NCBI GenBank assembly: GCA_947484175.1
Contig: CANKOI010000016.1
Span: 1-56,739, forward strand
Length of the DNA: 56,739 nucleotides
DNA from: Deltaproteobacteria bacterium
GTDB lineage: Bacteria > Myxococcota_A > UBA796 > SXON01
Reading direction: 5' to 3'
Below are positions 1 to 56,739 of the stretch, piece after piece; position 1 is the first letter of the stretch; each line of letters starts with the position of its first letter. A model generated the notes under the pieces. The model made no database searches, had not been told where the DNA came from, and saw only the letters and a program-made list of their open reading frames with translations. The position numbers were made by a program, and so were the translations under genes.

Positions 1-704
1 ACCACACGTTCCCCCCCCGCCATCCGTCGGTCGTAGCGCTCCACGACCAGGCTGGGCGGACCGGTGCCGAGGCACACCTCCACCTTGGCGACATCTAGGC
101 CGATCTGGGCCGCCAGCCCCATGACATAGGCCTCGTTCATCGGCAGGTGGGCGAACCGCACGTGCGGTAGCTTCAGGAGGTGGGAGCTCGCCGTCGAGCC
201 CATTGGCAGCGCGATCTTCCCGCCAACGACGCACACCGGGAGCTTGTCCTGGGCGCCAGCCAAGGAAAGTCGTACCGTCGGTCCGCCTACGAGGAGCGGT
301 GCGGAGCCGTGCGCCAGCAGGCCAGCGAGCCGTGTAGGCGCAAGTTCCTCGAACGTGTCCTCGCGATCGCCACCGTGTGGCATCCCGGTCGGAACGACGC
401 GGAGCGCGCCCGCGCACTCGCCGCCAATCGCCGCCAGCAGGTCGAGGTCGTTGCCCACGGAGAGTCCGAGGCGCCCGCACACGGCCTCGCGTGCGCTCCC
501 CTCCGGCAGGAGGTTTCCAAACCAGGCGGCCGCTTCGGCCCCGGTCCAGGCGGCGATGCGGAGTGGCAAGCGAACCGAGAGCGGGAATGCGTCCGGGGTG
601 GCCAACCAGCCCGGATCGTACTCAAAGCTGAAGTCACCACCGCGCGCCGCCCCAATCCCCCCGACCCGCTGCTCGCCGAACCACACGCCGAGTGTGCTAC
701 TCAC
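1..704 (-). CDS. hipA: HipA-family Ser/Thr kinase toxin, C-terminus beyond window
   Basis: HipA toxins are kinases that inactivate glutamyl-tRNA synthetase and are held in check by HipB. The gene starts at a GTG (704-702) that overlaps the hipB stop as GTGA, so the pair is translationally coupled. The 234 visible codons carry the family signature: VWFGE at the N-terminus, FPLSVRLPL near residue 40, FGNLLPEG at 62-69, NDLDLLAAIGGECAGAL at 85-101, RLSLAGAQDKL at 145-155 and VVERYDRR at 220-227. The catalytic Asp and the DFG-like segment would lie further on, outside the window, so activity cannot be judged. The non-ATG start makes it easy to miss. Identification is firm; completeness is unknown. 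Confidence 0.92.
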   Translation of the reverse strand, partial: MSSTLGVWFGEQRVGGIGAARGGDFSFEYDPGWLATPDAFPLSVRLPLRIAAWTGAEAAAWFGNLLPEGSAREAVCGRLGLSVGNDLDLLAAIGGECAGALRVVPTGMPHGGDREDTFEELAPTRLAGLLAHGSAPLLVGGPTVRLSLAGAQDKLPVCVVGGKIALPMGSTASSHLLKLPHVRFAHLPMNEAYVMGLAAQIGLDVAKVEVCLGTGPPSLVVERYDRRMAGGERV

Positions 705-970
705 GGCCGCTGCCCGCGGGGCACGATCCAGACGTCCAGCCCGAGCCGCCCGAGGACCTGGAGGACCAGCCCGAGGCGCAGCGTGGCTTTCCCGCGCTCC
801 AACTCGCCGAGGAATCGGACGCCGACGCCGGAGAGACCCGCCGTCTCCGTCTGATCGACCCCTTGTTGCAACCGAGCGTGCCGCACCGTAGCGCCGATGT
901 CAGCCGGGGTGCGAACAAGCGTCGGGGCCGGGGGAGACGAACTCGGCATGGGCACAATCGGGGTGGGCAT
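701..970 (-). CDS. hipB: HipB-family antitoxin, XRE-type DNA-binding protein
   Basis: This 89-residue protein has a Pro/Ser-rich N-terminus (residues 1-20) followed by a helix-turn-helix domain at about 24-78. Its core, IGATVRHARLQQG through FLGELERGKATLRL, is typical of HipB and Xre regulators. HipB dimers bind palindromic operators, neutralise HipA and repress their own operon. The ATG at 970 is preceded by a good Shine-Dalgarno (AGGAAG, 981-976). The reading frame stays open far upstream, but a promoter with two palindromes lies directly before this ATG, which supports the short start. It overlaps hipA by four bases. Confidence 0.85.
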   Translation of the reverse strand: MPTPIVPMPSSSPPAPTLVRTPADIGATVRHARLQQGVDQTETAGLSGVGVRFLGELERGKATLRLGLVLQVLGRLGLDVWIVPRGQRP

Positions 971-974
971 GAGT

Positions 975-992
975 TCTTCCTGATCGGGAAGA
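975..992. promoter_or_regulatory. Predicted HipB operator O1
   Basis: TCTTCCTGATCGGGAAGA is an 18-bp palindrome with a single mismatched pair, centred between 983 and 984. It overlaps the -10 box, the likely transcription start and the Shine-Dalgarno of hipB. Occupancy would block RNA polymerase. A second palindrome with the same GATC core lies 39 bp upstream. Confidence 0.6.
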
Positions 993-1017
993 TACCACCG
1001 CGCGCGCCCCATGTCAT
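989..1017 (-). promoter_or_regulatory. Predicted hipBA promoter
   Basis: Reading the minus strand, ATGACA (1017-1012) matches the -35 consensus at five of six bases. It is separated by exactly 17 bp from TATCTT (994-989), which matches the -10 at four of six. The start of transcription would fall near 982, about 12 bases before the hipB ATG. This lies in the 85-bp gap between the CPBP protease stop and hipB, so hipBA can be expressed apart from the upstream operon. Confidence 0.55.
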
Positions 1018-1028
1018 CCCGATCGGGA
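1017..1028. promoter_or_regulatory. Predicted HipB operator O2
   Basis: TCCCGATCGGGA is a perfect 12-bp palindrome centred between 1022 and 1023. It abuts the predicted -35 box and shares the TCC-n-GATC-n-GGA core with O1. The centre-to-centre distance of 39 bp is about 3.7 helical turns. Paired operators around a hipBA promoter are known from enteric hipBA; the sequence here is different, so this is an inference from position and symmetry. Confidence 0.55.
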
Positions 1029-1055
1029 AGGATCACCGCCACGTACCCCCACCCC

Positions 1056-1826
1056 TCACACCGCCGCCGCCATGCCGTTGTTGAGCACATGAAGCAGCCA
1101 CCCGGGCAGCACGCTGCCGCTGCGCTCGCGTAGCCAGCCGCACACCAGTCCGATGAGCACGAGCATGGGCACAGCCCACACGCGGTCGGTGTGGACGGCG
1201 CCGAACAGCACGGCCTGGGCCACGATGGCGCGGCGGGCGCCGAAGCGCGCCCGCAAGAGCGGCTGGCACCACCCGCGGAAGAACAGCTCCTCGGTGAGCG
1301 GCGCCACGCCGAGCACGAAGGCGAGCACCACGCCTCGCACCCAGCCCTCCTGCGCGGCCAGCGCCGCGGCGAGGCTCTGCGCCTCCGGCACAAAGCCCAC
1401 GGCGCCCAGCAGGAGCATCCACGCCACCCCCGCGACCACCACGCACAGAGCGGCGGGAACCCCCGCGAGCACCCACTTCCACCCCGGCCAGGCCCCTGCG
1501 TGGAGGCTCCCCGCCACCCGGGCCGCCACCAGCGAGGCCGCGGTGCCGCACGCTGTTCCCAGCGTGCCCGCCACCAGCCACGGGCCCGTGGTGAGCAGCT
1601 CCGCCTCGAAACGAAGCGGCGCGCCGAACAGGAGCGCCCCGCCCAACGCCAGCGCGTTCCCCAACCCGAAACCCAATCCCCCCACGAGCGCTGCCTGCAC
1701 CCACCACGGGCCGAGCGACGGCATCCTCCGGAGGGCCACGCCGAGTACACCGCCGCTCACCGCAGCCACCACGAGCCCGACGACAGCGAAGGCCACCGCC
1801 AAACTCGGCGTGAGCGCAGCCGTCAC
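1056..1826 (-). CDS. CPBP family intramembrane metalloprotease
   Basis: This 256-residue polytopic membrane protein belongs to the CPBP/Abi (CaaX protease and bacteriocin-processing) family. It carries the EExxxR motif as EELFFRG (E179, E180, R184), a histidine in GAVHTD (H212) and the final HxxxN-type motif LLHVLNN (H246, N249/N250). These form the metal-binding glutamate protease site within the membrane. Hydrophobic helices fill most of residues 5-250. The GTG start at 1826 overlaps the stop of the upstream lipoprotein gene as GTGA, so it is the third gene of an operon. The substrate cannot be read from the sequence; CPBP proteins act in prenyl-protein processing, bacteriocin immunity or signalling. 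Confidence 0.85.
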   Translation of the reverse strand: MTAALTPSLAVAFAVVGLVVAAVSGGVLGVALRRMPSLGPWWVQAALVGGLGFGLGNALALGGALLFGAPLRFEAELLTTGPWLVAGTLGTACGTAASLVAARVAGSLHAGAWPGWKWVLAGVPAALCVVVAGVAWMLLLGAVGFVPEAQSLAAALAAQEGWVRGVVLAFVLGVAPLTEELFFRGWCQPLLRARFGARRAIVAQAVLFGAVHTDRVWAVPMLVLIGLVCGWLRERSGSVLPGWLLHVLNNGMAAAV

Positions 1827-2734
1827 GGGAGCGGCACGGTGACCACGGCGCCCGTGCTGCGGCCCTCGTGGGGCTGGTAGGGCGCGCCCACGATCAGGAC
1901 GCCGTCGCCGCCCGCCAGCCGGAACGGCTGGCCCACGGCGCCACGCTCCACCACCAACACCTCGCCGCCGTCGAGCGGAACGAGCCGCCCCCGCGGCGGA
2001 ACCACCCACTTGTTGAACGAGCCGGCGGCGTACCCGCCGCCGATGGCCCCCCCAAGGTGGTCGCCCACCGCACCTTCCACTTCGCGGCCATCTTCGCAGG
2101 CCACGCGGCCGGGCGCGTCGTCGGTGGCGAGGTCGGGGTCACCGGAGCAGAGCAGGTCGCCCTCGAGGGTGAGGGCGCCGCCGAGGCCGGCGGGCAGGGC
2201 GGGTGCGGGGAGCGAGGCGGCCAGGTCGGCATCCCAGGTCTGCACCGCGCAGCTCTCGCCGCACACGATTGCGGCCACCCGCGAGTCGCTGGCGGCCAGG
2301 GCCACGATGCCGGCCACCTCGACGCTGGCGCCGTCGAACCGGTGGAGCTGCGTATCGGTGGCGAAGTACAGGCTGGAGCTGCTCGCCGCGAACCAGTCGC
2401 CCCGCGCAACGGTGCTGATGTCCACGCCGGCAACATCGGCCTCCTGAACCCCCACGCGCACCAGCTCCTCGCCCTGCCAGCCCACCCAGAGGGCTGGGCC
2501 CGGCTCCCACTCGCCATCGAGCCAAACGGCCGGGAGGCCGGGCGCGGCCACGGCGAGGCTCCCCTCCCGCCACGCCAAAACCTCGCCGAAGCGCGAGTCG
2601 GGCTCCCCGTACTCCACGGCCACGGCCAGCTCGGCACCGAGCACCGTTTCGCCGGGGAGCAGATCGTCGGTGCAGCCGCAAGCCAGCAGCACGGCGAGGG
2701 CGGTGGCGCCTCGCTCCGCGCAGCCGCGCGTCAC
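1823..2734 (-). CDS. Putative lipoprotein with FG-GAP-like repeats
   Basis: This protein of about 303 residues has a short hydrophobic leader and a lipobox-like LLAC (C19) followed by CTDD, so it is probably a lipoprotein. Repeated short units such as DSRFGEVLAWREGSLAVAAPG and GVLIVGAPY near the C-terminus resemble FG-GAP/integrin-alpha propeller blades. The region between them has regular Trp/Gly-containing strands, in keeping with a beta-propeller. The GTG start at 2734 overlaps the methyltransferase stop (GTGA) and the stop overlaps the CPBP start. No enzyme motif was found. Ligand or calcium binding at the cell surface is a guess from the fold. Confidence 0.65.
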   Translation of the reverse strand: MTRGCAERGATALAVLLACGCTDDLLPGETVLGAELAVAVEYGEPDSRFGEVLAWREGSLAVAAPGLPAVWLDGEWEPGPALWVGWQGEELVRVGVQEADVAGVDISTVARGDWFAASSSSLYFATDTQLHRFDGASVEVAGIVALAASDSRVAAIVCGESCAVQTWDADLAASLPAPALPAGLGGALTLEGDLLCSGDPDLATDDAPGRVACEDGREVEGAVGDHLGGAIGGGYAAGSFNKWVVPPRGRLVPLDGGEVLVVERGAVGQPFRLAGGDGVLIVGAPYQPHEGRSTGAVVTVPLP

Positions 2735-3360
2735 TTCGTGCAGACGAGCCGCCGATAGAACCCGTGCCGCTCGTCGGCCACGTCGGGGCCAAAGGGCGAG
2801 GCCTCCGCCACGGCGCGCAGCTCCGCCCATCGCGCCGCATCCATCCCGAACTTCGCCCACTGGCGGCGCACCAGCGCGTCGGGAGGAAAACCGCCGCGAC
2901 GATCGATCCAGTCCGCGGGCACGGCCGACTCGGGGTCGGCCTCGTACACGTAGAACCGCCCGCCCTCGACGAGCACGCGGTGTACCTCCGCGAAGATCGG
3001 CCCCGGCTCGGCCCAGTGGTGGGCCGACTGCACCGCCGCCGCCGACTCAAACGTACGCTCGGGGTACACGATGTCGCTCGCGCTCATCTTGCGGAACGTC
3101 ACATTCAGGCGGCCGCGCTTGTTGGCCTCCGCGTAGTGCAGCATCGCGTCGGAGGTGTCGATGCCCACGGCATCCACTTCGCGGCGGCCGCTCGCCACAT
3201 GGATGGCGAGCCAGCCCGTGCCTGTGCCCACGTCGAGGAAACAGCCCTGCTCGGTGCCCACGTCGGCCGCGATGAAGCGGTAGGCGGGCTGGTAGTAGCG
3301 ACTCGGCCCCAACTGGTAGGCGAGCGCGGTGAGCGCGGCACGAGAGGGGAGGAGCGGCAT
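2731..3360 (-). CDS. Class I SAM-dependent methyltransferase
   Basis: The 209-residue protein has a Rossmann-type SAM-binding motif, FLDVGTGTGWLA at 41-52, then an acidic strand-2 end (VGIDTSDAML) and a motif region AAAVQSAHHWAEPGPIFAE typical of methyltransferase type 11/25 enzymes. The segment RVLVEGGRFYVYEADP is motif III. The ATG at 3360 faces the divergent epimerase gene start 22 bp away. It heads an operon with the FG-GAP-like lipoprotein and the CPBP protease, coupled by GTGA overlaps. The substrate is unknown. Confidence 0.85.
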   Translation of the reverse strand: MPLLPSRAALTALAYQLGPSRYYQPAYRFIAADVGTEQGCFLDVGTGTGWLAIHVASGRREVDAVGIDTSDAMLHYAEANKRGRLNVTFRKMSASDIVYPERTFESAAAVQSAHHWAEPGPIFAEVHRVLVEGGRFYVYEADPESAVPADWIDRRGGFPPDALVRRQWAKFGMDAARWAELRAVAEASPFGPDVADERHGFYRRLVCTK

Positions 3361-3382
3361 CAAACGGTCCGGCGGCACGCTA

Positions 3383-4390
3383 ATGTGCGCGGCGATGCCC
3401 ACGCCGTCAACGTCTCCCCTCCCCTTCCAACGCTGGGCGGTAACCGGCGGCACCGGTCTGGTGGGGAACAACGTGGTCCGGGCGCTCGTGGCGGCCGGTG
3501 CCGAGGTGCGGGTGCTCAGCCGAAAGCCGCCTCGCCGGGAGTTCGCCGGCCTCGCCGTCGAAGAGGTGTCCGGCGATCTCGACGACACCAGCGCGCTCGG
3601 GCGGGCGTTCGCCGGAGTGGAGTGCGTGGTGCACGCCGCTGCGATGGTGGAGATTCGATACGGGGGGCGGGCGGAGATGGAGGCGGTGAACGTCAAGGGG
3701 ACGGCCAACGTGTTGGCCGCGCTGCCACCGGGCGTCCGACTCGTGCACGTGAGCACCGTCGACGCGCTCGGCATGCGCACCCGCGCCCTCCCGGCCGACG
3801 AAGACTGCCAGCCTGCCGCCCACGAAGGCGGTGTGCCCTACGTAGACACCAAACGCGCCGCCGACCGGCTGGTGCAGGAGAGCGGCGCCAACGCGGTGAT
3901 CGTATACCCCACCTACATGTTCGGGCCCTGGGACTGGCGCCCGTCGAGCGGAAAAATGCTCCTCGAGATCGGCGCCGGCAAGGGCCTCCTCGCCCCGCCC
4001 GGCGGCAACAACTTCGTGGACGTGCGCGACGTGGTCGCCGGCCTGCTCGCCGCCGCCGCCGCCCCGGCGGGAGGGCGCTGGATCCTCGGCGGGGAAAACC
4101 TCTCCTACCGCGAGGCGTGGGCGCTCATGGCGGAGGTGACGGGCGGGCGCGCGCCGCTCGGCGAGCTTCCCGCTTGGGTCGCGAGGGCCGCGGCGGTCGG
4201 CTTCGATGGGGCCCGCGCCGTGGGGCTGCGCGAAGGCGAGATCAACGCTGCGGCGATTCGCATGAGCACCCTCCCCCACTACTTTTCGCCGGCGCGGGCC
4301 CGGGCAGAGCTGGCGCTGCCCCACACGCCGCTCCGCACGGCCCTCGCGGATGCGTGGGCGTGGTTTGGGGAACAGGGGATGCGCGGGTAG
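3383..4390 (+). CDS. NAD(P)-dependent epimerase/dehydratase (extended SDR)
   Basis: The protein begins with the extended-SDR nucleotide motif TGGTGLVG at about 21-28 and carries the catalytic YVDTK (Y153, K157) with an upstream VHVSTVDALG active-site Ser/Thr region. At about 335 residues it is the normal length. The family includes sugar epimerases, dihydroflavonol reductase-like enzymes and 3-beta-hydroxysteroid dehydrogenases; the FGPWDWRPSSGKML region resembles the latter two. Start choices are ATG 3383 or ATG 3395; the first is listed. It diverges from the methyltransferase gene. The exact substrate cannot be assigned. Confidence 0.85.
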   Translation: MCAAMPTPSTSPLPFQRWAVTGGTGLVGNNVVRALVAAGAEVRVLSRKPPRREFAGLAVEEVSGDLDDTSALGRAFAGVECVVHAAAMVEIRYGGRAEMEAVNVKGTANVLAALPPGVRLVHVSTVDALGMRTRALPADEDCQPAAHEGGVPYVDTKRAADRLVQESGANAVIVYPTYMFGPWDWRPSSGKMLLEIGAGKGLLAPPGGNNFVDVRDVVAGLLAAAAAPAGGRWILGGENLSYREAWALMAEVTGGRAPLGELPAWVARAAAVGFDGARAVGLREGEINAAAIRMSTLPHYFSPARARAELALPHTPLRTALADAWAWFGEQGMRG

Positions 4391-4456
4391 GCGCCGCGCC
4401 CCTCCGCCCGGCGCGGGAGCGCCAGGCGCGGCCCGCCCGACGAGTTGCCCCCGCGA

Positions 4457-5140
4457 TTACCCTCCCCTGCCCACCAACTCCACGTCGCCAGTGAGCACCG
4501 CCTCACCCCCTACGATCAAGGCGCCATCTGCACGAAGCTCCGTTGCCAGCCCCTCGCGACCGTCCACCCGCACCACCCGCCCGAGGGTGTGCGAAACGCG
4601 GCGCCATTCTTCGAGGCGAGCCGGGTGGGTGCACCACCCCAAGATGGCCGACCGCGCCCGTTCGGCGACGGCGGGCACGTCGAGTTCCACGCCCTCGATT
4701 TCGTTGCCCTCGACGAGGTTCCGGAGCGAGGTGGCGCGGAAGTCGCCGAAGCTGCGCTGGTTTACGTTCAGGCCAAGACCCAGAATCACGAACCCTACGT
4801 GCGGCCCGTCGGCATCGAGCTCCGCCAGCAGGCCGCCCACCTTCAGGCCGCCGCGACTCACCAGATCGTTGGGCCATTTCACTCGCAGGCCGAAGGTGAG
4901 GGCGAGCCCAGCCGCCGCTCCCAGCGAGAGCAGCGCTGCCTCGGCCACCGGTACGTCGGGGCGCAGCACCACCGACATGAGCAGGTTTTCGCCCGGCTCG
5001 CTCTCCCACACCCGACCGAGGCGGCCCCGGCCCGAGGACTGCGCCCTCGCCACAAACGCGGAGCCGTGGGGGGCGCCGGCCCGAGCGGCTTCGCGCGCGA
5101 GGCGCTGCGTGCTGTCCACTTCGTCGAAGAAACGGATCAC
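4457..5140 (-). CDS. birA: Biotin-[acetyl-CoA-carboxylase] ligase, short form
   Basis: BirA activates biotin as biotinyl-AMP and transfers it to the lysine of the biotin carboxyl carrier protein. The 227-residue protein has FFDEVDSTQRLA at the N-terminus, the biotinyl-AMP loop SSGRGRLGRVW at 35-45, VKWPNDLV and the GLGLNVN motif, followed by a small C-terminal domain (GRVVRVDG through LTGDVELV). It lacks the N-terminal helix-turn-helix of E. coli BirA, so it should be a pure ligase without repressor function. The GTG start at 5140 overlaps the stop of the upstream hydrolase gene as GTGA. Confidence 0.92.
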   Translation of the reverse strand: MIRFFDEVDSTQRLAREAARAGAPHGSAFVARAQSSGRGRLGRVWESEPGENLLMSVVLRPDVPVAEAALLSLGAAAGLALTFGLRVKWPNDLVSRGGLKVGGLLAELDADGPHVGFVILGLGLNVNQRSFGDFRATSLRNLVEGNEIEGVELDVPAVAERARSAILGWCTHPARLEEWRRVSHTLGRVVRVDGREGLATELRADGALIVGGEAVLTGDVELVGRGG

Positions 5141-6039
5141 GACGACGAAGTGCCGAAACGTTCGCGGAGGAAGCGTTCCACCCGGTGGTTGATGGTTTCG
5201 GGCTGCTCCACGATCGCGGCGTGACTCGCATCGGCCAACACCAGCAGCTCCGCGCCCCGAATGCTGCTCGCCATCTGGCGACTGAGTCGAATCGGCGTGA
5301 ACGCATCCCGCTCGGCGCCCACGATCAGCACGGGAACATTGATACTGTCGAGCAGATCCCACGCGTCGTGCTCCTGCATCTGCAGCACGGTGCGGATGAA
5401 CATCCGCATGTCGAGCATGGCGAGGTGTTCAAGGTACGGTGACATGTCCACTTTCGAGGCGTACATCGGGTCTACGAGCTTGGCTCGCCGGGTGAACTCC
5501 CACGCTACTCGCGAGTGGAGAATCGGCCGAACGATGAGGTGCGTACGGTCGCCAAGCGCCGCGACCAACTGCCCGGCGAGACGGAAGTACATGGGGGAGC
5601 GGGGGTTGTCGCCGAAGGTCTCGAGGGCCCGACCGGCGGTGCCGAGGATCAGCACGTAGCCGCGGATGCGACCAGCGTGCGCCCGCCACGCCTCCAAGCC
5701 CACCTGACAGCCCATCGAATGACCGCAGATCAGCGCGTTGTCGATGCTGGCGGCGTCCATCACCGCGATGAGATCTCGGGCATGCTGAGGAATGCCCACC
5801 TCGCCGCGAGCGGGGTCAGCAAGCGGATCGCTCCGCCCGTGCCCGCGGTAGTCCCACGTGAGCACCGTGAACCGATCGGAGAAGTGCTCCTCGACGTACC
5901 GCCAGAAAAACGTCGAAACGCCCACGCCATTGTTGCAGACCAACGCGGGGCCCTCGCCCACGGCGCGCCAGTACAGGCGCACGCCGTCGTCGGCCACGGC
6001 GATTCCGGTGCGAAGGGGGCGGTCGCTCAGGGGGTCCAC
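5137..6039 (-). CDS. Alpha/beta hydrolase
   Basis: This 300-residue alpha/beta-hydrolase has the nucleophile elbow GHSMGC (Ser108), a likely acid in VGAERDAFTP and the catalytic histidine in ADASHAAIVEQP. The oxyanion region VCNNGVGVSTFFW precedes DYRGHGRSDP, a standard feature of the family. The start is a GTG. It is translationally coupled to birA by a GTGA overlap; a functional link with biotin metabolism (for example a BioH-like esterase) is possible but cannot be inferred from sequence alone. Confidence 0.85.
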   Translation of the reverse strand: MDPLSDRPLRTGIAVADDGVRLYWRAVGEGPALVCNNGVGVSTFFWRYVEEHFSDRFTVLTWDYRGHGRSDPLADPARGEVGIPQHARDLIAVMDAASIDNALICGHSMGCQVGLEAWRAHAGRIRGYVLILGTAGRALETFGDNPRSPMYFRLAGQLVAALGDRTHLIVRPILHSRVAWEFTRRAKLVDPMYASKVDMSPYLEHLAMLDMRMFIRTVLQMQEHDAWDLLDSINVPVLIVGAERDAFTPIRLSRQMASSIRGAELLVLADASHAAIVEQPETINHRVERFLRERFGTSSS

Positions 6040-6113
6040 GAAGCCGCGCTAACGCGCAGCCCACCCTCATGACGGCCCCCTCGGCCGCCGATCCGGAAGG
6101 GGACGGAGCCTGA

Positions 6114-6488
6114 ATGACCCACCCGCCTCTCCTGCCCACGAATTCCACCGATGAGCGCCGTATCGGCACGCGCTTTCAGCTTGAGGCGCAGATCACCGCC
6201 ACTTCGCAGGAGAACTTCTACTGCGGCTTCACCGAGGACCTGAGCGAGGGCGGAGTCTTCGTCATGATGCGGCCGCCGCCGCCCGTGGGAGAGATGGTTC
6301 ACCTCAGTGTTCGTGTGGGCGCCGAGCCCGCGGTGAGCGCGATCGGCGCGGTGCGATGGCACCGGTTCGATCAGGACGGCATCGCCTGTGGATGCGGCGT
6401 GCAGTTCCTGATGCTCGAACCACGCGCGGCGGACGTATTCCAAGGGATGTTGTCGCGATCCGCGCAGGTGCCGTTGCTCGTGGAGTGA
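6114..6488 (+). CDS. PilZ domain protein
   Basis: A 124-residue single-domain protein. It has the c-di-GMP binding signature RxxxR (RRIGTR, residues 15-20) followed by DLSEGGVFV (42-50), matching the D/NxSxxG motif, and closes with CGVQFLML in the final strand. All key residues for binding cyclic di-GMP are present. The spacing and the GGVFVM segment resemble the myxobacterial PilZ subfamily TIGR02266. It stands alone, convergent with the kinase gene, so its partner is not evident. Confidence 0.88.
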   Translation: MTHPPLLPTNSTDERRIGTRFQLEAQITATSQENFYCGFTEDLSEGGVFVMMRPPPPVGEMVHLSVRVGAEPAVSAIGAVRWHRFDQDGIACGCGVQFLMLEPRAADVFQGMLSRSAQVPLLVE

Positions 6489-6489
6489 A

Positions 6490-7941
6490 TCAGATCGTCC
6501 GCGAGGCGTAGAGCTCCGCGCCGTCGGGCCCCGACCACACCACGCCGGCCTCGAAGAGCGGCTCGAGCGCATCGAGGGTCTGGTGCTCCGTGAGTTCCAC
6601 CAGCCCGGCCAACTCCGGGAGGCGCGCCGAACCTTCCTCGAGACGGCCAAGCAGGCGCGCTTGGGGCGGGGTGAGCTCGGGCACCGCCACGTGCCCCTGC
6701 AAGAGGGCGACCGCCACCGCCGGGTGTCCGCGGCTCCGCTCATAGGCGCTCTCCGCGCGGTCCGAGCCGTGGCCGAGCGCCGCGGAAAGCAAGGCCACGT
6801 CGCTGCGCCCGAAGGCTGCCGGACGGATGTGCACCAAGCCCCGGCTCGCCAGGGCCCGCACCGGCACGCTCGCCCGGACGATGACCAGGCCAGCATCGGT
6901 GGGCGGTTCGAGTGCCGCCCTCAGCACCTGGACATCGAGCCCGTCGGCGTCCAGAACGATCACGTCGTTCTCCTGGGCGCCGTTCAGGGCCCGCCCGGCC
7001 TCTTCGAGCCTCATGCGCTGCACGGCTAGGCCCTCGACCGTGGCACGGTGGGCCACCTCGTCCACGAGAGTGCGCCGACCGGAACCCGGCGCCCCGTGCA
7101 CGATGACCAGCGCCGACTCCCCCCGGAGCACGTCCACGAGGATGCGGCGCAGCCGGTCGCGTTCGTCGTCCATGCCGACCACCACCCGGGAGGGCAGTTG
7201 CGGCCCCGCATGCCGCAAGGCCTCGACGAACGCGGCAGCGGACGGCGGCCGCGACGACGGCCGATGGGCGAGCGCCGCGAGCGCCAACTCCGCCACGTCG
7301 GCGGGCACCTCGGGCGCCAGCGAGCCCACCGGGACTGGCAGCGTAGCGCCCTGAGCGTAGCCGAGCGCCTGAGCGCCGGTGCGCGCGTACGGCGGGCGTC
7401 CGGTGCACACCGCGTAGAGCAACGCACCGAGCCCGTACACATCGCTGAGCTCCGAAGGGCCCTCGCCGCGCAGCCGCTCCGGCGCCATCCACCCGAGTGA
7501 GCCGCCGCGGGTGTCGGCCCCCAGGTCCAGCAGGTGGGGCTGACCGTGTTCGTCCACCAGGATGTTGGCCGGGCTGAGGTCGCCGTGAAGCACGCCCGCG
7601 GCGTGCACCGCGACCATCGTTTCGGCCACCCGCTGCATCAGTTGGATCCGGTCGGCCAGGCGGCGCTCATGGGCCCAGCTCGTGAGCCTGGCCCCCTCCA
7701 CGTAGGCGCGGGCCATCCACGTGGCCGAGCGGTCGGCGGCCACCAGCACGGGAATGTTCGGATGGCGAACCCGAGCCAGGGCGCCCACTTCCGCGGCCAA
7801 GCTCCGCCCACCCGCCGCGATCTTCACCGCGAGGCGCCGACCTTCGGCCTCGGCGTACCACACCTCACCCGTCGCACCCGCGCCGAGCCGGTGCGTTCGT
7901 TCGAATGGAATGGGGTCCGGCACACGTACCGGATAATCCAC
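6490..7941 (-). CDS. Ser/Thr protein kinase with C-terminal P-loop-like domain
   Basis: The first 250 residues are a eukaryote-like kinase: a glycine loop RLGAGATGEVW, Lys40 in LAVK, Glu51, catalytic loop HGDLSPANIL (D121, N126), DLG (D139) and APE (MAPERL). The catalytic loop has HGD instead of HRD, making it a non-RD kinase, which usually does not need activation-loop phosphorylation. Residues 250-483 resemble a STAND-type ATPase module, but the P-loop reads GAPGSGRRT with Arg where the Lys should be. A Walker-B-like IVLDADG follows. There is no transmembrane segment, so it is cytoplasmic. The start is GTG, 17 bp from the divergent barrel-like gene. Confidence 0.85.
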   Translation of the reverse strand: MDYPVRVPDPIPFERTHRLGAGATGEVWYAEAEGRRLAVKIAAGGRSLAAEVGALARVRHPNIPVLVAADRSATWMARAYVEGARLTSWAHERRLADRIQLMQRVAETMVAVHAAGVLHGDLSPANILVDEHGQPHLLDLGADTRGGSLGWMAPERLRGEGPSELSDVYGLGALLYAVCTGRPPYARTGAQALGYAQGATLPVPVGSLAPEVPADVAELALAALAHRPSSRPPSAAAFVEALRHAGPQLPSRVVVGMDDERDRLRRILVDVLRGESALVIVHGAPGSGRRTLVDEVAHRATVEGLAVQRMRLEEAGRALNGAQENDVIVLDADGLDVQVLRAALEPPTDAGLVIVRASVPVRALASRGLVHIRPAAFGRSDVALLSAALGHGSDRAESAYERSRGHPAVAVALLQGHVAVPELTPPQARLLGRLEEGSARLPELAGLVELTEHQTLDALEPLFEAGVVWSGPDGAELYASRTI

Positions 7942-7958
7942 TCCCCGAGGTTCTACCG

Positions 7959-8660
7959 ATGCTCACCCTCCTCCTCTTTACGCTCTCCTCCGCGCACGCC
8001 GACGACGACACCGTTCTGAAATCAAAGAACAAAGGGGACAAGAAGGAGGACGGCGAGAAAAAGGACAAGAAGAAGAAGAAGGACGACGAAGGTGGGAAGA
8101 TTCTCGGTCTCAACTGGGAGCCGTACGTTCAGCCGGGCGGTGGCGTGCAGATCGACGCCAGCGGCGACACCGCGGTGACCGCGGGTGCCGACGTCGGCAT
8201 TCGCTACTGGAAAGGCAAACTCGAAGGCGACCTCTACCTCGGCGGCACCTACATCACGTCCGACACGGTCGCCGGCTACGACGTGCACCTCGGCGACACG
8301 ACGGGCTACCGCGCCAAATACTTCGGGATCGCGGGTGGCCTGGAGGCCCGCTACGACGGTCAGTCCGACATCGTCACCGGCGAAGACATCTTCAAGCCGG
8401 CCTTCGGCGTGGGCGTGCCGGTGGAGCTCACCGTCGGTCCGAAGAAGTACTACGCCAAAGCGGGGGTGATGCCGGCTTGGTACTTCGACGAAGCGCGGAA
8501 GCCCGCCGAGGGCGTGGTGCCGCTGGGAGACGAGTTCCAGTGGAGCGTGGGCGCGGGCGTGAAGCTGGGCCAGTTCAAGGGAGAGCTAGGCTTTTCCCAG
8601 CTGATCACGGGGGCAGGCACCTACAATACGCCTACCATCGTGCTCGGGTACAATCCCTAA
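7959..8660 (+). CDS. Secreted protein with charged linker and beta-barrel-like domain
   Basis: The 233-residue product starts with a short signal peptide (MLTLLLFTLSSAHA, cleavage before DDD). A strikingly Lys/Asp-rich stretch follows at about 20-45 (KKEDGEKKDKKKKKDDE). From about residue 50 the sequence alternates hydrophobic and polar residues with Gly and aromatic positions (GADVGIRYWKGKLEGDLYLG, GIAGGLEARYDG, GVGVPVELTVG) and ends IVLGYNP, as in small outer-membrane barrels. No family is recognised by eye. The charged linker could bind peptidoglycan or lipopolysaccharide phosphate; that is speculative. Confidence 0.6.
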   Translation: MLTLLLFTLSSAHADDDTVLKSKNKGDKKEDGEKKDKKKKKDDEGGKILGLNWEPYVQPGGGVQIDASGDTAVTAGADVGIRYWKGKLEGDLYLGGTYITSDTVAGYDVHLGDTTGYRAKYFGIAGGLEARYDGQSDIVTGEDIFKPAFGVGVPVELTVGPKKYYAKAGVMPAWYFDEARKPAEGVVPLGDEFQWSVGAGVKLGQFKGELGFSQLITGAGTYNTPTIVLGYNP

Positions 8661-8664
8661 GCGC

Positions 8665-9600
8665 TCACCCCAGCGCCATCATCGCCTCGAGCGGGGCCAG
8701 CGCACGCAGGCGCAGCCCCTCCTCCATCTCCAAGCGCGGCTCGAGGTCGCGGAGCGCTAAGTACATCTTCTCGAGGGTGTTCCGCTTCATGTGCGGGCAC
8801 TCGTTGCAGGCGCAGTTCTCGTCCATGCCAGGGAGCGGGATGAGCACCTTGCCCGGGGCCGACTTCTTCATCTGATGCAGGATGCCGGCCTCGGTGGCCA
8901 CGATGAAGGCGGGCGCTTCGGTCACTCGCACGTACTCCAACAGCGCCGACGTGCTCCCGATGAAGTGCGCGCGCTCCAAAAGGGTGGGCTCACATTCCGG
9001 GTGCGCCACCACGTGCACCCCCGGGTTCTTCGACACCAGCTCGATGAGCTTCCTCTCGTTGAAGGTCTCGTGGACGATGCAGGTGCCCGGCCACAGGTGC
9101 ATCGCCCGGCCGGTGCGGCGAGCCACGTACTGGCCGAGGTTGCGGTCGGGCGCGAAGATCAGCTCCTGGTCGGCGGGAAAGCTGGCCACGACCCGCTCCG
9201 CATTGCTGCTGGTGCAGATGATGTCGGAGATGGCCTTCACATCTGCAGTGCAGTTGATGTACGACACCACCTTCGCGCCGGGGTGTTTGTCCTTCATGCG
9301 CTGGAGCGCCGGCGCCGGGCACGCATCGGCAAGCGAGCAGCCGGCCTTCATGTCGGGCACCAGCACGATGCGGCCAGGGTTGAGGATCTTGGCGGTCTCC
9401 GCCATGAAGTGCACGCCGCAAAATAGGATCACGTCGGCGGTGGTGTTCTGCGCCGCTTTGGCGAGCTGCAGGGAGTCACCGATGAAGTCGGCCACGTCCT
9501 GAATGTCGCCGTCTTGGTAGTAGTGCGCGAGGATGACGGCATTACGCTGCCGGCGAAGGTCGTCGATTGCGCCGAGGAGATCGAGGGGCAGGCGTTCCAT
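8665..9600 (-). CDS. nadA: Quinolinate synthase A
   Basis: NadA condenses iminoaspartate with dihydroxyacetone phosphate to quinolinate in de novo NAD synthesis, using a [4Fe-4S] cluster. The 311-residue protein has ILAHYYQDGDIQDVADFIGDS near the N-terminus, the cluster cysteines in FCGVHFMAE (C61), HPECEPT and CACNECPHM, and substrate motifs such as DMKAGCSLADACP and TSSNAE. The ATG at 9600 matches the family N-terminus. nadB and nadC are not nearby. A 97-bp leader with nested inverted repeats precedes it. Confidence 0.95.
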   Translation of the reverse strand: MERLPLDLLGAIDDLRRQRNAVILAHYYQDGDIQDVADFIGDSLQLAKAAQNTTADVILFCGVHFMAETAKILNPGRIVLVPDMKAGCSLADACPAPALQRMKDKHPGAKVVSYINCTADVKAISDIICTSSNAERVVASFPADQELIFAPDRNLGQYVARRTGRAMHLWPGTCIVHETFNERKLIELVSKNPGVHVVAHPECEPTLLERAHFIGSTSALLEYVRVTEAPAFIVATEAGILHQMKKSAPGKVLIPLPGMDENCACNECPHMKRNTLEKMYLALRDLEPRLEMEEGLRLRALAPLEAMMALG

Positions 9601-9627
9601 CGGGCATTCTAACTCAAAGCTGTGGGG

Positions 9628-9681
9628 GCGATGCGGCGCGACCTGATCGCTCTGTTGAGAGCGTAAGCCGCACCGCATCGC
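9628..9681 (-). repeat. Nested inverted repeats in the nadA leader
   Basis: Outer arms GCGATGCGG (9628-9636) and CCGCATCGC (9673-9681) are perfectly complementary over 9 bp. They enclose a second perfect stem, CGCTCT (9648-9653) and AGAGCG (9658-9663), with a 4-nt loop. The structure sits between the stop of the AgmX-like gene and the nadA ATG, which are transcribed in the same direction. It could be a terminator for the upstream gene or a structured nadA leader. No U-run follows it. Confidence 0.6.
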
Positions 9682-9697
9682 ACGCCGCCGGGCGGGC

Positions 9698-11050
9698 TCA
9701 GCTCTCCGCGAAAACGAACGGGTAGTTCACCACAGCGATCCCCCCGCCGCGGAGCGGCGGGAAGGTCATGTGGTGGAAGCGGGCCGTCACGCACGACTCC
9801 ACTCGTTCGTTGCCCATCGTGCTTTTGGCCACGTTGGCGCTACTGACACTGCCGTCTTTGGCGATGATGAACTTCACGCTCACCTTGCCGGCCAGCCCGG
9901 GTGATCGGTTCAGCTCTCGCTGGTAGCAGTAGCGGATCTGGCTCATGTGGCGTTTCACGACTGCGTCGACAGCGGCTCGGTCGATGCCGCCCATGGTGAT
10001 GGGGTCCTCCACGGCGACCAGCGCGGAGTCGGGGCGAGGCTCACGTGGCTTCCCTGGGCCCGTGGCGAAGGGGTCGTACTCGCTGCCACGTTTGGGGCCG
10101 GTCGTGTTGCCAATCGAGGGCCCGGTGGCAAAACCCACCCCGGAGCAGTCGCGACCGACACAACGGCCGCTCAGCTTGCCGTCTAGCCCCGGCAGCTGGG
10201 TACCCTTGCTCCCGATGAGGTCCTTGATCCCCGCCGAGATGTCCGAGGGCAGCGCCGTTTCGCTCAGCGTCGCGTCGAGGCCGGCGAAGAGCTCTTCCAC
10301 CTTCTTGTGCACCACCTTCGCGTCGCTCTGGCCGAGCTCCTTCACGATCGACTTCTTCGGGTCGCGCGGGCCTTCGCCAGAGCCGCCGCCGGGCTCCTTC
10401 TCCGCCGTCTTCACCGGCGTGGTGGCCGGCTCCGGCTTCGCCGGCAGGTACAGTTGCACCAGTGTGTCCACGCGACCGTCCTCGTTCATCGACGCCGAGG
10501 GGGGCGGCGTGAACGCGCCCACCACGCCGAGCAGCGCCGCCATGAAGCCCACGCCCAGCGCCACGACCAGCACCGCCGGGTCCACGTCGCCGACGAGCGG
10601 GACCGGCAAGCGTCGGCTCAGCCACACGGTGCGCACCACGAAGATCGAGGTGCCCACCTCGAGTACGAGGGTCTGCTCGTCGCCGAGGCGCAGCGAGTCG
10701 CCGCCCGACAGGCAGGCGCTCAGCGCGGTGCGCTTCTCGCCTTCGTCGAGGAAGCCGGCCCAGTGCGGGTTGCAGCGCACCACCCACCCCGCACCGTCGT
10801 GCTGCACGAGCGGGTGGTGGTCGCCCGGCAACATCTCCAGCGGCACGGGAAAGTCGTCGGCGAGGCCGAGCCGCACGGTTTCCGTACGCGGGAAGTGCCG
10901 GATGTCGACGACGGTCTCGCCGAACACCCGCGCCACCTCCAGAACGCGGCCGGCGCTCTTGTCGTACACGGCGGGGTTGAGCGCCTCGGGGCGCAGCAGG
11001 AAAGCGAGGGCGGCCTCGCTAGAACAATCACGGTTGAGCTCAGTGTGCAT
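9698..11050 (-). CDS. AgmX/PglI-type TonB-like envelope protein
   Basis: This 450-residue protein has an N-terminal cytoplasmic domain (about 1-170, strand-rich, perhaps FHA-like), one transmembrane helix near 175-200 (AVLVVALGVGFMAALLGVVG), a Pro/Lys/Gly-rich linker and a C-terminal domain starting at IDRAAVDAVVKRHMSQIRYCYQREL. The latter, with paired cysteines (RYCYQ and ESCVTARF) and FPPLRGG, is the AgmX/PglI C-terminal domain related to TonB, found in myxobacterial gliding and envelope proteins. ATG 11050 has a strong Shine-Dalgarno (GGAGGTG). It probably spans the periplasm to contact outer-membrane partners. Confidence 0.8.
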   Translation of the reverse strand: MHTELNRDCSSEAALAFLLRPEALNPAVYDKSAGRVLEVARVFGETVVDIRHFPRTETVRLGLADDFPVPLEMLPGDHHPLVQHDGAGWVVRCNPHWAGFLDEGEKRTALSACLSGGDSLRLGDEQTLVLEVGTSIFVVRTVWLSRRLPVPLVGDVDPAVLVVALGVGFMAALLGVVGAFTPPPSASMNEDGRVDTLVQLYLPAKPEPATTPVKTAEKEPGGGSGEGPRDPKKSIVKELGQSDAKVVHKKVEELFAGLDATLSETALPSDISAGIKDLIGSKGTQLPGLDGKLSGRCVGRDCSGVGFATGPSIGNTTGPKRGSEYDPFATGPGKPREPRPDSALVAVEDPITMGGIDRAAVDAVVKRHMSQIRYCYQRELNRSPGLAGKVSVKFIIAKDGSVSSANVAKSTMGNERVESCVTARFHHMTFPPLRGGGIAVVNYPFVFAES

Positions 11051-11097
11051 GGTTGCACCTCCGCGGGGTGCAGACACGCCCCGCCCGGCGCGGTTCG

Positions 11098-12318
11098 TCA
11101 GAGGGGCGTCAAGCTGCGCTGGGCGCCCGCGAGCCCGAAGCGACCGCCCCCCGTGGGCATCCGCGCCACCCATGCTGCCGCACCCACGGCCAACGCCGCC
11201 GCCAGCCCGAAGTGGCCCGCGTACCCCAGCGCCTGCGCTGAGAAGCCGCTGGCCAGCGCGCCGAGCCCCTGAGCCAGCACCACGACCGACGCTTGCACCG
11301 TGTAGTCCGTGCCGCTGTGGCCTGGCCGGCACGCCCCCATCATCGCCGTGAACAGGGCCGCCGTGGCCATCCCCGACACGAGGTGCTCCGCCACGATCAC
11401 CGCTCCCGCATAGGCCGGACCATGCTCCGCGAAGAGCGCGTAGGCCAGAAGTGTGGCCACCTGCGCCCCCCCGAAGCCGAGCAGCCCCGCCCGCACCGAC
11501 CACCGCGCCACGAACCAGCCCCCGAACAGCGCTCCGGTGATGGCGGCTCCCGAGCCGTACACGCCCATCAACCGGCCGATCTCGCCGAGCTGGAGCCCCT
11601 GGTCGACAAGCAGCGGCTTCGCCATGCCGGTGCCGAAGGCGTCGCCGAACTTGTACAAGAAGAGCAGGCCGAACCACGCACGCCCGTTTCGGCCGGAAAA
11701 CCAGCGGTCCCACCGCAGGGCCTGGTGCGGTTCAGCTGACCGCTCCACCCGCTCCGGGGCGTGCGCGAGGAGGATCGGCACGGTCGCCAGGAGCACCAGC
11801 GCTCCCGCCGCTAAGAACGTGCGGGCCCAGCCCCACGTGGCGAACTGCTGGATGAGGAGCCCGCCCCCCACCACCATGCCGAGCCGGTAGCCCGCCACTT
11901 GCACCCCGTTGCCCAGGCCCCTTTCCTGCGGCGGCAGCAGCTCCACGGCGAGCGCGTCGGTGGCGATGTCCTGAGTGGCTGCCACCAGGTTGCAGAGCAG
12001 CACCACGACGAGGAGCGGGCCCATCTGCGACGGAGGCACGCCCGCCAGCAGGATTAGCAAAGCGGCGGCGGCCACGTTCAGCGGCACGATCACGCGCCGA
12101 CGGGGCCCCGGGTGCCCGTCTACCAAGGGGGCCCACAAGAACTTCAATACCCACGGGAGCGCGAGCAGGTTCGAGAGGCCGATGGCTTCGAGCGAGTAGC
12201 CCTGCTGGCGCATCATCACGGGCAGGGCCTGGGTGAAGATGCCGAAGGGCAGGCCCTGCGCGAAGTACAGCCCCGACAGCAGGATGGCCCGGCCCAGCGC
12301 GCCCGGCGTGGGGATCAC
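11098..12318 (-). CDS. AmpG-like major facilitator transporter
   Basis: This 406-residue membrane protein has about twelve hydrophobic helices. The start LSGLYFAQGLPFGIFTQALP and the motif AATQDIATDALAVELL are characteristic of the AmpG branch of the MFS, which imports anhydro-muropeptides in Gram-negative bacteria. The GTG start at 12318 overlaps the stop of the GH57 gene (GTGA), so the two are coupled. Pairing with a glycoside hydrolase suggests a transported saccharide or glycopeptide, but AmpG substrate specificity cannot be confirmed here. No ampC or ampD is adjacent. Confidence 0.82.
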   Translation of the reverse strand: MIPTPGALGRAILLSGLYFAQGLPFGIFTQALPVMMRQQGYSLEAIGLSNLLALPWVLKFLWAPLVDGHPGPRRRVIVPLNVAAAALLILLAGVPPSQMGPLLVVVLLCNLVAATQDIATDALAVELLPPQERGLGNGVQVAGYRLGMVVGGGLLIQQFATWGWARTFLAAGALVLLATVPILLAHAPERVERSAEPHQALRWDRWFSGRNGRAWFGLLFLYKFGDAFGTGMAKPLLVDQGLQLGEIGRLMGVYGSGAAITGALFGGWFVARWSVRAGLLGFGGAQVATLLAYALFAEHGPAYAGAVIVAEHLVSGMATAALFTAMMGACRPGHSGTDYTVQASVVVLAQGLGALASGFSAQALGYAGHFGLAAALAVGAAAWVARMPTGGGRFGLAGAQRSLTPL

Positions 12319-14099
12319 TCGCCTGGCCGAGGGCAGGGGCGCTCCAGCCGGAAGCAGCCGTGCTCGGGCAGCCGCAGCCCCTCCGGCGACCACAGCACCA
12401 CGGCGTCGGGCCCCTCCGCCTCCACCCGCCAACCCGCCTCCACCGCGGCGCCCGCGGCGCCCACGAGGCGGGTGGCGAGGGTGCCCGCCGACGTGAAGCC
12501 GTACTCCAGCCGCGCCGGCCACCCTGGGCCGGCGGCCATCGCGCCGCGCGTGAGCGCCACCCAGCCGGCGCCGTTCCAGCCGAAGAAGTCGTCGCGCTCG
12601 GGGGCCACCGTTCCGCTCGGCGGCTGGCCGGGCGCGGGGCGGGAGCCGAGCGGAACGCCCAGCTCGGCCATCGGCGGCGCGCCCATGCAGCGCAGCGCTT
12701 CGGCGAGGTGGGCGCGGAAGAGGCGGTCAAACTCGCCGGCGAAGGGGGTTTCGAACTCGGGGCCGTACCACCAGAACCAGTCGCTCGCTTCGGCGCGCCA
12801 CAACGCCCGCCGTGCGCCCTCGGCGTCGGGCGCGCCGGCCTCGCGGGCGCTGAACTCCTCTCGCACCGTGCGAAGCAGTCGCCACGCCGCGCGGTCGTCG
12901 TCGTGACCGATCCAAATGCGGAAGTCCGCGCCGATCCAGCTCCCGGTGTGCAGCTGCTCCACGGTGCCCGTCGCTGCTCGTTGAGCGAGGTCACCACAGG
13001 TCTGCAGCGGCGCCCGCGCAAAGAGCTCGCGCAGGAGCCCGGCTCCGGCGTCCCGAAAACTCTCCCACGGGTTCTCGCCGTCGAGCGCCACCACCACATC
13101 GGCGCCGTGCGACCGGGCGAGCAGGTCGCTCACGGCCTCCGCGGGCGAGGCGTCGGCGTACACAAAACCCATGCGGTCGCTCAGTTCGTGCTGCCGGAAG
13201 AGGCCCCGCATCGAACCCACCTGCCAGGTCGGACCCTCACCTTCGCGTTGCGAGCGCGCCAGAACGAGCTCGTCACTCACGAACCAGCGGAAACCCGCCG
13301 CCGCGGCCAGCTCCACCACCTCCGGGCTCACCGAGCCTTCGCTGGGCCAGAGCCCCCTCACCTCCCGCCCCGTCCATTGCTCCACCACGCGGCGCCCCTC
13401 GCGCAGCTGGGCCTCGGCGTCTTCGGGGAAAACGAAGCCCGGGTCGGGGAAGGGGCCGAGGTTGCGGGCGGCATGTGCGGTGTTCACGAGCAGGGGCAGG
13501 ATGGGGTGGGCGTAGGGCGTGGCGGACACCTCGGGGAGCGCGGCGTAGAGCGCCCTCAGGCCGGCGATGCAGGACCGCTGCACGCCCAGCACGAAGTCCT
13601 TGTCGGCCTCACCGAAGCCGCGCCCCTGTTGCCGCAGCTCGCCGAGCGCCGGCCAGTCCTCCATCGCGGTGGACCCGAACCACGCGAGGTTGCACCACAC
13701 CTGAAGGTCGCGCAGGTGCGAAACGCCGAAGGCTTCGCCGCGCGCGCGCCGCGCTCGCAGAGCCCCCCATCCGGGAAACCAGCCGAAGGCGCGCGCACTG
13801 CCGTGGAGGCCGTTCTCCACCAGCCACGCGGCCTCCCCGGGGGTGAGGCTCTCCGCGGGGCGCGAGCAGAGGTCGAGGTGCACATCCGAGCCGCCCGCGG
13901 CGTACTGATCGAGCTGTTCCACGAGGGTGGGCACGAGGTTCACGGTCACGGCGGCGCCGGCCTCGTGGATGAGCCGCGGCACATCGCGGTAGCCGCGGGT
14001 GGCGTGCAGGCGCACCCACGGCATGATGGGCGCGCCCGTGGCGGGGTGCCGGTAGTCCGGCTGGTGCATGTGGAAGAGGAAGCTCAGCACGCGGGGCAA
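12315..14099 (-). CDS. Glycoside hydrolase family 57 protein
   Basis: This 594-residue protein is a GH57 enzyme, a retaining family that includes alpha-amylase, 4-alpha-glucanotransferase and amylopullulanase. It opens with FLFHMHQPDYR (family motif 1) and has GLWPSEGSVSPEVVE, holding the likely nucleophile Glu, and VVALDGENPWESF, holding the likely acid/base Asp. The DUF3536-like C-terminal part is alpha-helical and ends in a small strand-rich domain. No signal peptide is seen, so it acts in the cytoplasm. The start is TTG (14099) or the internal GTG at 14090. It is coupled to an AmpG-like transporter. Confidence 0.88.
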   Translation of the reverse strand: MPRVLSFLFHMHQPDYRHPATGAPIMPWVRLHATRGYRDVPRLIHEAGAAVTVNLVPTLVEQLDQYAAGGSDVHLDLCSRPAESLTPGEAAWLVENGLHGSARAFGWFPGWGALRARRARGEAFGVSHLRDLQVWCNLAWFGSTAMEDWPALGELRQQGRGFGEADKDFVLGVQRSCIAGLRALYAALPEVSATPYAHPILPLLVNTAHAARNLGPFPDPGFVFPEDAEAQLREGRRVVEQWTGREVRGLWPSEGSVSPEVVELAAAAGFRWFVSDELVLARSQREGEGPTWQVGSMRGLFRQHELSDRMGFVYADASPAEAVSDLLARSHGADVVVALDGENPWESFRDAGAGLLRELFARAPLQTCGDLAQRAATGTVEQLHTGSWIGADFRIWIGHDDDRAAWRLLRTVREEFSAREAGAPDAEGARRALWRAEASDWFWWYGPEFETPFAGEFDRLFRAHLAEALRCMGAPPMAELGVPLGSRPAPGQPPSGTVAPERDDFFGWNGAGWVALTRGAMAAGPGWPARLEYGFTSAGTLATRLVGAAGAAVEAGWRVEAEGPDAVVLWSPEGLRLPEHGCFRLERPCPRPGE

Positions 14100-14145
14100 C
14101 CTATCCGGGCCGCCGGGAAGGCCGCCTCCGCGTTAGCCCGCTCGC

Positions 14146-15144
14146 ATGACGATCCCCGTGGCCATCCTCGGCGCCACCGGCATGGTGGGGCAACGTTTCG
14201 TGCAGCTCCTGCAGGGGCACCCGCTCTTCCACGTCGCCGAGCTCTGCGCCTCCCCGCGTTCCGCGGGCCGACGCTACGCTGCCGCCTCCCCCTGGCGCCT
14301 CGCCGGGGAGAACCCCCTCCCCGACCTGCCCGTCCTCCCGTGCGACCCCGCTCTCGTCCGCTCCCCCCTCGTGTTCTCGGCCCTCGACGCCGACACCGCG
14401 CTCGAGGTGGAACCCGCGTTCGCCGCGGCCGGCCGAGCCGTGATCACCAACGCCAGTCCGTTCCGGATGGAGGCCGGCGTGCCGCTGCTCATCCCCGAGG
14501 TGAACCCCGATCACAGCGAGTGGGTGCGCGGGAAGCGCGGCTACATCGTGGCCAACCCCAACTGCACCCATCAGGCGATGACGATTGCGCTCGCTCCCTT
14601 GCACCGCCGTTGGGGGGTAGAGGCCGTCTGTGTGGCTTCGTACCAGGCCGTGAGCGGCACCGGCTACCCCGGCGAGAGCGCGTGGGACATCCTCGGCAAC
14701 GTACACCCCATCGGGGGCGACGAAGAAACGAAGGTGGCGAGCGAGCCCCAAAAGATCCTCGACGCGCCCGACCTCCGCATCTCCGCGCGCTGCGTGCGCG
14801 TTCCCGTGACCGACGGCCATCTCGTGAGCCTCCAGGTGCGTCTGGCCACCGACCCGGGCGTGGCGGCCGTGACCGACGCGCTCCGCTCCTTCGTCGGCCC
14901 GCACGTACTTCCGAGCTCCCCTCGCCCGCTGGTGCACATCCTCACGGCCCGCAACCGCCCCTGCCCTCGCCTCGACGCCGACCGTGGGGCTGGCATGGCG
15001 ATCAGCATCGGCCCCGTGCGGCCGTGCGAGGTGATGACGGTGAAGTTCTTCGCCCTCGCTCACAACGCGATTCGGGGCGCTGCCGGCGGGGCCATCGCCA
15101 ACGCGGAGTTGCTTCACGCCCGCGGCCTCCTTCCGGCGGTGTAG
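14146..15144 (+). CDS. asd: Aspartate-semialdehyde dehydrogenase, archaeal/fungal-type branch
   Basis: Asd reduces aspartyl phosphate to aspartate semialdehyde, the branch point to lysine, diaminopimelate, methionine and threonine. The 332-residue protein has the NADP motif GATGMVGQRF at 9-18, TNASPFRMEAGVPLLIPEVN and the catalytic Cys140 in NPNCTHQ, followed by YQAVSGTGYPG and DEETKVASEPQKIL. These segments match the archaeal/fungal ASADH subgroup more closely than the E. coli type. His replaces the usual Ser/Thr two residues after the Cys. It diverges from the GH57 gene, 46 bp away. Confidence 0.92.
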   Translation: MTIPVAILGATGMVGQRFVQLLQGHPLFHVAELCASPRSAGRRYAAASPWRLAGENPLPDLPVLPCDPALVRSPLVFSALDADTALEVEPAFAAAGRAVITNASPFRMEAGVPLLIPEVNPDHSEWVRGKRGYIVANPNCTHQAMTIALAPLHRRWGVEAVCVASYQAVSGTGYPGESAWDILGNVHPIGGDEETKVASEPQKILDAPDLRISARCVRVPVTDGHLVSLQVRLATDPGVAAVTDALRSFVGPHVLPSSPRPLVHILTARNRPCPRLDADRGAGMAISIGPVRPCEVMTVKFFALAHNAIRGAAGGAIANAELLHARGLLPAV

Positions 15145-15177
15145 GCGCGGCGACCCTCATCGAGGTAAAGTAGGCCG

Positions 15178-16440
15178 GTGTTGACCCCCCTCCTCCTCCT
15201 CGCCTGTGACTCCACCGGTTCCATCCAACTCGGCGGCAACGAAACGGGCGCCGATCCCCACACTGCCGCCGCAGTCGACACCGACGGCGACCAACTGCCC
15301 GGCGACACTTCGACCGACACGGACACCGACACCGCCGAAGAGCCCGACTCCGACGTGGTGTACTCCGCGTGGTTCGACGAGACCGTCATGCACACCGTCG
15401 ACATCACGGTGAGCGACCGCGGCATCCGCGATCTCAACAACAACGGGCGGGAGTACGTGGAGGCCGACGTGGTGCTCGACGGCACCCCGCTCCCGCAGGT
15501 GGGGCTCCGCCTGAAGGGCTCGAGCACCTACCAGGACCTCAACTGCAGCGACGGCTACTGCAAGGCCAGCTTCAAGATCAAGACCGACGAGTACCTTCCC
15601 GACCAGAAGTTCGGCAGCCTCCAGCGCATCACGCTGAACAACATGACGACCGACTACACGCAGTCCAAAGAGGTCGTGGTCTACAACATCCTCCGCGACG
15701 CCTCCCAGCTCGCGTCGCGATGCAGCTACGCCCGCGTCACGCTCAACGGCGAGCCCTGGGGCCTCTATGCCAACGTGGAGGCCGTGGACGACGAGTGGGT
15801 GGAGCGCCGGTTCACCGACCCCTCCGGCAACCTCTGGGCCACCGCATCGTCGGGGGCCGACTTCACGGACACGGGGCTGTATTTCTGGGAGTCCAACAGC
15901 GGCGATGGCGACAAGTCCCAGCTGCAGGCGCTCACCCGCGCCCTCGCCCGCTACGAGGGCGACTTCTTCGGCGAGCTGAGCGGCCTGATGAACGTGGACC
16001 AGTACCTCGACTACTGGGCCTGGTGCGCCGCGATGGGCAACTACGACGGGTACCCGTTCACCGGCAACGACGTCATCCTCTACGAAGACCCGCTCGACGA
16101 ACGCCGCATGGTATTCGCGCCCTGGGGCACCGACGAGAGCTTCGACCAGTACGAGAGCTCCGGCCGCATCTGGTACAACGCCTACACCACGCTGGGCTAC
16201 GCCTGCTTGGCCGATGCCGCCTGTGTCGCCGAGCTGAAGGTACGCATTCAGGCCAACGCGGATGTCACCGAAGGCATGGACATGCTCACCCGCGCCCAGG
16301 CGGCGTGGGACCTCTCCGAAGCCGACGTCACGACCGACCCCACCCGGCCCTTCCCTCCCAGCGATGTGTGGGCCTACCGCGACTACTACGCAGCCGTGAT
16401 CGACGGGTGGCCGGCGTATACCCGCCAGAAGGCGCTCTGA
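15178..16440 (+). CDS. CotH-like kinase domain lipoprotein
   Basis: The 420-residue product starts at GTG with an extremely short lipoprotein signal (MLTPLLLLAC, lipidated C10), then an Asp/Thr-rich linker (about 15-58). The remainder, from about residue 65 (HTVDITVSDRGIRDLNNNG), resembles CotH proteins: VGLRLKGSSTYQ, KASFKIKTDEY, QRITLNNMTTDYTQSKEVVVYNILRDA, LNGEPWGLYANVEAVDDEWVERRF and FAPWGTDESFD. CotH of Bacillus is an atypical protein kinase of the spore coat; secreted homologues in other bacteria are of unknown role. It is probably surface-exposed. Confidence 0.82.
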   Translation: MLTPLLLLACDSTGSIQLGGNETGADPHTAAAVDTDGDQLPGDTSTDTDTDTAEEPDSDVVYSAWFDETVMHTVDITVSDRGIRDLNNNGREYVEADVVLDGTPLPQVGLRLKGSSTYQDLNCSDGYCKASFKIKTDEYLPDQKFGSLQRITLNNMTTDYTQSKEVVVYNILRDASQLASRCSYARVTLNGEPWGLYANVEAVDDEWVERRFTDPSGNLWATASSGADFTDTGLYFWESNSGDGDKSQLQALTRALARYEGDFFGELSGLMNVDQYLDYWAWCAAMGNYDGYPFTGNDVILYEDPLDERRMVFAPWGTDESFDQYESSGRIWYNAYTTLGYACLADAACVAELKVRIQANADVTEGMDMLTRAQAAWDLSEADVTTDPTRPFPPSDVWAYRDYYAAVIDGWPAYTRQKAL

Positions 16441-16442
16441 AG

Positions 16443-16516
16443 GATCGGGTGGGGTGATGCGCGGCGGCCTGTCCGCGTTGCTGTCAAGCGGCTCGCCTGC
16501 GCATCACGGCCCGATC
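16443..16516. terminator. Long imperfect stem-loop between convergent genes
   Basis: GATCGGG (16443-16449) pairs with CCCGATC (16510-16516), and GTGATGCGC (16454-16462) pairs with GCGCATCAC (16499-16507), leaving a small internal loop. The structure starts just past the CotH stop and runs over the last codons of the convergent membrane hydrolase gene. It could stop transcription from both sides. There is no T-run, so intrinsic termination is uncertain. Confidence 0.45.
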
Positions 16517-17427
16517 GGGGCGGCGTTTCGATCGAGGAGCGCGCCGGCGTCGTCGAGTACGTAGGTGCAGCCAAAGCGGAAGTGGTCCGGGGTGAGCCAG
16601 GAGGTGTAGGCGAGGTCGACCACCGCCACCTCGCGCCCGCGGGGTGTCACCTCGTCGTGGTGCACCGCCGGCGCAACCCGCATCCACAGGTCGCGCTCCA
16701 CGGCGTGATGCCGCGAGAGCAACGCCCGCGTGTCGGTGTCGAGCGCACGAAAGCGGCCGGCGGGCTCGGCCGCGAGCGGGGTGAGGAAGTAGCGGCGACG
16801 TTCCGGGTCGGCGGGCACGTCGGGCGTCACCCCTGTCCACTGCCACGGGGCGAGCGGCGCCGGCGTGGCGATCACGGGCTCGGGCGCCCGCGAGGTAGCC
16901 AGCTCCTTCAACCCGGCGGCCGCTGCGTACCAGCCCGCTACGGAGAGGAGCGCAAGCGTGGCGGCATTCGCGCGCGACCATCCCAACGCCCACACCAGCA
17001 GCCACGGCGCCACGCCCAGCAGGATCCAGAACATCGGGTCGATGATGAACACTAGGGCGCCGTCGAAGCGTTGGTCGCTGAGCGGCCAGAGCAGCTGGGT
17101 GCCCCAGGTGGTGGGCCAGTCCATGAGGCTGTGCGAGAGGAGCCCGGCCGACCACAGTGCGAGGTGGTCGCGGAACCGGCCCGTGCCGAGCCACCGGCGA
17201 GAGAGCGCGGCCCCGCTCAGGGCCAAGAGAGGCAGTCCGAAGATGCTGTGGGTGAGCCCCCGATGCTGCCACGTGGCAACGTCACGGTCCCAGGCGTAGA
17301 GCAGCACATCGAGGTCGGGTAGGTTGGCGGCTACGAGTCCCACGAGGCCGGCGCGCGGCCCCACGCCTCGGAAGGGGGAGAGCTGCCCGATCTGCCAGCC
17401 CGCTAAGCAATGGGTGAGGTTCTCCAC
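16504..17427 (-). CDS. YdjM/LexA-binding-type membrane-bound metal-dependent hydrolase
   Basis: The 307-residue membrane protein has the DUF457/YdjM signature: [17 protein letters not shown] (metal-binding Asp pair), [15 protein letters not shown] and [26 protein letters not shown]. The conserved His and Asp residues are thought to bind metal at the membrane. Four to five hydrophobic helices occupy residues 20-190. The C-terminal 120 residues form a soluble domain. The family is widespread and uncharacterised in detail. It diverges from the topoisomerase operon across a 185-bp gap. Confidence 0.82.
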
Positions 17428-17612
17428 CCCGCGGAGCTAAGCCGACGGCCGCGGGCCGGGTAGCCCCCGCGAACGCATCGACCGCGGCAGGTGATGCGCG
17501 CATTCCGATTCTCGATGGGAAGGAGGTGGGTCGCGGCGCATCGCCCCTCCGCTTGTGTTATGAAACGGCTCCCACCGCGGCCCTTCCCGGGGCCGGCAGC
17601 CTCCCGGCGAAC

Positions 17613-19943
17613 ATGGAACTTTCGGTCACTCCCCTGCCGCTCGCGCAGGCCGCGCGGCAACGCTACCTCCGCTACGCTCTGAGCGTCATCAAGTCGCGTG
17701 CGCTGCCGGATGTGCGCGATGGGCTGAAGCCGGTGCAGCGGCGCATCCTGTACACGATGTTCCACAACCTGCACCTCACGCCCGAGGCGCGCTACCGCAA
17801 GTGTGCCGCGATCGTGGGCGAGGTGATGGGCAAGGTGCACCCTCACGGCGACAGCGCGATCTACGAGGCGATGGTGCGCATGGCGCAGCCCTTCTCGCTG
17901 TTGCACCCCTTGGTGGATGGCCAAGGAAACTTCGGAAGTATCGACGGAGACAATGCCGCGGCGATGCGGTACACCGAGGCCAAGCTCCTGCCGATCGCGG
18001 TGGAGCTGCTCGCCGAGCTGAAGCAGCGCACCGTGGAGATGCGCCCCACCTACGACGGGCAGCACTTCGAGCCGGTGGTGGTGCCCGCGCAGTTTCCGAA
18101 CTTGCTGGTGAACGGCAGCGAGGGCATCGCCGTGGGCATGGCCACCTCGATTCCGCCGCACAACTTGCGTGAAGCGATCGACGCGTGCCTGCTGCTGCTC
18201 GATAACCCCGACACCTCGATCGAAACCCTCTGCAAGAAGGTGAAGGGGCCGGACTTGCCCACCGGCGGCGAGATCATCACGCCGGTGCACGAACTGAGGC
18301 GCATGTATGAGCTGGGCAGCGGTACGGTCCGGGTGCGCGCCACTTGGGAGTTGGAACAGAAGGGGCGCAAACACTACGTCATCGTCAACTCCGTGCCCTA
18401 CGGCGTGAACAAAGCGAAGGTGGTGGAGTCGATCGGCGAGTTCATCGCGGCGAAGAAAATCCCGCAGCTCACCGACGTGCGCGACGAGAGCACCGACATC
18501 GTGCGGGTGGTCATCGAGCTGCGCCAAGCGGGCGACGAGAACGCCGCCATGGCCTTCCTCTTCAAGCACACCCGCCTCGAAGAGCTGCTGCATGTGAACA
18601 TGACGGCGCTCGTCCCCACAGAAAATCCCGACTCCGCGGCCCCCGAGAAGCTCGACCTGAAGCGGATGCTTCAGCATTGGCTCGATTTTCGGGTCGACAC
18701 CGTGCGCCGTCGCACGGAATTTGAGCTCGGCCAACTGCGCGAGCGCATCCACATCCTCGAAGCCCTCGCCAAAATCTTCGACTGTCTCGACGAAGCGATC
18801 CGCATCATCCGCGCCTCGGAAGGGCGCCGGGATGCCGCCGAGAAGCTGATGCTGCGCTTCGACTTGGACGACGTGCAGGCCGACTCCATCCTCGAGCTCA
18901 AGCTCTACAAGCTCGCCAAGCTGGAAATCCTCATCATTCAAGAGGAGCTCGGCGAAAAACGGTCGGCGGCAGAGGTGCTCGCGGGGATTCTGGCAAGCCG
19001 CGAACGACTGCGCGAACTGGTGCGCAGCGAGCTGGACGGAATCCGCAGACAGTACGGTGAGGCCCGCCGCACCCGTGTGGGCGCCGAGGCCGCCCCCGTG
19101 GAGTACGTCGAGGAGGCCTACGTAGTGGCCGAGGATGCTGTGGTCGTGGTTACCCGCGATGGGTGGGTGAAGCGTCAGGGCACGGTCACGGGCGTAGAAA
19201 AGGTGCGGGTGCGCGAGGGGGACAGCATCGGGTGGGCGCTCCGCACCAGCACGCGCCACACGATTACGCTCTTCACCAGCGGCGGGTCGGCGTACACCCT
19301 GCGCGTAGACGGCATCCCCGCCACCACCGGCTACGGCGAGCCCATCCAGAAGTTCTTTGCGTTCGCCGACGGCGAGCGCGTCGTGGGCATGGTGAGCCAT
19401 GACCCGCGCAACTTGCCGCTGGGCCCTGCCCAGCCAGCCCTCCCCTTGGGCGACGATCCACCGCCGCCGTATTTCATTGCCGTGTCGCGGTTCGGCAAGG
19501 TGGTGCGGCTCCCGGTGGCGCTGGTGGCGGAGGTGTCCAACCGCAACGGCCGCACCGTGATGAAGCTCGACCCGGACGGCGATCAGGTCGTGGCCGCCTA
19601 CGTGAGCAGCGGCGAGGAACACGTGTGCCTTGCGTCCGTCCAGGGCAGCGTCCTCGCGTTCTTGGCGCAGGAAATTCCCATTCTGCGCGGCGCCGGCAAG
19701 GGCGTGATGGCGATCAAGTTGCGCCCCGACGACCGGGTACTGGCCTACGAGCTGCACACCGACAAGGGCGGCGGGCCCACCGTGCTCACGCAGTTGGGGC
19801 GCGAGGAGATCGTGAACTCCCGGCGCTTTGCCGGGGCGCGGGCCGACCGCGGCTCCCAACTCTTCCGCCGCGGGTATTTCGCGTTGTGGAAGCGTCCGCC
19901 GGAGATCGCGCTGGGCAAACCCTCCCCCGACGGCGAGGGGTAG
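17613..19943 (+). CDS. parC: DNA topoisomerase IV (or gyrase) subunit A
   Basis: The 776-residue protein is a type IIA topoisomerase A subunit, which cuts and rejoins both DNA strands. It has [24 protein letters not shown], the quinolone-region [10 protein letters not shown] (79-88 area) and the catalytic Arg119-Tyr120 in [11 protein letters not shown]. The C-terminal pinwheel (about 500-770) contains ILRGAGKGV where GyrA would have its QRRGGKG box, and the protein is short for GyrA, so ParC is favoured. ATG 17613 was chosen because the A-subunit core starts there. parE follows three bases after its stop. Confidence 0.88.
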
Positions 19944-19946
19944 CCC

Positions 19947-21854
<1,908 letters not shown>

Positions 21855-21938
21855 GGAGGGGGCGGCGCTGGGGGCGGCGAAGCCGGGGCGACGGGCGTTG
21901 GCGAACTCGGCCAAGCCTCGAGGTCTCTACGAGTTCGC

Positions 21939-22589
21939 TTACGTGGCCTCGGGCGGGGCGCCCGGCCCCGCGCCCCGCAACAGCCGCAAATGCTCCTCCA
22001 ACTCTCGCGGCAAGGGCGCGCGGAAAACCCGCCCGTCGGGAAGGGTGAGGCTGGACGCGTGGAGCCACAGCCGGTGTGGAAATCCCGGTACTTTGCGGAA
22101 AGGGCGCACCGGGTAGAGGGTGTCGCCCACGAGCGGGTGCCCCGCGCCGTGCAGATGACGACGTAGCTGATGCTTGCGCCCGGTCGTGGGGTGTAAGTCC
22201 AGAAGGCTGAACCGCCCGACTCGTTCCGCGATCTTCCACTCCGTGCGGGCCGGGAGCGGGCGGCCGCGACGGGCATCGGCCAGCTCGACGTCGATGACAC
22301 CGCTGTCGGCGGGGTGGTCGAACACCAGGCCGAGGTACCGCTTCTCCACGCGGCCTTCAGCCAAGGCCGTGCCCAGGGCGCCCGCAGTCGCCACATTGCG
22401 GGCGAGGAGCACCACGCCGGACGTGTCGAGGTCGAGGCGGTGGGCGGGGCGAACGCGACCGAGGCCGGATTTCCCGGCCCACGTCACCAAGTCGGGAGCC
22501 TGCGTGCCCACCGCATGCACGAGCCAACCGGCTGGCTTTCCCACCACGAGGAGGTCACGCGACTCACTGAGCAGTTCGGGTTCTTGCAC
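21939..22589 (-). CDS. RluA-family pseudouridine synthase
   Basis: The protein (about 216 residues) converts uridine to pseudouridine in RNA. The catalytic motif HRLDLDTSGVVLLA holds the active Asp, and FSLLDLHPTTGRKHQLRRHL matches the conserved RluA/TruC segment. It lacks an S4 RNA-binding domain, like TruC and RluA, but the RNA target cannot be told. The GTG at 22589 is preferred because it leaves a short gap to the divergent methyltransferase; an in-frame GTG at 22628 would overlap that gene. It converges on parE. Confidence 0.88.
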   Translation of the reverse strand: MQEPELLSESRDLLVVGKPAGWLVHAVGTQAPDLVTWAGKSGLGRVRPAHRLDLDTSGVVLLARNVATAGALGTALAEGRVEKRYLGLVFDHPADSGVIDVELADARRGRPLPARTEWKIAERVGRFSLLDLHPTTGRKHQLRRHLHGAGHPLVGDTLYPVRPFRKVPGFPHRLWLHASSLTLPDGRVFRAPLPRELEEHLRLLRGAGPGAPPEAT

Positions 22590-22611
22590 CCGACAGGATA
22601 TCCCCGCGGCC

Positions 22612-23367
22612 GTGAACCCCGAGCCCACCAGCTACGACCGCCTCGCCGGCGAATGGCGCATCCACCAGCTGGTGGGCGGCCACCGCTTCTCCGCCGATGA
22701 CTTGTTTACGGCGTGGGTGGCTGCAGAAACCGCGCCGCATGCCCTCACCCTCTGCGACATCGGCGCCGGCATCGGCTCCGTGGGCTTGATGACCTTGTGG
22801 CGCATGCGCCCCGAGGCCACGCTGGTGGCGTTGGAGGCCCAGGAGGTGAGCCACTCGCTGATGAAGCGCACCGTGGCCGACAACGGCCTCGAGGGGCGGG
22901 TGACGTGCCGCCTCGGCGATCTGCGCGAACCCGCCTCGTTCGATGGGCTCGGCACCTTCGATCTCGTCACGGGCAGCCCCCCGTACATCCCTGTCGGCCG
23001 CGGAGTGATGTCGCCCCACCCGCAGCGTGCGGCCTGCCGCATGGAGCTGCGCGGTACGATCGCCGACTACGCCGCCACCGCGGCCCGACTCCTCCGACCC
23101 GGTGGGTACTTCGTGGTGTGCTTTGCCGCCGCCGACCCGCGCGGAGAGCCCGCGATCCTCGACGCCGGGCTCCACCTCCGCGTTCGACAGGACATCGTGT
23201 TTCGGGGGGGCCAGCCGCCGCTGGTGTCGGTGTTCGTCGCCACCCACGAGGCCGGCCCGTGCGACCGACGCGAGGCCTTCCACATCCGCGGGGCCGACAA
23301 CGTCTGGACGGAGGCCTACCACGACATGCGCGAAGCGATGGGTACGCGGTTGGAGTTCCGGCACTGA
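22612..23367 (+). CDS. TrmN6-like N6-adenine methyltransferase
   Basis: The 251-residue enzyme has the SAM motif CDIGAGIGSVGLM (about 48-60) and the target-base motif SPPYIPVGRG at 122-131, a variant of NPPY. The N-terminal YDRLAGEWRIHQLVGGHRFSADDLFTAW closely resembles YfiC/TrmN6, which makes m6A37 in tRNA-Val. The downstream RAACRMELRGTIADYAATAARLLRPGG also fits. The GTG start at 22612 abuts the divergent RluA-type gene; both act on RNA, so the shared promoter region may coordinate tRNA modification. Confidence 0.82.
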   Translation: MNPEPTSYDRLAGEWRIHQLVGGHRFSADDLFTAWVAAETAPHALTLCDIGAGIGSVGLMTLWRMRPEATLVALEAQEVSHSLMKRTVADNGLEGRVTCRLGDLREPASFDGLGTFDLVTGSPPYIPVGRGVMSPHPQRAACRMELRGTIADYAATAARLLRPGGYFVVCFAAADPRGEPAILDAGLHLRVRQDIVFRGGQPPLVSVFVATHEAGPCDRREAFHIRGADNVWTEAYHDMREAMGTRLEFRH

Positions 23368-23387
23368 GGGCGCGCTGCCCCCCTCCC

Positions 23388-26108
<2,721 letters not shown>

Positions 26109-26167
26109 CCCGTACCCTTGGCGCGCGACTATACCAGCGTTGGCATCGCTGCGAGGACTCTGGGCGC

Positions 26168-27586
26168 TCAGGTCTCGCGTTCGCCGTCGAAAAGCGGCAC
26201 CTGCAGGTCGCCGCGGCCGTTCACTTTCCGTACCGGATAATTACCGGTGAAACAGGCATCACAGTAACGAGAGTCCTCGCCGCCGATGGCCTCGTGCACC
26301 TCCTCGATCTCCAAGTACGCCACCGAGTCGGCGTCGAGGAATTGCCGGATCCGGGGAAGGTCCATTCGGTGCGCGAGCAGGTCGTTCCGTTCGGGGGTGT
26401 CAATGCCATAGAAACACGGTCCGGTCATGGGCGGGCTCGCGATGCGCAGATGCACCTCCACCGCCCCCGCCCCGCGCAACATCCGCACCAGCTTCTGCGA
26501 CGTCGTTCCGCGCACGATGCTGTCATCCACCACCACCACTCGCTTGCCCGCCACCACGCTGCGGTTGGGGGTGAGCTTGAGGCGCACCCCGAAGTCTCGG
26601 ATGCGTTGGGTGGGTTCGATGAAGGTGCGGCCGACGTAGTGGGAGCGGAGCAAGCCCATCGCGTAGGGCAGGCCCGACTCCTGGGCGAAACCGAGCGCGG
26701 CCGGCGTACCGCTGTCGGGTACGGGGATCACGACGTCGGCCCGCACCGGGAACTTCGCCGCGAGCCGCTGACCGAGCCGCACGCGTGCGGGGTACACGTC
26801 GCGGCCGAACACCTGACTGTCGGGGCGGGCGAAGTAGATCGTCTCGAAGATGCAGGCGCGGCGGGGCTTCCGGGGGAAGGGTCGCAGCGACTGGGCGCCG
26901 TCCTGGTCGAGGATCACCACCTCGCCGGGCTCGATCTCTCGCACCACAGTGCCCTGCACAAAGTCGACGGCGCAGGTTTCGCTCGCCACCATCCACGCGT
27001 CGCCGCGGCGCGCGAGCACCAGCGGGCGGAACCCCCAAGGGTCGCGGGCGGCGATGAGCTTGTCGCCGGCGAGCACGAGCACACACCAAGCGCCCTCCAC
27101 GCGCGAGAGCGCGTCGATCAGCCGGTTCACGAGCGTTTTCTGGTCGCTGCTCGCCAGCAGGTGCAGGAGCACCTCGGTGTCGGAGGTGCGCGTGAAGATC
27201 GCCCCGCGCTCCTCGAGTTCCTCGCGCAAGAGCCCGGCGTTGGTGAGGGTGCCGTTGTGGCACACCGCCACCTGGCCGTGCCGCCACCGCGCCAGAAAGG
27301 GCTGCACGTCGGCCAGCGTGTTGTCGCCCGCGGTGCTGTAGCGAACGTGGCCGATCGCGGCGTCGCCGCCGAGCGCCCGGAGGCTGCCCTCGTCGAACAC
27401 TTCGTTCACCAGCCCGAGGCCGCGGTGCTCGCTGAGGATGTGCTGCGTTCTCGCCACGATTCCCGCACCTTCCTGCCCGCGGTGCTGGAGCGCGTGGAGC
27501 CCGAGGTAGGTGAGCCGCGCGGCGTCGGGATCGCCGACGACCCCGAAGACTCCACACTCATGCCGCAGCTCAGCGCTATCGCTCAT
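26168..27586 (-). CDS. purF: Amidophosphoribosyltransferase
   Basis: PurF makes phosphoribosylamine from PRPP and glutamine, the first committed step of purine synthesis. The 472-residue protein has a 10-residue propeptide before the nucleophile Cys11 (HECGVFG), the glutaminase segments HRGQEGAGIV and HVRYSTAG, and the PRPP loop VVVVDDSIVRGTTS. Cysteines in RRACIFETIYF, PCFYGID and SRYCDACFTGNYP match the [4Fe-4S] type found in Bacillus PurF. It lies upstream of, and codirectional with, the DnaK-PilZ gene; no other purine genes are near. Confidence 0.96.
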   Translation of the reverse strand: MSDSAELRHECGVFGVVGDPDAARLTYLGLHALQHRGQEGAGIVARTQHILSEHRGLGLVNEVFDEGSLRALGGDAAIGHVRYSTAGDNTLADVQPFLARWRHGQVAVCHNGTLTNAGLLREELEERGAIFTRTSDTEVLLHLLASSDQKTLVNRLIDALSRVEGAWCVLVLAGDKLIAARDPWGFRPLVLARRGDAWMVASETCAVDFVQGTVVREIEPGEVVILDQDGAQSLRPFPRKPRRACIFETIYFARPDSQVFGRDVYPARVRLGQRLAAKFPVRADVVIPVPDSGTPAALGFAQESGLPYAMGLLRSHYVGRTFIEPTQRIRDFGVRLKLTPNRSVVAGKRVVVVDDSIVRGTTSQKLVRMLRGAGAVEVHLRIASPPMTGPCFYGIDTPERNDLLAHRMDLPRIRQFLDADSVAYLEIEEVHEAIGGEDSRYCDACFTGNYPVRKVNGRGDLQVPLFDGERET

Positions 27587-27646
27587 GTGCCGGGGCTAAC
27601 CCGGAACGCCGCGGCCGGATATGCGCCACGCTCCCCAAGGACTCCC

Positions 27647-28276
<630 letters not shown>

Positions 28277-28286
28277 CGAGTTCTCG

Positions 28287-30662
28287 ATGCCCCGCCCCTC
28301 CTGTCTCCTCCTCGCGCTCGCGCTAGGCTGTCCGGTTGCCGTGGAATCCCCCGACTCGGGGCGAGCCCTCCCCGAAGACACCGGCGATGGTTCCCTCCCC
28401 GGCGATACCGTCGGGCCCGATCTCCCTGCGTGTACGTCAGCCACGAGCAGCTCCACGAAGGTGGCGCTGAGCGGCGTGCTCCTGCTCCCCGGCGGCCCGG
28501 AAGCGGGCGTGCTCGTCTACGATCGTGCCACGGCGCTGATCACGTGCGCCGGCGCAGGTTGCGACACCACGGACGCCACCGTCGTGTGTACGGAAGGCGT
28601 GATCTCCCCCGGCCTCATCGACCCGCACAACCACCTCCAGTACAACTCGATGCCTCCCTGGCAGGTTCCGCCCGAGTTCGACGACCGCTACGACTGGCAG
28701 GCCGACGACCGCTACGACGACTTCCGCACCGCCTACGACGAAGTGAAAGACGCTTACCAGTGCGAAATCATGCAGTGGGCCGAAGCCCGCGTGGTCGTGC
28801 ACGGCACCACGAGCGCAGTGGGCAGCTCTGGGGGCGACTGCATCGACCGCGGCGTGCGCAACCTCGATGAGTCCAGCGACGCCTCGCACCTGAGCGCCTA
28901 CGACCTCAGCTACAGCTCCAGCAACGTGAGCAGCTCCATCGAGGAGGGCGACGGCGAGTCTACCAACGACCGCCTCGGCTCCGGCAGCCTCGACGCCGCC
29001 TTCAACCACGTGGCCGAGGGCCGCAACGGCTCGGTCTCCGACGAAGTGGACCACATGATCGACATGGGCATGGTCGGTCCGGGCCAGGTGTACGTACACG
29101 CGACAGACGCCACCACCGAGCAGCTCGCGGTCCTCGCGCTCTCCGGCACCGGCATCGTGTGGTCGCCGCGCAGCAACCTCGTGCTCTACGCCACCACCAC
29201 ACCCATCGAAATCGCCGAGAACCTTGGCGTTCCCTGGGCCATCGGCGCAGACTGGTCGCCCAGCGGGTCGATCGGCCAGCCGCAAGAGTTGGCTTGTGCG
29301 GAGGCTTGGCTCGCCGGGAAGGGCGCACCGCTCAGCGACATGGAGCTGTGGGCGAAGGCCACGGGAGACGCCGCGAGGCTCGTGGGCGCGGAGGGTACGC
29401 TCGGCGTGCTGCAGGCGGGCGCGGCGGCCGACGTCGCGGTGTTCGACTTCAGCAGCACCCCCTACCGGGCCGTGATCGGCGCGCCGGAGCCGACCGTGCG
29501 GTTGGTGGTGGTGGCCGGCGAGGCGGTGTACGGGCGCACGGAGCTGGTGAGTGGCCTCGCCGAGGAGCCCGACTGGTGCGACGCGATCGAGGCGTGCGGC
29601 GAGTCACGCTCCTACTGCCTGAAGGGCTCCGAGAGCGGCGACTTGGGCAGCACGCTGGCCGAGGTGGAGTCCACGCTCACCAGCGCGATGAGTGGAATCG
29701 TGATGCCCGCGGGCTACGAGTACGCGGGCGAGCTGTACGGCCTCTTCTCGTGTGCCGACGAAGCCGCGATCTGCGATCTCCGCCAGCCCTCGTCCGGCGA
29801 CGACGATGGCGACGGCGTGGCCGACTCTGCCGACCTTTGTGTGGGCATCTACGATCCGAACCAGTGGGAAACGGACGGCGATGGCATCGGCGACAGCTGC
29901 GACCGCTGCCCCACCGTTCCGGGTGAAGACTGCAGCGTGGACACCTCCGACCGCGACGGCGACGGCGTGGCCAACGAAGCCGACAACTGCCCCGACGACT
30001 TCAACGACCAGGCCGACGCCGATGCCGACGGCGCCGGCGACGCGTGCGATGCCTGCCCCAACGAGCCCAATGCGGGCGGCGGGGCCTGCCTCGCCACCGT
30101 GGCCGAGCTGCGGGCCGGCGACTTCGCGGATGGCTCCCTCGTACGCATCGAGGGCGTGATCGTGACGGCGCTGCGCGCGGAGCACGGCTTCTTCGTACAG
30201 GTGCCCGGCGCCACAGAGTACGGCGGGCTCTACGTGTACGACTTCGGCAGCAACGCTGTGGCACCCGGAGACGTGGTGAGCGTGGAGGGCTCGGCCCTCG
30301 ACTACTACGGCCTCACCGAGCTGGCGGACGCAACGGCCACCGTCACGGGGACGGCCGCCCTGCCCGATCCGCTCGCCCTCGACGCCTGCACCGTGGAGGC
30401 GAACCCCGAACCCACCGAGTCGATGTTCGTCACCTTCACCGACCTCGAGGTCACCGACGAGAACGCCGACGCCCCCACCGGCGACGCCGAGCCCGACTAC
30501 GACGAATACGTCGTGAACGGCTGCCTGCGCGTAGACGACTTCCTCGACGAGTCGCTCGACCAGCCCGCCCTCGGCACGACGATCTCCCGCCTCACGGGGG
30601 TGATGCTGTACGGCTACGACAATCCGAAGGTGGCCCCGCGCTCCGCGGCCGACGTAGAGTAG
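28287..30662 (+). CDS. Amidohydrolase lipoprotein with TSP3 repeats and OB-fold domain
   Basis: The 791-residue protein has a lipoprotein signal (MPRPSCLLLALALGC, C15) and a D/T/G linker. An amidohydrolase domain follows (about 55-470) with the metal motif DPHNH (H114, H116), YVHATD, WSPRSN and GADWSPSGS, resembling chlorohydrolase or deaminase-type enzymes. Calcium-binding TSP3-like repeats (DDDGDGVADSADLC, DRDGDGVANEADNCP) lie near 540-620. The C-terminal 160 residues resemble a YhcR-type OB-fold (SLVRIEGVIVTALRAEHGFFVQ). Such an exported amidohydrolase may act on extracellular nitrogen heterocycles, but no substrate is evident. It follows another lipoprotein gene by 10 bp. Confidence 0.82.
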   Translation: MPRPSCLLLALALGCPVAVESPDSGRALPEDTGDGSLPGDTVGPDLPACTSATSSSTKVALSGVLLLPGGPEAGVLVYDRATALITCAGAGCDTTDATVVCTEGVISPGLIDPHNHLQYNSMPPWQVPPEFDDRYDWQADDRYDDFRTAYDEVKDAYQCEIMQWAEARVVVHGTTSAVGSSGGDCIDRGVRNLDESSDASHLSAYDLSYSSSNVSSSIEEGDGESTNDRLGSGSLDAAFNHVAEGRNGSVSDEVDHMIDMGMVGPGQVYVHATDATTEQLAVLALSGTGIVWSPRSNLVLYATTTPIEIAENLGVPWAIGADWSPSGSIGQPQELACAEAWLAGKGAPLSDMELWAKATGDAARLVGAEGTLGVLQAGAAADVAVFDFSSTPYRAVIGAPEPTVRLVVVAGEAVYGRTELVSGLAEEPDWCDAIEACGESRSYCLKGSESGDLGSTLAEVESTLTSAMSGIVMPAGYEYAGELYGLFSCADEAAICDLRQPSSGDDDGDGVADSADLCVGIYDPNQWETDGDGIGDSCDRCPTVPGEDCSVDTSDRDGDGVANEADNCPDDFNDQADADADGAGDACDACPNEPNAGGGACLATVAELRAGDFADGSLVRIEGVIVTALRAEHGFFVQVPGATEYGGLYVYDFGSNAVAPGDVVSVEGSALDYYGLTELADATATVTGTAALPDPLALDACTVEANPEPTESMFVTFTDLEVTDENADAPTGDAEPDYDEYVVNGCLRVDDFLDESLDQPALGTTISRLTGVMLYGYDNPKVAPRSAADVE

Positions 30663-30666
30663 GGCC

Positions 30667-31458
30667 ATGTCTACGCTGCTCGTGCTCCTCCTCCTCGGCG
30701 GCTGCGGCTCCGAGGCGCCCGCGCCCGCCACCGGCGAAGCGCCGCCCGCGCCGGTGGTCAAGGCCGCCGCCGCTGCCACCACCGACGCTCCCCGCGTGCC
30801 CACCCGCGCCACCGGTCGCATCGCCGCCAGCCACATCTTGGTGGCCTACGCGCAGTCGATGAAGGCCGAGCCCACCGTCACCCGCACTCGCGATCAGGCG
30901 CGGGCCCTCGCCGAGAGCCTGCTCGTGGAGGCCTCCGCGCCCGATGCCGACTTCGCAGCGCTCGCGAAGAAGCACAGCGACGACTCCACCGCCTCCCGCG
31001 GCGGCAGCCTCGGCGCCTTCGACACGGGCAAGATGGTGCAGGAGTTCGAAGACGCCGTGCGCACCGTTGAGGTGAACGCGCTCACGGGCGTGGTGGAAAC
31101 CCCGTTCGGCTTTCACGTGATCAAGCGCGATCCGGTGCTCGAAGTGCACTGTGCGCAGCTGATGGTCGGCTTCGCCACCGCGGAACGGCCGTTGCCCGGC
31201 GCCACGCGGAGCAAGGAGGACGCCCGCGCCCGCATCGAGGCCGCGCGCGGCGAAATCGAAGGCGGCGCGGAGTGGGCCACCGTGGTGGCGAAGTACGGCG
31301 ACGGCAACCTCACACAGGACGGCGGCGACCTCGGCTGGTTCGGCCGGCGGCAACTGATGCCTGCCCTCGAAGAGCCCGCCTTCGACCTAGATATCGGCGC
31401 CCGCTCGGCGATCATCGAGTCTCCCGCGGGCTTCCACATCCTCCTGCGCGTGGAGTAG
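30667..31458 (+). CDS. Two-domain parvulin-type peptidyl-prolyl isomerase lipoprotein
   Basis: The 263-residue protein has a lipoprotein signal ending LLLLGGC (C13), an Ala/Pro linker and two rotamase (PpiC/parvulin) domains. Domain 1 (about 50-150) has AASHILVAYA, FAALAKKHSDDSTASRGGSLGAFDTGKMV and GVVETPFGFHVIKRD. Domain 2 (about 155-263) has VHCAQLMVGF, GGDLGWFGRRQLMPALEEPAF and IIESPAGFHILLRVE. It probably helps fold outer-membrane and exported proteins in the periplasm. It sits between an exported amidohydrolase and a methyltransferase whose ATG directly follows its stop codon. Confidence 0.88.
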   Translation: MSTLLVLLLLGGCGSEAPAPATGEAPPAPVVKAAAAATTDAPRVPTRATGRIAASHILVAYAQSMKAEPTVTRTRDQARALAESLLVEASAPDADFAALAKKHSDDSTASRGGSLGAFDTGKMVQEFEDAVRTVEVNALTGVVETPFGFHVIKRDPVLEVHCAQLMVGFATAERPLPGATRSKEDARARIEAARGEIEGGAEWATVVAKYGDGNLTQDGGDLGWFGRRQLMPALEEPAFDLDIGARSAIIESPAGFHILLRVE

Positions 31459-32319
31459 ATGCGGCCGGGGCAGCCAAGCAGCACCGCGCAGTGGGTCGCT
31501 TTCGCCCGCGGGCTGGGGCCGTGGCATGAGCCCGCGCTGAGCGACGACCCGCTCGCGGCCACGCTCCTCGGGGGCACCCTCGGCGCGCTCCTCGGCGTCG
31601 CCGCCGCCGTGCCCCCCCTCACGCGCGCGCTCGTTCGGTTCGGCGACTTCGCCACCGGGGGCCGCACCCGCTTCATGTGCTACCGCACGCGGGTGCTCGA
31701 CGACGCCGTTCGGGCCGCCGCCGCCGAGGGCATCGATCAACTCGTGATCCTCGGCGCCGGCCTCGACTCCCGCGCCTGGCGGCTCGGGTCGGCCGTGGCC
31801 GGCATGACCGTGTTCGAGGTGGACCACCCCGACACCCAGGCGCTCAAACGCAGCCGGCTCGGCGAGCGCCCGCTGCAAGCCGCCGACGTGCACTTCGTGG
31901 GCGTGGACTTTGGGGTGGACTCGCTGGAGGCCAACCTCCTCGCCGCGGGCTTCAACCCCGTGCGCCCCGCCCTCGTGCTCTGGGAGGGAGTGGTGATGTA
32001 CCTTCACCCCGCCGCGATCGACGCGACGCTGGCCACCTTGCGCGGCCTACTCGCGCCCGGGTCAGCGGTGGCCACCAGCTACTCACGAAGCAGCGGGGGG
32101 CGGGCCACGCTCCTACGGCGCCTCGTGGGGCTGGTGGTCGGCGCGATGGGCGAGCCCTTCCGGCACCACGAAGAGCCCGCGCAGATGCGGGTGCGGATGG
32201 AGCGGGCGGGGTTCCGTGTGCGCTGGGACGAAGGGCACCCCGACTGGGTGCCGCGCTACACGGGCGGGGCCACTACGTGGGACATGCAGCGGATCGTGCT
32301 GGCGGAGCCTCAGCCGTAG
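31459..32319 (+). CDS. LCM-type SAM-dependent methyltransferase
   Basis: The 286-residue protein belongs to the leucine carboxyl methyltransferase-like family (TIGR00027/PPM). It has MCYRTRVLDDAVR, the SAM motif LVILGAGLDSRAWRL, FEVDHPDTQALK and LVLWEGVVMYLHPAAIDATL, all standard. The family includes O-methyltransferases of polyketide and mycolic acid metabolism. Its ATG immediately follows the TAG of the PPIase gene, so it is in the same transcript. A strong hairpin follows the gene about 50 bp after its stop. Confidence 0.88.
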   Translation: MRPGQPSSTAQWVAFARGLGPWHEPALSDDPLAATLLGGTLGALLGVAAAVPPLTRALVRFGDFATGGRTRFMCYRTRVLDDAVRAAAAEGIDQLVILGAGLDSRAWRLGSAVAGMTVFEVDHPDTQALKRSRLGERPLQAADVHFVGVDFGVDSLEANLLAAGFNPVRPALVLWEGVVMYLHPAAIDATLATLRGLLAPGSAVATSYSRSSGGRATLLRRLVGLVVGAMGEPFRHHEEPAQMRVRMERAGFRVRWDEGHPDWVPRYTGGATTWDMQRIVLAEPQP

Positions 32320-32367
32320 CGAGGTCGATGCGGGAAGGCGCGGGCGGCAGCTCCCTGTGGCCACAAT

Positions 32368-32413
32368 GCGACCGAAGTCGAGGGGTGAGCCGCCACCCTG
32401 CGACTTCGGTCGC
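32368..32413. repeat. Strong 13-bp inverted repeat with inner stem
   Basis: GCGACCGAAGTCG (32368-32380) and CGACTTCGGTCGC (32401-32413) are perfectly complementary. The 20-nt loop carries a further GGGTG/CACCC stem, so the whole region could fold into one long hairpin. It lies in a 214-bp gap between convergent genes (LCM methyltransferase and flavin reductase) that holds no open gene. A second small hairpin, GTCGCC/GGCGAC, lies at 32474-32490. No T-run follows; a role as bidirectional terminator or small RNA is possible. Confidence 0.6.
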
Positions 32414-32533
32414 TGGGCGGCTCCCGGAGCCATGAAACGCCCGTGGGGCGGGGGATTGGCGGAGTGGGGGAGAGTCGCCAGATCGGCGACGGTAGGGGGC
32501 GAGGCCGCCAAGGCCTTGCCCCCCTGTTGGAAG

Positions 32534-33259
32534 TCAATAATACTTCTCGTAGTGCACCCGCTTGCGGTCTACCCCCCGCTCAGCGAGCAGCGCCTTCGTC
32601 TCTTCGATCATCGGGCCGTTGCCGCACAGGTAGAAGTGGCCGGCCGGGGGCACGCCGACCGGCAGGGCGGCGGCGAGGGCGGCGGTCACGCGGCCCGCGG
32701 GGCGCGTCCACGAAGCGGAGGGCCGCGACAGGCACACTTCATAGCCGAAGTCGGGCAGCTCCTTCGCCCAGCGGTCGAGGGTGTCGGTGAGGAACAGGTC
32801 GCCCTCGTCGCGCACCCCGAAGTACAGGCGGAACGTGCGCGGCGCGACCTCTTTGAGCGCGAGGCGGCGAGCGTATTCGGCGAGCATGGCGTGGTACGGC
32901 GCGATGCCGGTGCCGGTGGCTACGAACGACACGGGCTCCCCATCGTCGGCGAGCGTGAACACGCCCATCGGGCCTCGGAAACTGTAGGCGTCTCCCACCT
33001 TGGCCACGCGCAGCATCTCGCTGGCCGCTCCCCCTTCGAGGAGCTTGATGCACAACCCCAAGGTGCCGGGCTGGCCAGGGTCGGAGAACACCGAGTAGCT
33101 CCGCTCGGGGCGGGGCTTCGCCGTGGGAACGGCCATGTTCACGAACTGGCCGGCCCGGAAGGGGATCGGCCGTTCCAGCTCGAAACGGTACAGGAAGGTG
33201 TCGCGCGCGAGCGCGTCGATTCGGGTGAGCGTGGCCGCACAGGGCGGAAATCGTTCCAT
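32534..33259 (-). CDS. Ferredoxin-NADP reductase family protein
   Basis: The 241-residue flavoprotein has the FAD motif RPERSYSVFS (R50-S56 region) and the phosphate-binding FRGPMGVF. The NAD(P) motif is ATGTGIAPYHAML (about 115-127), with the terminal CGNGPMIEETKALL. This is the ferredoxin-NADP+ reductase/phenol hydroxylase reductase superfamily without an attached ferredoxin. It could pass electrons to ferredoxin, flavodoxin or a diiron oxygenase. It is codirectional with the preceding regulator genes across a 56-bp gap. ATG 33259 was chosen since the FAD domain begins soon after. Confidence 0.87.
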   Translation of the reverse strand: MERFPPCAATLTRIDALARDTFLYRFELERPIPFRAGQFVNMAVPTAKPRPERSYSVFSDPGQPGTLGLCIKLLEGGAASEMLRVAKVGDAYSFRGPMGVFTLADDGEPVSFVATGTGIAPYHAMLAEYARRLALKEVAPRTFRLYFGVRDEGDLFLTDTLDRWAKELPDFGYEVCLSRPSASWTRPAGRVTAALAAALPVGVPPAGHFYLCGNGPMIEETKALLAERGVDRKRVHYEKYY

Positions 33260-33315
33260 GCCGGGAGTGTAGCGCAGTCTACGTTTCGAGCCAGATGCGG
33301 AGGGGCGCGCAGCCC

Positions 33316-34932
<1,617 letters not shown>

Positions 34933-34935
34933 GGC

Positions 34936-35295
34936 TCAGCCCTCCGCGCGGTCGGTGAGGTGCCGGCAGGCCTCGCTCAGCTCACGAGCCGCGACCACGG
35001 CACTCTGGAGGCCAGCAAGATCGAGAGAGTCGAGGCGTTCGAGCGCGACGCCGAGCCGGCCCACGAGGGCGTCGATCTCGGCGACTCCCAGCCCCGCCAC
35101 GGAGGGGCGTAGCCGCGCCCACAGCTGTACGCAGCTCTCGTCGCCGGCAGGCCCCCGCCGGGTGTGGCCGAGGTCGGCAGCGAGGGCCGAGCGGAGGTCG
35201 GCGGCAGTCGCATCCTCGCCGAGCCAGCGAGCTTCCAAGAACACATACTTTCCGAGATCGTGGCGGACCGCGCGGGCCGCCTCTTGGGCTGACAT
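34936..35295 (-). CDS. Small protein upstream of the regulator, function unknown
   Basis: A 119-residue protein, rich in Ala and Leu and predicted all-helical. It begins RHDLGKYVFLEARWLG, where HDLGKY recalls the helices of histidine-phosphotransfer or HAMP-linked proteins but does not match a full Hpt signature. No membrane segment or signal. It is cotranscribed with the regulator (3-base gap) and divergent from the selenoprotein genes across 90 bp, so it may be a sensor partner, phosphotransfer protein or inhibitor. Not recognised by family. Confidence 0.6.
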   Translation of the reverse strand: MSAQEAARAVRHDLGKYVFLEARWLGEDATAADLRSALAADLGHTRRGPAGDESCVQLWARLRPSVAGLGVAEIDALVGRLGVALERLDSLDLAGLQSAVVAARELSEACRHLTDRAEG

Positions 35296-35360
35296 GCCAC
35301 GCTGCTATCGGGTTTGTGTGAAGTCCGTCGCCGAGCGGATGGAGCGTAGCGGATTCGTGC

Positions 35361-35366
35361 TATTCT
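35361..35366 (+). promoter_or_regulatory. Possible extended -10 box before the selenoprotein genes
   Basis: TATTCT at 35361-35366 is preceded by TG one base upstream (TGCTATTCT), an extended -10 arrangement. No convincing -35 is seen 17 bp upstream. The start of transcription would be about 13 bases before the ATG at 35386. The leader contains the perfect 14-bp palindrome GGCCTCCGGAGGCC (35370-35383), which includes the Shine-Dalgarno GGAGG. Weak evidence. Confidence 0.3.
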
Positions 35367-35385
35367 GTCGGCCTCCGGAGGCCTC

Positions 35386-36069
35386 ATGCTTCTCGCTCTT
35401 CTGTTCACCGGCTGCGCATCAGAGGTGTCGATCGATGTCGACGCCGACCAGGACGGCCTCCTCGGCAGCGAAGAAGCCGAGCTGGGCACCGACCCGGCGC
35501 TGGCCGACAGCGATGGCGACGGCGCCGATGACGGTGTCGAGCTCGACAACAGCACCGACCCGCTCGATGGCGGCGAGTACCCCTACAAGGGTGGCTGGGC
35601 GATCGATGCCTGTCACTCCGACATCAAGGGCGAAGGGTTCGCCGCGGGCGATGTGGGCGACGACTTCGCGCTCGCCGACCAGTTCGGGCAGGAAGTTCAC
35701 CTCTACAGCTTCTGCAACCGCGTGGTCTACATGGTCTTCGCCGCCTTCTGGTGAGGCGCGTGCGTATCCGAGGCCGGTGGCCTCGAAAGCTTCTACCAGG
35801 ACGGGAAAGACGACGGCCTGATGGTCTTAGAGATCATCACCGAGGTCGACGACGGCAGCGCCCCCGACACGGAGGACCTCGAAGGCTGGGCGGATGAATT
35901 CGGCCTCACGATGCCCGTGCTCGCCGACCCGGGTTCCACGATCCTGTACAGCTATGCGGAAGGGATGAGCAGCATCGGGCTGCCGTTCACGGTCGTAGTC
36001 GACCGCGGCGTGGTGATTGACTCCATTGCCAGCGGCAGCCAGATGTCGGTGGCGAGCGACCTGCTGTGA
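35386..36069 (+). CDS. Sec-containing thioredoxin-like lipoprotein with TSP3-type repeats (selenoprotein 1)
   Basis: A 227-residue protein, reading the in-frame TGA at 35752-35754 as selenocysteine (codon 123). It has a lipoprotein signal MLLALLFTGC (C10), a calcium-binding-like acidic region DVDADQDGLLGSEEAELGTD and DSDGDGADDG (16-60), and cysteines C76 and C110. The redox centre is FW-Sec-GAC (Sec123, C126), i.e. the CxxC of thioredoxin with Sec first. The C-terminal half fits a TlpA/redoxin fold: LMVLEII, EFGLTMPVLAD, and the cis-Pro loop IGLPFTVVVDRG. A hairpin suited to SelB lies just after the TGA. If the TGA were a true stop, the truncated product would end one residue before the redox centre. 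The GTGA overlap couples it to the next copy. Confidence 0.85.
35752..35785 (+). promoter_or_regulatory. Selenocysteine UGA with bSECIS-like hairpin (copy 1)
   Basis: TGA (35752-35754) is followed after 21 nt by a 3-nt apical loop GGU (35776-35778). The loop is closed by a perfect 7-bp stem, CGAGGCC (35769-35775) with GGCCTCG (35779-35785). The bacterial SECIS model asks for an apical loop 16-37 nt after the UGA, a stem of at least 4 bp and a G in the first two loop bases; all are met. SelB binds such elements to deliver Sec-tRNA. The same structure recurs in copy 2 with a compensatory pair. Confidence 0.8.
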
Positions 36070-36857
36070 GGGTGCTCACCTTGCTCGGCGGCGGGCTCCT
36101 GCTCGGCTGCGCCGGCCTCGCCACCGACGACACCGCCTCCAGCGGGTCGGGCGGCACGACCGACATCTTCGACGACGGGGGCGACGATGACACCGAAGCC
36201 CAGGAAGACGAAGGCAAGCTCGACGACGACGGCGACGGCCTCACGGCCGACGAAGAGGAGGCCCTAGGTACCGACCCCGACGAGGCCGACTCCGACGGCG
36301 ACGGCGTGGGCGATGGCGAAGAAGTGGAGCAGTCCACCGACCCCCTCGACGAAAGCGACCTCCCCTACGCGGGCGGCTGGGCCAAGGGCGCTTGCCGCAA
36401 CGACGTGAAGGCCGAGGGGTGGGGCGAAGGCGACGTGAGCCGCAACTTCACCATGGTGAACCAGTTCGACGAAGACGTGAGCCTCCACGACTTCTGCGAC
36501 CGTACCCTCTACTTGGTCTTCGCCGCCTTCTGGTGAGGCGCGTGCCAATCGGAGGCCGGTGGCCTCCAGACTGCATTCGAGAAGTACGAAGACGACGGGC
36601 TGATGATCCTCGAGATCATGATCGAGAACGATCGAGGCCAGACTCCCTCGGTGAGCGAGCTCGAGGACTGGGCTGCCCAGTACGATCTCACGATGCCCGT
36701 GCTGGCCGACGAGGATCTGGTGATCTACAACTACGCGGAAGCTTCGGGAAGTGGCGGCTCCGTAGGCCTTCCCTTCACGGTGGTGATGAAGGAAGGCGTC
36801 GTGATTGAGTCGATCGCGAGCGGATCGCAGCTCAACAAGGTCACGAGGTCGTTCTAG
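36066..36857 (+). CDS. Sec-containing thioredoxin-like lipoprotein with TSP3-type repeats (selenoprotein 2)
   Basis: A 263-residue paralogue of selenoprotein 1, with the in-frame TGA at 36534-36536 read as Sec157. The signal MRVLTLLGGGLLLGC gives a lipid anchor at C15, followed by an acidic linker and a TSP3/EF-type unit DDDGDGLTADEEEALGTD and DSDGDGVGDGEE (53-86). Cys110 and Cys144 align with C76 and C110 of copy 1. The redox centre is again FW-Sec-GAC (Sec157, C160), and the C-terminal redoxin half has LTMPVLADEDLVIYNY and the cis-Pro loop VGLPFTVVMKEG. The GTG at 36066 overlaps the previous stop (GTGA). About half the residues of the two proteins agree, concentrated around the TGA, so it looks like an old duplication under selection. 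Confidence 0.85.
36534..36567 (+). promoter_or_regulatory. Selenocysteine UGA with bSECIS-like hairpin (copy 2)
   Basis: TGA (36534-36536) is followed after 21 nt by the loop GGU (36558-36560), closed by GGAGGCC (36551-36557) and GGCCTCC (36561-36567). The bottom pair is G-C here but C-G in copy 1, a compensatory change that keeps the stem. The 32-nt block around the TGA (36514-36545) is identical to that of copy 1, though flanking codons differ. Confidence 0.8.
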
Positions 36858-36887
36858 ACCCCGCACGGCGGAGCGAGGCGCGGTAGA

Positions 36888-39704
36888 TTGGGCCTCCCCC
36901 GCGAGGCTGGCTTGCTCCTGACGATTGCGATTCTCGCCCACTTGCAGTCGGCGCTCGCAGGCGCCGTACTCATCGGCACCGCGCCGATCCCCGCCGACGG
37001 AACCACCGCCTCTGAAGTGCGCGTTTACGTGGAGCGCTGCCCCGCCAACATGCGGGCCCGCGTAAAGACGGATGCCGGCAAGGTGAGCAGCGTGGCCAGC
37101 GGGGCCGACTGTGTCGTCACCTTCACGTGGCAACCCCCGGCGGTCACCACGCCGAGCCTCCTCCCGCTCACGGTGCAGGTGCAGTCCGACGAGTACACAG
37201 TGCAAATTCCGGTGGTGCCGCCCTTCGCAGGCGAGATCACCCTGAGCTTTGAGCCCGCGGCGATCGGCCCCGGCGAGACCGCCACCATCAAGGTGAAGCC
37301 CTCGGGCACCAGCCCCATCGCCGCCGACCGCCGACGCTTCAACCTCGCCGCCAGCGTCGGCACGGTCGGCTCGCCGGTTCCGCTCGGCGACGGCACCTAC
37401 GCCGCCCGCTACACCGCGCCGAAGAGCCTGCCGGGGCCAATCATGGTGGCGATCACCGCCGCCGACGCCTCGGCGCCTGCCGTGCAGGGCATCGGCGGGC
37501 TTCCGATCACGCTGAAGAAGACCGTCACCCTCGACGCTCCGGTGGGCAGCACCAGCGTACTCACCCTCGGAACGCGTCAGTACGGGCCGTTCAAGGCATC
37601 CAGCAAGAACAAGGTGTCCTTCGATGCCGAGCTCGACCCCCGGTACCCCAAGGGGCGGATCACCACGATCCTCGCCGACACGTCGCGGACCGAGAAGGAA
37701 GTGCCGATGCCGTCGGTGCCGCAGGAGGGGCAGTTGGTGTTCTTGCCGATGCCCGCGAGCGTGGTGGCGGGCACGTCGCTGCCGGTGCGAGTGGCGGCGC
37801 TCGGCCCCGACGGCAAGGCTCAGGTTGTATCGGGCATGCAGCTCACGGCGTCGGGGGGCACCCTCGCCGAGGTCACGCCCAACGGCACGGTCATCGCCGG
37901 CACGCTTCTGGCGCCCGCAGCGGCTCAGGAAATCACCCTCGGTGCCACCTGGAATGGCCTCACCACCAACCGCACCCTGAAGGTGCTGGCGCCCCTCCCT
38001 TCGATGACGCTCACCGCCGAGCCCGCCGACCTCCCCAAGGCCGGTGGCACCGTGAAGGTGCAGGCCCGCGTGAAGGACGGCTCGGGCACCTCGGTGGCCG
38101 GCCGCGCCCCCTCGATCGTAGTGGAAGGCGCCAAGGCGAGCGGCAAGGTCACCGACAACAAGGATGGCAGCTACGGCACCAGCGTGACCGGCTCCAGCTC
38201 CACCCAGAGCGTGAGCGTGCACGGCGCCCCCCAGATCGACGTGAGTAGCCTCGCTCCCGCACGGATCCTCGCCTGGGCCGTCTCCGGAACCGTGCTCAGC
38301 GACGGCAAGGACTCCACGTCGCTCACCCTCGTAGCGGTAGACGCCTACGATCTCCCTGTGCCCAACGTGGAGTTCGCGCTTGCCGTTCCCTACGGGGACG
38401 GCTCGCTTCCCCCCTCGGTGAAGAGCGACGCACGCGGTATCGCACACGTCAGCTACCGTTCCGGGGTCACGCCCGGATTGCAGACGCTGCGCATCCAAGC
38501 GGCCGGCCTCACGACGGAGCTGCCGCTGTTCCAAATCGGCAGCCGGATGTTCGTCACCCTCGCACCGGGCGGTGGGCCCGACCACCAAGCGGCTCTCGAC
38601 CGCTGGCGCCGCGCCGCGCCCACGCTCGTGATCATCCGCGAGGGGGTGTTCCCGCCCAGTGGCCCACCCGTCAGCCTGCAGATGAGCGCCACGCCCGGCT
38701 ACACCACCCCCGGCGGCACCATCGCGGTACAGGTGCGCCTCGCAGACGAGGGCGGCCTCGGCGCTGCCGGCCAGAAGGTGATGGTGTCTGGCGGTGCCGC
38801 CGCCGTCGGCCCGATCACCGACTCCCGCAACGGCAGCTACTCGTTCACGCTCACGCTCCCGGCCGGCGTGGATGGCCCCATCACGGTGAACGCGGCCGCG
38901 GGCCTCGCCACCGCATCGCTCGAGCTTCCCACGCTGGCGCAGGCGTCGAGGGCGGGGGGCGGGCTCACGGCTACGTCCGAGAACAGCTCGTCTTCGCGAG
39001 CGTCCACTTCGAGCGCCCCTCGGCGTGCGAACAAGGACGGTCCGGCCACCGGTCGGTTCGGCGGCACCATCGTGAACACCCGCGGCCCGTATGTTCAGGA
39101 CACGGATGGCGGGGGAGGGCTCGCCAACGCCTCCACCGAGGCCCCTGACAGCGGCTTCTTCGGTCTGGGACTGCATGGCACCTACGGGCTCGACGCGGGC
39201 CCCGGCCGCGTAGTGTTCGGTGGCGAGGCCCGCTTCATGGCGAATCTGTACACCGTGAACGCCAACAACGTGGTGCTCATCCCGCGCGACATCACGCTCG
39301 GTGGGCGCTACCTGCACCCGGTGGCCGACAACCTGCGGGTGGGCGGCGGGCTCGACCTCCACTCGCTCACCGCGCCCTACTACGTGTACGCCGACGCGGG
39401 GCGCACCTCGGCGAATCTCGCAGTCGGCGCATGGACAGGGGCGCGGCTCGTAGGCGAGCTCGACGTCGACCTCCCCACCGGCCTCCACTTCAAGAGCGAG
39501 CTGGGCCAGAGCTTCCTCACCGGCCCGTCGGCCACCCACCTCGGCGCCGCCCTCGACGCCCCGATGGGCGACATGCCTGTGGCGTTCCGGGCCGCGCTGA
39601 GCTGGGATTACCACTACCTCGCCACCACCGAGCTAGGCGCTACCGGCACGGTAGACGAGCATGTGTTGGCGTTACAGCTGGGCGCCACCTACGTTTTGGA
39701 CTGA
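36888..39704 (+). CDS. Large exported protein with Ig-like domains and C-terminal beta-barrel
   Basis: A 938-residue protein starting at TTG (36888) or TTG 36912. The signal peptide is LLLTIAILAHLQSALA, cleaved before GAV. It contains several Ig-like/invasin-type units with typical phrases such as GTAPIPADGTTASEVRVYV, GPGETATIKVKPSGTSPI, VSDGKDSTSLTLVAVDAYDLPVPN and ATPGYTTPGGTIAVQVRLADEGGLG. After a Ser-rich linker (about 690-720) the last 220 residues look like an outer-membrane beta-barrel (GLGLHGTYGLDAG, VGGGLDLHSLTAPYYVYADAG, ending LALQLGATYVLD). A surface adhesin or structural OM protein is likely. It starts 30 bp after the selenoprotein genes and may share their transcript. Confidence 0.7.
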   Translation: MGLPREAGLLLTIAILAHLQSALAGAVLIGTAPIPADGTTASEVRVYVERCPANMRARVKTDAGKVSSVASGADCVVTFTWQPPAVTTPSLLPLTVQVQSDEYTVQIPVVPPFAGEITLSFEPAAIGPGETATIKVKPSGTSPIAADRRRFNLAASVGTVGSPVPLGDGTYAARYTAPKSLPGPIMVAITAADASAPAVQGIGGLPITLKKTVTLDAPVGSTSVLTLGTRQYGPFKASSKNKVSFDAELDPRYPKGRITTILADTSRTEKEVPMPSVPQEGQLVFLPMPASVVAGTSLPVRVAALGPDGKAQVVSGMQLTASGGTLAEVTPNGTVIAGTLLAPAAAQEITLGATWNGLTTNRTLKVLAPLPSMTLTAEPADLPKAGGTVKVQARVKDGSGTSVAGRAPSIVVEGAKASGKVTDNKDGSYGTSVTGSSSTQSVSVHGAPQIDVSSLAPARILAWAVSGTVLSDGKDSTSLTLVAVDAYDLPVPNVEFALAVPYGDGSLPPSVKSDARGIAHVSYRSGVTPGLQTLRIQAAGLTTELPLFQIGSRMFVTLAPGGGPDHQAALDRWRRAAPTLVIIREGVFPPSGPPVSLQMSATPGYTTPGGTIAVQVRLADEGGLGAAGQKVMVSGGAAAVGPITDSRNGSYSFTLTLPAGVDGPITVNAAAGLATASLELPTLAQASRAGGGLTATSENSSSSRASTSSAPRRANKDGPATGRFGGTIVNTRGPYVQDTDGGGGLANASTEAPDSGFFGLGLHGTYGLDAGPGRVVFGGEARFMANLYTVNANNVVLIPRDITLGGRYLHPVADNLRVGGGLDLHSLTAPYYVYADAGRTSANLAVGAWTGARLVGELDVDLPTGLHFKSELGQSFLTGPSATHLGAALDAPMGDMPVAFRAALSWDYHYLATTELGATGTVDEHVLALQLGATYVLD

Positions 39705-39748
39705 GCGAGGCGGAGGGTCCTGCCGCAGCCGTCCGCCCCTCCGCTCGC
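39705..39748. terminator. GC-rich stem-loop between convergent genes
   Basis: Directly after the stop of the large exported protein, GCGA (39705-39708) and GCGGAGGG (39710-39717) pair with CCCTCCGC (39737-39744) and TCGC (39745-39748), with one bulged G. The stem is about 12 bp. A second small hairpin, CCCC/GGGG, follows. This is the only structure in the 159-bp gap before the convergent OmpA-like gene. No T-run, so Rho-dependent or bidirectional termination is possible. Confidence 0.5.
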
Positions 39749-39863
39749 CCCGCAACGGGGCTCGGTCGGGTCGGCTGGGTGACGCAGTCGGCCGGTCACC
39801 GATCGTCAGGCAGCCAAGGAACTCCGCTGGGCTTGCAGCTGCGGCTCAGCACGTTGCGAAAAG

Positions 39864-40847
39864 CTAAAGCCCCTTCCACGACACGCTAGGCACACCCGAG
39901 CCCGCGGGGGGCGGGTTGGCGCCCACCATGTAGAGGGCGCGCCGGTTGAGGATGTTGTCTTCGCCATCGCCGGTGCGGACGGCGAGCAGGCCCTCGCCGA
40001 AGCCGTGGGTGAACACGGGGCCGGCGAACCCGTGGCCTTTTAGCCACTTGCCGATCGCGCGCGCGCGGCGGCCGCTCAGCTCCGCATTGTGTCCACCATC
40101 CCCCACCGTGTCCGTACAGCCGGCGATGTAGAGCTTCACGGGTACCATCGACCCGTACTTCTCCATCACGTCGTTGAGCTGGGCGAGCACCTTCGTGAGC
40201 TTCCATTCCTCGTCGGCGGCGATCACGTCGCTGTCGCTGGCGAAAAGCACATCGTCGTGGGGGATGTCGAGGAACCAGGGCGAGTAGGTGAAGCCGCTCC
40301 AGGCGCTGGCGTTGCGGAGGGTGACGTCGAGGATCACCACCTCGGAGGGATCGCCGACGAAGGGCACGCTCACGGGGCCCGGACCTGTGCCGAGCGCCAC
40401 GACCCGCTTGTCGAGGATCGCCTTGCCGGCGCCGTAGGCGGTGATCTCGGCTTCGTCTACGCGGGCGCTCGCCTTCACGGTGACCGTGCGCGCTTCGAGG
40501 TCCGCGCTCGCCCCGCTGAGGTCGACGGTCAGCGGCAGGGTGTACTGCCACTCCAGCGGCACATCCTGCTCCACCACGTCGCCGTCGGTGAACCCCGCCC
40601 GCACGAAACACTGGGCGGTGGTGACCTTCTCGTTGCGCGGGAACGTGACGGTCACCTGCGACATCGCCCGGATGCCCGTCTTTTCCACCTTCACCTGCTT
40701 GCCGCCCACGTTGCAGTCCACGAACAGGGTCTTCACGTCGCGGGTGGGGGTGAGCAAAAAGGCGGGACTCTCCTTGGGGCCGGGCGCGGGGGTGACGCCG
40801 AAGTCGAGGTCCTGGGCGGCGGCGAAGGTGGCGAGGAGCAAGATCAT
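39864..40847 (-). CDS. OmpA-like peptidoglycan-binding domain protein
   Basis: A 327-residue exported protein with a short signal peptide (MILLLATFAAAQ). Residues 25-200 are strand-rich and unrecognised. The C-terminal 120 residues match the OmpA/MotB domain: FASDSDVIAADEEWKLTKVLAQLNDVM, KLYIAGCTDTVGDGGHNAELSGRRARAIGKWLKGHGF and NRRALYMV. This domain binds diaminopimelate in peptidoglycan and tethers outer-membrane structures. It diverges from a lipoprotein gene with only 33 bp between. Confidence 0.83.
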   Translation of the reverse strand: MILLLATFAAAQDLDFGVTPAPGPKESPAFLLTPTRDVKTLFVDCNVGGKQVKVEKTGIRAMSQVTVTFPRNEKVTTAQCFVRAGFTDGDVVEQDVPLEWQYTLPLTVDLSGASADLEARTVTVKASARVDEAEITAYGAGKAILDKRVVALGTGPGPVSVPFVGDPSEVVILDVTLRNASAWSGFTYSPWFLDIPHDDVLFASDSDVIAADEEWKLTKVLAQLNDVMEKYGSMVPVKLYIAGCTDTVGDGGHNAELSGRRARAIGKWLKGHGFAGPVFTHGFGEGLLAVRTGDGEDNILNRRALYMVGANPPPAGSGVPSVSWKGL

Positions 40848-40880
40848 CCGGGTTCCTATCCGGGCGGCTACACTCCCGAC

Positions 40881-41531
40881 ATGACCCTGCTCCTCAGCCT
40901 GTTCGCCTGTTCGCCCGACCCTGCCGAAGCCGGGAAGGGCGACACGGGAAGGCCCGACACCGGAGGCCTCGATTCCGCCGAAACCGCCAGCGAGTCGGGT
41001 CAGGACACTGCGCTGGACACCAGCGAAGACACCGGTGCCACCGCGCTCCCCGACGCCCGCGACAAGATGGTGCGGAGCGGAGAAGACTGCGAGGAGATCG
41101 CCGGTCACACCGACGTGCCGGCGGCGCGCCTCTGGTACTGGGGGGAGCTCGCCGGAGATGCGGCCAGCGGCTTTACCGGTGTGGAAGCGTGGTACTTCTA
41201 CGGCAACAGCGCTTGGACCGCCTACGGACTCGAGGACTGCGAGGTGCACTTCGACCTCTCCGCGATCGAGGTGGTGGGCGCCGGCGGTTGCGACACCTGC
41301 GACTTCGGCGTGAACGTGACCGCAAACGTGAACCTCGACCGCACCACCTGCCTCGAAGGCCTCTACCGGGGCTACCAAGAGATGGCCGAGCAGTACGCCA
41401 TCGAGCTGCTCGGCGACGGCAGCGCCTCCTGGTACTTTCAGGGTTCGGGCAACCCGCTCGGCGATGGCTACTGGGACGCCTCGGGGGTGAACTACCTCGC
41501 CGACGACGGGTGCTCGCTGCCGGTGGACTGA
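40881..41531 (+). CDS. Putative lipoprotein of unknown fold
   Basis: A 216-residue protein with the minimal lipoprotein signal MTLLLSLFAC (C10) and a 45-residue D/T/G/S-rich linker. The folded part begins at KMVRSGEDCEEIAGHTD and has paired cysteines (DTCDF, TTCLEG, DDGCSLPVD), aromatic-rich strands (ARLWYWGELAG, GVEAWYFYGN, ASWYFQGSG) and no enzyme motif. It is probably a surface-anchored binding protein. It resembles the lipoprotein at 27647 in architecture but not in sequence. Confidence 0.65.
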   Translation: MTLLLSLFACSPDPAEAGKGDTGRPDTGGLDSAETASESGQDTALDTSEDTGATALPDARDKMVRSGEDCEEIAGHTDVPAARLWYWGELAGDAASGFTGVEAWYFYGNSAWTAYGLEDCEVHFDLSAIEVVGAGGCDTCDFGVNVTANVNLDRTTCLEGLYRGYQEMAEQYAIELLGDGSASWYFQGSGNPLGDGYWDASGVNYLADDGCSLPVD

Positions 41532-41541
41532 GGCCGATACC

Positions 41542-42411
41542 GTGTCGGCCCCCCCACCCCTTCTCTCCCGCCCGATCCTCGCGCTGATCGCCGCGCAGGT
41601 CCTGTTCGGTCTGCACGCCGTGCTGTCGAAGCTCGCGTTCCCCGCGTTCGGTCCCGGTGGGGTGTCGCTGGCCCGCGTGGTGGGGGCGGCGCTCGTGTTT
41701 CAGGCGATCCGGGTCTGGCGCCGCGAACCGCCGCTGGCGTGGCGAACGCACGGTCAGGTTGCACTGGCGTCGATGTTCGGCATCGTCGCCAACCAGCTGC
41801 TCTTCATGTACGGGCTCGCGCGCACCTCGGCGACCCACGCTACGATCCTCGTTACCACGGTGCCGGTGGCCACCTTGGTCGTGGCGGTGCTCGCCGGTCG
41901 GGAGCCGCTCAGGGCCTCCCGCGTGCTGGGGATCGCGCTGGCCTTCGGCGGGTCCACGCTGGTGATCACCAGTAGTGCTGCGCTCGAGGGCGGCGCGTGG
42001 GTGGGCGACCTGATGGTGCTGGGCAACGCCTTCTGCTACGCGATCTACTTGGTGCTGGGGCGCGAGCTGCTCACGACCCAAAGCCCCTGGTCGCTGGCGG
42101 CCTGGCTTTTTACCTGGGCCGTCGTTCCCGTGCTCGCCGTCACCGGGCTGCCGGCCCCCCTCTCCCCGGATGCAGAGGCGTGGTCCGCGCTGGCGGCGAT
42201 CGTGCTCGGCACCACGGTGGGCACCTACTTGCTGAACCTGGTGGCGCTGCGCTCGCTGCCGTCGAGCGTGGTGGCGGTCTTCGTGTGTCTCCAGCCCTCG
42301 ATCGCGGCGGCGGTCGCATGGGCGGTGCTCGGCGAAAACCTCGATGCTCGCACCGTGCTCGCTGGAATCGTGACCATCGCCGGCATGCTCGTGGCCACCC
42401 GCCGCGGATAG
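41542..42411 (+). CDS. EamA/DMT family transporter
   Basis: The 289-residue protein has ten hydrophobic helices in two repeats of about 140 residues. The first repeat runs from ILALIAAQVLFGLHAVLSKLAF and the second from VGDLMVLGNAFCYAIYLVLGREL. ALRSLPSSVVAVFVCLQPSIAA with VLGENLDARTVLAGIVTIAGML is the typical last-helices signature of EamA permeases, which export amino acids or nucleotide metabolites. The start is GTG at 41542. The next gene starts 9 bp after its stop. Substrate unknown. Confidence 0.88.
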   Translation: MSAPPPLLSRPILALIAAQVLFGLHAVLSKLAFPAFGPGGVSLARVVGAALVFQAIRVWRREPPLAWRTHGQVALASMFGIVANQLLFMYGLARTSATHATILVTTVPVATLVVAVLAGREPLRASRVLGIALAFGGSTLVITSSAALEGGAWVGDLMVLGNAFCYAIYLVLGRELLTTQSPWSLAAWLFTWAVVPVLAVTGLPAPLSPDAEAWSALAAIVLGTTVGTYLLNLVALRSLPSSVVAVFVCLQPSIAAAVAWAVLGENLDARTVLAGIVTIAGMLVATRRG

Positions 42412-42420
42412 GGGTCTGGC

Positions 42421-43782
42421 GTGCTGATCGTGAGCCCCTACCGCATGGCGCTCGACCCCGCCGAGGTCGCCTCCGGTCGCCCCTACCCCCCGTTGGGCAC
42501 CCTTGTGAGCGCCGCCGAACTGCGCGCGCGCGGGCTGCCCGTGGCCCTCTTCGACGCCACCATGCAGCCCGACGGGAAGGCCTTCGCGCTCGCGCTCTCG
42601 GGCCACCGGCCGCGCCGGGTGGCGATCGTGAGCGACCCCCACAGCGTTCCCGTGAAGATGTGCACCACCGCGCAACGCAGCGCCGCGCTGGAGATGGTTG
42701 CTCAGGCGCGGGCGAGCGGCGCTGAGGTGCTGGTGGCGGGGCCCGACCCGACGGACCACCCCGAGCCCTACGAGGCGGCTGGCGCCTCGGTCGTCGTGCG
42801 CGGCGAACACGACGACGCCGTTGTGGCCTTCGCGCTCGGCGAAGCGCCGCCCGAACGCTCAGGGCGTCCGAACCGCACCGACCTCAACGCCCTCCCCGAC
42901 CCCGCGTGGTCGATGGTCGACCTCCCCGCCTACGCGGCGCGCTGGCGGGCGCAGCACGGCCGCTGGGAGCTAAACCTCTCGACGGCCCGTGGCTGCCCCT
43001 ACCGCTGCAACTGGTGCGCGAAGCCCACGTGGGGCCGCAGCTACCAGTACGCCTCACCGGAGCGGGTCGCCCGCCAGATCGAGGCTCTCCGCGCCGGCCC
43101 CACCCCCCCGGACGGCTTGTGGTTCACCGACGACATCTTCGCCGTCAAGCCCGCATGGCTCCGCGCTTTCCGGGATCGGGTCGCCGGCACCCCCCTCCCC
43201 TTCCGCTGCAACACCCGAGCCGACCTCGTGCGCGAGGGCGCCTACGTGTCCGACCTCGCCGCCGCGGGCTGCACCGAGGTGTGGATGGGCGCCGAGAGCG
43301 GCAGCGACTCGGTGCTCGCCGCGATGGACAAAGACCAGACACGCGCCGACATCGAGCTGGCCACGCAGCGCCTGCGCGGCGCCGGCATCCGGGTGGGCTT
43401 CTTCCTCCAGCTTGGCTACCCCGGCGAGGGCTATCAGGAAGCGCTGGCCACGCTCGACATGGTGCGGCGGCTTCGCCCCGACGAGATCGGCGTGAGCGTG
43501 AGCTATCCCCTCCCCGGCACGCCCTTCCATGAGGCGGTGAGGGCCTCGCTCACCCGCACCCACTGGGCGAGCGCGATGGACAACGAGGTGCTTTTCGCCG
43601 GCGCCTTCCCCCAACCGTTCTACGCGGCGATGCGCGAGCTGCTGCGCGCCGAGCACGCCTGGCTGAGCTTCCGCCCCTCCCTCGACCGCCGCGGACTACG
43701 GCGCGCCAGCGCTCTCCCGTGGCACGCAGCGCGGTGGCCGCTGCACCGTGCCCGCACCGCCTGGTACGGCCGCCAGAGCTAA
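42421..43782 (+). CDS. B12-binding-type radical SAM protein
   Basis: A 453-residue enzyme. The N-terminal 140 residues resemble the cobalamin-binding domain of the B12-binding radical SAM family (SPYRMAL, RPYPPLGTLVSAAELRARG), without an obvious DxHxxG. The radical SAM core holds the [4Fe-4S] motif CPYRCNWC (C192, C196, C199), with FTDDIFAVKP, WMGAESGSDSVLAAMDK and GFFLQLGYPGE. Such enzymes catalyse methylation or other radical chemistry in lipid, bacteriochlorophyll or natural-product synthesis. It starts at GTG and converges with the next gene; their stop codons overlap (43779-43782). Confidence 0.87.
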   Translation: MLIVSPYRMALDPAEVASGRPYPPLGTLVSAAELRARGLPVALFDATMQPDGKAFALALSGHRPRRVAIVSDPHSVPVKMCTTAQRSAALEMVAQARASGAEVLVAGPDPTDHPEPYEAAGASVVVRGEHDDAVVAFALGEAPPERSGRPNRTDLNALPDPAWSMVDLPAYAARWRAQHGRWELNLSTARGCPYRCNWCAKPTWGRSYQYASPERVARQIEALRAGPTPPDGLWFTDDIFAVKPAWLRAFRDRVAGTPLPFRCNTRADLVREGAYVSDLAAAGCTEVWMGAESGSDSVLAAMDKDQTRADIELATQRLRGAGIRVGFFLQLGYPGEGYQEALATLDMVRRLRPDEIGVSVSYPLPGTPFHEAVRASLTRTHWASAMDNEVLFAGAFPQPFYAAMRELLRAEHAWLSFRPSLDRRGLRRASALPWHAARWPLHRARTAWYGRQS

Positions 43783-45377
43783 CGCCGGGGGCGCCAGCGC
43801 ACGGCGGGGGGGATGCCCGCGGCGATGCGACGAACCTTGCTGCCCAGTCTCTTGCGCGGCACCGGGGCCGTTCCGGTATCCGGGTCGGCAGGGCTCGCAG
43901 CCTCGATCGTGGCGACGGTAGCCGTGTCGGGTTCGATCGCCACCGTACCGGTGTCGAAGATGCCCTCTACGACGATGGCCTCGTCGGCGCCGTCGCAGTC
44001 TTGGTCGATGCTGTCGCCCGCCACCTCGTCGGCGCCGAGGGAGATGCCGTTGTCGCCGTCGTCGCAGTCGCCATCGGCCACGGTCATGCCGTCGCCGTCG
44101 AGATCGCCGGCTACGTCACTGATGTAGCCGGGCGAGGTCCACACGTATTCGAGGGTGTCGCTGCCTCCGTCGTCGCAGCCGGCGCTGCCGTACCAGAGGT
44201 CGCCATCGATCTCCACCGATACGTACACCCACCCTGACGCGTCGGCGGTATCGAGGGTGGTGCTCCACTCCCCGCCGCCGAGGTCGTCCATGGTGAACCG
44301 CGAGGCCGGCGTAACGGCGACCACCTCGATCACGTAGGCCGCAAGGCTCTCCGGCACCGCCACGAGCACGTCGAGCTCCTGCCCGGTAGGCAGGCCGACG
44401 GACTCGCCGAGGGTGGCGAGGCTGGCGCCACCACTCTCGAAACGGAGCTCGACGGGGAGCGCCGGACCGGTGGTGGCGAGCGTTCGATGCTCGACCATCG
44501 CGTCGTAGATCGCCATGCGGTCGAAGGTGTCGGCCGTGGGAATGGCCACAACCGTGAGCCCGCCGCCGTAGGGATGGCTCTTCATCTCCGTGTCGAGCGA
44601 GCAGACATCGCCGGCGCGGGAGTTGTGCTTGTCGCTAGCGGCCACGAATCCCATCTCCAGCGCGAGCCCATCGGGGTCGATCGCCTCCAGAACGGTGCTG
44701 CCGGCGTGCTCCCCGCTCCACACGTCGTCGTAGCCGAGGCCGTCGCCCAGACTGTTGCCGTGCTCGGAGTAAATCTCCACGACCGGCTCGAAGGAGAGCT
44801 GGTAGCAGCTCCAATCCGTCCACATCGGCATGGTGACGGCCGGGTGGTGCGGGATCAGCAGCATGGAACCCCAGGTGGCCGCTAGATTCGTTGCCCAGGT
44901 CTCCAGCGCCGAGCAGCTCCCCACGTCGACATCGGTCGTGCCTACCGGCTGCAGGTCGGTGAGCGTGATCGCCGCGAGGCTGGCGTCGTCCTCAAACATG
45001 AGCAGCGTGCGGTGGCCGAGGTGCGCGCCCGCCACCTGCGCCCAGATTTCGGCGGCGGGAATGGTCACGAAGCCCCCCGCTTCGTCGAGCTCACTCGCCG
45101 CGAGCGTGAAGTTGTCGGCCATGCCCGACGCGGACGCCGCCGCCGTCGTCCCGTTCACATGGTCAGACACCGCCATGAAATCGAGTCCGTTGTCTCTCCC
45201 TGACGTGTACACATCGGCCCATGCCCCGCAATCGCCGTCGCAGGTGAGGTCGGAGGAGCCCCCGTCGCCAGAAACGCCGGTGTGAACGTGGAAGTCGCCG
45301 TAGTAGTATGTGAAGTCGCCGAACTCGTCGGCCGCGAATGCAGCGCTGAGGAGCAGGGGAAGCAGCGGCGGAACCAC
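43779..45377 (-). CDS. Exported PHP-domain protein with MopE-like metal-binding motif
   Basis: A 532-residue exported protein. GTG 45377 gives the signal peptide MVPPLLPLLLSAAFA. The PHP phosphoesterase-type domain has YGDFHVHTGVSGDGG (H30, H32), FMAVSDHVNG, LIPHHPAVTM and FVAASDKHNSRAG, giving the metal-binding His/Asp set, as in DUF3604-type proteins. A strand-rich domain follows, then the calcium-like motif DGDGMTVADGDCDDGDNGIS and DSIDQDCDGADE, typical of myxobacterial MopE-type proteins. The C-terminus is a Thr/Ala-rich tail ending in a basic run. The substrate is not evident. An upstream in-frame ATG is possible but would spoil the signal peptide. Confidence 0.75.
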   Translation of the reverse strand: MVPPLLPLLLSAAFAADEFGDFTYYYGDFHVHTGVSGDGGSSDLTCDGDCGAWADVYTSGRDNGLDFMAVSDHVNGTTAAASASGMADNFTLAASELDEAGGFVTIPAAEIWAQVAGAHLGHRTLLMFEDDASLAAITLTDLQPVGTTDVDVGSCSALETWATNLAATWGSMLLIPHHPAVTMPMWTDWSCYQLSFEPVVEIYSEHGNSLGDGLGYDDVWSGEHAGSTVLEAIDPDGLALEMGFVAASDKHNSRAGDVCSLDTEMKSHPYGGGLTVVAIPTADTFDRMAIYDAMVEHRTLATTGPALPVELRFESGGASLATLGESVGLPTGQELDVLVAVPESLAAYVIEVVAVTPASRFTMDDLGGGEWSTTLDTADASGWVYVSVEIDGDLWYGSAGCDDGGSDTLEYVWTSPGYISDVAGDLDGDGMTVADGDCDDGDNGISLGADEVAGDSIDQDCDGADEAIVVEGIFDTGTVAIEPDTATVATIEAASPADPDTGTAPVPRKRLGSKVRRIAAGIPPAVRWRPRR

Positions 45378-45477
45378 AGCGGGATCGTAGGCGACACGCG
45401 GTGAGGGTACAAGTCCCGCGAGCGCGAAAGCCTGACAATTTCTGGACATCCGGTACGGAGGGCCCTCCGCCCCCCCC

Positions 45478-46764
45478 TCACCGCCCCGGTCCGATCCTTC
45501 GGAGCCCTCGCAAGGGGGCCGCAACGCGCGGGGCGAGCGCGGCGGCGATGGCGCCGTCCTCGCCCGGGCGCGCAGCCACGCGGAACGGCAACGGCGAACT
45601 CTTGCCAACCTCGGCCTGCAACAGCGCACCCGCCGGCCCTTGCAGCATGCTGCCGCCGCACTCCACGGCCTGCATCCCCACCAGCAGCGCCGCGAACTCC
45701 TGCAACACCCCCACCATGACCGCCGCCAGCCGGCGCACCACCTCGGCTCCCGCGGGATTCCCCGCCTCCAGCGCTGCCCGCAAGGCGAGGCCCGCTTCGG
45801 CCGGCACCGCCTCGATGCCACAGGCGGCCAGCACGTGGCCCACGCCGAGGTTGCTCAGGTACGTGCGCATCGCACCGGTAAGCGGCAGGTAGGTGTGCGC
45901 GAGAGCGTCGGGGCCCACATCCACCACCAACCGACCCATCTCGGTGGCCACGACGTCGCCGTCCGCGTCGATCCAGCACCCCCCAAAACTCGTGCCGATC
46001 TGCACGCGCACGAGGCGCCGGGCGCCCCCCGCCGAGAGGTACCTCCCGAGCGTGCTGAGGTCGTTGAAACACACGACCGGCCCCTCCACGAGGCCGTCGG
46101 CCACCCGCTCGGCAAAGCCATCGAAGGCGGATGTGCTGCCGACCCGCTCGCGCAGAATCGTCGAGAGCTCGAGCACCTGCCCCCCCACGCCGAGCGGCGC
46201 CGCCAGCCCGATGCCCAGCGAGCCCACGGCCTCGCCCGCCGCCGCCTCCACTAAGAGGGCGCGAGACCGCCGGATCAGCGACTCGATGCCGAACTCCCCT
46301 GGCGGCCAGGTGGCGCCGCCCGCGCTGCCCACCACGGCCTCGGCACGCATCGCAACCACCTTCATGCTGGTGCCGCCGATGTCGAGCCCCAGCGCGAGGC
46401 CGGGGCCTGGCTGCTGCAACACCGGGCGGTCCACGCTGGGCACGTCGAGCTGCCGGCGCGACTCCACCGGGGCCGGCGCCACGAAGAACGGCACCTGATG
46501 CACGGCGCGAACCCTGCTGAGCGCGGGTTCGAGCTCGGCCTCTGGCAGCGGCGCCACCACCTCCACCGCGGCGGGGTTGGAGAGCAGGCTGGCGTTGTGC
46601 GCGCGGGCCAGCACGGGCCACACCGACCGCCCAAGCGCGGGGGCGAACACCACGAACTCGCGAGGCGAGGAGGCTGTCCCCCAAGTTCGGTGGAGCCGGA
46701 TGCGCCACGGCACGGCGAGGGGATGCCGCCCGAGGTCGGCGAGCGTGTCGGCCAGGGTGCGCAC
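45478..46764 (-). CDS. ROK-family sugar kinase-like protein
   Basis: A 428-residue protein whose ROK domain begins near residue 125 with LGLDIGGTSMKVV, the phosphate-1 motif, and GLGIGLAAPLG-type and QIGTSFGGCW segments follow. The usual EIGH and zinc-binding CxCGxxG motifs are absent (EMGRLVVDVG instead), so it may not be an active glucokinase. The N-terminal 120 residues (RHPLAVPWRIRLHRTWG onward) are unrelated to ROK and unidentified. The GTG start lies 2 bases after the M1 peptidase stop, so it is in the same transcript. Confidence 0.72.
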   Translation of the reverse strand: MRTLADTLADLGRHPLAVPWRIRLHRTWGTASSPREFVVFAPALGRSVWPVLARAHNASLLSNPAAVEVVAPLPEAELEPALSRVRAVHQVPFFVAPAPVESRRQLDVPSVDRPVLQQPGPGLALGLDIGGTSMKVVAMRAEAVVGSAGGATWPPGEFGIESLIRRSRALLVEAAAGEAVGSLGIGLAAPLGVGGQVLELSTILRERVGSTSAFDGFAERVADGLVEGPVVCFNDLSTLGRYLSAGGARRLVRVQIGTSFGGCWIDADGDVVATEMGRLVVDVGPDALAHTYLPLTGAMRTYLSNLGVGHVLAACGIEAVPAEAGLALRAALEAGNPAGAEVVRRLAAVMVGVLQEFAALLVGMQAVECGGSMLQGPAGALLQAEVGKSSPLPFRVAARPGEDGAIAAALAPRVAAPLRGLRRIGPGR

Positions 46765-46766
46765 CC

Positions 46767-49223
46767 CTACCGCGGCGCCTCGATCTTCCCGACCCGCTCG
46801 CCGAGCTTACGACCGCTCTCTACGAGCCCTTCCACCTCGCTGCGCAGCGCTGCGAGCCCTCCCTCGCTGGTGCGCCCCTCGCGCACGCCCTGCAGCGCCT
46901 CCCAAGCGAGGCGGCGGCAGCGGGCGTCGCCGGCGGAGGCATGGAGACGAAGGAGCAAGGGCGACGAGCGCGGGTCGCGCAGCACGCCGAGCGCGTGGAT
47001 GGCGGCCACCTGTACGCGGTAGTTGGTGTCGTCGGCGAGCTGGATCAGGCGCTCGGCTACCACACGCCGGACCGACTCCACGTCGTCGGCGAGCCGGACA
47101 AGCGCCGCGGCCGCGGCCGCGCGAGCGCGGGAAGGCCTCTCCAGCCCCGTCCACGAGAGGAGCAACTCCAAGACGGCCGCCTCGGCAGAGGAGCCGAGCC
47201 CTTCGAGCGCACGGGCTCGAAGCACCTCGCCCCAGCTCGATTCGCTCAGGAGTGCCTCGCAGGCCGGCCGAGCGAGGGGGGAGCGCAGCTGCCCCAGCAC
47301 GCGCGCAACCTCTCCCCGCACGTGGATGGACGCGTCGTTTTGGTAGGCAGCTACGGTGCCATCGACCCCCTCCGTGCGGAAGCGCCCGAGGCCAACGACA
47401 ACACGGCGGCGCACGCGGGGGTCGGGTTCGCCGGATACCGCGCCAAGCGCCCCCAAGGCGGCGGTGCTGCCGGTGCCCGCGAGGGCGTCAGCCACCTCCG
47501 CGCGCACGCCCCAGAAGGGGTCCGCGCGGAGCGCAGAGCTGAGCGCTGCGAGCGCCTCCCGCGAGCCCTCCTTCGCCAGAGCGCGCGCCGCACGCACCCG
47601 CCCGACCACCCCGGGATCATGCACGAGCCCCCCCACGAGCAGCCATACGGGGGCCGAGAGCTGGATGTCGGCCAGCACGCCGAAGTGCGAGTCCACGCCG
47701 ACGAACGCCGGACGCTCCGGGGCGGGGAACTGCCACGTTCGCGTGCGGGCATCGAGCCGAAGTGTGTGCCGCTGGCCGGCGAATTCGATGCACAGCGGCA
47801 CCCGGAAGGTCGCGGCCACGCCCTCGCCTTCTTGCGTCTGCTGCACTTTTACGCTGAGCTCGCCCTCCGCCCAGGACAACTCCACCGTGAGCGATGGATG
47901 ACCTGCCCCATACACATACTGCTGGAAGAACCCGTCGAGATTACGACCGCTCGCGTCTTCAAACGCCCGTTGGAGATGCCGGGTGTGCACCGTTCCGTAG
48001 GCGTGCCGATCGAGGTACAGTCGAGTACCGGCCCAGAAGGCCTCGTCGCCAAGAACGCCCCGGAGGCTGTGCAGAACGAGCGCACCCTTCTCGTAGATGT
48101 GCCGATCGAACATGTCGATGGGATGCTTGAACCGGTAGCTCACCATGCCGCGCCGATAGCGGCCCGAGTCTTCGGCGAAGTAGTCGCGAGCCTGCTCCCA
48201 GCGGTGCCACACGCCGTGGTCGGCCCCCCGCGAGTGCCCGAACCACACCGACTCCGTGTAGGTGGCCCACCCCTCATTCAGCCACGCCTGCGACCAGTCC
48301 TGGCAGGTCACCAGGTCGCCCCACCACTGGTGCGCGAGCTCATGCACCACCAGCGATTCCATGTCGGAGTCTGGAGCCGCCGCGTCGTTGACCAGTACGA
48401 GGTCGAAGAGCGTCGTGGCCCCGAGATTCTCCATCCCGCCGAAGATGAAGTCGTGCACCACCACCTGATCGTACCGGGCCCAGGGGTAGGCGCCGTACCG
48501 TTCAGAGAGGTGCTCGATCATCGCGGGGGTCTTGGCGAAGGCCCGCTGCACCTCGCCTGCCGGGGTGCCCACGGGCACGTAGTAGTCGACGGACACGCTG
48601 CCGGCGTGCGAGCGGTGCAGGTCGAGCCGCGCCACCACCGCCGTGAACAAGTACGCGGGCATCGGCGAGTCGACGATCCACTCCTCCCCAACGCGGCGAC
48701 CGTTCCCCACCACTACGAAACCGGGTGGCGCGTGGATTCGCACCCTCCAAGGGTGCTTCACGCTGGGGTGGTCGAGACAGGGGAAAATATGGTGGGCATC
48801 TTCGTCCTGGCACTGCGTCCAGGCGGACGGGCCCACGAAGTAGAGGCCGCGCTGGGGCGATCCCGTCCACTTCACGACCACCCCGTCGCAGTGAGCGATC
48901 CGCAGTTTCCCCTCGCCGCACCAGAAGGTGAGCGGCTCCCCATCAAGCGTAGTGGCCGACTCCACCGTAAGGCCTTCGGAGTCCAACACCAGCTCCCCGC
49001 TCTGCCCCGCAAGCCACCGCACCACGATGCGCGCTTCGCCGCGAAGGGTGCGCGCCTCGGGGTCGATCCACAGGTCCAAGTCGTACTGGAGGATCTCCAC
49101 GGCCACATCGGGCGCGAAGTGGTCCCCCACGTCGGGTTCCGCGTAGGCCCTCCGCTGCAGCCCCCACCCTCCGAAGCGGGCTTCCAGCTGCATCGACTTG
49201 TCTGTGAATCCTCGGGTGCTCAT
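46767..49223 (-). CDS. M1 family aminopeptidase with C-terminal HEAT repeats
   Basis: An 818-residue zinc peptidase. The N-terminal M1 domain has GGMEN (262-266), the HEXXH site HELAHQWWGD (H294, E295, H298) and NEGWATYTES (E317), then FDRHIYEKGALVLHSLRG. The last 280 residues are HEAT-like helical repeats (VRAARALAKEGSREALAALSSAL, VGLGRFRTEGVDGTV, RALEGLGSSAEAAVLELLL). The family removes N-terminal residues from peptides; the HEAT tail probably binds substrate or partners. It lies 21 bp upstream of the DUF429 gene stop and is followed by the ROK gene. Confidence 0.9.
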   Translation of the reverse strand: MSTRGFTDKSMQLEARFGGWGLQRRAYAEPDVGDHFAPDVAVEILQYDLDLWIDPEARTLRGEARIVVRWLAGQSGELVLDSEGLTVESATTLDGEPLTFWCGEGKLRIAHCDGVVVKWTGSPQRGLYFVGPSAWTQCQDEDAHHIFPCLDHPSVKHPWRVRIHAPPGFVVVGNGRRVGEEWIVDSPMPAYLFTAVVARLDLHRSHAGSVSVDYYVPVGTPAGEVQRAFAKTPAMIEHLSERYGAYPWARYDQVVVHDFIFGGMENLGATTLFDLVLVNDAAAPDSDMESLVVHELAHQWWGDLVTCQDWSQAWLNEGWATYTESVWFGHSRGADHGVWHRWEQARDYFAEDSGRYRRGMVSYRFKHPIDMFDRHIYEKGALVLHSLRGVLGDEAFWAGTRLYLDRHAYGTVHTRHLQRAFEDASGRNLDGFFQQYVYGAGHPSLTVELSWAEGELSVKVQQTQEGEGVAATFRVPLCIEFAGQRHTLRLDARTRTWQFPAPERPAFVGVDSHFGVLADIQLSAPVWLLVGGLVHDPGVVGRVRAARALAKEGSREALAALSSALRADPFWGVRAEVADALAGTGSTAALGALGAVSGEPDPRVRRRVVVGLGRFRTEGVDGTVAAYQNDASIHVRGEVARVLGQLRSPLARPACEALLSESSWGEVLRARALEGLGSSAEAAVLELLLSWTGLERPSRARAAAAAALVRLADDVESVRRVVAERLIQLADDTNYRVQVAAIHALGVLRDPRSSPLLLRLHASAGDARCRRLAWEALQGVREGRTSEGGLAALRSEVEGLVESGRKLGERVGKIEAPR

Positions 49224-49244
49224 CGGCCTTCCGTAGGGGACCGG

Positions 49245-49991
49245 CTAACCCTGCGTGGCCTCGAAACGAGTGGGGTCGGGCAAGAGGATGTAACCGCGAG
49301 TGAGATCGCCGAGGAAGGCGCAGGCTTCGGAGCCGTTTTCACCGAGCCAGGCGGCAATGTAGGCCACGAGCAACGCCTCCAGCCGCTCCTCCAGCTCGCC
49401 AAGGCGGGTGCCGTTCAGGTCGGGGAGGTGGGCCGACAACAGCGTGTCGAGCGCGGGGGATGGCAGCAGCCGCGGCACGCCGGTGTACAACTTCTCCACG
49501 ATCAGCTCACGAAGCCGCGCCACCGCCTCTTTGCGGCCGCCGATGGGGCCCGCCTTCATGCGCACCGGACGGTCGATGCCGAACAGCAGGATCTGCGCCG
49601 ACGGCGTATGCGTTTCGACCAGACGCTCGGCAGCGGTGCTGGCTGGATCGAAGCTGAAGCCCATCCGGGCCAGCCCCTTGGCCATCGTGCGGGGGTGCGA
49701 AGAAGAGACGGTGTTGTTCGCGTACTCGTCGATCCGGTACACGGAGAAGTGTTCGGCGAGCAACTTGTCGCAGGGGCGGCTGCCCGAGAGGTTTTCGACG
49801 ATGACCGGGGCGTTCATGGCGAGCACGCAGCCCGTGCGGGGGCGGTTTCGGGCGAGCCACCTCAACGTATCTTCGTGCGCCCGCAACGAGTCGGCCGAAG
49901 CAACCCGCACGCCGCCTTCCGCCGGCTCGAGCACCACCCCCCCCGAGCTGTCACGGGGAGTGAGGCCAAGATCAAGTCCGAGATACCGCAT
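49245..49991 (-). CDS. DUF429 family protein
   Basis: The protein of about 248 residues begins MRYLGLDLGLTPRDSSG, the RNase H-like nucleotide fold start used by DUF429. It has VLAMNAPVIVENLSGSRPCDKLL and RIDEYANNTVSSSHPRTMAKGL, conserved in the family, and ends with a helical region (LEERLEALLVAYIAAWLGENG). DUF429 proteins are predicted nucleases or ATPases of unknown role. An ATG two codons upstream (49997) is also possible. It overlaps none of its neighbours and lies between the peptidase and the aldehyde dehydrogenase. Confidence 0.75.
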   Translation of the reverse strand: MRYLGLDLGLTPRDSSGGVVLEPAEGGVRVASADSLRAHEDTLRWLARNRPRTGCVLAMNAPVIVENLSGSRPCDKLLAEHFSVYRIDEYANNTVSSSHPRTMAKGLARMGFSFDPASTAAERLVETHTPSAQILLFGIDRPVRMKAGPIGGRKEAVARLRELIVEKLYTGVPRLLPSPALDTLLSAHLPDLNGTRLGELEERLEALLVAYIAAWLGENGSEACAFLGDLTRGYILLPDPTRFEATQG

Positions 49992-50010
49992 CAGCACACC
50001 ACCTGCATGT

Positions 50011-51546
50011 TCACGTTGATTTCCAGCGCGTGACCAACCCGACGAGCGTGTTTTTCACGCCCGCGAGCTTGGACCCCCCCGACCGACCCAGCTCCACCAG
50101 CCCCGAAGCCATCCGGCTCAGCGCGGGTGTGTAGGGGAACCACCATATCTCCTTTGCTCCGCCCGAGCGGTCGATCACGACAGTCCTTGGGAAGACCAGG
50201 CCCGCGAGCCCCCAGCGTGAACCCGTGGCGCCGTACCCGCTCTGGCCGCGCCCTCCCCAAGCGGCACCGCCCATGGGGCCCGAGAAGCAGCAGTTGTTCA
50301 CGAAGCTCACGCCGCAGTGCACGCGGAGCGCGAGCGCTTCGGCCCTCGCCACATCCTTCGACCACACGCTCACGCACAGGCCGTAGGGCGAGTCGTTCGC
50401 CATCCCCACCGCTTCGTCTTCGGTCTGGAAGGAGGCGATGGGCAGGATGGGGCCGAAGGTCTCCTCCCGCCAGAGGTCGGAGTCGACCGGCACGTTCGTG
50501 AGCACGGTCGCAGGGTAGAAGTAGCCTTGCCCGGTGGGTGCGCCACCGCAGTGAAGCGTGGCGCCCCGCGCCACCGCATCCTGCACCTGGGCGTGCACCT
50601 TCTCCAGCGCCGCCGCGTTCACCAGCGGGCCCACGTCCTCTCCCACCCGCAGCGCCCGAGCCGCAGCCACGACCTCCTCCACGAAACGATCAGCGATGCG
50701 GTGGTCGACGAGCACGCGCTCCACACTGGCGCAGTCCTGCCCCGCGTTGTGAAAGGCTCCCCATACGACACCTTGCACCGCACGCGGCATCTTCGCGTCG
50801 AACAAGACCACCGCGGCGTCCTTGCTTCCCAACTCCAACGAGCAAGGAATGAGCTGCTGAGCGGCGCGGGCCGCAACCGCCCGACCGCCCGCTCCGCTGC
50901 CCGTGAACACGACCTTGTCGACGCCTGCGTCGATCAGCGCGGCGCCCTGCTCAGGCCCGCCCTGAACGGTCACGACGAGGTCGGCCGGCAAGGTAGCGGC
51001 GAACACCTCGGCGAGGAGCGCGCCACAGCGAGGTGCGTGTTCGCTCGGCTTGAAGACCACGGCGTTGCCCGCCAGGAGCGCCGGCACGATCGTGCGCATC
51101 GGCAGGTGCACGGGGTAGTTCCACGGCATGATCAGCCCGATTACCCCAAGGGCCTCCGGCTGAACCCGGATCTGCTTGCCCGGGTAGTTGAGGGGGTTGA
51201 GCTCCAGCGGCACCGGCTCCAGCTCGTCTTCGATGACGGCGAGCCAGTGCTCGAACAACTCACCCATGGTGACGATCTCGCTCGTCCACGCCTCGCCGGC
51301 GGGCTTGCCGAGCTCGGAGCCGAGCAGTTGCACGAATTCTGCGCCCCGCGCGAGGGTGCCGTCGCGGAGCCGCCGCACCACTCCCATCCGGTCCTCGAGC
51401 GTGCGCGCTCGCCACGCCTGCCCGGCCACGCGGGCAAGCTGCACCTGCTTCGCCACTTCGCCTACCGGCGTGCAGGCTAGGGTGCCCACCTCGTCGCCAC
51501 TTCGCGGATCAATGAGGACGAGCGTGTCGGATTCAATGCGGGACAT
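50011..51546 (-). CDS. Aldehyde dehydrogenase family protein
   Basis: A 511-residue NAD(P)-dependent aldehyde dehydrogenase. Key motifs are IGLIMPWNYPVHLP (cofactor-binding), FTGSGAGGRAVAA, LELGSKDAAVVLFDA (the catalytic Glu; usual LELGGK has Ser here), FHNAGQDCASVERV with the nucleophile Cys, and EETFGPILPIA. It resembles the succinate-semialdehyde or long-chain aldehyde type, but specificity is not clear. The ATG at 51546 overlaps the kinase TGA by one base (TGATG), which couples their translation. Confidence 0.88.
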   Translation of the reverse strand: MSRIESDTLVLIDPRSGDEVGTLACTPVGEVAKQVQLARVAGQAWRARTLEDRMGVVRRLRDGTLARGAEFVQLLGSELGKPAGEAWTSEIVTMGELFEHWLAVIEDELEPVPLELNPLNYPGKQIRVQPEALGVIGLIMPWNYPVHLPMRTIVPALLAGNAVVFKPSEHAPRCGALLAEVFAATLPADLVVTVQGGPEQGAALIDAGVDKVVFTGSGAGGRAVAARAAQQLIPCSLELGSKDAAVVLFDAKMPRAVQGVVWGAFHNAGQDCASVERVLVDHRIADRFVEEVVAAARALRVGEDVGPLVNAAALEKVHAQVQDAVARGATLHCGGAPTGQGYFYPATVLTNVPVDSDLWREETFGPILPIASFQTEDEAVGMANDSPYGLCVSVWSKDVARAEALALRVHCGVSFVNNCCFSGPMGGAAWGGRGQSGYGATGSRWGLAGLVFPRTVVIDRSGGAKEIWWFPYTPALSRMASGLVELGRSGGSKLAGVKNTLVGLVTRWKST

Positions 51547-54500
51547 CAAACCCGCGTATCACGGGGGCCCCCTTCAGACCGGCTCGCCTCGGCAAGGGCC
51601 CATCGTACGTGCGGCTGGTCCCGGAAGCAGTCGCGAGCGGGACCGTTGATGCCATCCAGCACGCCAATGGCAAGGCTGCGGGCCTCGGCTCGCCGCCCCG
51701 CTCCCCGACCCTCGAACAGCACATTCAGCAGTAAAATCGGATCTTCACACTCTCGGGCGGCGGTTTCGGCCGAAGCCAGAATCTCCGGGTCGCGGCCGAT
51801 CACCCCGCCCAACAGGTACAGTTGGGCGAGGTGGCGAGGTGCGCCCACCTCGGTGAGGCGGGCCACCGCATTGGCCGTGAGCTGCGCGTTGGCGGTGCGC
51901 AGCGCCGCCATCGCCTCGTGAAACGCGAGGCCGAGCGCATCGTCGGCCGTGCGCGCCGCCTCGGCCCCGGCGAGATGGGCGGCCAGCGCGGCCGGCCCGT
52001 CGTTCTGGGCGCGACGCAACTCGGCCAGCACCTCAAAGTAGAGCGCGCGTACCGGGTAGCGCACGGCGCCGACAACAGCGCCCACCCGCGCCAGCGAACG
52101 CGACGCCAGCACGAGATCGCCCGTGCCTACCGCTACCCAGGCCGCGATCACGTCGGTTCCCAGCGCCGCCGCCGGCGTACCGACCGAGCGCCCCGTCGCC
52201 GCGAGCACGATGGTATCCGCGGCGCGACCGAGCTGACCCAGCGTGCGCTGCACCCTCGCGAGCGCCACGAATGCCGCCGCGAGGAGGCTCCCGCGGTCGC
52301 GACCACGCAGCGCACGCACCAAGCCTGCGAGCGCCCGCTCCGACTCGATCGCCTTGCCCGAGAGCAGCATCATTTCCGCGTGGCCCAGTTGCGAGCGTAC
52401 CGCGAGGCGGTCGATCCTCGATCCGGCCGAGGCTCCCGCGGCTGAAAACAGGGAGGCGGCGGCTGGCAACTGCCCCCGCATGGCGGCCAGTCTGCCCATC
52501 GCGTGCAGCGCGCCCACAGCGCCATCTCCCATCCGCGCGCTCACGCGCTCGATCAGCGCAGCACTCGGCGGGCTACCCATGTCGAGGAGAATCTCCAGCT
52601 CAAGAGAGTCCACGAGGCGCGCTTCGGTCGGGGTCGACACGTCGGATGCGAGCCGAGCCCCCGCGGCCAGCGCGGTGAGCGCCTCGCCCAGGCGACCGAG
52701 GGTGACCAACGCCTCCACTCGGGCCATCGCACGGCGAGGAAGAAGTTCGGGGAGCGCTGTCTCCCCGCCCTCAGGTACGACATCGAGTACCCGGAGCGCT
52801 CGGATGGGCCGCCCGGCACGAGCGAGCAGCTCACCTAGCTCCACCAGTGCCACCGCCCCCTCCCCGCCTACGGAGGCCAACGAACGATGGAAAAGCAAGA
52901 AACGCCGTTCCCACTCCCCCTCGCCCCTTGCCTGCGCGGCGTCGGCCAGATTGCCGTGAAGCTCGCGCTTTCGAGCGGGAGCGATGCCCTCCAGCACCAC
53001 CCGTTCGATGCTCGCCCGCGACACGGCCATCCAGTCCTCGCCGCCCTCCGTCCACGAGCGAACCATCCCCCGCCCCACGAGTTGCCCGAACTCCAGCCCG
53101 TCGCCCGTGCCGCCCAGCGCCACGATGGCGAGCTCCACAGGCACGTTGTCGTCCGCGACTGCGAGCAGCTCGAGGGCGGCCCGCGAGCCGCTCGACAGGC
53201 TTCTCAAGGCCCGGCCCAGCATCCGTGTGGTGCCTTCTCCGAGCACCACACCCCCCGAGGCATCCCAACTCCACGCAGGCTGGCCCGTGTCCGCCAGGCC
53301 CTCCCGGCGCAGACACCCCGCCTCCACCTGCTCCCGGACTAGGGCGACCACAAACGCGGGCAGGCCGCCCGACGCCTCGGCCAGCGCCTGGTCAAAACCC
53401 GCGGGAACAGCCTGCGTGGAGAGCATCCCCTCTACGACGCGACGAATCTCCTCGGTCGAAAGCGGCCGGAGTTCGAGCCGGCGTGCGCCTTCCTCCTCAG
53501 GAAGCTCCGTGCCGAAATGCACGGCCGCCAGCCCCTGCACCTTGCTGGCTCGGGTAAGCACCTCGAGGGCCTCTGGCGCCAGCGAGTCCACCTCCTCCGC
53601 GAGCAGCAGCACCACGCCTTCCCGCGCCAGGTCTTCCAGCAGGACGAGCAGCGCCGCCTCGCTCTCGGCCTGTGGCAGTCCAAACCGGACGAGCTCCTGC
53701 GAGAGTACGTTCCGCACGTCGTCCGCCCCCATTCGGCGCCTACCGCGGAAGCCGATCACTTCCACACCGGACTCGGCAGCGAGGAGGCGAGCGCGCCTCG
53801 CCATCGCCGAAAACCCGCAGCCCATGGGGCCGATGAGCTGCAACCAGCCGCCCCCGTCGATCACGGCGCTCACGGCCCCGATCGCCGAACCCCGACCGCC
53901 CATCACTGGGGAATGCAGCGGGAACCTCGATCCCACCGCGCCAGTCAGCAAGGCCAGCGCCACCGCCGCGGAGGAAGGCCGTACCGCGGGGTCTCGCGCC
54001 ATCAACCGATCCACGAGCGCGGCAAATCGCAGGGGGACGCCCGACGCCACCTCGCTGAGAGGGGTGGCCTCGCCGCTGCGGTGCGCGACGAGCCAGGCGG
54101 CCGCGGAGCGCGCGTTGTAGGGGCGTGTGCCGCAAACCGCCTCGTAGAGCGTCACCCCAAGACTGTACAGGTCGCAACGATGGTCGGTCTCGGAGCCGGC
54201 GATCTGTTCGGGGGCCATGTAGGCGTAGGTGCCGAGCACATCGCCCAGCGTGGTGGAGAGCGGGTCCGCGACGTCGGCGGCGAGCCCGAGGTCCATCAGG
54301 ACGGTCCGGTTGTCGCCGGTGCAGAAGATGTTGGACGACTTCACATCGCGGTGCACCACCCCTCGCTCATGAAGGTGTTGCAGCACGCGGAGAATCGCCG
54401 ACCCGACGCCCATCGCCTCGTTGCCGTCCAGCGGCTGGCGCGCCAGACGCTCGTCGAGCGCCGTGCCACGGAGAAGCTCGAGGACAAGCGCCGGCGTGTC

Positions 54501-54725
54501 TCCCCCCAACACCTCAAAGCACTGCACCAGCCCCGGGTGGTGCAGGCGTTGCAGGAGGCGCCCCTCGCGCGCGAACCGCCGCGCCACCGACACCCTGTCG
54601 GGCTCCCGGAGCACCTTCAGCGCAACCTCTCGGCCTTGCCACGTCGAGCGGAAAACGTCGGCGATGCCCCCCTCGCCGATGCGCTCAAGCAGCGGGCAGC
54701 CGTGGATTTCCTGGATGGCGCTCAC
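51546..54725 (-). CDS. Large Ser/Thr kinase with degenerate ATPase module and helical repeats
   Basis: A 1059-residue PknB-type signalling protein. The kinase domain (about 1-260) has RIGEGGIADVF, Lys37 (VALKVL), HRDVKSSN (D127), DLGLA (D145) and APEQ, so it is a complete RD-type kinase. Residues 290-620 resemble a STAND/MalT-like ATPase, but the P-loop reads GPMGCGFS, without Lys, and DVRNVLSQELVRFGL follows. The C-terminal 400 residues are TPR-like helices (ALLAAAFVALARVQRTLGQLGRA and similar). No membrane helix. The GTG at 54725 lies one base after the hydrolase stop. It may integrate a signal rather than hydrolyse ATP in the middle module. Confidence 0.85.
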   Translation of the reverse strand: MSAIQEIHGCPLLERIGEGGIADVFRSTWQGREVALKVLREPDRVSVARRFAREGRLLQRLHHPGLVQCFEVLGGDTPALVLELLRGTALDERLARQPLDGNEAMGVGSAILRVLQHLHERGVVHRDVKSSNIFCTGDNRTVLMDLGLAADVADPLSTTLGDVLGTYAYMAPEQIAGSETDHRCDLYSLGVTLYEAVCGTRPYNARSAAAWLVAHRSGEATPLSEVASGVPLRFAALVDRLMARDPAVRPSSAAVALALLTGAVGSRFPLHSPVMGGRGSAIGAVSAVIDGGGWLQLIGPMGCGFSAMARRARLLAAESGVEVIGFRGRRRMGADDVRNVLSQELVRFGLPQAESEAALLVLLEDLAREGVVLLLAEEVDSLAPEALEVLTRASKVQGLAAVHFGTELPEEEGARRLELRPLSTEEIRRVVEGMLSTQAVPAGFDQALAEASGGLPAFVVALVREQVEAGCLRREGLADTGQPAWSWDASGGVVLGEGTTRMLGRALRSLSSGSRAALELLAVADDNVPVELAIVALGGTGDGLEFGQLVGRGMVRSWTEGGEDWMAVSRASIERVVLEGIAPARKRELHGNLADAAQARGEGEWERRFLLFHRSLASVGGEGAVALVELGELLARAGRPIRALRVLDVVPEGGETALPELLPRRAMARVEALVTLGRLGEALTALAAGARLASDVSTPTEARLVDSLELEILLDMGSPPSAALIERVSARMGDGAVGALHAMGRLAAMRGQLPAAASLFSAAGASAGSRIDRLAVRSQLGHAEMMLLSGKAIESERALAGLVRALRGRDRGSLLAAAFVALARVQRTLGQLGRAADTIVLAATGRSVGTPAAALGTDVIAAWVAVGTGDLVLASRSLARVGAVVGAVRYPVRALYFEVLAELRRAQNDGPAALAAHLAGAEAARTADDALGLAFHEAMAALRTANAQLTANAVARLTEVGAPRHLAQLYLLGGVIGRDPEILASAETAARECEDPILLLNVLFEGRGAGRRAEARSLAIGVLDGINGPARDCFRDQPHVRWALAEASRSEGGPRDTRV

Positions 54726-54726
54726 G

Positions 54727-55746
54727 CTAACGAAGCCCCATCCAGGCACTCACGGGCGCCCACACATGTTCGGGCGCCTGCTTGCCGCTCACGAGATCGA
54801 GGTGGCCCCAGTGGGTGCCGGTGCTCCAAGGCTCAAGCTCAAGGAGCTGCTTGTCGCGGCTGCCGGACTCGGTGAACGCGGCACGGGCGTCGGAGGGGGG
54901 CATGAGATGGTCGAGGTCACCGGTGATCACCAACAGCGGCACGTCGGTATGGGCCCACTCCGGCGCGTAGTCGAACCCGCCGTCATGGGCCCACCGCGAC
55001 ATATCGAGCCACACGTGCAGGCTCGTCCAGTCGAAGCCCCGTTCCAGTCGTTCGGCGAGGAGCTCCGGCTCAAGGCTACCGGGAGCCCACCCGCTCACCG
55101 GAAACGCATACCCCGCGATGTCCGAGATGCCGTAGAGGCGACCGAGCACCTGGCCGGCGAGCCGGGTGCGCACGGAGAGGCCGCCCAGAAGTCCGCGCGC
55201 GCGAGCCAGATGGGAGGCGCGGGTGAGCCAGTTCACGACCCGGTTGTGCTGCCCGAACCGGTACACCGCACCGATCCCGATCACGCCGCGTACCGGCGAG
55301 CGCGTAGCAAGAGCGTACGCCACAGCGCCCCCGAGGGAGTGTCCGACCCAGAAGGCGGGCTGCCCGATCGCCTCGGCGAGCTCAGCGGCATCCTCCACGT
55401 AGTCGGCGAACCGTTCGGGTGCGCCGGAGGCCCGGCTGTTGCCATGCCCTCGCAGCTCCAGAACGTAGACGTCAAGCCCCTGCGAGGCCAGCCAGGCGCT
55501 CATCGAGCGCCCGGAGCTGTGCCACGTGTACCGGTTCTGCGCAAAGCCGTGCACCAGGACCACCGGCGCCCCCTCCACACCGGGGAGCCGCTTCCGCACC
55601 ACCGAGAGCCGGCTGGCGAGCCGCAGCCGCGACTTCAAGAGGCGAGCCTGCGAGCCGGGGACGGTGATCTGCTCGACCATCGCCTCCTCCTCCACTTCCC
55701 AGCGGGAGCCGGTCGCTGCCGCACTCCCGCCCGGCGTGACGCTCAT
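54727..55746 (-). CDS. Alpha/beta hydrolase
   Basis: A 339-residue hydrolase. It has the oxyanion region VVLVHGFAQNRYTW, ELRGHGNS, the nucleophile elbow VGHSLGGAVAY, the acid VITGDLDHLMPP and the histidine in GTHWGHLDLVSG. It is similar to lipases or esterases of the BioH/haloperoxidase class. No signal peptide is present; the first 30 residues are Ser/Ala-rich. The ATG at 55746 overlaps the fructose-bisphosphatase stop as ATGA, and the kinase gene starts one base after its own stop. It belongs to a five-gene operon. Confidence 0.85.
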   Translation of the reverse strand: MSVTPGGSAAATGSRWEVEEEAMVEQITVPGSQARLLKSRLRLASRLSVVRKRLPGVEGAPVVLVHGFAQNRYTWHSSGRSMSAWLASQGLDVYVLELRGHGNSRASGAPERFADYVEDAAELAEAIGQPAFWVGHSLGGAVAYALATRSPVRGVIGIGAVYRFGQHNRVVNWLTRASHLARARGLLGGLSVRTRLAGQVLGRLYGISDIAGYAFPVSGWAPGSLEPELLAERLERGFDWTSLHVWLDMSRWAHDGGFDYAPEWAHTDVPLLVITGDLDHLMPPSDARAAFTESGSRDKQLLELEPWSTGTHWGHLDLVSGKQAPEHVWAPVSAWMGLR

Positions 55747-56735
55747 GAGTTCAGCACCTCCACGATGCGCTGCACCGCGTCGGAGTTGCCGATGAACAGC
55801 GGCGTGCGTTCGTGCAGGGAGCCAGGCACCTTGTCGAGGATCGGCCCGCGCCCGTCGCTGGCCGCGCCACCGGCAGCCTCGGCGAGGAAGGCGAGGGGCT
55901 GGGCCTCGTAGAGCATCCTGAGCTTGCCCGCTTTCGCCTTGGCGGTGGGGGGGTAGAGGAAGATGCCACCTTTCACGAGGTTGCGGTGGAAGTCTCCCAC
56001 GAGTGAGCCGATGTAGCGCGCGGACCATCCCAACGCAGGGTCCTTCAGACCCGTGAGCCAAGCCTGCAAGCGAGGGTCCCATTGCGAGGCGTAGGCCTCG
56101 TTGCAGCTGTACGAGCGCGTGCCCGGCTCCAGACGGATGTCGAGGTGCGAAAGGAAGAACTCGCCCACGCTGGGGTCGAGGGTGAATCCGTGAACGCCCG
56201 AGCCCGTGCTCAGAACGAGCATGGTGCCGGCCCCGTAGAGCAGGTACCCTGCGCAGACCAGCTCGCGACCGGGCCTGAGAACGTCGGACAGCAGCCCATC
56301 GCGGCCCGAGCTGAGGCGACGGTGGATGCCGAAGATCGTGCCGATCGAGGCGTTGGTGTCGATGTTGCTGGAGCCGTCGAGCGGGTCCATCGAAAACACG
56401 TAGTCGCCGGTGTCGTACGCGGCGGGGATGAGCATCTGCTCCTCGTCTTCTTCACTCACGATCATGCAGCACACGCCGGCATGTTCGAGGGCGCGCTTGA
56501 ACGTGTCGTTGGCGTACACGTCGAGCTTCTGAACGTACTCGCCCTGGATGTTCATTCCGCCCACCGCGCCGAGCATCCCGGCGAGCCCAGCGCGCTGAAC
56601 TCGCGCATTCACCAGCTTGCCCGCCAGCGCCACCTGCTTGAGCAGGGTCACGAGCTGCCCGGTGGCTCCGGGGCTCGCGCGCATGGTGTCGAACAGGAAT
56701 CGGTCGAGCGTCGTGCCTTCTTCGAAGTGGGGCAT
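55743..56735 (-). CDS. fbp: Fructose-1,6-bisphosphatase class 1
   Basis: FBPase removes the 1-phosphate from fructose-1,6-bisphosphate in gluconeogenesis. The 330-residue protein has GEYVQKLDVYANDTFKRAL, the metal site MDPLDGSSNIDTN and GRDGLLSDVLRPGRELVCAG, plus SYSCNEAYASQWDPRLQAW and GSLVGDFHRNLVKGGIFLYPP. These are all class 1 motifs. Length is normal. The ATG at 56735 sits four bases from the window edge, so upstream genes are not visible. It heads the operon with a hydrolase, kinase and aldehyde dehydrogenase. Confidence 0.95.
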   Translation of the reverse strand: MPHFEEGTTLDRFLFDTMRASPGATGQLVTLLKQVALAGKLVNARVQRAGLAGMLGAVGGMNIQGEYVQKLDVYANDTFKRALEHAGVCCMIVSEEDEEQMLIPAAYDTGDYVFSMDPLDGSSNIDTNASIGTIFGIHRRLSSGRDGLLSDVLRPGRELVCAGYLLYGAGTMLVLSTGSGVHGFTLDPSVGEFFLSHLDIRLEPGTRSYSCNEAYASQWDPRLQAWLTGLKDPALGWSARYIGSLVGDFHRNLVKGGIFLYPPTAKAKAGKLRMLYEAQPLAFLAEAAGGAASDGRGPILDKVPGSLHERTPLFIGNSDAVQRIVEVLNS

Positions 56736-56739
56736 TGTG

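Follow-up and report, generated by a model that had tools for sequence, protein, structure and literature searches.

The stretch of DNA analyzed here, referred to as the window (56,739 nucleotides), belongs to a genome assembly of 4.37 Mb that is 94.7% complete and consists of 167 contigs. Two adjacent genes on its forward strand each have one in-frame TGA, and the TGA stop of the first overlaps the start of the second, with four bases shared (Table 1). In both genes the in-frame TGA occupies the first position of a CxxC-type motif, in the context FAAFW-TGA-G-A-C, with Trp directly before it and Cys at position +3, which is where an initial annotation of the sequence had placed it. The same annotation stated that reading continues in frame for more than 100 codons with a redoxin C terminus. 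This was borne out, because the frame past the TGA is open for 104 codons in gene 1, up to a TGA stop, and for 106 codons in gene 2, up to a TAG stop, and the stretches MPVLAD and GLPFTVV are found behind the TGA.

Table 1. Features of the tandem gene pair and its neighborhood (window coordinates)
Feature	Position	Strand	Basis or remark
Sigma-54-dependent response regulator	33316..34932	-	relatives in 12/20 family loci, window counted
119-aa protein without Pfam match	34936..35295	-	relatives in 9/20 family loci, window counted
Gene 1, predicted selenoprotein of 227 aa (Sec123, UGAC)	35386..36069	+	ATG start, uncertain
Gene 1 predicted short lipoprotein signal MLLALLFTGC, lipobox FTGC	35386..35415	+	pattern only
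Gene 1 Cys76, counterpart of gene 2 Cys110	35611..35613	+	likely structural disulfide
Gene 1 Cys110, counterpart of gene 2 Cys144	35713..35715	+	likely structural disulfide
Gene 1 in-frame TGA, predicted Sec123	35752..35754	+	reading frame and homologue column
Gene 1 predicted bSECIS hairpin CGAGGCC[GGT]GGCCTCG	35769..35785	+	-11.5 kcal/mol
Gene 2, predicted selenoprotein of 263 aa (Sec157, UGAC)	36066..36857	+	GTG start
Gene 2 predicted lipoprotein signal and lipobox LLGC (Cys15)	36066..36110	+	pattern only
Gene 2 bacterial TSP3 repeat, residues 75-95, predicted calcium-binding stalk	36288..36350	+	30.3 bits, cut-off 25
Gene 2 Cys110	36393..36395	+	sequence, alignment
Gene 2 Cys144	36495..36497	+	sequence, alignment
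Gene 2 in-frame TGA, predicted Sec157	36534..36536	+	reading frame and homologue column
Gene 2 predicted bSECIS hairpin GGAGGCC[GGT]GGCCTCC	36551..36567	+	-12.4 kcal/mol
Gene 2 Pro236, predicted cis-Pro (GLPF)	36771..36773	+	invariant in 57 chosen rows of alignment A1
938-aa protein, Invasin_D3 and Big_1-like matches	36888..39704	+	relatives in 14/20 family loci, window counted
OmpA-family protein	39864..41378	-	relatives in 10/20 family loci, window counted

TGA had also been described as a working stop elsewhere in the window, and 3 of the 12 genes checked do end in TGA, namely, gene 1, the 119-aa gene, and the 938-aa gene. Because gene 1 and two neighbors end in TGA, the code is not reassigned. 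The TGA might nevertheless be read as another amino acid, through reassignment or leaky read-through, and 2 of 83 homologues (P0030 and P0039) do have Trp at the corresponding column. However, TGA ends gene 1 and two of ten neighbors checked, the genome has a full Sec system, and most homologues have Cys, not Trp, at this position, so that this explanation is scarcely credible.

Homologues and the TGA column

The homologue search scored 7,987 candidates, of which 1,028 passed an E value of 1e-3, and the best 120 of these were listed. Among the listed matches, 85 sequences, counting the window's two, are full length; 70 of these have Cys at the column, 4 have Ala, 4 Ser, and 2 Trp, 2 are gapped there, and 3 have other residues. 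The check for Cys homologues that the initial annotation had proposed thus gave Cys in 68 of the 83 other full-length homologues among the matches listed. The Trp of P0030 and P0039 (FWWGSC and FWWSSC) is perhaps the gene caller's reading of TGA.

Thirty-seven of the best 120 of the 1,028 homologues are shorter than 190 aa, and all 37, as judged from the protein sequence, end in Trp just before the UGA column; one of them (P0003) is the window's own truncated product. Standard annotation thus does lose the second half of the protein, as had been foreseen, in about a third of the matches listed. The shared length and end of the 37 entries could also be taken to mean that the TGAs are true stops, with short TSP3 lipoproteins of 122 and 156 aa as the products and the remainder decayed. 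This is contradicted by Cys at the column in 68/83 homologues, by TGA in 56 copies, by the hairpin and the Sec machinery described below, and by purifying selection on the codons past the TGA. Nine orthologue pairs, two of which include window genes, gave dN/dS values of 0.05 to 0.39 in up to 90 codons behind the TGA and of 0.08 to 0.62 in the 80 codons before it, and the value was lower behind than before in six of the nine. The low values behind the TGA indicate that the tail is not decayed, and true stops are hardly a serious prospect. Genuine stop, pseudogene, and code reassignment were all rejected on the column, the TGA copies, the hairpin, and dN/dS.

At the DNA level, 81 distinct copies were compared. 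They came from 71 chosen loci (best matches, then 20 regions without and 20 with TGA), 69 of which yielded copies; from 92 aligned stretches, 6 gapped at the column and 5 duplicates were dropped. The column was TGA in 56 copies, Cys (TGC/TGT) in 21, Ser in 2, Pro in 1, and Asp in 1, proportions that do not represent natural frequencies because the loci were chosen. Cys was present at +3 (UxxC) in all 56 TGA copies. A tree of 80 of these rows, with Sec and the 12 following codons masked, requires at least seven changes between Sec and Cys as drawn, and its well-supported branches force fewer (four for the Sec group and three for the Cys group). Sec and Cys have likely switched repeatedly in the family, with neither the number nor the direction of the changes fixed by the tree.

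The search covered 58 genomes of the order, every one of which has a match at an E value of 1e-3, although some of these matches are not redoxins; the window's own genome has 11 such matches, several of them in the repeat region only. In the wider class, 70 of 71 genomes have a match at 1e-10, and TGA-bearing rows occur in other families of the class (G064, G068, G069, and G070), where TGA was scored per row rather than at the column. At least two adjacent TGA copies are present in 9 of 11 genomes of the same genus and in G012. One genome, G009, has three adjacent TGA copies and a fourth copy without Sec or CxxC. In this fourth tandem copy (G009:C15:38622-39110), Asp stands at the Sec column and the Cys at +3 is missing (SQDGPT), with the extra Cys pair described below retained; by its sequence the copy is likely a redox-inactive paralogue.

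A scan of named genomes with one protein as the query found no relative, and an alignment of 57 diverse rows yielded no conserved stretch; a closer alignment of 13 sequences as the query recovered 13 named loci carrying the family. Ten of these carry the title Deltaproteobacteria or Proteobacteria, and the sources of several homologues give the name Myxococcota. The other three records (L125, L127, and L130) are titled Klebsiella pneumoniae (two) and Bifidobacterium breve (one), MAG titles that look wrong.

Selenocysteine machinery and a bSECIS-type hairpin

The check for Sec machinery that had been suggested found all four components over cut-off in the genome: tRNA-Sec with anticodon TCA (65.7 bits, cut-off 47; the sole match over cut-off among ten), selA (458.7 bits, cut-off 267.9), selB (307 bits, cut-off 242.25), and selD (388.1 bits, cut-off 125). 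Among 14 control genomes, tRNA-Sec was over cut-off in 5, selA in 1, selB in 2, and selD in 2. The selD gene itself (G000:C36:25228-26151, minus strand) has an in-frame TGA in HGGG-U-GCK, with a GGC-loop hairpin behind it, and is thus a predicted selenoprotein gene, by sequence a second case of UGA read as Sec in this genome.

Across the order, selA was over cut-off in 48 of 58 genomes and tRNA-Sec, in a search run with stricter filters, in 45; neither was over cut-off in 6 (G040, G042, G044, G053, G055, and G056). Among the matches listed, a TGA copy was present in 35 of 52 genomes with selA or tRNA-Sec versus 1 of 6 with neither (P = 0.025; the genomes are incomplete), and selA alone had no significant association with TGA copies (32/48 versus 4/10; P = 0.11). 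Four genomes have a TGA copy and no selA over cut-off; tRNA-Sec is present in three of them (G002, G008, and G015), and G056, which is 77% complete, has neither. Four others (G025, G026, G034, and G041) have selA over cut-off and TGA-bearing matches listed, with no tRNA-Sec over the Rfam cut-off. It is possible that a divergent tRNA-Sec, the stricter search filters, or assembly gaps account for these four.

Behind the TGA of each window gene lies a hairpin with a 7-bp stem and a GGT loop, 21 nt from the UGA. The outermost stem pair is swapped between the genes, C-G in gene 1 and G-C in gene 2. Both hairpins fall within the bSECIS limits given in the relevant passages of PMC13188914, which are an apical loop of 3 to 9 nt, an upper stem of 4 to 16 bp, a distance of 16 to 37 nt from the UGA, a G in the first two loop bases, and a minimum free energy of at most -7.5 kcal/mol. 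The copy in G012 has the hairpin GGAGACC[GGC]GGTCTCC, and copies on other branches have different stems and a similar loop, e.g., GCTCCA[GGTC]TGGAGC.

A local hairpin score of at least 14 was reached by 50 of 56 TGA copies versus 4 of 21 Cys copies (P = 8e-9), in a Fisher test that overstates independence because the copies share ancestry, and with a P value that is descriptive because the score was chosen after the folding-energy null result and after the sequences had been viewed. Several of the Cys copies stem from distant branches of the tree. A G in the first two loop bases was found in 54/56 TGA copies versus 7/21 Cys copies; the four copies with other residues at the column were scored for the hairpin and stand outside this comparison. 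When the folding energy of the whole segment was compared with synonymous resampling, TGA and Cys copies were not separated (mean z, -0.36 versus 0.11; P = 0.09). Given the encoded protein, the single window hairpins were not exceptional under synonymous resampling (P = 0.10 for gene 1 and 0.06 for gene 2). A P value of at most 0.05 was obtained in 14 of 56 TGA copies and in none of 21 Cys copies.

Selenocysteine is well supported, because the column, the UxxC motif, the hairpin, the machinery, dN/dS, and the short database entries agree, and on these lines of sequence evidence it is almost certainly encoded at both TGA sites. The computational outcomes that the initial annotation had named as able to refute it came out in its favor. 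The hairpin, the mixture of Cys, Sec, and inactive copies in the family, the gene neighborhood, and the co-occurrence of the extra Cys pair go beyond what the initial annotation had described.

Predicted fold, location, and function

The Pfam redoxin matches of both read-through proteins span the TGA. With Cys at the TGA, AhpC-TSA (PF00578) scored 45.7 and 46.4 bits (cut-off 26; E values of 7.4e-12 and 4.6e-12) for genes 1 and 2, respectively, and Redoxin (PF08534) scored 35.4 and 32.2 bits (cut-off 26.6). No NCBIfam model reached its cut-off for P0001 or P0002. The ResA model NF002854 scored 38.4 and 39.8 bits, below its curated cut-off of 170, and the proteins are therefore termed ResA-like rather than ResA; the ResA model was matched by 57 of 57 rows, below cut-off where shown. 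A structure model computed from 57 sequences with Cys in place of Sec had a mean pLDDT of 88.8, with low confidence for about 50 N-terminal residues. Foldseek ranked ResA structures first, with AhpE and Bcp structures also among the matches, and the profile ranking put Etrx2 (2yp6) first and ResA second. Both window genes have a Glu six residues past Sec, as do 39 of the 56 TGA copies, at the place of ResA Glu80, of which an E80Q entry is among the Foldseek matches. Pro236 of gene 2 we take to be the cis-Pro of the redoxin fold.

Alignment A1 comprises 57 of the 85 full-length sequences, mostly CxxC-bearing, and the invariance of CxxC in it is partly a matter of choice because most rows were picked with that motif. 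The initial annotation had described both proteins as having a lipobox and TSP3-type calcium repeats. Gene 2 fits this description, for the lipobox by pattern: LLGC is present, Cys15 is conserved in 90% or more of the 57 A1 rows, and TSP3 (PF18884) is over its cut-off of 25 bits. Gene 1 fits less well, since its FTGC lies behind only nine residues with no basic residue among them and its TSP3 match, at 18.5 bits, is under the cut-off; because the predicted signal is so short, its start codon is uncertain. A lipid-anchored location at the envelope is predicted and, in our estimate, very probable.

The two extra conserved Cys that had been pointed out are both present in 76 of 85 homologues, with neither in 7 and a single one in 2 (C110 was sought within three columns), and 12 sequences without CxxC retain the pair. 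Inspection of the 81 DNA copies by eye gave both in 76, neither in 4, and one in 1. Because the two Cys co-occur, C110 and C144 likely form a structural disulfide of the exported domain.

The kind of reaction catalyzed is predicted with less assurance. Pfam ranks AhpC-TSA first for both proteins, with GSHPx weakly below cut-off; there are weak matches to thiol peroxidase and glutathione peroxidase, and the AhpE and Bcp structures were noted above, all of which would suit peroxidases of the AhpC/TSA or GPx type that use Sec to detoxify envelope hydroperoxides. However, the redox center is W-U-x-x-C rather than the TxxC/TxxU of peroxiredoxins, ResA comes first by fold, and Etrx2 and ResA lead by profile, with the ResA model matched across all rows. 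The peroxiredoxin motif PxxxTxxC/U, as given in a passage of PMC13188914, is absent, and AFWUGAC stands in its place. We therefore consider a peroxidase unlikely and a disulfide reductase the probable function.

The reading that we favor, and judge reasonably probable as a whole, is that the pair encodes tandem predicted Sec-containing UxxC redoxins of the ResA/TlpA-like type, lipid-anchored outside the cytoplasm on a predicted TSP3 stalk, that act as envelope disulfide reductases. Sec would be inserted by SelB with Sec-tRNA upon recognition of the hairpin 21 nt past the UGA. The lipobox, together with the acidic TSP3 stretch, is predicted to hold the domain away from the membrane, and the C110-C144 disulfide, as the co-occurrence of its Cys suggests, may stabilize the exported domain. 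Sec would attack disulfides or other oxidized groups of envelope proteins, and the mixed selenosulfide would be resolved by the Cys at +3. The genome encodes a DsbD-type membrane protein (DsbD_TM, 168.1 bits), which could re-reduce the redox center. We would guess that the paralogues divide substrates or back-up roles between them.

Known relatives and gene neighborhood

UxxC redoxins are a known kind of selenoprotein, as entries in PMC13188914, PMC2398784, and PMC9312934 indicate. Table 1 of the 2026 prokaryotic selenoprotein inventory (PMC13188914) lists a Prx-like thiol:disulfide oxidoreductase (PF00578, UxxC) and a Redoxin family protein (PF08534, UxxC), and Prx-like 1 and 3 of the GOS study (PMC2398784) are UxxC redoxin selenoproteins. 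These share the Pfam families and the UxxC motif with the window proteins, whereas their descriptions, the only basis of the comparison, name no lipobox, TSP3 stalk, extra Cys pair, or same-family tandem in the sections concerned. Adjacent selenoprotein genes as such are already on record in part of PMC13188914. The TlpA family in Table 1 of that inventory likewise combines a TlpA-type fold with Sec, but its entry gives the motif as UGC rather than UxxC. Sec in a TlpA-type fold also occurs in an algal TlpA selenoprotein family (PMC7539508), one member of which carries a hemerythrin domain, and the TlpA passages of PMC7539508 and PMC2397514 name no lipobox or TSP3 form.

Among non-Sec proteins, the ResA/TlpA oxidoreductases are the top fold match, are among the top profile matches, and share the place of the Glu, but ResA has Cys where the window genes have Sec. 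Etrx1 and Etrx2 are described in part of PMC3914529 as paired surface thioredoxin-fold lipoproteins of Streptococcus pneumoniae with MsrAB2 as the redox partner. They (2yp6 and 4hqz) resemble the pair in being two lipid-anchored extracellular thioredoxin-fold proteins, and 2yp6 is the best single profile match; they differ in having Cys, a Gram-positive host, and the partner MsrAB2. With the Sec-motif thioredoxin-fold family NF053656 (TUGYCR motif) the window proteins scored 11.8 and 12.2 bits versus a cut-off of 100. NF041054 (ResA-like, WAxxUGC motif) was not among the matches of P0001 and P0002 and matched 42 of 57 rows at an E value of at most 0.001.

The UxxC kind is thus known, and in the open literature searched we found no description of the lipobox/TSP3 Sec-redoxin subfamily or of such a same-family pair, and nothing joining selenoproteins with thrombospondin type 3. 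If our reading is correct, it adds a selenoprotein subfamily that is often stored in databases as truncated proteins (37 of the best 120 of 1,028 homologues), and gene-calling models could be corrected by it. It would also present Sec/Cys exchange within one order, with the hairpin mostly kept with UGA and mostly absent with Cys, and would suggest that poorly known bacteria use selenium at the cell envelope.

The neighborhood was compared across 20 loci picked for holding the family, by ORF picking and BLAST clustering, with domains assigned on the window proteins (Table 1). The regulator and the 119-aa gene stand divergently upstream of the pair. Since the invasin/Big_1-like protein has relatives close to the family in 14 of the 20 loci, the pair might serve this neighbor, for instance, as reductases of wrong disulfides while it is being exported. 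The two Cys of the neighbor are kept in only 8 of 14 relatives, however, and 2 of the 14 lack Cys altogether, which makes such a dedicated role improbable.

A wider reading than that of envelope disulfide reductases is that a class-wide, unnamed family of exported Sec-redoxins on calcium-repeat stalks serves the outer envelope as a redox system dependent on selenium. Its tandem paralogues would be conserved with the sigma-54 regulator and the invasin-like protein, many genomes would hold extra Sec, Cys, and inactive copies, and the SEAGGL codons behind Sec would double as the SECIS element. We put this forward tentatively, as somewhat short of an even prospect.

Farther downstream in the window (43779-45821, minus strand) lies a gene for a 680-aa protein with weak matches to DUF3604 and to a MopE-type copper-binding motif.
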